Source of the DNA: Ignavibacteria bacterium CG1_02_37_35
GTDB lineage: Bacteria; Bacteroidota; Ignavibacteria; Ignavibacteriales; Ignavibacteriaceae
Length of the DNA stretch: 34,740 bases
Assembly (NCBI GenBank): GCA_001871325.1
Contig: MNVA01000228.1
Span: 1-34,740 of the forward strand
Direction: 5' to 3'
A program made the translations under genes and the position numbers. The notes beneath the pieces were generated by a model, which worked only from the letters and a program-made list of their open reading frames with translations, was not told where the DNA came from and made no database searches. Shown piece by piece: positions 1-34,740 of the stretch; the stretch's first letter is position 1; every line of letters starts with the position of its first letter.

Positions 1-814
1 TTTGTTGATGAGGAAATTTATCAACGAGACTACGGATTTGCTTTAAACACTCTTCATCATTTTTACAAATGTAATCTGTTACTCCGGAAATATTTGATTG
101 AACTCTTGCACCGCCGAGTGAATCGTTATCAATCACTTCACCTATTGCGGCTCTAACCAAATGTGAGCCCGCAAGAAACACCGAACCTTCGCCCTCAACA
201 ATTAACGCTTCATCGCTCATAATGGGAAGATATGCGCCGCCTGCAACACACGGTCCCATAATGGCGGCAATCTGCGGAATTCCCATTGCGGAAATTTTTG
301 CGTTGTTGCGGAAGACTCTGCCAAAATGTTCTTTGTCGGGAAAAATTTCATCTTGCAATGGAAGAAACACTCCGGCGCTATCAACTAAATAGATCAGCGG
401 CAAATGGTTTTCCATTGCAATTTCCTGCGCACGGAGATTTTTTTTGCACGTTATCGGGAACCATGCGCCCGCTTTTACGGTTGCATCATTCGCAACGATA
501 ATACATTCGTGTTGATGGATTTTCCCGATTCCGAAAATCGTTCCCGATGAAGGCGCGCCTCCGTATTCCTCATACATACCATATGCTGCAAACGTATTTA
601 ATTCAAAGAAGGAAGAATCCAAATCGATTAATTTTGCAACTCGTTCGCGTGCGGTAAGTTTTCCCTTGGCTTTGTGTTTTGCGGTTGCATTTTCTCCACC
701 GCCGAGTTTAACTTTTTCACGTTCGGCTTCAATTTTGCGAAGAAGATTTTTATAGTAATCTTCTTGCTGAAGAAATAATCCTTTTGCTTTTATTTCTGTT
801 CCGATTTTTTTCAT
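1..814 (-). CDS. Acyl-CoA carboxylase beta (carboxyltransferase) subunit, methylcrotonyl-CoA type, 3' end outside window
   Basis: The reading frame is open from an ATG at 814 to the window edge, giving about 271 N-terminal residues of a family usually near 540. The product is the carboxyltransferase half of a biotin-dependent acyl-CoA carboxylase, which moves the carboxyl group from biotin to an acyl-CoA. The translated segment around VDSAGVFLPLQDEIFPDKEH, followed by FGRVFRN and GPCVAGGAYLPIMSDE, is the acyl-CoA binding and oxyanion region. It looks closer to methylcrotonyl-CoA carboxylase beta (leucine breakdown) than to propionyl-CoA carboxylase beta. The gene lies downstream of the acyl-CoA dehydrogenase and meaB on the same strand, so it probably belongs to one catabolic group, although a 244 nt repeat-bearing gap separates them. 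Substrate choice is inferred from remembered family motifs and could be another short branched acyl-CoA. Confidence 0.9.
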   Translation of the reverse strand, partial: MKKIGTEIKAKGLFLQQEDYYKNLLRKIEAEREKVKLGGGENATAKHKAKGKLTARERVAKLIDLDSSFFELNTFAAYGMYEEYGGAPSSGTIFGIGKIHQHECIIVANDATVKAGAWFPITCKKNLRAQEIAMENHLPLIYLVDSAGVFLPLQDEIFPDKEHFGRVFRNNAKISAMGIPQIAAIMGPCVAGGAYLPIMSDEALIVEGEGSVFLAGSHLVRAAIGEVIDNDSLGGARVQSNISGVTDYICKNDEECLKQIRSLVDKFPHQQ

Positions 815-848
815 AAGAATTCCTTAGACACCATTAAGAATTAGTACT

Positions 849-861
849 TTAACACTAAAGT
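849..861 (-). repeat. 13-mer ACTTTAGTGTTAA, copy 1
   Basis: Read on the minus strand, this 13-mer lies 35-47 nt upstream of the carboxylase ATG. Identical copies occur at 19597-19609 and 28822-28834, all between genes. Copy 3 lies at a similar distance (30-42 nt) upstream of the porU ATG. It could be a dispersed repeat fragment or a regulatory site; the sequence alone does not say which. Confidence 0.5.
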
Positions 862-985
862 TCTTGTAATATTTGGCAGAAAAAACAAAAGACAAATCCC
901 AAATAAAACCCAAATTCAAAATTTAATGCTTCAAAAGAACTTTGTTTTTTGGTATTTGCTTTTTGTGATTTCCGGTTTATCCGGC

Positions 986-1067
986 TTAGGAATTACGAAT
1001 TAGGAATTGATTCAACTTCCAAATTGCAAATAAATTCCTAATTCCTAATTTTTAATTCCTAATTCTT
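986..1067. repeat. Inverted (AATTAGG)n repeat between carboxylase and dehydrogenase genes
   Basis: The left part (986-1009) and right part (1033-1067) carry degenerate copies of AATTAGG in opposite orientation. The inner arms (about 992-1009 and 1033-1050) can pair over roughly 17 of 18 positions around a 23 nt spacer. On the minus strand the repeat begins exactly at the dehydrogenase stop codon (AAT-TAG). It could act as an attenuator or a processing hairpin before the carboxylase gene. The same unit occurs near 6670, 11246 and 27448. Confidence 0.7.
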
Positions 1068-2219
1068 CAAAAGTTCTCTTGCAATAACAAGTTTTTGAAT
1101 TTCAGAAGTTCCTTCACCGATGGTCAAAAGTTTTACATCGCGATAGAATTTTTCAACGGGATAATCTTTTATAAATCCGTAACCGCCGAAAATTTGAACG
1201 GCGTCATTTGCAGCTTTTTCAGCAATTTCGCTCGCAAAAAGTTTTGCCATGGCTGCTTCTTTTGTGTTTGATAATCCTTTGTCTTTCATCGCAGCGGCTT
1301 TGAAAGTCATTATTCTTGCAGCCTCAATATTGGTAGCCATTTCGGAAAGTTTAAATTGAATTCCCTGGAATGTATTGATCGCTTTGCCAAATTGTTTTCT
1401 CTGCGCAGAATAATGAATGGCGGCATCAAGCGCGCCCTGAGCTAATCCAACGCTCAGCGCGGCAATAGATATTCTTCCGCCTTCGAGAATTTTCATTGCC
1501 TGGACAAATCCTTCTCCTTCAACACCGATCAAGTTATTTTTAGGGACTTTACAATTATCAAATGAAAGCTGCGTTGTATCGCTTGCGCGCATTCCTAATT
1601 TATTTTCTTTTTTGCCAATGATCAATCCTTCAAAATTCTTCTCCAGAATAAAAGCGGAAATTCCTTTTTTCATTTTTGATTTATCCGTAATTGCCATTAC
1701 CACATACGTTCCGGCAACAGTGCCGTGAGTGGTAAAAGTTTTACTCCCGTTGAGATAATAATAACCGTCTTTTAATTCAGCGGTTGTGATTAAACCAGCG
1801 GCATCGCTTCCGGAGACAGATTCCGTAAGTCCCCATGCGCCGATAACTTTTCCGCTTGTTAGACCGGGTAAATATTTTTTCTTTTGTTCTTCGTTTCCAA
1901 AAAGATTAATATGATTTGTGCAAAGTCCATTGTGAGCAGCAACGGAAAGGGCGATAGAGGGATCAACTTTTGCAAGTTCTTCAATGATAAGTGCATATTC
2001 CGTGTAACCTAAATTTGCGCCTCCATAAATATCCGGGACAAGAATTCCCATCAAGCCGAGTTCGCCGAGCTGTTCCATTATTTCAAAAGGAAAAGTCTGT
2101 GATTCGTCAAATTCCATCACACGCGGTTTGATTATTTTTTCAGCAAACTCTTTAACCGTTTGCTTAATGGCTTGCTGCTCTTCGCTAAACTGAAGAAGAA
2201 ATTGATTTTGTGTTTCCAT
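1059..2219 (-). CDS. Acyl-CoA dehydrogenase (short/branched-chain type)
   Basis: This is a 386-residue FAD-dependent acyl-CoA dehydrogenase, the usual family length, which forms the alpha-beta double bond of acyl-CoA and passes electrons to ETF. Visible family motifs are WGLTESVSGSDA with the following FTTHG in the FAD/substrate region, RKQFGKAI near the middle, and YRDVKLLTIGEGTSEIQ near the C-terminus. The Glu of GEGTSEIQ is where butyryl-CoA-type enzymes place the catalytic base, which argues against the isovaleryl-CoA type with its Glu elsewhere. An ATG lies two codons further upstream at 2225, but AAAGG sits 6 nt before the 2219 ATG, so 2219 is preferred. The start overlaps the end of meaB by 35 nt, indicating translational coupling. 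Neighbours suggest amino-acid or propionate catabolism; the precise substrate is unknown. Confidence 0.93.
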   Translation of the reverse strand: METQNQFLLQFSEEQQAIKQTVKEFAEKIIKPRVMEFDESQTFPFEIMEQLGELGLMGILVPDIYGGANLGYTEYALIIEELAKVDPSIALSVAAHNGLCTNHINLFGNEEQKKKYLPGLTSGKVIGAWGLTESVSGSDAAGLITTAELKDGYYYLNGSKTFTTHGTVAGTYVVMAITDKSKMKKGISAFILEKNFEGLIIGKKENKLGMRASDTTQLSFDNCKVPKNNLIGVEGEGFVQAMKILEGGRISIAALSVGLAQGALDAAIHYSAQRKQFGKAINTFQGIQFKLSEMATNIEAARIMTFKAAAMKDKGLSNTKEAAMAKLFASEIAEKAANDAVQIFGGYGFIKDYPVEKFYRDVKLLTIGEGTSEIQKLVIARELLKN

Positions 2220-3186
2220 GTTCATCCTTTTGGGATAGGTTTAGTTTGAATGTATTTAAAATTTCCTCCGCTATTGTGTAGGGAGAAATTTTTTGTTCAA
2301 ATGATTTTTCTATGAGTTGTTCAAATGAAAAAACATTTTCTTGTTTCCAAAGTTCTTGAGTAAATTTTTCTTCAACAATCTCTTTTATCCGATCTTTCGT
2401 TCGTTGAATTCTTTTCTTTGTAAGAAGATCAAATTTATTAAGATAAGTTTGATGTCGTTCAATTTCCAAAGCAATTTCTTTTATTCCGAGATTATCTTGT
2501 GCAACTGCTTTTACAATTTCCGGTAAAAAAGTTTTTTCGTCGTGATTTCTTAACATCAAAATAGTTCTTAACGCATTAACAGCTTGTTCGGCTGCTGGTC
2601 TATCGCATTTATTCACAACAAAAAAATCAGCTATCTCCATCAAACCGGCTTTCATCGCTTGCACAGAGTCGCCCGATTCAGGAACAAGAACGACCATCGT
2701 AGTGTCGGCAGCTTTAACAATATCAAGTTCCGACTGACCAACGCCGACTGTTTCAAGAATAATATAATCATAACCTGCGGCATCTAAAATATCTGCGGTG
2801 TCAATCGCTTTTTTGCATAGCCCGCCAAGGCTGCCGCGCGTTGCCATACTTCTTATAAAAATATTTTCAAATCTTCCGATATCGGACATTCTCACTCTAT
2901 CACCTAGTAGCGCTCCACCTGTAAATGGACTGGTCGGATCAACAGCGATAATGGCAACACTTTTTCCATTTTGCAGATAAAGTTTCGCCAATTGATTGGT
3001 GATTGTACTTTTACCTGCGCCCGGTGGACCGGTTATACCAATACGATAAGCATTCCCAGAAGAGCCGTGAACTCTTTTTAAAATATCTTCCGCTTGCGGA
3101 TATTCCGATTCAACATACGAAATTGCGCGCGCTATTATCCTTTTGTTCTTCTTGAGTAATTCGGGGAAAAAGTTATCTACATTCAT
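2185..3186 (-). CDS. meaB: MeaB/ArgK-family GTPase, methylmalonyl-CoA mutase chaperone
   Basis: This 333-residue G3E-family GTPase has a P-loop GPPGAGKS at residues 53-60, the switch segment ETVGVGQSE at 145-153 and the guanine-specificity motif NKCD at 192-195. MeaB proteins gate cofactor loading and protect adenosylcobalamin-dependent methylmalonyl-CoA mutase from inactivation. Older databases call the family ArgK or LAO/AO transport ATPase, a name without support here. The mutase itself is not in the window but is expected elsewhere in the genome, probably nearby upstream or beyond the left edge. The gene sits 6 nt after nadD and overlaps the acyl-CoA dehydrogenase. With that gene and the carboxylase, it points to propionyl/branched-chain acyl-CoA degradation through methylmalonyl-CoA. 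Confidence 0.94.
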   Translation of the reverse strand: MNVDNFFPELLKKNKRIIARAISYVESEYPQAEDILKRVHGSSGNAYRIGITGPPGAGKSTITNQLAKLYLQNGKSVAIIAVDPTSPFTGGALLGDRVRMSDIGRFENIFIRSMATRGSLGGLCKKAIDTADILDAAGYDYIILETVGVGQSELDIVKAADTTMVVLVPESGDSVQAMKAGLMEIADFFVVNKCDRPAAEQAVNALRTILMLRNHDEKTFLPEIVKAVAQDNLGIKEIALEIERHQTYLNKFDLLTKKRIQRTKDRIKEIVEEKFTQELWKQENVFSFEQLIEKSFEQKISPYTIAEEILNTFKLNLSQKDEHGNTKSISSSV

Positions 3187-3192
3187 CCCGGT

Positions 3193-3768
3193 TTACCGGT
3201 AGAGATTGTTTTGTAAAATATATTTTTTTGCGGCGTGAGTTACCATAAAATCAATATGCAGATTATGACGCACTCTTTTACGAATATATGAAGAACTGAG
3301 TTCAACATAGGGTGTTTTAATAATTGTCGCCATTTCATAGTATTGATGTTTGTACTCAATTCCTTTATCAATGATTCGTTTCATAACTACGACATGAGTA
3401 AGTTTAAACAGTTCATCAGGTTCTTTCCATGTGTCAAAAACAATAAGATTGTCGAATCCAATGATGAGGTCAATATAGTCATATTGTTTTTTTAATTCTC
3501 TAACAGTATCAATTGTGAAAGAAACATCTTTCCGGTTTAGTTCAATCTCAGAGCAGGCAAATTGTTTTTGATACTGTATGGATAATTTTACGATTTCAAG
3601 CCGGTGTTGTGGATCTGAGTTTTGAGTTAGGAGTTTATGAGGAGAGATAAAACAAGGGATGAAAATTATTTTATCGAGTTTTCTAATTTCAAGTAATGAT
3701 TGGGCAGTTATGAGATGCCCGATGTGAATCGGGTCAAACGTTCCGCCGAAAATACCGACACGTTCCAT
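3193..3768 (-). CDS. nadD: Nicotinate-nucleotide adenylyltransferase NadD
   Basis: This 191-residue nucleotidyltransferase converts nicotinate mononucleotide and ATP into deamido-NAD and pyrophosphate in NAD synthesis. The N-terminus carries the HIGH-type signature GGTFDPIHIGH at residues 8-18, and the C-terminal part has SSSYIRKR, the family's ISSTxIR nucleotide-binding motif. Length matches the bacterial family. Its ATG follows the TGA stop of the upstream unknown gene with no spacer, so translation is very likely coupled to that gene. The meaB gene follows after 6 nt. The genes around it have no obvious NAD link, so the operon seems one of convenience. Confidence 0.95.
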   Translation of the reverse strand: MERVGIFGGTFDPIHIGHLITAQSLLEIRKLDKIIFIPCFISPHKLLTQNSDPQHRLEIVKLSIQYQKQFACSEIELNRKDVSFTIDTVRELKKQYDYIDLIIGFDNLIVFDTWKEPDELFKLTHVVVMKRIIDKGIEYKHQYYEMATIIKTPYVELSSSYIRKRVRHNLHIDFMVTHAAKKYILQNNLYR

Positions 3769-4470
3769 TCAGAGTAGTTCCTTATATTCGATGAAGAGAT
3801 GAGTAAAGCGATCGTGCATCTGTTTGCTGCAGCAATTGTAGTTTTCCTTACGCGAAAGCATTTGATATAATTCCTTAAAGTCATTTACATGGGCGAGTGA
3901 GAATACATTTTTAAGTTTATATAATTGATAATCTAATGCACACAACTTTTTAAGTGTAGAATCAGCGACAAAATTATTCTTTTGAAGCAGGCTTAGTATG
4001 TCCCTATGAAATTTGTTTGTAGCGAACAGAACAATTTTTTTATGCAGAGATTTTTTAAAGATCAGTACGTTGTCTTCCAGCAGAAGAAGATCGAAAATTT
4101 GTAAAATATCGGGAGTTGTTAGTCCTACAAATTTGGGACGGACAAAAATAAAATTCTTTGCTCCGGGGTTTTTTTTGTCAAAAAGAGAGACATAATCATT
4201 AGTGAATGTAGCTTCATCAAAAAACAGAACATTTTTCAACAAGAAGGGAGAAAATGTATCTCCGGAAACAATTTCTTGATCCCGGTTATCCAGGCAAAGA
4301 AACAAATCTTCCTTAGGAAGCACTGAAGAGAATATTTCATATAAATTTAGCAGCAGAGTTATGTATAAGTAGGAAGAATCTTCTTTTGTGAAATTGTGAT
4401 ACGATCTGCAATAAACATGATTAAAAATCGGGTTAGGTATTACGAAAAAAACATTTGTCGAATTGATCAT
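3769..4470 (-). CDS. Conserved-looking hypothetical protein between nadD and prsW
   Basis: This 233-residue protein is not recognised. It is soluble, with no signal peptide or clear membrane segment. It opens with a beta-strand-like VFFVIPNP and has alternating hydrophobic strands and charged helices. Segments such as FLCLDNRD, FIFVRPKFVGLTTPDI and KKIVLFATNKFHRDIL give a weak resemblance to the GT-A-like fold of DUF2064 'glycosyltransferase' proteins, but no metal-binding DxD is convincing, so no function is assigned. It is packed tightly: 1 nt after the prsW stop boundary and directly abutting nadD. It is a real gene by length, operon position and uninterrupted frame. A structural search would be the most telling test. 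Confidence 0.7.
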   Translation of the reverse strand: MINSTNVFFVIPNPIFNHVYCRSYHNFTKEDSSYLYITLLLNLYEIFSSVLPKEDLFLCLDNRDQEIVSGDTFSPFLLKNVLFFDEATFTNDYVSLFDKKNPGAKNFIFVRPKFVGLTTPDILQIFDLLLLEDNVLIFKKSLHKKIVLFATNKFHRDILSLLQKNNFVADSTLKKLCALDYQLYKLKNVFSLAHVNDFKELYQMLSRKENYNCCSKQMHDRFTHLFIEYKELL

Positions 4471-4471
4471 T

Positions 4472-5419
4472 CTAAATTATTCCGTTTAATAACTGCATTA
4501 ATTCTGAACGGTAAAAAGTTACTTCATCTTCGTAACTGATTTTATTTTTCCCGGTTGAATTTTTTAACTGCATTTTTCTGAATGCGAGCGCAGTTGCGAT
4601 CTTTATGTAGGATTTTCTTATCCGTTCATCAACCCATCCTTTTTGTTCCCGTTGTATTGAACTTAAAATGGGAACATGTTCGAAGGGTAAAACATCATGT
4701 TCAGCTTCGTCGTATAATTCACGGAAAATAATTTTTGCATCAGAAGCGACCGCGAGTTTGAAGGAAGCAATGAATATTAAAATCGAACCAGATAAGAATA
4801 AAAATCCGAGTATTGAAGTATGAGAAAAACTAACGCTAAAATTCCATGCAAAATGAATGAACATTGCCAAAGCTAAACCAAGAGGGGGTAAAATGATTTT
4901 AAAGATCAAAGGTTTGAACTTTGCATACCCTAAAAACGCCCCTAACGAAGCTGTTGCAACGCAATGCATAACTGCTGTAAACGAAGTTCGAACTAAAACA
5001 AGCATCAGCCAGTTGTCAAAGGTTTTTCCGTAGGTTAAAAAATAAGTAAAATTTTCCGTCATGCCGAAACCCAAACCGATCGCGCCGCCGTATACAATAC
5101 CATCGGTGATGTTATCGAATTTTCGATTGGAAATTGTGAATAGAAGAAACATTCCCTTTGTAATTTCTTCAATGAAGGGAGCGACTATTATCGTCTCTGT
5201 TCTATGTCGAATCCCGGGATCATGAATAGAAAAAGATAAGAAAAAACTAAAGATAAAACTCCCTGCCAAAGCAAGAAGAATAGCTCCGACAGCGCCCCAA
5301 AGAAAATGTTTTAAATATAACCCGACCGGCTCACGGTCAAACCTGTCAAACTTCCACACAAAGAAAAGATAGAAAGCAATGGGAAGAAAAGCTGCTAATG
5401 CAGATGCAAAAACAGGCAT
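4472..5419 (-). CDS. PrsW-family (M82) intramembrane metalloprotease
   Basis: This 315-residue polytopic membrane protein has several hydrophobic helices in its first 230 residues, followed by a soluble C-terminal tail of about 80 residues. The PrsW/CPBP-like motifs are visible: FIEEITKG with Glu84-Glu85 and Lys88, GFGMTEN with Glu122, His152 in the VMHCVATAS segment, and His189 in MFIHFAWN. These are the expected metal-coordinating residues. Bacillus PrsW performs site-1 cleavage of the anti-sigma factor RsiW; most other members have unknown substrates. No anti-sigma/sigma pair is in this window. The gene is 2 nt from the ABC permease and 1 nt from the unknown 233-residue gene, so it is probably cotranscribed with both. 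Confidence 0.85.
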   Translation of the reverse strand: MPVFASALAAFLPIAFYLFFVWKFDRFDREPVGLYLKHFLWGAVGAILLALAGSFIFSFFLSFSIHDPGIRHRTETIIVAPFIEEITKGMFLLFTISNRKFDNITDGIVYGGAIGLGFGMTENFTYFLTYGKTFDNWLMLVLVRTSFTAVMHCVATASLGAFLGYAKFKPLIFKIILPPLGLALAMFIHFAWNFSVSFSHTSILGFLFLSGSILIFIASFKLAVASDAKIIFRELYDEAEHDVLPFEHVPILSSIQREQKGWVDERIRKSYIKIATALAFRKMQLKNSTGKNKISYEDEVTFYRSELMQLLNGII

Positions 5420-5421
5420 TG

Positions 5422-6669
5422 TTATTCTTTCTCTCTGAGCCAGACAAAAAGCTGCTTTAAGTCGGGCATTTTTCCATACGATAAAATTCCAATTCTAAAA
5501 ACCTTCGAAGAAATTTTTATTACTAAATAGATTGAAAGAAGTAATATCCCTAAGGTTGCCAAAATTTCTAAGGTTGAGATTGGGGCGGAGTTTAAACGTA
5601 AGATCATTACGCCGGGTGTGGTTAAAGGGATATAGGAAAAGACCCTGATTAAGAGAGAATCCGGATTTTGCATCGCGGGGATCATAATTACAAGGGGAGA
5701 AATAGTAATCATCGAAAGATAACTTGTAATTTGCTGCGCCTCCTGCTCGGTGGTTACAATTGAGCCGACGCCGACAAAAATTGCTGTGTAGAGAACGAAT
5801 CCTAATAGGAAATAAACAAAAAGTAAAAATACATTTTGAAAGGAAGCAAACATCACCATTCCTTGTCCTGCAAAGGCTATACCGATGAGAACCCATACGA
5901 CAATCTGTGAGAGCGTTAACCCTGAAAGTCCGAGAATTTTCCCTTGCAGAATAGCATCCGGTTTGCAGCTTGAAACGATAATCTCAATTAAACGGTTTGA
6001 TTTTTCTTCTACCAAACTTCGTACAAGCATTTGCCCGGAAATCATTATTACCATGAATAAAATCATGATAAAAATAAAGGAAGAAAAGTATTGGCTCATA
6101 AAATCAGCGGAAGATTCTTTCCCTTTTTCATCTATTTTTACCGTGTTCATTTCAACATTATTAAGTAAATGTGAGACTAACGCCGTGTCAATATTAGCTT
6201 TTTTAAATTCCTGAACGCGGCGGATTTTATTAAAACTGTCCTCAAATCGCTTGTAATCATTAAAATTTGCTAAACTCAAACTGCGGTATTCAAAAACAAT
6301 TCCGTTCTTATCATTTTCAGAAAGGAGAATGTAACCCTCAATTTTTTTCTTAACGACATTCCTGTTTGCTTCAGCTTTTAATGAGTCAATAGGTTCATTC
6401 TGTCGAAAGAGATTTACAACTACATAGCGCGGTTGTTTATCTTCTAACTTATAATCACTTAATTTATCATTAAGTGATTGGAAATAATTTTGGGTATTAT
6501 CTATAATTCCGATCGCCTGAGTAGTAGCTTCATCCTTTTCAGCAAAGACACTCGGCAAAATCGAAAATCCTAGAATGATCAATGGAGTGAGAAAGAAAGA
6601 GATAATTATCGCTTTGGATTTTATTTTTTCCATGAACTCCCATTTTGCAATTGCTAAAGCCTTATTCAT
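5422..6669 (-). CDS. ABC-2 type transporter permease (NatB-like)
   Basis: This 415-residue permease has the ABC-2 exporter layout: one N-terminal membrane helix (about residues 20-43), a large extracytoplasmic domain to about residue 190, then five or so hydrophobic segments. The stretch VRSLVEEKSNRLIEIIVSS at the start of the membrane domain is typical of NatB/YhaP-type permeases. The partner ATPase lies immediately upstream. NatAB of Bacillus exports sodium, but many related pairs have other or unknown cargo, so no substrate is assigned. The Shine-Dalgarno (TAGGA, 7 nt before the ATG) is built from the AATTAGG repeat at the ATPase stop codon. Confidence 0.9.
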   Translation of the reverse strand: MNKALAIAKWEFMEKIKSKAIIISFFLTPLIILGFSILPSVFAEKDEATTQAIGIIDNTQNYFQSLNDKLSDYKLEDKQPRYVVVNLFRQNEPIDSLKAEANRNVVKKKIEGYILLSENDKNGIVFEYRSLSLANFNDYKRFEDSFNKIRRVQEFKKANIDTALVSHLLNNVEMNTVKIDEKGKESSADFMSQYFSSFIFIMILFMVIMISGQMLVRSLVEEKSNRLIEIIVSSCKPDAILQGKILGLSGLTLSQIVVWVLIGIAFAGQGMVMFASFQNVFLLFVYFLLGFVLYTAIFVGVGSIVTTEQEAQQITSYLSMITISPLVIMIPAMQNPDSLLIRVFSYIPLTTPGVMILRLNSAPISTLEILATLGILLLSIYLVIKISSKVFRIGILSYGKMPDLKQLFVWLREKE

Positions 6670-6682
6670 TCCTAATTCCTAA
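6667..6682 (-). repeat. (AATTAGG)n micro-repeat forming stop codon and ribosome binding site
   Basis: On the minus strand, ATTAGGAATTAGGAATG joins the two ABC genes. The first TAG is the ATPase stop, TAGGA is the Shine-Dalgarno 7 nt before the permease ATG, and the final ATG is the start codon. Two repeat units therefore make up the whole junction. The same TAGGA-7 nt-ATG spacing is seen in front of nth at 27472-27484. Confidence 0.7.
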
Positions 6683-7566
6683 TGTTTAACAGCGTCTATA
6701 AAAATTTTATTCAGAGTTGGTTCAATAACAGAAAAATTTTTGATCTCTATTTTATCAACAATAGACCGGAGGAACAATGACGGATTGACAGCATCGTGTA
6801 ATTGAACTTCAGCATAATTTTGATAGATATCCAGATGCGCTATATCTTTATTTTGGTTGAGAAATGTTGCATCGCCCTGGTATTCAATTTTAATTGATTG
6901 CGTTCCATACTGTCTTTTAATTTCACTCAACTTACCACTACAGACTTCTTTTCCATTATTGATGAGGAAAATGTCATTACACAACTTTTCCGCGAGATCC
7001 ATTTGATGCGTGGAAAGAACAATTATCTTGCCGGCATTAGCTAACGATAGAATGGTTTCTTTTATTAATTGCTGATTTATCGGGTCGAAGCCGGTGAAAG
7101 GTTCATCAAGAATTAAGATTTTCGGATCGTGAATCACCGAAGTGATAAACTGAATTTTCTGCTGATTTCCCTTCGAAAGTTCTTCAATTTTTTTGTTTTT
7201 CGCTTCAAGAATATCAAGTTTTGCCAGCCAATCGTTTGCAAGCTGCAGGGCTTTATGCGAAGAAATATTTTTAAGTGAAGCTAAATAAACAATGACATCA
7301 ATTGTTCTGCTTTTTTTGTATAGTCCTCGTTCTTCGGGTAAGTAACCGGTAATGTTTTGGCATGATCTATCCATTGGTTTTCCATCAAAAAGGACCACGC
7401 CTGAAGTTGGCTTGATGATATTGAGGATTATTCTGATAGTTGTAGTTTTTCCGGCGCCGTTTGGACCGATTAACCCGAATATTTTCCCGGGCTGAAGGGT
7501 AAAAGTAATGTCATCAATAGCGACAGTATTCGTGTACTCTTTGCGAAGGTTTTGTACTACAAGCAT
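6679..7566 (-). CDS. ABC transporter ATP-binding protein (NatA-like)
   Basis: This 295-residue ABC ATPase has Walker A GPNGAGKTT near residues 34-42, Q-loop region PEERGLY, signature LSKGNQQ, Walker B ILILDEPFTGFDP and the switch His in STHQMDLAE. A C-terminal extension of about 80 residues is typical of ATPases paired with ABC-2 exporters. It powers the permease encoded 9 nt downstream. It is the first gene after a divergent promoter region and has an excellent Bacteroidota-type promoter at 7598-7628, so it probably heads the transcript that continues through the permease and perhaps prsW to nadD. Confidence 0.94.
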   Translation of the reverse strand: MLVVQNLRKEYTNTVAIDDITFTLQPGKIFGLIGPNGAGKTTTIRIILNIIKPTSGVVLFDGKPMDRSCQNITGYLPEERGLYKKSRTIDVIVYLASLKNISSHKALQLANDWLAKLDILEAKNKKIEELSKGNQQKIQFITSVIHDPKILILDEPFTGFDPINQQLIKETILSLANAGKIIVLSTHQMDLAEKLCNDIFLINNGKEVCSGKLSEIKRQYGTQSIKIEYQGDATFLNQNKDIAHLDIYQNYAEVQLHDAVNPSLFLRSIVDKIEIKNFSVIEPTLNKIFIDAVKH

Positions 7567-7597
7567 AGTCTTTCTTAAAAATTTGGATAAGTTGTAT

Positions 7598-7628
7598 CAA
7601 ATATATGAACTTTGCTTTGTTTGTCAAA
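7598..7628 (-). promoter_or_regulatory. Bacteroidota-type promoter for the ABC transporter operon
   Basis: Minus strand: TTTG (7628-7625), 19 nt, TATATTTG (7605-7598). This matches the TTTG / TAnnTTTG pattern known for Bacteroides primary sigma factor promoters, with the usual spacing. The implied transcript start is about 25 nt before the ATPase ATG. Confidence 0.75.
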
Positions 7629-7672
7629 TTTTAACTAAAAAAAAGGGAAGAGGAAGAACTTTTGCGTTATAC

Positions 7673-7704
7673 TTTGAATTATCTCATCATCATCTTTATA
7701 TTTG
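7673..7704 (+). promoter_or_regulatory. Bacteroidota-type promoter for purC
   Basis: TTTG (7673-7676), 20 nt, TATATTTG (7697-7704), fitting the TTTG / TAnnTTTG pattern. It is divergent from the ABC operon promoter 45 nt away. It overlaps an in-frame upstream ATG at 7702, which argues that purC starts at 7732. Confidence 0.75.
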
Positions 7705-7731
7705 ATTTACCATTTACAGGAAATAAACAAA

Positions 7732-8625
7732 ATGAATGAAACAATACTCAAAACCAATTTCAGCGGAATGTCAGAACCCAAACGGGGTAAAGTGCGCGAC
7801 ATTTATGAAGTTGACGACAAATTATTGATTGTTTCTACCGATCGTTTATCTGCATTCGACGTCATTATGAATCAGGGCATCCCTCAAAAGGGAATTGTAC
7901 TCAACACTATTTCATCTTTTTGGTTTAGAATGACGGAAGCAATTATTCCCAATCATCTTATTTCAATTAATGTTGATGAATTTCCCTCTGTTTGTGAACC
8001 GCATAAAGAAAGTTTACGCGGAAGATCAATGTTGGTTAAAAAAACAAAAGTTGTTCCGATCGAAGCGATTGTCCGTGGTTATTTATCCGGTTCGGGTTGG
8101 AACGAATATCAAAAGACCGGTGAAGTTTGCAGCATAAAATTACCAAAAGGTTTAGTTGAATCGGAAAAACTTCCCCGCCCAATTTTCACCCCTTCTACAA
8201 AAGCGGAAATTGGAACACACGATGAAAATATTTCTTTTGATCAAGCCGGTGGAATTGCAGGTGCAGATATAATTGATAAAATGAAAACGGCGGCGATAAA
8301 TATTTTCAATACTTGTGCAGAGTATGCACTGAAAAAGGGAATTATTATTGCCGACACAAAAATGGAATTCGGGCTTGATGAGAAAAATAATTTAATTTTG
8401 ATTGATGAGCTGCTCACGCCCGATTCATCACGCTTCTGGCAGACTTCCACTTATGCAAAAGGGAAGAGTCAGCAAAGTTTTGATAAGCAATTTGTCCGTG
8501 ATTTTCTCCTCTCAATTAAATTTAACAAACAACCGCCGCCACCGGACCTCCCGGAAGATGTTATAACGATGACGAGTAAAAAATATATCCAAGCAGTAAA
8601 AATTCTTACGGGAATTGATTTATAG
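7732..8625 (+). CDS. purC: Phosphoribosylaminoimidazole-succinocarboxamide synthase (SAICAR synthetase)
   Basis: This 297-residue enzyme joins CAIR and aspartate with ATP in the eighth step of de novo purine synthesis. Visible family motifs are KRGKVRDIY near the N-terminus (nucleotide-binding loop), STDRLSAFDV, VEAIVRGYLSGSGW-like VPIEAIVRGYLSGSGW, and DELLTPDSSRFW near residue 215-235. The length and motif set match the longer ADE1-like form. The frame extends ten codons upstream to 7702, but that ATG lies inside the predicted promoter box; the 7732 ATG has AGGA at a longish 11-12 nt spacing. The stop overlaps the GTG start of the DUF971 gene by one base. No other purine genes are adjacent. 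Confidence 0.95.
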   Translation: MNETILKTNFSGMSEPKRGKVRDIYEVDDKLLIVSTDRLSAFDVIMNQGIPQKGIVLNTISSFWFRMTEAIIPNHLISINVDEFPSVCEPHKESLRGRSMLVKKTKVVPIEAIVRGYLSGSGWNEYQKTGEVCSIKLPKGLVESEKLPRPIFTPSTKAEIGTHDENISFDQAGGIAGADIIDKMKTAAINIFNTCAEYALKKGIIIADTKMEFGLDEKNNLILIDELLTPDSSRFWQTSTYAKGKSQQSFDKQFVRDFLLSIKFNKQPPPPDLPEDVITMTSKKYIQAVKILTGIDL

Positions 8626-8924
8626 TGAAACCTACTAAAATTACAACATCACGGAATCAGCAAATGGAAATTAAGTGGGAAGACAATTCTGTTTCCGGAA
8701 TTAGCTTCGAAACCCTAAGAAAATATTGTCCCTGCGCCACTTGCGATGAAGAAAGAGAAAAACAAACAGACACTTACATTCCGTTGTTCATGCTCGATCA
8801 AGTAAGTTTGGATTCAATTGTTCCTGTTGGGAATTACGGCATCACTTTAACTTGGAAGGACGGGCACAGTACGGGTATTTATGAATACCCCTATTTGCTA
8901 AATTTAACAGAAAAATGGTTATAA
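8625..8924 (+). CDS. DUF971 / gamma-butyrobetaine hydroxylase-like N-terminal domain protein
   Basis: This is a 99-residue stand-alone DUF971 domain, a small zinc-ribbon-like fold also found at the N-terminus of gamma-butyrobetaine hydroxylase. The conserved RKYCPCATC with paired cysteines (residues about 34-39) and the C-terminal GHSTGIYEYPYL are characteristic. Stand-alone versions are often encoded near Fe-S or apbC/mrp genes and have been proposed to act in iron-sulfur handling; that role is not shown here. It starts with GTG that overlaps the purC stop (TAGTG) by 1 nt, so translation is probably coupled. Confidence 0.88.
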   Translation: MKPTKITTSRNQQMEIKWEDNSVSGISFETLRKYCPCATCDEEREKQTDTYIPLFMLDQVSLDSIVPVGNYGITLTWKDGHSTGIYEYPYLLNLTEKWL

Positions 8925-8933
8925 CGGAAGATT

Positions 8934-9527
8934 ATGATCTTACCAAATCAATTAACGGTCTTACGAATCATTCTCTCACCGATATTCCTCTATCTCTTTC
9001 TTTCGGGGAATGAATTGCTGCAGCAAATTTCACTTGGGGTTTATCTTGTTGCAGCTTTTTCGGATTGGTACGATGGTTGGCTTGCAAGAAAATATAATTT
9101 TATAACCGCATGGGGAAAATTCTGGGATCCGCTTGCTGATAAGATATTAAATGCAACCGCTTTTATTGGGTTTGTTTATCTTGGCGTGCTTCCGTTCTGG
9201 ATGGTTTTTTTGATCCTCCTGAGAGATTTTACTATTACCGGATTTCGTGGCTACACAGATTATATCGGAATCAGTTTTACTACTAGCCGGTATGCAAAAG
9301 TGAAAACATTTTTTCAGATGGCTTTTATTTATTACATGCTTGTAATCTATATCCTATCGCAGAATTCATTTTTAAGCAAACTGTACGGTAATATTTTTGA
9401 CATACTCCTCAACGAAACTTTTATACTTATCTTGATGATTATCGTTACCTTTATTACTGTTCATTCAGGTTTTTTATATTTCACTGAAAACAAGACTGCA
9501 ATGAAGAAATTATTAAAGCGAAAATGA
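8934..9527 (+). CDS. pgsA: CDP-diacylglycerol--glycerol-3-phosphate 3-phosphatidyltransferase
   Basis: This 197-residue integral membrane enzyme makes phosphatidylglycerophosphate from CDP-diacylglycerol and glycerol-3-phosphate, the committed step to phosphatidylglycerol. The CDP-alcohol phosphotransferase signature D-G-x2-A-R-x8-G-x3-D-x3-D is complete at residues 47-69. Several hydrophobic segments flank it. The gene overlaps pgpA by 4 nt, so the two consecutive steps of phosphatidylglycerol synthesis are coupled. The proximity of pgsA to cinA and recA is a gene order also known from other phyla. Confidence 0.94.
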   Translation: MILPNQLTVLRIILSPIFLYLFLSGNELLQQISLGVYLVAAFSDWYDGWLARKYNFITAWGKFWDPLADKILNATAFIGFVYLGVLPFWMVFLILLRDFTITGFRGYTDYIGISFTTSRYAKVKTFFQMAFIYYMLVIYILSQNSFLSKLYGNIFDILLNETFILILMIIVTFITVHSGFLYFTENKTAMKKLLKRK

Positions 9528-9976
9528 AATTAACTTTTATTGAAAAAGCGCTCGGTTCAACGTTGTTCAGCGGATATATTCCCTTTGCATCCGGAACATT
9601 TTCCAGTGTTGTTGCATTTGCATTTTATTGGATCCCCGGATTTGAAAAACCGGTTGTCATATTTCCGCTGATTCTTCTTTTTACGATAGCCGGAGTTTTT
9701 ATCGGGAATAGGTTTGAACAGCTCTACGGGAAAGACCCATCGCAATGTACAATAGACGAGACCGTAGGGATGTGGATCAGTTTACTCTTCCTTCCAAAGC
9801 AGATTATCATCACTGTTATAGCTTTTTTGCTTTGGAGGCTTTTGGATATCATAAAACCTTTTCCGGCTCGGCAGGCAGAAAAACTTCCCGGCGGAATTGG
9901 CATCATCGCCGACGATATTATTTCAGCTATTTACACAAGTATAATTATGAATTTAATTGTTCTCAAGTTTTTTTAG
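9524..9976 (+). CDS. pgpA: Phosphatidylglycerophosphatase A
   Basis: This 150-residue membrane protein removes the phosphate from phosphatidylglycerophosphate, the product of the preceding gene. PgpA family features are the N-terminal GYIPFASGTFSS (usual form KAPGTxGS), the acidic segment TIDETVGMW, and RLLDIIKPFPARQAEKLPGG followed by ADDIISAIY. Three or four hydrophobic helices are visible. It begins in an ATGA overlap with pgsA and ends 8 nt before cinA. The first motif has FASGT in place of the common KAPGT, a mild divergence that does not cast doubt on the family. Confidence 0.9.
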   Translation: MKLTFIEKALGSTLFSGYIPFASGTFSSVVAFAFYWIPGFEKPVVIFPLILLFTIAGVFIGNRFEQLYGKDPSQCTIDETVGMWISLLFLPKQIIITVIAFLLWRLLDIIKPFPARQAEKLPGGIGIIADDIISAIYTSIIMNLIVLKFF

Positions 9977-9984
9977 GAAAGAAG

Positions 9985-11241
9985 ATGAAAGCACAAATTA
10001 TTACTATTGGAGATGAACTTTTAATCGGGCAGACTCTTAATTCCAATGCAACCTATATCGGAAAAGTTTTAACTGAATTGCAAATTGATGTTCAAAAGCA
10101 AGTGGTTATTGGCGATGACCGGCAGGAAATTTTAGATGAATTGTCATCTGCTTGGGCAAAGAATGATCTAATTATTATTACCGGAGGACTTGGTCCTACC
10201 CATGATGATATCACCTGCCAAACGATAGCTGAATTTTTTAATGCTGAACTCGAAAAAAACGATGATGTGCTCACAGACATTAAAGAGAGATTTGCACGAT
10301 TAAACCGAACGATGGCTCAGGTTAATGAATCACAGGCAATGGTTCCTAAAATTGCTGCCGTAATTAGAAATCACAACGGAACTGCTCCTGGTTTGTGGAT
10401 AGAAAAAGAAAATAAAATTATGGCGGTTATGCCCGGCGTTCCTTTTGAAATGAAACAAATGATGACCGGCTTTATTCTCCCAAAACTATCTGAAAAAATT
10501 ACCGGCGGTAATACTGTCACTAAAAGGTTAACATTACTTACCACCGGGATAGCGGAATCAACATTGTTTACAAAATTTGGCGATGTAAAGGAATTTCTTC
10601 AAGGCGCTAAACTCGCGTTTCTGCCAAGTCAATTTGGCGTTAAATTAAGTTTAACTGTAACTGAAAAAGATGATGAATCGGCTTTCAATAAATTAAACGA
10701 ACTTGAGCAAAAAATTAGGGCTTTTGCAGGCAGATACATTTATGGAAAAGATGACGATGATTTGGCAGAAGTCGTCGGAAATCTTTTAAATGAAAGAGGA
10801 TTAACGATAGCTGTTGCAGAATCCTGTACGGGGGGAAACATTTGCAGCCTGCTTACGAACTATAGCGGAAGTAGTAAATATCTTGAGCGTGGTGTAGTAG
10901 TCTATAGCAATGCGGCTAAAGTTGAAATACTCAATGTTGATGAAGACGTGATTACTAATTTTGGCGCTGTGAGTAAAGAAGTTGCGAAACAAATGGCTGA
11001 AGGAGTTAAAGCTATCAGTGGAACCGATCTTGGTCTTTCAATAACCGGCATTTTAGGTCCTACCGGAGGTTCGGTTGAAAAACCGGTCGGTACAGTATTT
11101 ATCGGCATTTGTAACCAAAACGGATGTATTACTCAAAAGTTTAATTTTGGAGACGATAGGCTTCTGAATAAACAGCGTGCAACACAAGCAGCGCTTGATA
11201 TTGTTCGTAAACATATTCTGGGAATTCCGTTAGACGCTTGA
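9985..11241 (+). CDS. cinA: CinA: MoaB-like domain plus NMN/nicotinamide-nucleotide amidohydrolase
   Basis: This 418-residue two-domain protein has an N-terminal molybdopterin-binding-like (COG1058) domain starting MKAQIITIGDELLIGQ, with TGGLGPTHDD near residue 65-75. The C-terminal CinA/PncC deamidase domain has VAESCTGG near residue 280 and STGILGPTGGSVEKPVGTV-like TGILGPTGG. CinA proteins hydrolyse ADP-ribose or deamidate NMN in NAD salvage, and in some naturally competent species they interact with RecA. The frame is open for 80 more codons upstream in the shadow of pgpA, but the 9985 ATG has TAGGAAAG just before it and starts the family-typical sequence. recA lies two genes downstream. 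Confidence 0.94.
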   Translation: MKAQIITIGDELLIGQTLNSNATYIGKVLTELQIDVQKQVVIGDDRQEILDELSSAWAKNDLIIITGGLGPTHDDITCQTIAEFFNAELEKNDDVLTDIKERFARLNRTMAQVNESQAMVPKIAAVIRNHNGTAPGLWIEKENKIMAVMPGVPFEMKQMMTGFILPKLSEKITGGNTVTKRLTLLTTGIAESTLFTKFGDVKEFLQGAKLAFLPSQFGVKLSLTVTEKDDESAFNKLNELEQKIRAFAGRYIYGKDDDDLAEVVGNLLNERGLTIAVAESCTGGNICSLLTNYSGSSKYLERGVVVYSNAAKVEILNVDEDVITNFGAVSKEVAKQMAEGVKAISGTDLGLSITGILGPTGGSVEKPVGTVFIGICNQNGCITQKFNFGDDRLLNKQRATQAALDIVRKHILGIPLDA

Positions 11242-11245
11242 AAGA

Positions 11246-11270
11246 AATTAGGAATTAGGAATTAGGAATT
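11246..11270 (+). repeat. (AATTAGG)3 tandem micro-repeat after cinA
   Basis: Three perfect AATTAGG units plus AATT start 4 nt after the cinA TGA stop. Together with 986-1067, 6667-6682 and 27448-27479, this is a dispersed repeat that begins at or next to stop codons. Here it does not supply the next ribosome binding site, as thpR begins at 11325. Confidence 0.75.
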
Positions 11271-11324
11271 TGAAACAAAAGTTTTTTTCTTATTAAAAAT
11301 CGCAAGAGAAATTGAACCACGTTA

Positions 11325-11897
11325 ATGGAGCAAAAAGACAAATTACATTCCCGTAGATTATTTATTGCACTTGATATTCCCGAAGATGCAAAAGCAAAAT
11401 TGCTCTTATCACGGGATGCCGTTCAATTAAAGGGGAAGTACCGTTGGGAAGCAATGGATAAAATTCATCTCACGTTAAACTTTATCGGGGATGTTGAGGA
11501 GGATAAAATCCCCCTTATAAATAAAGTTCTTGATGAAACTCTGAGGTTTAAATCTTTTCATTGCAAAATTACCCGGTTTGGATTTTTTTTCAAGTCAGGG
11601 GATCCAAAAATACTTTATGCCGTTCTGGAGGTTGACAGATCAATTTATGAAATAGAGAAATTTCTATCGGAAAGATTAAAAAACTTTGATATTTTAACTG
11701 ATAGAAAACCTTACAAACCGCATCTTACTTTGTTGAAGATCAAAGGGAAAACGGAAGAAGGATTTATTGAATCAATTACTTCATATAAATTTGAAACAAT
11801 TTCTTTCCTTGCTCAAGAAATTGTTCTTTATGAGAGCGCATTAAATGTAACGGGTTCAACTTATAAACGATTAAAAACAATTTATTTATCTACATAG
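11325..11897 (+). CDS. thpR: RNA 2',3'-cyclic phosphodiesterase (LigT-like 2H phosphoesterase)
   Basis: This 190-residue member of the 2H phosphoesterase superfamily has two HxTx motifs, HLTL at residues 48-51 and HLTL at 133-136, positioned to form the two-histidine active site. The N-terminus [12 protein letters not shown] is typical of ThpR/LigT. The enzyme opens 2',3'-cyclic phosphates on RNA ends and can ligate tRNA half-molecules in vitro; its cellular role in bacteria is uncertain. It sits between cinA and recA, 8 nt before recA, an arrangement common in several phyla. Confidence 0.92.
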
Positions 11898-11905
11898 GAG
11901 AATAT

Positions 11906-12985
11906 ATGGCTAACGACAAAGATGCAAAACTGAAAATATTAGACGAAACTATTGCCGGAATAGAAAAAGCTTTCGGCAAAGGTTCCATCATGAAACTGGG
12001 TGACGGAGTGATCAATCCCGTTGAAGCAATTCCTACCGGTGCGCTATCACTTGATTGGGCGCTTGGTATCGGCGGTGTTCCAAGAGGGAGAATCATTGAA
12101 ATTTATGGTCCTGAATCAAGCGGTAAAACTACACTCTGCCTTCACATCATTGCAGAAGCCCAAAAGTTAGGCGGACTTGCAGCATTCATTGACGCTGAAC
12201 ACGCGCTTGATGTTAATTATGCTAAACGGCTTGGTGTTGATGCCGTAAATTTGCTGATATCTCAACCTGATTTTGGCGAACAAGCCTTAGAAATTGCCGA
12301 CACTCTTGTTCGAAGTAACGCCATTGATGTTATTATTATAGATTCAGTTGCAGCGCTCGTTCCGAGAGCCGAGATTGAAGGCGATATGGGAGATGCACAC
12401 ATGGCGCAGCAGGCAAGATTAATGTCTCAAGCACTCAGGAAACTTACCGGCGCTATCAGCCGTTCTAAAACTTGCGTGATTTTTACAAATCAATTAAGAA
12501 GTAAGATCGGTGTTATGTTCGGAAGCCCTGAAACGACTACCGGAGGAAATGCTCTAAAGTTTTACGCTTCGGTTCGGCTTGATATCAGAAGAATCGGCGC
12601 AATTAAAGAGGGAACAGAAGTAATCGGAAACAGGACTAAAGTAAAAATTGTAAAAAGTAAAGTCGCTCCTCCTTTTAAAGAAGTTGAGTTTGATATTCTT
12701 TATAATGAAGGGATCAGCAAAACCGGCGATGTGCTTGATCTTGCCGTGCTGCACAACATTGTAAAGAAAGGCGGCTCATGGTTTACTTTTGGTGAAGACC
12801 GCTTTCAGGGGAGGGAACAGTTGAGAGCAAAAATGGTTGAGTTTCCTGAAATGTATGCTAAAATGTTAAGCGAAGTAAAAGAAAAATTAGGAATGGTCAC
12901 AGTTGAAGTTACTGAACGCGCGAAGGGAACTGCTGAGCAAAAAACCGAACCTAAATCTGCAAAAGAAAAAAAAGGGAATAGATAA
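11906..12985 (+). CDS. recA: Recombinase RecA
   Basis: This 359-residue RecA has the whole family core: Walker A GPESSGKT at residues 68-75, the MAW-type loop [20 protein letters not shown] (L1), and the L2 region with [19 protein letters not shown]. The C-terminal tail is lysine/glutamate rich. RecA forms filaments on single-stranded DNA for strand exchange and activates LexA-type autoproteolysis. A strong AGGAG lies 7 nt before the ATG. No LexA box was noticed immediately upstream, where only 8 nt separate it from thpR, so recA is read from an upstream promoter. recX follows after 3 nt. Confidence 0.98.
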
Positions 12986-12988
12986 CCG

Positions 12989-13636
12989 TTGGTTATTCTT
13001 AAAATTGTTTCAAAGAATGAAAAGAACGTTGTTGTAACTTTAGAAGACGGCAGCGTTCTTTTTCTCTCTACCGAGTTGGTCTATCAAACCGGACTTCGGA
13101 AAGGAGACGACATCTCTGAGGAATTGAGAATACAGCTCATCGAAGAAAATCAAAAGTATTTCATCAAACAAAAAAGTTTTGATTACCTTTCCAGAAGGCT
13201 TCATTCCACACAAGAATTAAAAACAAAACTGATGCAGAAAAAATACGATAAGAGATTAATTCAGATCGTATTGGATGAACTGGAAGAAAAAAAATATTTA
13301 AACGATGCTGATTTTGCCGAGAAGTTTATTACCGAACGGATATATTTTAAGAAAAGCGGTTCTCAAAAAATTAAATCAGAATTGCTGAAAAAGGGAATTC
13401 CTTTAAGTCTGATAGAAGAGAAGCTGCACATGGTAGTTGATGAAAATGAGTCTTATGAGAATGCTTTAAGTATCGGGAAAAAGAAAATGGCTTCACTAAT
13501 TAAAAGAGGATTTGACGATAAAAGAACCCGGTTAAAACTCTTCGCTTATCTTGTATCCAAAGGATATGATTTTGATACGACAAAGCAAGTTTGTAATGCA
13601 TTATTTAAAGCAGATCAATTTGATGATGTGGAATAG
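12989..13636 (+). CDS. recX: Regulatory protein RecX
   Basis: This 215-residue RecX-family protein, a modulator of RecA filament activity, follows recA by 3 nt. The family's three-helix repeats are visible: YLSRRLHSTQELKTKLMQKK, then LEEKKYLNDADFAEKFITER, then GSQKIKSELLKKGI and the final YLVSKGYDFDTTKQVC. The first 60 residues form a beta-rich N-terminal extension seen in Bacteroidota-type RecX. The start is a TTG at 12989; no ATG lies near, and the GGGA in the end of recA is about 12 nt before it, so the exact start is less certain than the identity. Confidence 0.9.
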   Translation: MVILKIVSKNEKNVVVTLEDGSVLFLSTELVYQTGLRKGDDISEELRIQLIEENQKYFIKQKSFDYLSRRLHSTQELKTKLMQKKYDKRLIQIVLDELEEKKYLNDADFAEKFITERIYFKKSGSQKIKSELLKKGIPLSLIEEKLHMVVDENESYENALSIGKKKMASLIKRGFDDKRTRLKLFAYLVSKGYDFDTTKQVCNALFKADQFDDVE

Positions 13637-13728
13637 ATACAAATAAAAAATTTTTGACAAGGTGGGCTGGTTATGATTATTCCTTCCATATTTCCGATTT
13701 GCTCTCTATCATCAAATAGATACAATAA

Positions 13729-13795
13729 ATTCGTGAACATTCGTGTCATTAGTGGCGGGAAATGGTTGCCGCTAATCTCACGAATAAACACTAAT
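13729..13795 (+). repeat. Left hairpin repeat flanking the GxxExxY gene
   Basis: Two 28 nt arms (13729-13756 and 13768-13795) pair imperfectly, with 22 of 28 positions including one G-T, around an 11 nt loop. The first arm starts ATTCGTGAACATTCGTG. A second copy in the same orientation lies at 14183-14250, with 26 of 28 positions identical in each arm. The hairpin ends 13 nt before the GxxExxY start codon, leaving only room for the ribosome binding site. Confidence 0.85.
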
Positions 13796-13808
13796 AAAAG
13801 GAAATATT

Positions 13809-14183
13809 ATGAGTGATTTAGTTTATAAAGATGAATCATACCAAATAATCGGAATTTGTATGGATGTACATAATATTCTCGGCGGCGGTTTTTTGGAAAT
13901 TGTTTATAAGGATGCAATTGAATTTGAAATGCGGCAGAAATCTATTATTTATGAGCGTGAAAAAGAGTATGATATTATTTATAAGAATATTTTGCTGCCG
14001 CATAAGTTTTTTTCTGATTTTACGGTATTCGATAAAATTATTCTTGAGGTTAAAGCAGTTGACGGCATTGCGGATGAATTTATCAAACGAACAATTAATT
14101 ATCTTGCCGTATCAAAATGTAAATTAGGATTGATCGTTAATTTTGGACGGGACAAATTAAGTTATAAAAGAATTGTACTATAA
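13809..14183 (+). CDS. GxxExxY family protein (PDDEXK-like nuclease fold expected)
   Basis: This is a 124-residue protein with the family-defining GFLEIVY at residues 27-33. Asp70, Glu80 and Lys82 (in FFSDFTV and IILEVKAV) are placed like the D-(E/Q)xK metal-binding triad of PDDEXK nucleases, and Glu30 could be the helix-borne acidic residue. No DNA-binding extension is visible. The family is widespread, patchy and functionally undefined; nuclease activity is an inference from fold assignment. Start: ATG 13809 with AAAGGA 8 nt upstream. Its tight position between two direct copies of a palindromic repeat, with the downstream copy beginning on the last base of the TAA, suggests that gene and repeats move or are maintained as one 522 bp module. 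Confidence 0.88.
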   Translation: MSDLVYKDESYQIIGICMDVHNILGGGFLEIVYKDAIEFEMRQKSIIYEREKEYDIIYKNILLPHKFFSDFTVFDKIILEVKAVDGIADEFIKRTINYLAVSKCKLGLIVNFGRDKLSYKRIVL

Positions 14184-14250
14184 TTCGTGAACATTCGTGT
14201 TATTCGTGGCAGGAAGAATTTTGCCACTAATCTCACGAATGAACACTAAT
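14183..14250 (+). repeat. Right hairpin repeat flanking the GxxExxY gene
   Basis: Arms 14183-14210 and 14223-14250 pair at 22 of 28 positions around a 12 nt loop. It is a direct copy of the 13729-13795 element. Differences between copies include two that keep or improve pairing (C-A becomes C-G; T-G becomes T-A), which hints at selection for the folded form. Its first base is the last base of the GxxExxY stop codon. Confidence 0.85.
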
Positions 14251-14338
14251 AGAAAAGATAATTTTTTACATAATCGGTTTTAAGACAAAACAACTTATAA
14301 GTAAAGATGAATCCGAAAAATAAACGACAGGTTTTATT

Positions 14339-14929
14339 ATGGGCTTAACAATTCACTATAGCGGTCGGTTCAACGAACATGCATCTCTTTCAGAAATGAT
14401 CGAAGAAGTTAAAGACATTGTAGAAATATATAATTGGAAGTATCATATTTTTGAAAAACACTTCTGTATTGATGATTTGTGCAAGTCAAATTATAACGAC
14501 AAGATCTACGGCATTTGTTTTACACCACCTGAATGTGAAACGATTAATTTATGTTTTTTATCGAATGGAAGAATGAGCAGCGCCCCAAACTTAGAATTCT
14601 TTGGTAATTCACCAGATGAAGATTATCAAAAATATTTATACATGCTTTCGGTAAAAACACAATTTGCCGGAAGTGCTACTCATAAACTTATCATTCACTT
14701 GCTAAAATATCTGAACAAGAAATATTTCTCCGAATTTAAAGTTATCGATGAAGGTAACTACTGGGATACCGAAGATGAAAAAATACTGGGAGAAACTTTC
14801 AAAAAATATACTGATTTGCTGGATTCATTTGGAGCGGCATTAGAAAATATTCCTCTAAAATCTGAGGAAACTTTTGAAGAGTATTTTAAGAGAATTATGA
14901 GAATAATTCAAGACAAACGGAAAAAGTAA
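14339..14929 (+). CDS. Hypothetical protein, accessory pocket, start MGLTIHYSG
   Basis: This 196-residue soluble acidic protein is not assigned to a known function. The N-terminal MGLTIHYSGRF recalls uncharacterised proteins scattered through Bacteroidota and relatives. No signal peptide, membrane segment or nucleotide-binding motif is visible. Three cysteines (about residues 43, 48 and 57, in HFCIDDLCK and GICF) and a further CETINLC lie in the first half, so metal binding is conceivable but unsupported. The C-terminal 60 residues look like charged helices. It is separated from the right hairpin by 88 nt and from the next gene by 89 nt, and appears to be an independently transcribed accessory gene. 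Confidence 0.65.
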   Translation: MGLTIHYSGRFNEHASLSEMIEEVKDIVEIYNWKYHIFEKHFCIDDLCKSNYNDKIYGICFTPPECETINLCFLSNGRMSSAPNLEFFGNSPDEDYQKYLYMLSVKTQFAGSATHKLIIHLLKYLNKKYFSEFKVIDEGNYWDTEDEKILGETFKKYTDLLDSFGAALENIPLKSEETFEEYFKRIMRIIQDKRKK

Positions 14930-15018
14930 ACAAGTATTGCGGTTAAGCTGCTGTTTAACTGGTCTACGAGTTAGTCGCACTATGAATTGTTAATCAACAT
15001 AAAATAAATAGGTAAACC

Positions 15019-15405
15019 ATGGATGAAAAATATCTTGACGTCTTACAGAATATTGAATTTGGAATAGTAAGCGTATATCAAAAACAAAATGATCTTAAAG
15101 ACTATGAAGTAATGAATGCATTGGATGCATTGATTGATAATTATCGTTTTGAAATACGTGGTTATACTCCTAAAGAATATCCTCTTACGGATAAAGAAAT
15201 TCTTGTATTTAAAGAGGTACGAGAAATGTGTGAATTCAGATTGGGGCGTAAAAACTTAGATGAGACGGGTCTTGCCATTTTAGAACAAAAGACAACAGAA
15301 GAAATTCTCTCATGCTTAAGAAAAATTAGGAAGTCAGTTGAAAGATGGAACTCTCGGGGTGGAAAGCAAGGATACTTAAACTTTGTAAAAGAATATGTGA
15401 GCTAA
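15019..15405 (+). CDS. Hypothetical protein, small helical family ending WNSRGGKQGYLNFV
   Basis: This 128-residue, largely helical soluble protein starts MDEKYLDVLQNIEFGIVSVY. It has a conserved-looking C-terminal segment, LRKIRKSVERWNSRGGKQGY followed by LNFVKEYV. Similar small proteins with that ending occur in diverse environmental bacteria without known function, by recollection rather than a search. Its sole upstream signal is AGG in AATAGGTAAACC just before the ATG. It closes the accessory pocket between recX and birA; the likely terminator at 15435-15462 follows within 60 nt. Confidence 0.65.
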   Translation: MDEKYLDVLQNIEFGIVSVYQKQNDLKDYEVMNALDALIDNYRFEIRGYTPKEYPLTDKEILVFKEVREMCEFRLGRKNLDETGLAILEQKTTEEILSCLRKIRKSVERWNSRGGKQGYLNFVKEYVS

Positions 15406-15434
15406 AGAGTACGGAATTAAACTGCTCTAATAAT

Positions 15435-15462
15435 AAAACCCCGATTACTCGGGCAAAGTTTT
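15435..15462. terminator. Possible bidirectional terminator between the small gene and birA
   Basis: AAAAC plus CCCGA, loop TTAC, TCGGG, a CAAA bulge, then GTTTT. The core stem is only 5 bp, with an outer A/T stem, and lies between convergent genes. It is a modest candidate. Confidence 0.4.
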
Positions 15463-15521
15463 ATGCATCCTTCCCCTTCAGATAAACTGGATTGACTTAA
15501 AACAGTTTCATTAGCACATTC

Positions 15522-16310
15522 TCAATTAACCATCCTTACATCACCAAAGTTCATTACTTCTATTCTATCTTCCGTTCTTAATAGAAGTTGACCGTTCTCG
15601 TCAATGTCGTCAAATACTCCATATATTAATTTGCCGTTTTGGTTCAGACAAATCTTTTCGCCTATCATATCACACTTTTCACGCCAGCTTTGCATTATGG
15701 TGTTTGGTTTGTTCCTTATTTTCCATAAAAGTTCTTCAAAATTATTCAAGAACTCGGCTAAAATTTTTTCTCTTTCTACCTGCTGATTCAGCTCAAGTTT
15801 AAGCGAAGTAGGGGGGTAATTATATTCTTCAATGAATTTAGTTTGGTTTACATTTAACCCTATACCAATGACTGCTTTTTTAATATCCGCACCCAAGGAG
15901 AGTGTTTCAACAAGTATCCCTGCTGCTTTTTTTCTTTTGATTAAAATATCATTCGGCCATTTCACTTCAACTTGTAAATGGAAAAGACTTTCAATAGTTG
16001 AAGCAAGAACCTGGGCAGTGCCCAAATTTAAATAGTTCAATTTGTCTTTCAAATGTTTGTCAATGTTTAGCAGAATAGAAAAAGTTAGGTTTTGTCCTTT
16101 CTCACTTTCCCAGGAGTTTGAAAATCTTCCTTTTCCTTTCAACTGTTTCTCGGCAAAAACAACAGTTCCGTTAACATCTTTACTTGTCTTACTCATCAAA
16201 ACGGAGTTTGTAGAATCTATTTCGTTGAAATAAAGAAAATTTCTTCCGATTGTTTCCGTCTCTAATTTAATATCAAATTGGTTAAAATTGAAGTTTGGTT
16301 GAGTTTCCAT
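15522..16310 (-). CDS. birA: Biotin--[acetyl-CoA-carboxylase] ligase
   Basis: This 262-residue biotin protein ligase makes biotinyl-AMP and attaches biotin to carboxylase carrier domains. The motifs are in order: EIDSTN at 30-35, GKGRFSNSW at 59-67 (the GRGRxxRxW-type biotinyl-AMP loop), KWPND near 115-120 with KAAGILVE following, and GIGLNVN. It lacks the N-terminal winged-helix repressor domain of E. coli BirA, so it should be a ligase without direct regulatory function. The encoded carboxylase beta subunit at the left edge belongs to a biotin enzyme that would depend on it. It is divergent from the heat-shock cluster. Confidence 0.95.
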   Translation of the reverse strand: METQPNFNFNQFDIKLETETIGRNFLYFNEIDSTNSVLMSKTSKDVNGTVVFAEKQLKGKGRFSNSWESEKGQNLTFSILLNIDKHLKDKLNYLNLGTAQVLASTIESLFHLQVEVKWPNDILIKRKKAAGILVETLSLGADIKKAVIGIGLNVNQTKFIEEYNYPPTSLKLELNQQVEREKILAEFLNNFEELLWKIRNKPNTIMQSWREKCDMIGEKICLNQNGKLIYGVFDDIDENGQLLLRTEDRIEVMNFGDVRMVN

Positions 16311-16374
16311 ATTAATCGCTTAGTTATGCATAAATGGCTGATAGTCTGACAGAACCACCAAAGTTTTGCTAATG

Positions 16375-16393
16375 TTGTCAGAAGTTATGACAA
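16375..16393. promoter_or_regulatory. Inverted repeat TTGTCA-N7-TGACAA in the birA/hsp20 divergent region
   Basis: This is a perfect 6 bp inverted repeat with a 7 nt spacer, 65-83 nt upstream of birA and about 135 nt upstream of hsp20. The size and symmetry suit a dimeric regulator operator, but chance is possible in AT-rich DNA. It is not CIRCE-like. Confidence 0.3.
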
Positions 16394-16469
16394 AAATTCA
16401 TTCCAAATAAGTTTCGGGGAAATTGCTGTAATTCTATATAAAATAATAACTTATAACAATATAATGAGT

Positions 16470-16486
16470 TTGGCACAATGGTTGTT
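16470..16486 (+). promoter_or_regulatory. Candidate sigma-54 promoter for hsp20-dnaK
   Basis: TTGGCACAATGGTTGTT matches the -24/-12 pattern TTGGCAC-N5-TTGC, with exactly 10 nt between the -24 GG and the -12 position; the last C of TTGC is T here. It lies 42-58 nt upstream of the hsp20 ATG, a sensible distance. No enhancer-binding-protein gene is in the window. Confidence 0.5.
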
Positions 16487-16527
16487 AATATAAGTTCAAA
16501 AAGTCAAACTATACAAGGAGAAATAAA

Positions 16528-16971
16528 ATGGCACTTATAAAATTTGAACCTTTCAGAGATTTAGAATTTTTGAACTCTAATATAAGGAGATTTTTTGAAG
16601 ATTTCCCGACGACGGCAACAGAATTTAGTTCTGCCTATCATCCTAAAATTGATATTTATGAAGATGATAACAAAATATACTTTGAAGCTGAAGTTCCGGG
16701 TATGAGCAAAAAAGATCTGAACATTTCGGTTCATGAAAATGTTCTGACGATAACCGGAGAGAAGAAAAAAATCACCGAAGACGGAGAAGAAAAAGGAAAA
16801 AATTACTTTAGAACAGAGAGAATTTTCGGTTCTTTTACAAGAAGTTTCACTTTGCCTGATGAGGTTAACACCGAAAAGATTAACGCGAAATTCAGCGAGG
16901 GTATCTTGAAAATAGAAATTGAAAAAGCGATTCCGAAAAAGCCGGAAGAACGAATTATTTCAATCAATTAA
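16528..16971 (+). CDS. Small heat shock protein (Hsp20/alpha-crystallin family)
   Basis: This 147-residue cytoplasmic chaperone has the alpha-crystallin domain from about residue 38. PKIDIYEDDNKIYFEAEVPG opens it, the GVLTI-type strand appears as ENVLTITGEKK, and FSEGILKIEIEKA carries the typical GxLxI pattern near the C-terminus. The very end, RIISIN, contains an I-x-I motif that usually mediates oligomer assembly. It starts at 16528 behind a strong AAGGAGA. It heads a cluster with dnaK and a second, more divergent Hsp20. A candidate sigma-54 promoter lies upstream; neither a CIRCE operator nor a HrcA gene is visible. Confidence 0.94.
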   Translation: MALIKFEPFRDLEFLNSNIRRFFEDFPTTATEFSSAYHPKIDIYEDDNKIYFEAEVPGMSKKDLNISVHENVLTITGEKKKITEDGEEKGKNYFRTERIFGSFTRSFTLPDEVNTEKINAKFSEGILKIEIEKAIPKKPEERIISIN

Positions 16972-16975
16972 TTAT

Positions 16976-16998
16976 AAGGGAAAGAAAATCTTTCCCTT
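16976..16998 (+). other. Perfect 9 bp hairpin between hsp20 and dnaK
   Basis: AAGGGAAAG and CTTTCCCTT pair perfectly around a 5 nt AAAAT loop, 4 nt after the hsp20 stop. There is no long T run, so partial termination, mRNA processing or 3'-end protection of the hsp20 message is more likely than full termination. It could set different hsp20 and dnaK levels. Confidence 0.55.
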
Positions 16999-17024
16999 TC
17001 TTACAATAAATCTTAGGAGAAACA

Positions 17025-18980
17025 ATGGGCAAAATTATTGGAATCGATTTAGGAACAACAAATTCTTGTGTATCTGTCATGGAAGGTAACGATCCGGTTG
17101 TAATACCAAATTCTGAAGGGGGAAGAACAACTCCTTCGGTAGTCGCCTTTTCCAAAAATGGTGAACGATTAGTAGGGCAGCCTGCAAAAAGACAAGCAAT
17201 CACTAATTCAAAACAGACGATCTTTTCGATCAAGCGATTCATGGGAAGAAACGTGAACGAAGTTACCGAGGAAATGAAAAAAGTTCCTTATCAAGTTTTA
17301 GGCGGTGAAAATGGTTCAGCGCGTATAAAAATAAATGATAATCTTTATTCACCTCCGGAAATTTCTGCAATGGTTTTACAGAAAATGAAGAAGACCGCAG
17401 AAGAATATCTTGGTCAGGAAGTTACTGAAGCTGTTATTACCGTGCCTGCATATTTCAATGATTCCCAGCGTCAGGCAACAAAAGATGCGGGAGAAATTGC
17501 CGGTTTAAAAGTTAGAAGAATAATCAATGAACCAACCGCAGCCGCATTAGCTTACGGCTTAGACAAAAAGCATAAAGAACAACTTGTTGCTGTTTACGAT
17601 CTGGGCGGAGGAACATTTGATATTTCCATCTTACAAATTGGTGAAGGTGTTTTTGAAGTTAAATCTTCTAACGGTGACGGTCACCTTGGGGGTGATGACT
17701 TCGACCAACGATTAATTGATCATCTCGCCGATGAGTTTAAAAAACAAGAAGGTCTTGATCTTCGAAATGATGCGATGGCATTGCAGCGCTTGAAAGAAGC
17801 AGCAGAAAAAGCAAAAATTGAACTTTCATCTTCTGCGCAAACTGATGTGAATTTGCCGTTCATTACCGCTACTCAAGATGGACCGAAGCATATGAACATC
17901 ACCATCACAAGAGCAAAGTTTGAACAATTGGTTGATGATTTAATTGAGCGTACAAAAACTCCATGCGAAAAAGCAATTAAAGACGCTGGAGTATCAGCTT
18001 CACAAATTGACGAAGTGATCTTAGTCGGCGGTTCATCAAGAATTCCCAAAGTTCAAGAATTAGTCAAAAATCTTTTTGGAAAAGAACCTCATAAGGGAGT
18101 TAACCCGGATGAAGTAGTTGCAGTTGGTGCGGCAATTCAGGGTGCAGTTTTATCTGGTGAAGTAAAAGATGTCTTATTGCTTGATGTTACACCGCTTTCG
18201 TTAGGTATCGAAACACTTGGCGGAGTAATGACAACTTTAATCCAGGCGAACACTACTATTCCGACCAAGAAGAGTGAAGTATTTTCTACAGCAAGTGATA
18301 ATCAACCATCCGTTGAGATTCATATCCTTCAAGGAGAAAGACCGATGGCAACGGACAACAGAACTCTTGGAAGATTTCATTTAGATGGTATTCCGCCTGC
18401 TCCAAGGGGCATTCCTCAAGTTGAAGTATCTTTCGATATTGATGCAAATGGAATTCTGCATGTTGCGGCTAAAGATAAAGCTACGAATAAAGAGCAAAGT
18501 ATAAAGATCACTTCTTCAAGTGGTTTGAGCAAAGATGAAGTTGAAAAGATGAAGCGCGATGCTCAGGAACATGCAGTTGAAGATAAAAAGAAAAAAGAAG
18601 CGATTGAAGTTAAGAATCAGGCTGATAGCTTAGTGTTTCAAACTAAAAAACAGATTGAGGAATTGAAAGATAAGATTACTCCCGATGCAAAAGAAAAACT
18701 TGAATCCGAAATTAAAAAAGTTGAGGATGCTATCGCTACCAACAATTCTGACACTATTAAAGCAGCTACTGAAGCATTGAACAAAGTCTGGAACGAAATT
18801 GCTTCAACCCTTTATTCACAGGCTAATGCAGGGCAACAGCAGCCGGGAGCCGGATTTAACCCGCAGGATTTCGCTAATATGGGTGGTCAACCGGGTGCTG
18901 AACCGAAAGAATCGAAGAAAGATGAAAAAGAAGTACAAGACGCATCCTATGAAGAAGTTGATGATAAGGATAAAAAGTAA
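17025..18980 (+). CDS. dnaK: Molecular chaperone DnaK (Hsp70)
   Basis: This 651-residue Hsp70 has the N-terminal ATPase domain starting [20 protein letters not shown], with [14 protein letters not shown] (phosphate 2 loop) and [13 protein letters not shown] (adenosine motif). The conserved linker is [19 protein letters not shown], then the substrate-binding beta domain and helical lid follow. The C-terminus is Gly/Gln rich and ends in acidic and lysine residues (EEVDDKDKK), as in bacterial DnaK. It prevents aggregation and refolds proteins with DnaJ and GrpE, which are not encoded here. It lies 53 nt after hsp20 with a hairpin in the gap, and TAGGAG sits 6 nt before the ATG. Confidence 0.98.
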
Positions 18981-18990
18981 AAAAAACAAA

Positions 18991-19032
18991 AGTAGTCATT
19001 GGTCGGTAGTCATTTGAAAAAAGATGACTACT
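18991..19032 (+). repeat. TAGTCATTGGTC hairpin repeat, copy after dnaK
   Basis: AGTAGTCAT (18991-18999) or the internal GTAGTCAT (19006-19013) can pair with ATGACTACT (19024-19032). The 12-mer TAGTCATTGGTC is shared with a second element at 21930-21975. The element starts 11 nt after the dnaK stop. Confidence 0.6.
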
Positions 19033-19061
19033 GATCACTAAAAACTAAAAAAGGAGAATGT

Positions 19062-19460
19062 ATGTCTGATAACAAAGATCTCGTAAAAGTTGAAGTTAAA
19101 AACGAGGAAAATTGGGAACAAGCATTTGAACAAGAATGTTTATGCGCTCCTCAAGTTGATGTTTACGAAATAGAAGATGAATTTGTAATGTTGGTTAATC
19201 TGCCGGGTGTTGTGAAAGAAAAGATCAGGATAAAAATCCATGACAATCATCTCATAATTATGGCGAAGAATGACGCCGGTGATGTGCAAAAGAGGAACTA
19301 CATTCTTTCAGAGAGTGCGGCGGGCAATTACTATCGCAAATTCAAAATATCCGATTCCATAAATCTCGACAAAATAGTGGCAAAATATTCTAACGGACAA
19401 TTAATTATTAATTTACCGAAGCAGGAATTTGCCAAACCCAGAACGATAGAGATAATATAA
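19062..19460 (+). CDS. Divergent Hsp20/alpha-crystallin family protein
   Basis: This 132-residue protein has an alpha-crystallin domain: PQVDVYEIEDEFVMLVNLPG opens the domain, KIHDNHLIIMAK is the middle strand, and YSNGQLIINLPKQ carries the late GxLxI-type strand. It ends RTIEII, which may serve as the C-terminal I-x-I anchor. It differs clearly from the Hsp20 encoded before dnaK, with a short acidic N-terminus (SDNKDLVKVEVKNEENWEQ), so the two are not a recent duplication. AAGGAG is well placed before the ATG. The TAGTCATTGGTC hairpin separates it from dnaK; the pair may form mixed oligomers. Confidence 0.88.
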   Translation: MSDNKDLVKVEVKNEENWEQAFEQECLCAPQVDVYEIEDEFVMLVNLPGVVKEKIRIKIHDNHLIIMAKNDAGDVQKRNYILSESAAGNYYRKFKISDSINLDKIVAKYSNGQLIINLPKQEFAKPRTIEII

Positions 19461-19462
19461 AA

Positions 19463-19584
19463 CCCTGGCATGGACGAGCCTAAACCAAGGCGTGTAAGCT
19501 AAATGACCGAAGGTTAGACATGGTTGAATGAAAACCTTCATCCATTCAACATCAATCAGGCATTATAGAGCTTTCCTGCCACGG
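19463..19584 (+). other. Possible structured RNA or folded 3' UTR downstream of hsp20
   Basis: The ends CCCTGGCA and TGCCACGG can pair at 7 of 8 positions and would close a domain of about 120 nt. Inside, GTTGAATG/CATTCAAC (8 bp) and GAAGGTT/AACCTTC (7 bp) are mutually exclusive perfect stems, and GCCT/AGGC forms a small hairpin. A good terminator follows at 19616-19645. The sequence resembles no RNA I recognise (not tmRNA, SRP, RNase P or 6S). It could be a small RNA or just a 3' UTR. Confidence 0.35.
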
Positions 19585-19596
19585 CGAATTATTCAA

Positions 19597-19609
19597 ACTT
19601 TAGTGTTAA
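19597..19609 (+). repeat. 13-mer ACTTTAGTGTTAA, copy 2
   Basis: An identical 13-mer to 849-861 (minus) and 28822-28834. Here it lies just before the terminator and about 120 nt upstream of pcrA, a different position from the other two copies. Confidence 0.5.
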
Positions 19610-19615
19610 GTTATT

Positions 19616-19645
19616 AAAAGCCTCATTTTGTGGGGCTTTTTTATT
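19616..19645 (+). terminator. Rho-independent terminator after the hsp20-dnaK-hsp20 cluster
   Basis: AAAAGCC and GGCTTTTTT form the stem, with the loop region TCATTTTGTGG between them and a run of six T at the end. It closes the heat-shock cluster or the candidate RNA before it. Confidence 0.8.
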
Positions 19646-19698
19646 TCTATCCAACAGTTTTCCTTAAAATAATTTTTCAATAGCAGGGTAATTTTCAT

Positions 19699-19706
19699 TA
19701 TATTTG
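19699..19706 (+). promoter_or_regulatory. Candidate -7 promoter box for pcrA
   Basis: TATATTTG matches TAnnTTTG and lies 24 nt before the pcrA ATG, after a terminator. The -33 element is weak: only a T-rich stretch lies at the right distance. Confidence 0.5.
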
Positions 19707-19729
19707 CAAGTCAAAATTGAAAAGGGTTT

Positions 19730-21916
19730 ATGGTAAGTTTAAAATCATTGAATTCAGAACAAAAAAAAGCTGTTGAATACGACGGCGGTGCATCTTTAAT
19801 TGTAGCAGGGGCAGGTTCCGGCAAGACCCGTGTACTTACGTATAAAATCGCCTATCTTATAGATAAAGGTTACGCGCCTGAATCCATTCTGGCGCTTACT
19901 TTTACGAATAAAGCGGCAAGTGAGATGAAAGAACGTATCAAAGAATTGATCGGGACAAAAGCTCAATATTTATGGATGGGAACGTTCCATTCTCTCTTCG
20001 CAAAAATTCTCCGTATCGAATCCGGGGCGCTTGACTTTTCTGTAAATTTTTCTATCTATGATACGGAAGATTCTTTATCGCTTGTCCAGAACACCATGGC
20101 TGAAATGAACATTTCGACTGAGACAGTAAATCCAAATGCAGTTCGTCATCGCATAAGTTTTCTGAAGAACCACATGATTACACCGGCAGTCTTTAGAAAA
20201 AAAATGATGACTTCATTTATTGATGAAAAGATCGCGGATGTGTATGAAAGATATCAACAGAGAATTCAAGAACATAATGCTATGGACTTTGATGATCTTT
20301 TGTTAAAACCGATCGAATTGTTCAGAAAGAATCCGAAAATTCACCAAAAGTATAAAAAGAAATTTCAATACATCCTTGTTGATGAGTTTCAGGATACGAA
20401 TAAGGCACAGTACGAACTACTAAAAATGCTCGTAAATAAAGAAGAAAAAATTTGTGTTGTTGGAGATGATGCACAAAGTATTTATAGTTGGCGCGGGGCA
20501 GACCTTACCAACATGCTCAACTTTGAAAAAGATTATAATAATGCGAAAACTTTCCGGCTTGAACAAAATTACCGATCTACAAAAACCATTCTCGCAGCAT
20601 CAGACAGCGTAATAAAAAATAATAAAGATCAAATAAGCAAAACCCTTTGGACTGACAATCAAGAGGGAGAATTAGTTGGTTTAATTAAATGTTCCGATGA
20701 AAAAGATGAAGCATATCATATCACCAGAATTATAAAAGACGAAATTCATAATTACAAACGGGGGATGAATGACTTTGCCGTTCTTTACCGCACAAATGCA
20801 CAATCACGTGTTTTAGAAGATGTTTTCCGGCGCGAAAAAATTCCTTATTTAATTATTGGCGGCGTTGAATTTTATAAACGGAAAGAAGTCAAAGATATCG
20901 TTGCTTATTTGCGGGTAATTGCAAATCAAAATGACGAAGAAAGTCTTTTACGCATCATGAATTTTCCTCAGCGCGGAATTGGGATGACTACCATCAAAAG
21001 AATGACAGCCTTTGCACGAAGACACGAGATTACGTTATTCGATACGATGCAGCGTGTCTTTGAGGTTATTGACATTAAAGAGCGGATTCAAAAAAATGTA
21101 AAAGGGTTCAGAATTCTGTTAGACAAATATATCATGCTCAGTGACCGGCTTTCCGTTGGTGAACTAACCAGGTCTTTGATTGATGAACTTGGTATAATTA
21201 AATTGTTTAAGGAAGAAAGCAGCTATGAATCGTTAGCAAGGTTAGATAACGTACAGGAACTTCTTTCTGCAATTACAGATTATTCCACCGAGCATCCGAA
21301 CGTAAAACTAAATGATTACTTACAGGATGTTTCTCTTGCTTCGGACTTAGACTTATTGGATGAAACTAAACAGCACGTAAATTTGATGACGGTTCATAGC
21401 GCGAAAGGATTGGAATTTCCCATCGTATTTGTCTCCGGTTGTGAAGAAGACATCTTTCCCTTATCAAATAGGTTTAGCACTGACGCTTCTATGGATGAAG
21501 AACGAAGATTATTTTATGTAGGAATGACAAGAGCAAAAGAAAAAGTTTTCGTTTCACATGCACGATCCCGCTACAGATTTGGTGAAGTTGCCTATCAAAA
21601 TAGGTCGAGATTTATTGATGAGATTAGTTCGGACACCATCACTGAAGTAACCAGTGGATCGGGTAGAAAAGCTAACAGAAAATCAAAAAAAGAAATCTAT
21701 TACGAATATTTTGAGAATGTTGATTATGTTGATTTTACCCGGGACAAATCAAAACACATAAAAGTCGGCAGCAGAGTAATGCACGATAAATTCGGGCTGG
21801 GCAAAGTGCTTCAGGTTATCGGTGCAGGCGATACGCAAAAAGTAAGTGTTGCTTTTGAAGGGAATAATTTAAAACAACTAATGTTAAAATTTGCAAAATT
21901 AAAAATATTAAATTGA
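19730..21916 (+). CDS. pcrA: ATP-dependent DNA helicase PcrA/UvrD
   Basis: This 728-residue superfamily 1A 3'-5' helicase has AGAGSGKT at residues 26-33 (motif I), TFTNKAASEM (Ia), VDEFQDTN (II), VVGDDAQSIYSWRGA (III), EQNYRST (IV), MTVHSAKGLEFP (V) and VGMTRAKEKVF (VI). The C-terminus, from VGSRVMHDKFGLGKVLQV on, is the Tudor-like domain of PcrA that contacts RNA polymerase. The enzyme acts in nucleotide excision repair, clearing RecA filaments and replication-transcription conflicts. It has its own promoter box and follows a terminator, so it is not part of the heat-shock transcript. Confidence 0.96.
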   Translation: MVSLKSLNSEQKKAVEYDGGASLIVAGAGSGKTRVLTYKIAYLIDKGYAPESILALTFTNKAASEMKERIKELIGTKAQYLWMGTFHSLFAKILRIESGALDFSVNFSIYDTEDSLSLVQNTMAEMNISTETVNPNAVRHRISFLKNHMITPAVFRKKMMTSFIDEKIADVYERYQQRIQEHNAMDFDDLLLKPIELFRKNPKIHQKYKKKFQYILVDEFQDTNKAQYELLKMLVNKEEKICVVGDDAQSIYSWRGADLTNMLNFEKDYNNAKTFRLEQNYRSTKTILAASDSVIKNNKDQISKTLWTDNQEGELVGLIKCSDEKDEAYHITRIIKDEIHNYKRGMNDFAVLYRTNAQSRVLEDVFRREKIPYLIIGGVEFYKRKEVKDIVAYLRVIANQNDEESLLRIMNFPQRGIGMTTIKRMTAFARRHEITLFDTMQRVFEVIDIKERIQKNVKGFRILLDKYIMLSDRLSVGELTRSLIDELGIIKLFKEESSYESLARLDNVQELLSAITDYSTEHPNVKLNDYLQDVSLASDLDLLDETKQHVNLMTVHSAKGLEFPIVFVSGCEEDIFPLSNRFSTDASMDEERRLFYVGMTRAKEKVFVSHARSRYRFGEVAYQNRSRFIDEISSDTITEVTSGSGRKANRKSKKEIYYEYFENVDYVDFTRDKSKHIKVGSRVMHDKFGLGKVLQVIGAGDTQKVSVAFEGNNLKQLMLKFAKLKILN

Positions 21917-21929
21917 TTTTAATTATGAT

Positions 21930-21975
21930 GGTCGTTAGTCATTGGTCAATTGCTAATGACTAATAACCAATGACC
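21930..21975 (+). repeat. TAGTCATTGGTC hairpin repeat, copy after pcrA
   Basis: TTAGTCATT (21935-21943) and AATGACTAA (21955-21963) pair perfectly; alternatively GTCATTGG (21938-21945) pairs with CCAATGAC (21967-21974). It lies 13 nt after the pcrA stop and 22 nt before the phosphofructokinase ATG. It shares its 12-mer core with 18991-19032. Confidence 0.65.
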
Positions 21976-21997
21976 AAGAAAAAATCGGAGTTAAAAA

Positions 21998-23371
21998 ATG
22001 ATAGCACCTAAAAAATTAGCAATTTTAGTTGCCGGTGGACCGGCGCCCGGAATTAACAGTGTAATCGGAGCGGCAACAATCCGCGCTGCGGTTGAAGGAA
22101 TCGAAATTCTCGGGATGAGAGATGGTTTTAGATGGATAATGGAAGGGGATATTACACATATTAAACAGTTAAATATCCACAACGTCAGCCGTATTCACTT
22201 TACCGGCGGTTCGTTTATCGGAATTTCAAGAAGCAATCCCACAAAGGATAAAAAACTTTTAGAAAATACGGTAACTTCTTTATTAAGATTGAATGTTGAT
22301 AAACTCATTACCATCGGCGGGGATGACACTGCATTCAGCGCCATGAAAGTTGAAGAAATGGCTGCTGGAAGAATTCGTGTTGTCCACGTTCCCAAAACAA
22401 TTGATAATGATCTTGATCTTCCGCACGGTATCCCTACGTTCGGATTTCAAACTGCCCGTCATCTGGGTGTTGAAATTGTTAAAAGTTTAATGGTTGATGC
22501 ACAAACTACTTCCCGGTGGTACTTTGTTGTAACGATGGGGAGAAAAGCCGGGCACCTTGCTCTCGGTATCGGAAAAGCTACCGGGGCTACAATGACTTTA
22601 ATCCCCGAAGAATTTCCGAATAAAGTAATTAAGCTCAAGCATATTGTTGATATTATTGTCGGAGCTATCATTAAAAGATTGAGTTACGGAAAAAGCGACG
22701 GTGTTGCGATTCTTGCGGAAGGCTTGGTTGAACATTTAGATCCAAACGATCTTAACGCTTTAGTCGAAGTTGAACGAGATGCCCATAATAATATTAGAAT
22801 TGCTGAAATTAATTTTGGAGAAATTCTTAAATCCAAAGTTCAAGAAAGATTACGTGATTTTGGTATTAAAGAAACAATTGTTGCAAAGAATATTGGTTAT
22901 GAATTACGCTGCGCCGATCCAATTCCATTTGATATGGAATATACCCGCGATCTTGGATTTTCAGCCGCTCAATTTATTTTAGATGGCGGCAATGCAGCGA
23001 TGGTTTCTATTCAAAACGGACATTTTGTTCCTCTTTATTTCAAGGATATTCTTGATCCGGTTACGAATAAAACAAGAGTGAGAATGGTTGACCCGGCTTC
23101 GGAATCATTTTTAATTGCACGAAGATATATGCTTCGATTGAATAAAGCTGACTTTGAAGACCCGCACGAAATTGCTAAATTCGCTGCAACTTGCGGTTTA
23201 ACGATGGAAGAATTCCGCAAACAATTTTATTACATTATTGAGAACGACCAACTTTATATAAAAATTAAAGAAGGTAAAACAAAACTTGTCCCTTCGGAAA
23301 GCAATTTGGCTCATAATGGTAAAATCAAAAAAGTTGAAATTTCCGGGGATGATAGAGCAATAACGAAATAG
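21998..23371 (+). CDS. pfkA: 6-phosphofructokinase, probably pyrophosphate-dependent
   Basis: This 457-residue PFK-family enzyme phosphorylates fructose-6-phosphate at C1. The start AILVAGGPAPGINSVI is the nucleotide-binding loop; PKTIDNDL at residues 132-139 holds the catalytic Asp; MGRKAGHLAL binds the sugar phosphate. At the two positions that separate donor types, it has Asp110 (GGDD, where ATP enzymes have GGDG) and Lys133 (PKTIDND, where ATP enzymes have PGTIDND). Both are the residues of PPi-dependent PFKs, so PPi use and reversibility are predicted. Length above the 320 residues of bacterial ATP-PFK also fits. CGGAG lies 9 nt before the ATG. The symbol is a family label; pfp would apply if PPi use is shown. 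Confidence 0.92.
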   Translation: MIAPKKLAILVAGGPAPGINSVIGAATIRAAVEGIEILGMRDGFRWIMEGDITHIKQLNIHNVSRIHFTGGSFIGISRSNPTKDKKLLENTVTSLLRLNVDKLITIGGDDTAFSAMKVEEMAAGRIRVVHVPKTIDNDLDLPHGIPTFGFQTARHLGVEIVKSLMVDAQTTSRWYFVVTMGRKAGHLALGIGKATGATMTLIPEEFPNKVIKLKHIVDIIVGAIIKRLSYGKSDGVAILAEGLVEHLDPNDLNALVEVERDAHNNIRIAEINFGEILKSKVQERLRDFGIKETIVAKNIGYELRCADPIPFDMEYTRDLGFSAAQFILDGGNAAMVSIQNGHFVPLYFKDILDPVTNKTRVRMVDPASESFLIARRYMLRLNKADFEDPHEIAKFAATCGLTMEEFRKQFYYIIENDQLYIKIKEGKTKLVPSESNLAHNGKIKKVEISGDDRAITK

Positions 23372-23413
23372 GCACTTAGAGAATCACTATTGCTAACGTG
23401 TTAACGATAATTA

Positions 23414-23503
23414 AATATCGAATAATGAACAAGGGAGGATGAATTTCGAAGTGAAAGCAATTTTTGTTTCAACTTCATTATTCGAAATTTCTTGTTCGAT
23501 ATT
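23414..23503. repeat. Long imperfect palindrome between pfkA and the convergent methyltransferase gene
   Basis: AATATCGAA (23414-23422) pairs with TTCGATATT (23495-23503). Inner segments GAATTTCGAA (23441-23450) and TTCGAAATTT (23481-23490) match at 9 of 10 positions, with a bulged GAAGTGAAA/TTTCAACTTC stem inside. This fills much of a 315 nt gene-free stretch (23372-23686), which also holds a second hairpin and a terminator and no credible ORF. Confidence 0.65.
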
Positions 23504-23512
23504 CATTATTAA

Positions 23513-23544
23513 TTTTTCCCTTTAGTTTTTTTTAAAGGGAAAAA
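23513..23544. other. Perfect 12 bp hairpin (TTTTTCCCTTTA / TAAAGGGAAAAA)
   Basis: Arms 23513-23524 and 23533-23544 are exact inverted copies around an 8 nt loop. No T run follows directly in either direction. It may be part of the same dispersed palindrome cluster, or stabilise the 3' end of the pfkA message. Confidence 0.6.
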
Positions 23545-23622
23545 CGTAGTTTTTTAGTTATTGGTTCTGTAACCGGCAATGGGTGTAATATGTATAGTTA
23601 TCATTACGAAATCTTTTAAAAT

Positions 23623-23658
23623 AAAAAGCCTTGGGCATTAATCTGCTCGAGGCTTTTT
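23623..23658. terminator. Bidirectional terminator between pfkA and the methyltransferase fusion
   Basis: AAAAAGCC (23623-23630) and GGCTTTTT (23651-23658) form an outer 8 bp stem with further pairing inside (CTTGGGCA/TGCTCGAG partly). The A run and T run at the ends let it act in both directions, as expected between convergent genes. Confidence 0.8.
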
Positions 23659-23686
23659 GAGTTTAACGAAATTATAATTTCTACAC

Positions 23687-25516
23687 CTATTCTATCATAT
23701 CAAAAATAGCCTCGATTCTCCCGAGCGGTGCGGAGATTTGAACACCATCTGCAAAAGTTTTTACTTGATCAAAAGTTTCCCGTGCAATTTTAACACCTTC
23801 GTTAAACCCTTCTTCCTTCGTTGTCATCTTTTTCATTCGTTGAAGAATCTTTTGGGGAACAGAGGCGCCCGGGACTTCATTATTCATAAACTCAGCATTG
23901 CGGAAAGAAACCAAGGGCCATATTCCGCAAATAAGGGGAAGTTTAATCTTCTCGATCCGTTTCATGAAATGTTCAAGAAGTTTTATGTCGAATACCGGTT
24001 GCGTGATCATAAACTCCGCTCCTGCTTCAATTTTCCATTCTAATCTTTTTAATTCTTCATCAAGATTAATTGCACCGGGATTAACACCGACTCCCACACA
24101 AAAACCTGTCGGATCACCAATCGGGTTGCTCGCAATATCTAATCCATGATTAAGGCGATTGATAATATTAGTCAAGCCGATTGCATCAACATCAAAAACT
24201 GCGGTAGCATCGGGATAATTGCCAAGCTTCGGCGGATCGCCTGTAATTGCTAAAATATTCCGCAGCCCTAACGCCCATGCACCAAGGAGATCAGACTGCA
24301 TCCCGATCACATTTCTATCTCTGCAGGCAATGTGAAGCACCGTTTCAATACCAACTTCTTTCTGAATAATTGCTGCAAGAGCAAGTGCGGACATCCTTGC
24401 CGAAGCTCTTGGACCATCAGGGATATTAATTGCATCTATTCCGGCGTGGTAAAGTTTGCGAGCTTTATCAACTTCTCTTGAAGGGGAGACACCTTTTGGT
24501 GAAACAAGCTCAACTAATTTTACAAATTCTTTTTTAAGTAATTTATTCGAAAGACGTGATTTTTCATTCTTCTCGTAAATTTTAATTTCGGAGGGTTTCT
24601 CAACTTGTAAATCAGCGATCTTAACATCCATTTTTTTAACAGGTTGAAGAGCCTGAACAGCCTTTCGCATCGCTTTAATATGGGTGGGATTAGTGCCGCA
24701 GCAGCCACCGACAATATTTGCCCCCGTCTGAATGAACCTTTTAGCGTATTCTGCCATATACTCCGGTGAGGTCATATAAATATTTCTCCCGCTTATATTT
24801 TGCGGTAAACCGGCGTTCGGCTGAACAGAAATAGGAATATCTGTAAGAGATCGCAAGTTTTCTAATGCATCGAGCATAGCTTTTGGACCAACAGAACAAT
24901 TTAGACCTACTGCGTCAACGGGATAATCTTTTAGCTTTTCAATAAATCGTTCAAGCGGAGCCCCGCTGAGTAATGTACCACTTTCATTGATAGTAACTTG
25001 AGCGACAATGGGTATATCAGCGTTGAGCTCTCTTACCGCTCTTATTGCCTGGATCAATTCCTTAACAAGAGCGAAGGTTTCTAAAACAATTAAATCTACA
25101 CCGCCATCAAGTAATCCTTTTATTTGTTCTTTGAATACATCTTTTGCTTCGTCGAATGAAAGTTTACCCAGAGGTTCAATTTGTACACCAAGCGGACCAA
25201 CGGCGCCTGCCACAAGTACGGATTCTTTTGCAGCAGTCTTAGCAAGTTTCGCCCCGCGTAAATTTATTTCATAAACTTTATTGCCAAGTCCGTGTGGAGT
25301 AAGTTTAAAGCTGTTTGCTCCGAAGGTATTAGTTTCAATAATATCTGCACCCGCATTAATGTAATCACAGTGAACTTCCGTAACCAATTCCGGATTCGTT
25401 AAGTTTAATTCATCGAAGCAGCGGTTGATATATATCCCTTTTTCATAGAGATAGGTACCGGTTCCGCCGTCAAATAAAATTAATTCATTTCCCAATCTTT
25501 CGCGAAAGCTTTTCAT
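23687..25516 (-). CDS. Bifunctional homocysteine S-methyltransferase / 5,10-methylenetetrahydrofolate reductase
   Basis: This 609-residue fusion resembles Bacillus YitJ. Residues 1-285 form a homocysteine methyltransferase barrel with the three zinc cysteines: Cys207 in GLNCSVGP and Cys272-Cys273 in GGCCGTNPTHI. From about residue 325, starting FVKLVELVSPKG, is a MetF-like FAD barrel that reduces methylene-THF to methyl-THF; ILAITGDPPKLGNYP and FMITQPVFD are typical MTHFR segments. Joining the domains links methyl-group supply to methionine synthesis. The start at 25516 fits the family N-terminus. No SAM riboswitch, T-box or other known leader was seen upstream. The cobalamin-binding and activation domains of full MetH are absent. 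Confidence 0.93.
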   Translation of the reverse strand: MKSFRERLGNELILFDGGTGTYLYEKGIYINRCFDELNLTNPELVTEVHCDYINAGADIIETNTFGANSFKLTPHGLGNKVYEINLRGAKLAKTAAKESVLVAGAVGPLGVQIEPLGKLSFDEAKDVFKEQIKGLLDGGVDLIVLETFALVKELIQAIRAVRELNADIPIVAQVTINESGTLLSGAPLERFIEKLKDYPVDAVGLNCSVGPKAMLDALENLRSLTDIPISVQPNAGLPQNISGRNIYMTSPEYMAEYAKRFIQTGANIVGGCCGTNPTHIKAMRKAVQALQPVKKMDVKIADLQVEKPSEIKIYEKNEKSRLSNKLLKKEFVKLVELVSPKGVSPSREVDKARKLYHAGIDAINIPDGPRASARMSALALAAIIQKEVGIETVLHIACRDRNVIGMQSDLLGAWALGLRNILAITGDPPKLGNYPDATAVFDVDAIGLTNIINRLNHGLDIASNPIGDPTGFCVGVGVNPGAINLDEELKRLEWKIEAGAEFMITQPVFDIKLLEHFMKRIEKIKLPLICGIWPLVSFRNAEFMNNEVPGASVPQKILQRMKKMTTKEEGFNEGVKIARETFDQVKTFADGVQISAPLGRIEAIFDMIE

Positions 25517-25909
25517 TTATAGATCCCATTTTTTGTTTGATTGATAAAAATAGACAAATTGTTATTGGTAGTATTAACGTGCAATAATTCTAAATTCCGT
25601 TTTTTAATTTAATGAGATATAAAAAGAGTTAAAAATAAAAATTTCAATTTTGGTAGAGTAAAATGAAATAGTTGTAAGTTTTCTCCAATTTAGGAAAAGG
25701 TCTTTAGATCAACAAGAATACTCTTGAACGGTTAAATTTTGCAGTAAAACTTTTTAAGATTAACTTTACAGTGTAGAAATTAATTTATTAAAGATCTCGA
25801 GAACCGGGAATTTAGTGTACAGTGAATAGTATCCAAAAATGTTAAACTAAATTGTTTTTCCCCAGTCAAGGATTTTCGAAAAGAAATTAATCTAGGCTAA
25901 ATACTATCT
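25517..25909. other. Gene-free stretch of about 390 nt before the tRNA pair
   Basis: Very AT-rich sequence between the minus-strand methyltransferase fusion and the plus-strand tRNAs. Both promoters should lie here, since the two units are divergent. I see no credible ORF, no SAM riboswitch core and no strong hairpin. Exact promoter positions could not be fixed. Confidence 0.5.
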
Positions 25910-25982
25910 TGCCCCGTGGTGTAACTGGCAACACGCCTGACTCTGGATCAGGAGAGTTCAGGTTCGACCCCTGACGGGGCAG
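25910..25982 (+). tRNA. tRNA-Gln (anticodon CTG)
   Basis: A full cloverleaf: acceptor TGCCCCG/CGGGGCA, anticodon stem CCTGA/TCAGG with loop CTCTGGA giving anticodon CTG, T stem TCAGG/CCTGA with loop TTCGACC, and discriminator G. CCA is not encoded, so it is added by CCA transferase. It reads CAG, alongside a probable TTG isoacceptor elsewhere. Confidence 0.93.
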
Positions 25983-26039
25983 CAAAATTATGGTTGATGG
26001 GAAATGGTTAAAGTTTGATGTGGGAAGAATTTTTATATT

Positions 26040-26113
26040 GGCGCGTTCGTCTAGTGGCTTAGGACGCCGCCCTCTCAAGGCGGAGACCACCGGTTCGAAT
26101 CCGGTACGCGCTA
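26040..26113 (+). tRNA. tRNA-Glu (anticodon CTC)
   Basis: Acceptor GGCGCGT/ACGCGCT (first pair G-T), anticodon stem CCGCC/GGCGG with loop CTCTCAA giving anticodon CTC, T stem CCGGT-type with loop TTCGAAT, and discriminator A. It reads GAG. It lies 57 nt after tRNA-Gln on the same strand and is probably cotranscribed with it. Confidence 0.92.
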
Positions 26114-26197
26114 CTGCTCTAAGCAAATAGCAAATCTCAATTCACCGCGGCGAACCAAATAACAAAATTCCCAATTTGAGTTACTCAGTACTCACTT

Positions 26198-27025
26198 TTA
26201 ATTTGATTTTCTGACCAAAGTTGAAGTTATTTTAAATCTCACAAAATCGCCGGTGCCATCTGGGTTTTCTACTGTAGTGAGAGGTAAACTATCTATAATT
26301 GTCTCTCGTTTAACTAAACCATATTCAAGACTAATAAAATCGTGTTCATCAGTTTGGCGATCAAGTCCATTATCACGATAATAAATTGATTTTATATCAT
26401 AACAGTTCACATTGCCATTCCGATAGGGTAAGAGCTGTGTCCAAAGAATTGTTCTGGTGATGAAAAAGTCCTTTGTAATAAAAACATCCCAGCTTTTTCC
26501 AACAACTAAAGGATATTGTAAAATAATTCTTTTATTAATATAGACCGAATCATTAGGTGAAAATACAACGCCATCAGGAAAAGTGTTTCTTAACAAATGC
26601 TGAAGAAAATGAATTGGATCTGATTTTTTTAACTTTGGTGTTACCCATACTTCACTATAACCCGAAGAAGCAATCCGTTCAAATGTATTGTCGCTGTTAC
26701 GATACCAGTTTTTAACTACGGAAACTCCCGATTTATACGAAAAGTCAAATCTAATCAAATTTCTTTCTCCATTAACACTGTCATTTACTGATGAGATTTT
26801 AAGAATTGAGTATGTCATCGGTTGCAGAAGTGAGTCGATCCCAAGATTACCATTTTTGTCATACTTTGCAACATATGAGGCTGTTTCATATTCCCATTCG
26901 GTGTTTAAAGTAGTTGGATATTTTTCAACAGTTTCCGGAATTACAATCCCCGTTTTGGCATCTTTACAGCCCAAAATAAAAAGTAAACCGGCGAATGCAA
27001 TAAAAAGAATGAAGCCCAATTTCAT
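26198..27025 (-). CDS. Putative secreted lipoprotein of unknown function
   Basis: This 275-residue protein has a lipoprotein signal peptide: MKLGFILFIAFAGLLFILGC ends in the lipobox Cys at residue 20, followed by KDAKTG. It would be exported and anchored by a lipid, probably in the outer membrane or periplasm. The rest is beta-rich, with repeated short strands and aromatic residues (VVKNWYRNSDNTFERI, NCYDIKSIYYRD), as in many uncharacterised lipoproteins of this phylum. No known domain is recognised. It is convergent with the tRNA pair and divergent from the ferredoxin gene. A TACTTTTG box at 27048-27055 (minus) could be its -7 element. Confidence 0.75.
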   Translation of the reverse strand: MKLGFILFIAFAGLLFILGCKDAKTGIVIPETVEKYPTTLNTEWEYETASYVAKYDKNGNLGIDSLLQPMTYSILKISSVNDSVNGERNLIRFDFSYKSGVSVVKNWYRNSDNTFERIASSGYSEVWVTPKLKKSDPIHFLQHLLRNTFPDGVVFSPNDSVYINKRIILQYPLVVGKSWDVFITKDFFITRTILWTQLLPYRNGNVNCYDIKSIYYRDNGLDRQTDEHDFISLEYGLVKRETIIDSLPLTTVENPDGTGDFVRFKITSTLVRKSN

Positions 27026-27076
27026 AAAATTTCCATTAGTTGTTGTACAAAAGTAAAAAAGTTTTTGAAAGAATCT

Positions 27077-27084
27077 TATATTTG
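27077..27084 (+). promoter_or_regulatory. Candidate -7 promoter box for the ferredoxin gene
   Basis: TATATTTG, 26 nt before the ATG at 27111, fits TAnnTTTG. No clear -33 TTTG at 19-21 nt spacing was seen, so confidence is moderate. Confidence 0.45.
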
Positions 27085-27110
27085 TGTAAAGAAAATTTTA
27101 GAAGTGAAAA

Positions 27111-27446
27111 ATGAAACGTTTTGATAAACATATTTTTGTCTGCACAAACCAGAGAGAAGAAGGGCATCCGCGTGGATGTTGCGCCGGTAAATATTCTGTG
27201 GAACTGGCTGAACAATTAAAGTCAAGAATAAAGACGCTTGGACTGAATTCTGAAATTCGTGTAAACAAAAGTGGTTGTCTTGATGCTTGTGAATTTGGCC
27301 CGGTTGTAGTTGTTTATCCTGAACAATATTGGTACGGTAAAGTAGCCGTTGCAGATGTTGAAGAAATTATCCAGCAGCATATCATCGGGAATAAACCGGT
27401 TGAGCGGTTGATGATAAAGGATAAAAAATTTAATAAAGACTTGTGA
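27111..27446 (+). CDS. Thioredoxin-like [2Fe-2S] ferredoxin
   Basis: This 111-residue protein has the thioredoxin-like fold of Shethna-type ferredoxins and NuoE-like proteins. Cys11, Cys23 or Cys24, Cys56 and Cys60 match the four-cysteine pattern C-x11/12-C ... C-x3-C that holds a [2Fe-2S] cluster. The segments HIFVCTNQREEGHPRGCC and VNKSGCLDACEFGP are typical. The extra adjacent cysteine (23 or 24) leaves the second ligand uncertain. It probably transfers electrons in the cytoplasm; the partner is unknown. The following gene, nth, also carries an Fe-S cluster, but a functional link is not implied. The stop is followed 1 nt later by an (AATTAGG)n repeat. Confidence 0.9.
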   Translation: MKRFDKHIFVCTNQREEGHPRGCCAGKYSVELAEQLKSRIKTLGLNSEIRVNKSGCLDACEFGPVVVVYPEQYWYGKVAVADVEEIIQQHIIGNKPVERLMIKDKKFNKDL

Positions 27447-27447
27447 G

Positions 27448-27479
27448 AATTAGGAATTAGGAATTAAGAATTAGGAATT
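27448..27479 (+). repeat. (AATTAGG)4 tandem micro-repeat that supplies the nth ribosome binding site
   Basis: Four AATTAGG units (the third with AAG for AGG) plus AATTT begin 3 nt after the ferredoxin TGA. The last TAGGA (27472-27476) is 7 nt before the nth ATG, the same spacing as at the ABC gene junction (6667-6682). Confidence 0.75.
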
Positions 27480-27483
27480 TGGT

Positions 27484-28146
27484 ATGAAGACAATCACAGA
27501 TGAAAAAGAACGAGCGGAAAGGATTTTTTCTATTCTAAAAAAAGAATACGCAGCCGCTAAAATTGCGCTAGATTTTGAGAATCCGTTTCAACTACTCATC
27601 GCAACCATTCTCTCTGCTCAATGTACTGATGCCAGAGTGAACATTGTTTCTAAAGAACTTTTTAAAAAGTATAAAACACCGAAGGATTTCATTTCTGTTC
27701 CCCAAGAAGAAATTGAGAAGGAAATATTTTCAACTGGATTTTACAAGCAGAAGGCGAAAAGCATACAGAGTTGCTGCAAAACATTGGCAGAAAATTATGG
27801 TGGGGCAGTACCAAAAGATTTTGAGGATTTAACTAATCTTGCCGGAGTTGGGAGAAAGACCGCGTCTGTTGTACTCGGGAACGCGTTTGGAATCCCCGCG
27901 GTGGCAGTTGATACCCATGTTAAACGCCTTTCAAATTTGCTTGGATTCATCAATTCCGATGATCCGGAAAAAATTGAATCCAGAATAAAAGAACTTTTAC
28001 CGGAAAAAGATTGGACGATCTCAGGGCATTTACTTATGAATCACGGACGACAAATATGTATAGCGAGAAAACCGAAATGTGTAGAATGTAAAGTTGCGGA
28101 GTTGTGTCCGAGTGCCTCGTCAACTAAAATTAAAAAAGGGAAATGA
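27484..28146 (+). CDS. nth: Endonuclease III
   Basis: This 220-residue DNA glycosylase/AP lyase of base excision repair removes oxidised pyrimidines. The helix-hairpin-helix LAGVGRKTASVVLGNA carries catalytic Lys125; the catalytic Asp is Asp143 in AVDTHVKRLSNLLG. The C-terminal [4Fe-4S] ligands Cys192, Cys199, Cys202 and Cys208 keep the exact C-x6-C-x2-C-x5-C spacing. Its ribosome binding site comes from the upstream micro-repeat. The ATGA overlap with the HD-domain gene indicates coupled translation. Confidence 0.96.
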   Translation: MKTITDEKERAERIFSILKKEYAAAKIALDFENPFQLLIATILSAQCTDARVNIVSKELFKKYKTPKDFISVPQEEIEKEIFSTGFYKQKAKSIQSCCKTLAENYGGAVPKDFEDLTNLAGVGRKTASVVLGNAFGIPAVAVDTHVKRLSNLLGFINSDDPEKIESRIKELLPEKDWTISGHLLMNHGRQICIARKPKCVECKVAELCPSASSTKIKKGK

Positions 28147-28712
28147 TGGAAGATAATTCGCGAAATAGGGAAGTTTGTTTATCAATATTAAAAGAATTTA
28201 CTCATAACGAAAGTTTGCTGAAACACGCTTTTGCCGTTGAAACATGCGTTCGTGCGTATGCTGAAAAATTTAGGGAAGATGTCGAATATTGGGGTAATGT
28301 AGCTTTGCTTCACGATTTTGATTATGAAAAATATCCCACTACCGAAGAACATCCTTTTATAGGAGAAAAGATTTTACACGAAAGAGGTTTCGATGAAAAA
28401 TTTACAAAATCAATTTTGTCGCATGCAGATTACTCCGGTGAACCACGGGATACGTTGTTGAAAAAAGTTTTATTCGCATGTGACGAGTTGGCTGGATTTA
28501 TTACTGCAGTCGCATACGTACGTCCAAGCAGAACGGTTGATGAAGTTGAGGTGAGGTCAGTGTTGAAAAAAATGAAAGACAAAGCCTTTGCTCGCCAGGT
28601 GAGCAGAGATGATATTCGAAAAGGTGCGTTGGGGCTCGAAATTCCACTTGAGGAGCATATTCAGTTTTGCATCCTCGCTATGCGGAGGAATAAAGAAAAG
28701 CTCGGATTATGA
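28143..28712 (+). CDS. HD-domain phosphohydrolase family protein
   Basis: This 189-residue protein has a compact HD domain: His28 (LKHAFAVE), His57-Asp58 (ALLHDFDYEKYP) and a later His in ILSHADYSGEP are the expected metal ligands. Such small HD proteins are often annotated as nucleotidyl hydrolases, but the substrate is unknown. The start could be the ATG at 28143, in a 4 nt overlap with nth (ATGATGG), or the next ATG at 28146. It is likely cotranscribed with nth and ends 150 nt before porU. Confidence 0.85.
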   Translation: MMEDNSRNREVCLSILKEFTHNESLLKHAFAVETCVRAYAEKFREDVEYWGNVALLHDFDYEKYPTTEEHPFIGEKILHERGFDEKFTKSILSHADYSGEPRDTLLKKVLFACDELAGFITAVAYVRPSRTVDEVEVRSVLKKMKDKAFARQVSRDDIRKGALGLEIPLEEHIQFCILAMRRNKEKLGL

Positions 28713-28749
28713 TGGGGGAAAATTAAGTAAAAGAAATTTTTAAAATGCC

Positions 28750-28781
28750 TTGACATGTAACCCTATCATTGCCTATTTTTG
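28750..28781 (+). promoter_or_regulatory. Candidate promoter for the porU-porV operon
   Basis: TTGACA at 28750 followed after 18 nt by TATTTTTG (28774-28781), which fits TAnnTTTG. It would start a transcript with a leader of about 70 nt before porU, including the third copy of the ACTTTAGTGTTAA 13-mer. Confidence 0.5.
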
Positions 28782-28821
28782 AATCAAAATTTAGGAGAAA
28801 TACTTTTTCGAGATATTTGCT

Positions 28822-28834
28822 ACTTTAGTGTTAA
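28822..28834 (+). repeat. 13-mer ACTTTAGTGTTAA, copy 3
   Basis: Lies 30-42 nt upstream of the porU ATG, close to the distance of copy 1 from the carboxylase ATG (35-47 nt). See 849-861 and 19597-19609. Confidence 0.5.
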
Positions 28835-28863
28835 ATTAAAACTTTCAATATGGATTAATTTTG

Positions 28864-31800
28864 ATGAGAAATCTTAGCAAAATCTCGTTAATGATATTTC
28901 TTTTATACATTCAGATTCTCCCCCAAGAAGATATAAAAGTAATTTCATCAACTTCATCCTCAATGGTAATTGAGTTCACGCCTCAATACTTACCTGGTGA
29001 AAAAATTTCTGCCGATGGTAAAGAATTTTCGAAAGTCTCCTTTCTCGGAGCTTCGGTCGAAAATATGATGAGTTTTGGAGAACCTGAAATTCTTTCTAAA
29101 AGAATTAATATCGGTGTTCCTGCTGAAGTTGGAAATACTATTCAAGTTTTAGATTATTCTTTTAAAGATATCCCCGGGCAGCTTTTACCGGTTCCTTTTC
29201 CGAAAAAAGAAAATGGGATTTCAGATTTTTTCTATGCAACCGGTAAGAACTATTATCAGAATAAAAATGCGGAATTAGTTTCTTTCGGAGACTTTGGTAT
29301 AGTGCGTGATGTAGCGGTACAGACAATCCTTTTTAAGCCAGTTCTGTTTTTTGCAGATGAAAATAAAATTAGATTGTACAATTCAATTCGAGTACAAATT
29401 TCTTTTGCTCCCTCAACTACAGGTGCTCTAAAAAATGATGATGTTTTTGTGAAAGATTTTCTTTTGAATTATGATGTTGCCAAACGATGGAGTGTTGGAA
29501 ACAAACTTCAGAAAAAAACTGCCGTCACTCCCTCGGTGCTTGCAACAGGGAAGTGGGTAAGATTTGAAGCCCCATCCGAGGGAGTTTACAAAATTACAAA
29601 AGCAATGTTAAGTTCGTTTGGTATAGACGCGGCAGCCGTTGACCCAAAAACTATAAAAATTTATAATAATGGCGGGTCTACATTAAACGAGAATCCGGAA
29701 GCAGGGCGGGCAAACGATTTGGTTGAAATTGCAATCACCGTTTCAGGTGAGCAAGACGGAAAATTTGATGACGGAGATTACCTCTTGTTTTATGGAAGAG
29801 GAACAGATTTTTGGAAGTATGACTCAAACAGTAATAAAATTATTCGCTCGTATAATCCTTATTCAAAACAAAATTATTATTGGATTACATCAGGCGGAAT
29901 GGCAGGGAAGCGGATGGCTGCTCAACCGGGTTTAGATAGCCAGGATAAAATTGTTCAGGCTTCAACTCAGGCTTATCTTTTTTATGAAGACGATAAAATA
30001 AATATTGGAAAAACCGGAAGACATTTTGTTGGTGATGAGTTTACAGAATCAATTAAGAGCAGAAGCTACTCGTTAAAATTGGGTGGAATGTTGCCGAATA
30101 CTACCGTTAATTATAAAATTCAGTTTGCGAGTAATGCTACGGTAAGTGTTCCCTTTAAAGTGGAAGAAAACGGATCAGCCATGCTAGTGAAGAATATTTC
30201 AGGGCATGGGCAATATTCTTACGGAACGCTTGATAATAGTAGTTTTTCTTTTTCGGGTTCACTTCCCGAGAACCGAAGTTTATTAAAATTTACTTATTCA
30301 CCTCCTGACTTTGCATCAACCGGTTATTTAAATTATTACGAAATCACTTATTCGAGGGATTTAAAATATTCGGTTGAAAAATTAATTTTCTATTCAAATA
30401 ACGCCGGTGGTATAACAGAATATCAACTGTCAAACTTTGGTTCCACTAATATTAGAGTTTTTAATATTAGTGATTATGAAAATGTGAAAGAAGTCAGCGA
30501 TCCAATTAAACAAAGCGCCGGCGATTTTGTTTTCCAGGCAGATGAAACGTTTAGCCCGAACTCAAAATATATTGCATGCGTTGAAAGCGATATTAAAACT
30601 CCGGTAAATCCGGTTGAAGTGAAAAATCAAGATCTTCACGGTACAGATGGAAAGTCAAAATTCATCATTATTACTCACAAAGATTTTATTGATCAGGCAA
30701 ACCGTCTTAAGAATTATCGCGAGAACGAAAGCAAAGTTAAAATATCCACGACCGTGATTGACGTTGACGATATTTTTGATGAATTTTCCTGCGGGATGAA
30801 AGATCCTTCTGCCATACGCGATTTTCTCCGTTATGCATATAATCATTGGACCGTAAAACCGGAATACGTTTTACTTTTTGGCGATGGCGATTATGATTAT
30901 AAAAATATAGAAGGGGGAAACGGAAATTTTGTCATTCCTTTTGAAACTGAAGAATTTCTTGATGAAATTTATTCGTATGCTTCGGATGATTATTACGCCG
31001 CTATTCTTGGGAACGATCAAAAACCCGATCTTGCCATCGGTCGTTTACCAATCAGGGGGCTGGCAGACGCAAAAAATGTTGTTGATAAAATCATCCATTA
31101 TGAAACCGGATCAGAAAAAGGACCATGGAAAAATTTGATTACTCTTGTTGCAGACGATGGCAAAAAATCGCTCGGCGGTGATGACGGAAGTCTGCACACA
31201 GGGCAGTCCGAGGCTTTAGCTAATTCTTATATACCAATTTCTTTTGATTTGAAAAAAGTCTATTTGGCTGCATACCCAACGGTTATCACTGGTCCGGGAA
31301 GACGAAAACCGGAAGTAAACCAGGCGATCATTGACGCGATAAACGAGGGAACTATTCTTTTAAATTTTATTGGACACGGAAGCCCGGAACTTTGGACTCA
31401 CGAACAAGTTTTTGTTCAAAGTGTTACTATTCCACAGTTAAAAAATGAAGATTATTTTTTCTTAACAGCCGCAACTTGCGATTTTGGGTATTATGACAAA
31501 ACCGGTGTGCAAAGTTCCGCAGAAGATTTGGTCTTAAAAGAAAATTCCGGCGCTATTGGATCTCTTTCTTCTGTTCGCCCTGTTTATTCTGATCAAAATG
31601 CTGCGTTAAATAATAAATTTTATACAAATATGTTGAAGAGCAATCGGGACACATTAAATCTGCCGATTCCTATCGGTAAAGCTTATTTTTTAACAAAGTC
31701 TGTTTACTACGATCCAAACTCTTTAAAATTTCATCTTTTTGCCGATCCAACATTACGGCTGCAGATACCGCAAGAAAATGGAGCGGTAGATTCGATCAAC

Positions 31801-32841
31801 CACGCTTCAACATCAATAGCCGCACAAATAAAAGCGTTAGGAAAAGTTACTCTTACAGGAACAGTTCGCGATAAAAACAATTCAGTAAAAAGTGATTTTA
31901 GCGGAGAGGGTATCCTCTCGATTTTTGATTCTAGACGATTTGTATCGTATGAAGATTTTGGTCCGGCCTTCCAGGTTGTTCAACAGGGCGGGTTGATATT
32001 TAAGGGAAGAGTAAGCATCAGCAATGGAGTTTTTGAAACAAGCTTCATTGTTCCGAAAGATATTTCCTACGAAAACAAGAACGGGAAAATAGTTTTTTAC
32101 TTCTTTAACGGTGAAAGCGACGGGGTCGCAGTCACCTCAAATATTTTAATTGGCGGAACTGATTCATCGGTTGCAAATGACGGCAGAGGACCCGAAATAG
32201 AAATTCGTTTTGATGATTTACAGAACACAAACGGCTATTTGATCAATCCAAATTCTTCATTACTTGTAAAACTGACGGACGAGACTGGCTTAAACACCAC
32301 TGGCTCGGGTATTGGGCATAAATTGGAAGCAGTACTTAATGATAAAGAGTCCAACACTCTTGATCTTGCAAATTATTTTACCGGTGATCTCGATGCCGAG
32401 GGGAAATCGGGACAAGTGAAATATAAATTTAATAACCTTGGGAAAGGCGAAAATAAAATTCTGGTTAAAGCCTGGGACGTGTTCAATAACTTTTCATCTC
32501 AAACAGAATTTTTCAAAGTGGTTGAGAACAGCGGCTTAACTATTGATTATGTGATGAATTATCCAAATCCGTCTAAAGGCGCTACGACTTTCACATTTCA
32601 ACACAATATTGATAAACCGATTTCAGTTAAAATTAAAATTTATACTATCGCTGGAAGAGCAATAGCGGAAATTGAAAAAACCGACGCTACTATGGACAGA
32701 TTTGTCAGGGTTGATTGGAACGGAAAAGATCAGGACAACAACGAAATTGCAAACGGAGTTTATCTTTACAAAATCATGGTAAATTCAGTTGATGGGACAA
32801 TAAACCAAAATGTTATCGGCAAAATGTCCATTATCAAATAG
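28864..32841 (+). CDS. porU: Type IX secretion system sortase PorU (C25 peptidase)
   Basis: This 1325-residue surface protein has a signal peptide (hydrophobic residues about 6-20), a long beta-rich N-terminal region, and a gingipain-like C25 domain from about residue 590 to 990. His838 in FIGHGSPELW and Cys872 in AATCDFGYYD form the catalytic dyad; the 34-residue spacing resembles RgpB (33). The last 100 residues, from MNYPNPSKGATTF to GVYLYKIMV, form a T9SS-type C-terminal domain, which PorU keeps. PorU cleaves the C-terminal signal of T9SS cargo and attaches it to lipopolysaccharide. TTG at 28861 is possible, but the ATG at 28864 is preferred; no clear Shine-Dalgarno is seen. porV follows 54 nt downstream. 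Confidence 0.92.
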   Translation: MRNLSKISLMIFLLYIQILPQEDIKVISSTSSSMVIEFTPQYLPGEKISADGKEFSKVSFLGASVENMMSFGEPEILSKRINIGVPAEVGNTIQVLDYSFKDIPGQLLPVPFPKKENGISDFFYATGKNYYQNKNAELVSFGDFGIVRDVAVQTILFKPVLFFADENKIRLYNSIRVQISFAPSTTGALKNDDVFVKDFLLNYDVAKRWSVGNKLQKKTAVTPSVLATGKWVRFEAPSEGVYKITKAMLSSFGIDAAAVDPKTIKIYNNGGSTLNENPEAGRANDLVEIAITVSGEQDGKFDDGDYLLFYGRGTDFWKYDSNSNKIIRSYNPYSKQNYYWITSGGMAGKRMAAQPGLDSQDKIVQASTQAYLFYEDDKINIGKTGRHFVGDEFTESIKSRSYSLKLGGMLPNTTVNYKIQFASNATVSVPFKVEENGSAMLVKNISGHGQYSYGTLDNSSFSFSGSLPENRSLLKFTYSPPDFASTGYLNYYEITYSRDLKYSVEKLIFYSNNAGGITEYQLSNFGSTNIRVFNISDYENVKEVSDPIKQSAGDFVFQADETFSPNSKYIACVESDIKTPVNPVEVKNQDLHGTDGKSKFIIITHKDFIDQANRLKNYRENESKVKISTTVIDVDDIFDEFSCGMKDPSAIRDFLRYAYNHWTVKPEYVLLFGDGDYDYKNIEGGNGNFVIPFETEEFLDEIYSYASDDYYAAILGNDQKPDLAIGRLPIRGLADAKNVVDKIIHYETGSEKGPWKNLITLVADDGKKSLGGDDGSLHTGQSEALANSYIPISFDLKKVYLAAYPTVITGPGRRKPEVNQAIIDAINEGTILLNFIGHGSPELWTHEQVFVQSVTIPQLKNEDYFFLTAATCDFGYYDKTGVQSSAEDLVLKENSGAIGSLSSVRPVYSDQNAALNNKFYTNMLKSNRDTLNLPIPIGKAYFLTKSVYYDPNSLKFHLFADPTLRLQIPQENGAVDSINHASTSIAAQIKALGKVTLTGTVRDKNNSVKSDFSGEGILSIFDSRRFVSYEDFGPAFQVVQQGGLIFKGRVSISNGVFETSFIVPKDISYENKNGKIVFYFFNGESDGVAVTSNILIGGTDSSVANDGRGPEIEIRFDDLQNTNGYLINPNSSLLVKLTDETGLNTTGSGIGHKLEAVLNDKESNTLDLANYFTGDLDAEGKSGQVKYKFNNLGKGENKILVKAWDVFNNFSSQTEFFKVVENSGLTIDYVMNYPNPSKGATTFTFQHNIDKPISVKIKIYTIAGRAIAEIEKTDATMDRFVRVDWNGKDQDNNEIANGVYLYKIMVNSVDGTINQNVIGKMSIIK

Positions 32842-32895
32842 TCTTTACTTACTTATAAATAAAAAATAATAAATTATAAATCACAAGGAAAACGA

Positions 32896-34092
32896 ATGAA
32901 AATGCTCTCAAGAATGTTAATGCTCGGTTTACTGATTATGAGTATAACAAAAATCACGTATGGACAGGGTGAAGCAGCCGTTCCATTTTTACTTTTGGCT
33001 CCCGATTCCCGTGCCGGCGCTATGGGTGAAACAGGAACAGGATTAGCAGATAATTCATCAGCAATATTTTGGAACCCAGCAGGGATTGCTTTTTTAACGG
33101 GGCAGGAAGCAAGCCTTACCCACAGTAACTGGCTGCCGCAATTTAAACTTGATCTGTTTTACGATTATGTAACGTACAGAAATTATATTGAAAGCATACA
33201 GGGAAGCGTAACATCAAGTATCACTTATATGAACTACGGCGAGTTTGTCCGCACGGGTCCAGATTCTCCAGATCCGCTCGGAACTTTCCGTTCTTTTGAT
33301 GCAGCGCTTACTCTCGGATATGCTACGAAGCTATCAAGCGATTGGGGACTCGGATTAAACTTCCGAATTATCCACAGTAATTTATCCGATAAGCCGACTG
33401 CACAAGAGACCGGCTCAGGTATTGCAACAAGTGTTAGCTTTGATATAGGCGCCATGTGGCGTCCGACCGAATTTTACATCCCTTATCTCGACGAAGATTT
33501 AAGTAACCGTTTCAGTATCGGAATGAATTTAAGCAACATCGGTCCGAAGATTTTCTATATTGATAAAGCTCAAGCCGATCCTATTCCAACAAATTTTCGT
33601 TTAGGGTTTGCAACTGTTTTGATGAAAGACGAATTCAATTCACTAACGTGGACAATGGACTTCAGCAAACTTTTAGTAAACAAACTTACGAAAGAAGAAA
33701 TTATCGGGACAGATACTTCCGTTGTAACCACAGTTGACCCGGTCTACCGCGCTTTGTTCTCCTCATGGTCAAACAAACCCTTCAAGGAAGAATTGCGCGA
33801 CATTGTAACTTCGATTGGCTTGGAATATTGGTACGGAAATATGAGAGACGGGTTTATGTTTGCGGTTCGAGGCGGATTTTTCTATGAAGATCCCTCTTAC
33901 GGAAATAGAAAATTTATGACTTTAGGCTCCGGAATTAAATATGATATTTACGGGTTCGATTTCAGTTACATTTCAACAAGCGTATTTAAAAACGGTGAGA
34001 ATCATCCATTAGACAACACGCTTCGTTTTACTCTTTCCATTGGCTGGGATTCAATTCTCGAGCAGTCAAACGGTTTGCCGCGGGGAATTTAA
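32896..34092 (+). CDS. porV: Type IX secretion outer membrane protein PorV
   Basis: This 398-residue beta-barrel protein of the FadL-like superfamily has a signal peptide ending near TYGQG. The mature start, VPFLLLAPDSRAGAMGETGT, and then SSAIFWNPAGIAF are the PorV/PorQ family hallmark. The remainder alternates amphipathic strands to a C-terminal aromatic-rich strand, as for outer-membrane barrels. PorV shuttles T9SS cargo from the SprA translocon to PorU. AAGGA lies 7 nt before the ATG. The porU-porV order is the arrangement common in T9SS organisms. A third secreted-protein gene starts 5 nt after its stop. Confidence 0.93.
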   Translation: MKMLSRMLMLGLLIMSITKITYGQGEAAVPFLLLAPDSRAGAMGETGTGLADNSSAIFWNPAGIAFLTGQEASLTHSNWLPQFKLDLFYDYVTYRNYIESIQGSVTSSITYMNYGEFVRTGPDSPDPLGTFRSFDAALTLGYATKLSSDWGLGLNFRIIHSNLSDKPTAQETGSGIATSVSFDIGAMWRPTEFYIPYLDEDLSNRFSIGMNLSNIGPKIFYIDKAQADPIPTNFRLGFATVLMKDEFNSLTWTMDFSKLLVNKLTKEEIIGTDTSVVTTVDPVYRALFSSWSNKPFKEELRDIVTSIGLEYWYGNMRDGFMFAVRGGFFYEDPSYGNRKFMTLGSGIKYDIYGFDFSYISTSVFKNGENHPLDNTLRFTLSIGWDSILEQSNGLPRGI

Positions 34093-34097
34093 TCTGA

Positions 34098-34740
34098 ATG
34101 AAATTTCTTAAAGAGTATTTTTTCGCTTTTCTTGTCTTCAGTTTGGGCAGTCTTTCTGCCCAAACTTTTATCGGCAAAATTAATCCTTTCCCGCAACTGG
34201 CGGCGCTTAACCGCAGTTCTTCCGATACGATAAAAATTCTTGCTGTTATGGTTGAGTTTCAAAAAGATACCGATAATAACACAGCCGGTGATGGAACTTT
34301 TAACTCAATTTATGAGAAGGATTATGGCGATAAAATTATTGATCCTTTACCGCACGATGTGAGTTATTTCGCCAATCATGTTGAGTTTGCTAAAAATTAT
34401 TTTTCAAAAGTATCAAACGGAAAAGCAAATGTTGTTTATCAGATTCTTCCTCAAGTTATAACCGTTTCAAAAACGATGAGGAACTACTCTCCGGCGGTTA
34501 ATTCAACTGATTTTACAGCGATGGCTGAATTTATGAAGGAAGTCTGGACTCTTGCCGGGAATCAAAATCCTAATTTTAATTTTGCTGATTTCAATCTCTT
34601 CTCAATTTTCCATGCGGGAGTTGGAAGAGATATTTCGCTTCCCGGAAGCCTTGGCAATGAAAAAGATTTACCTTCTGTCTATCTCGGACTAAATTCGCTC
34701 CAAAAATATTTTGGAGCCTCATTTGATGGTATTCAAGTCG
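34098..34740 (+). CDS. Secreted protein, M6-peptidase-like N-terminal region, 3' end outside window
   Basis: The frame is open from the ATG at 34098 to the edge, about 214 residues. A signal peptide is clear: MKFLKEYFFAFLVFSLGSL then SAQ as the cleavage site. The mature part begins with IKILAVMVEFQKDTDNNTAG, followed by DPLPHDVSYFANHVEFAKNY and FSKVSNGK. These remind me of immune-inhibitor-A/M6-type secreted metallopeptidases with a 'propeptide plus catalytic domain' start. The HExxH zinc motif is not in the visible part, so peptidase function is unproved. The gene is only 5 nt from porV and so is likely cotranscribed with the sortase pair; a C-terminal T9SS signal beyond the edge would make it their cargo. 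Confidence 0.7.
   Translation, partial: MKFLKEYFFAFLVFSLGSLSAQTFIGKINPFPQLAALNRSSSDTIKILAVMVEFQKDTDNNTAGDGTFNSIYEKDYGDKIIDPLPHDVSYFANHVEFAKNYFSKVSNGKANVVYQILPQVITVSKTMRNYSPAVNSTDFTAMAEFMKEVWTLAGNQNPNFNFADFNLFSIFHAGVGRDISLPGSLGNEKDLPSVYLGLNSLQKYFGASFDGIQV

Follow-up and report, generated by a model that had tools for sequence, protein, structure and literature searches.

The window analysed here is the whole stretch of 34,740 nt taken from a contig of Ignavibacteria bacterium CG1_02_37_35 (MNVA01000228.1). Within it, a small gene of the GxxExxY family lies between two direct copies of an imperfect palindrome, with recA and recX upstream and, downstream, two small genes and birA on the opposite strand. 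The features of the locus are as follows.

12989..13636, + strand: recX, the left neighbour of the insertion, outside the unit.
13729..13795, + strand: left hairpin, 67 nt (match to model R1 at 13725-13800), with three heptamers in tandem per arm, reading ATTCGTG, ATTCGTG, ATTAGTG in one arm and CGCTAAT, CACGAAT, CACTAAT in the opposite arm.
13809..14183, + strand: GxxExxY gene, 124 aa, predicted Cas4/RecB-like PD-(D/E)XK fold, with D70, E80, K82, E30 and Y98 conserved.
14183..14250, + strand: right hairpin, 68 nt, a direct copy of the left (match to model R1 at 14179-14255).
14251..14283, + strand: stretch after the right hairpin, a possible outer end of the unit, its approximate limit drawn from alignment and reading.

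The small genes downstream (14339-14929 and 15019-15405) match nothing in Pfam, NCBIfam or PADLOC. The second belongs to a stretch that is 81% identical in G017, a genome of the same family and a different genus, where this stretch directly follows a GxxExxY unit; the first gene is missing there between the two. A repeat of 74 nt at 15429-15502 has two stems of terminator-like form and is also present in G001 (twice on C22), on another contig of the window's own genome (G000:C124) and in G017 (C13), several copies lying close to the same islands. As a candidate attC site it was rejected, and it reads instead as a shared bidirectional terminator-like repeat.

Each arm of both hairpins consists of three head-to-tail heptamers on the plan [AC]TNNG[CT]G, here ATTCGTG, and the two copies fold with energies of -26.0 and -27.6 kcal/mol (z of -5.8 and -6.0; none of 200 shuffles was as good in either case). 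The geometry described in the initial annotation was confirmed to the base: two hairpins (67 and 68 nt) that point the same way, 26 of 28 identical positions per arm, 13 nt from the first hairpin to the ATG, and a second hairpin that overlaps the stop codon TAA by one base, its final A. Its suggestion that differences between the copies preserve pairing is only weakly true, as both sides have changed in just one of 21 pairs among ten copies; stronger evidence for pairing comes from comparing hairpin types, between which both arms change in concert. Many copies in the genome had also been expected, but the search counted three full ones in all, the third right after an ORF6N gene on contig C124. 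In G017 the right hairpins are followed by sequence similar to the stretch at 14251..14283, and so, judged by eye, is the hairpin of this ORF6N gene. The unit was unmatched in searches of plasmid DNA and phage proteins.

A strong sense-strand fold, a close fit to both start and stop codon and a location inside operons are all features that might be expected of RNA or transcription signals belonging to the GxxExxY gene, such as an attenuator, processing or stability element with no role in mobility. We nevertheless consider this explanation very unlikely: the heptamer hairpins lack a terminator-like T run, the window hairpin has no Rfam match above the gathering score, hairpins of this kind also stand alone or with other genes, and the full, remnant and empty alleles found at fixed junctions (see below) would be left unexplained.

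The only gene inside the unit encodes the GxxExxY protein (TIGR04256, 123.4 bits against a cut-off of 35; PF13366 PDDEXK_3, 108.5 bits against a cut-off of 22), and a transposase of known type is not encoded. The PDDEXK-like residues picked out in the initial annotation are well conserved, with E30, D70 and E80 invariant and K82 present in 31 of 32 relatives; Y98 is also invariant, and the Q of the QxxxY motif occurs in 15 of the 32 aligned sequences. Searching the PDB by sequence returned no relative of the protein. An AlphaFold model based on 32 aligned sequences has a mean pLDDT of 92, and its top structural match in the PDB is the Cas4 protein SSO0001 (4ic1; Foldseek E 7e-5, and Z 10.0 across 98 residues); further nucleases of the PD-(D/E)XK type rank below it. 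By its modelled fold and D...ExK residues, the GxxExxY protein belongs to the PD-(D/E)XK nuclease superfamily and is a predicted nuclease. Cas4 proteins become nearly inactive once residues of the RecB motif are mutated (PMC4176176). Selection on the GxxExxY protein is purifying, with a dN of 0.022 versus a dS of 0.31 between the window copy and that of G017. The family name occurs in just two papers of the open literature that we searched; one mention, made in passing, comes from a reverse-transcriptase pipeline, which reported a GxxExxY domain in the place of an expected cas4 gene (PMC8934634).

The unit occurs at unrelated places and has recently been shared between distant genomes. Four hairpin copies lie within 1.4 kb in G017, where they bracket a GxxExxY gene with 96% protein and 93.3% DNA identity to that of the window; a second GxxExxY copy between hairpins carries an internal deletion. 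This array adjoins HipA_2-like and DUF3037-like genes rather than recX, and in the window's genome C124 carries relatives of both genes, upstream of the hairpin-tailed ORF6N gene. The RecX proteins of the two genomes share only 47% identity, against which background a GxxExxY protein that is 96% identical shows the unit to have been shared horizontally. In G001, the sole other genome of the same genus that was compared, no unit follows recX, although the contig ends about 700 nt further on and does not provide a clean aligned empty site. Both observations contradict vertical fixation of the module at this locus, the outcome that the initial annotation had set against mobility.

The association between gene and repeat was assessed at loci fetched regardless of repeats, 51 by protein from named genomes and 30 by family model from the class, with a gene counted as bracketed when direct repeats scoring at least 18 lay across it within 300 nt. 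Of the usable loci, bracketing was detected at 9 of 45 in the first set and 6 of 29 in the second, compared with none of 326 and none of 44 control windows taken from the same loci, and at 2 of 17 loci newly fetched in a scan of the phylum. Its frequency over the samples thus ranges from 12 to 21% of loci, versus 0/370 for the controls; a strict heptamer detector catches only part of the bracketed genes. The majority of GxxExxY genes, which occur in 249 of 391 sampled genomes of the class and 182 of 395 of the phylum, have no detectable bracket, and decay or a second, repeat-free lifestyle must therefore be common.

Although the repeat sequence varies from gene to gene, inspection reveals the common plan of tandem [AC]TNNG[CT]G heptamers inverted across a loop, in the variants ATTCGTG, ATCTGTG, CTTTGTG, CTCTGTG, CTTTGCG/CTCTGCG and ATCTGCG. 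Cognate hairpins of several sequence types flank GxxExxY genes elsewhere, repeatedly, as had been anticipated. The four copies of the CTTTGTG type are too dissimilar in layout to be aligned for a further covariance model. Hairpin type follows the lineage of the GxxExxY protein: on a tree of 83 such proteins, the heptamer types, assigned by eye, cluster with 9 changes versus 15.0 after shuffling, and none of 200 shuffles gave a value as low. These observations bear on the proposal that the hairpins are ordinary repeats beside an ordinary gene, arising by chance or local duplication and gained or lost only through homologous recombination. Recombination between direct repeats can by itself yield single-hairpin remnants, and the three copies in the window's genome fit such a view, but bracketing with differing heptamers in many lineages versus 0/370 control windows, together with clean hairpin-free empty sites within the same genera, makes it scarcely credible.

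The reverse search, from hairpin to gene, relied on a covariance model built from ten hairpins; in a scan of 391 genomes of the window's class, it found matches in 44. Among 20 fetched match regions, located by the hairpin model alone, 8 have a GxxExxY gene abutting at least one hairpin. Hairpins lie on both sides of the gene at L144, L150, L155 and L156 (the last with a frameshifted gene), and tandem hairpins flank it on both sides at L158; a spacing of 451-458 nt between hairpins, equal to gene length plus hairpin, is recurrent. Other fetched regions contain single hairpins between ordinary genes, bearing out the expectation that some copies would lack the gene. GxxExxY genes are present in 42 of the 44 genomes with a hairpin match versus 207 of the 347 others (p 4e-7), and in 31 of 33 after removal of the 11 genomes in which hairpin and gene abut (p 4e-5), p-values that overstate independence because the genomes are related. 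Two genomes have a hairpin match and no GxxExxY gene.

Several of the regions have features of their own. Tandem arrays of heptamer hairpins spaced by about 75-150 nt lie beside GxxExxY genes at L158:1940-3239, L189 and L160:2049-2517, and on both sides of the gene in L158 and L189. Two loci from different families (L147, G365:C73; L148, G112:C299) have an identical hairpin sequence and the same neighbouring proteins, which reflects either recent transfer or contamination of one assembly. In genus g13, a single hairpin without cargo stands right before the start of the same gene at two loci (L143, G393:C42; L151, G013:C56), and has been kept at an orthologous site; the gene (product MxQLLGAHTSTSGGVSKSVDL...) presumably encodes a relative of endonuclease IV.

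Cargo other than GxxExxY also occurs at the hairpins. A pair of hairpins surrounds a methylase gene and a fragment of an MjaI-type restriction gene at L146, in a unit placed between two genes for subunits of the proton-translocating NADH dehydrogenase type, and another pair surrounds an ASCH gene at L157. The L146 hairpins (L146:2163-4304, G181:C17) are near-identical, direct and of the window's type, and a GxxExxY unit with a window-type hairpin lies elsewhere in this genome (L144). In two ORF6N genes (L027:2642-3262, G000:C124; L044:3598-4211, G001:C22) the stop codon overlaps a window-type hairpin, with none in front. The commonest cargo seen, by far, is GxxExxY.

Varied cargo of this sort, along with the many GxxExxY genes that are not bracketed, would be accommodated if the hairpins were mobile or recombinogenic through some other enzyme of the host or of an element, with GxxExxY as one cargo among several, retained for some different function, for instance in defence or the processing of DNA. 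We regard this as a serious, though less likely, alternative. It does not readily account for the predominance of GxxExxY as cargo, for a heptamer type that tracks its lineage, or for a hairpin whose presence is predictive of the gene even in genomes without an abutting pair (31 of 33). Moreover, Y1 transposase loci from the same genomes are without these hairpins: 30 such loci of the RAYT/IS200 type, from ten genomes, have other repeats and no heptamer hairpin, which argues against RAYTs as owners of the hairpins, and mobilisation by them in trans finds no support in their location. The window's genome is unusually rich in S23 genes (TIGR02436; 16 loci over the cut-off), which encode four-helix bundles; they too were set aside, the hairpin model matching none of the 16 loci.

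Two operon junctions, each compared over 30 loci or genomes, hold units in different states. At the AtuA/AtuA-ferredoxin junction of family f2, the intergenic gap is at most 13 nt in 23 of the 30 loci; three hold a repeat-GxxExxY-repeat insert within 532-548 nt, three hold just 65-72 nt with CGCAAAG-like heptamers, and one has 71 nt in an ambiguous state. Full (G055), remnant (G052) and empty (G045) alleles occur together in genus g37. The junction between a histidine kinase and a LytTR regulator, which involves the window's own family and heptamer type, has three full inserts, one decayed insert, two hairpin remnants (by eye) and one unrelated insert, the gap being at most 34 nt in 18 loci and 63-81 nt without a hairpin in five; full and empty states are found side by side in genera g13, g2 and g26. 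The inserted gene runs in the direction of the operon, and the first repeat begins on or close to the stop codon of the gene upstream. Those occupied copies that were placed on the protein tree group as close relatives within each junction, so that recurrent gain is inseparable from recurrent loss or replacement of alleles. The empty sites sought at recX were thus found at these two other junctions, as filled and empty sites of kindred units in relatives whose diverged junctions blur exact ends and target duplication, while at recX itself the unit is absent in G001.

Horizontal sharing, the full, remnant and empty alleles and the bracketing of genes elsewhere together provide good support for the proposal of a mobile nuclease-repeat module, and we are confident that the hairpin-bracketed unit is mobile. 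As to what acts on the hairpins, the best reading, we infer, is the GxxExxY nuclease itself, with odds modestly in its favour. We therefore interpret 13729 to about 14283 as a copy of a minimal mobile element whose GxxExxY protein probably cuts its own hairpin, and assign this reading a probability of roughly 0.58. According to this model, the element would comprise one small gene for a RecB/Cas4-like PD-(D/E)XK nuclease between two direct tandem-heptamer hairpins. The protein would recognise the heptamers of its own hairpin, probably in extruded or single-stranded form, and cut there. The resulting breaks may lead to insertion into gaps between genes, or to removal of the intervening gene, with a hairpin remnant left behind, and other cargo between cognate hairpins may move in trans. 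Since a PD-(D/E)XK nuclease alone cannot rejoin DNA, host repair would be needed.

A broader possibility, which we put forward tentatively, is that the GxxExxY family supplies the enzymes for minimal elements of a widespread class. In each, a lone Cas4/RecB-like nuclease would recognise its own heptamer hairpins and move itself, along with other genes flanked by such hairpins, through a cut-and-repair mechanism distinct from HUH, tyrosine, serine and DDE transposition, and the diverging hairpins and proteins may represent many parallel specificity classes. If GxxExxY does mark a family of mobile elements, a single explanation would cover thousands of genes labelled "hypothetical" as well as the interspersed hairpins adjacent to them; the varied cargo, restriction-modification included, would point to an overlooked way of shuffling genes; and, should the protein prove to be the mobilising enzyme, the kind of element itself would be new. 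The existence of cognate protein-hairpin pairs with differing heptamers makes the mechanism directly testable.

In the literature searched, we found no description of a mobile element of the hairpin-GxxExxY-hairpin type, but the unit can be compared with several known systems. Like integron cassettes, it has an imperfect palindrome right after a stop codon and varied cargo at the same hairpin; unlike them, it has hairpins on both sides and occurs as dispersed single units rather than arrays, and the attC cores RYYYAAC/GTTRRRY were not seen in the window hairpin (by eye). With IS200/IS605 elements it shares a small single-gene unit, hairpin ends and no obvious long target duplication, as far as the diverged junctions allow this to be read, but it lacks a Y1 transposase and has a longer heptamer hairpin in direct copies at both ends. 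The likeness to Cas4/RecB-like PD-(D/E)XK proteins lies in the predicted fold (SSO0001) and the catalytic D, E, K and Y residues. At 124 aa, with only two cysteines (C17 and C105), the GxxExxY protein is without the four-cysteine Fe-S site of Cas4, and a link to CRISPR genes was not seen here. There is a further parallel with REP/RAYT systems (REPtrons; TnpA-REP, Y1 HUH), in which a nuclease-type gene is likewise bracketed by imperfect palindromes, with extra copies elsewhere, and the repeat type is specific to the protein subclass (PMC3733652, PMC6006769). REP palindromes measure 20-40 bp and are tagged by GTAG/CGTC (PMC3733652), whereas the hairpins here are 67-115 nt long, with tandem-heptamer arms, no GTAG/CGTC foot and a low copy number, and the gene is PD-(D/E)XK, not HUH. 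The initial annotation's idea of a REP/RAYT-like layout built on another nuclease family is thus supported: the unit behaves as a REPtron would with another enzyme in it, yet fails as one on its gene, its hairpin foot and its genomic association.
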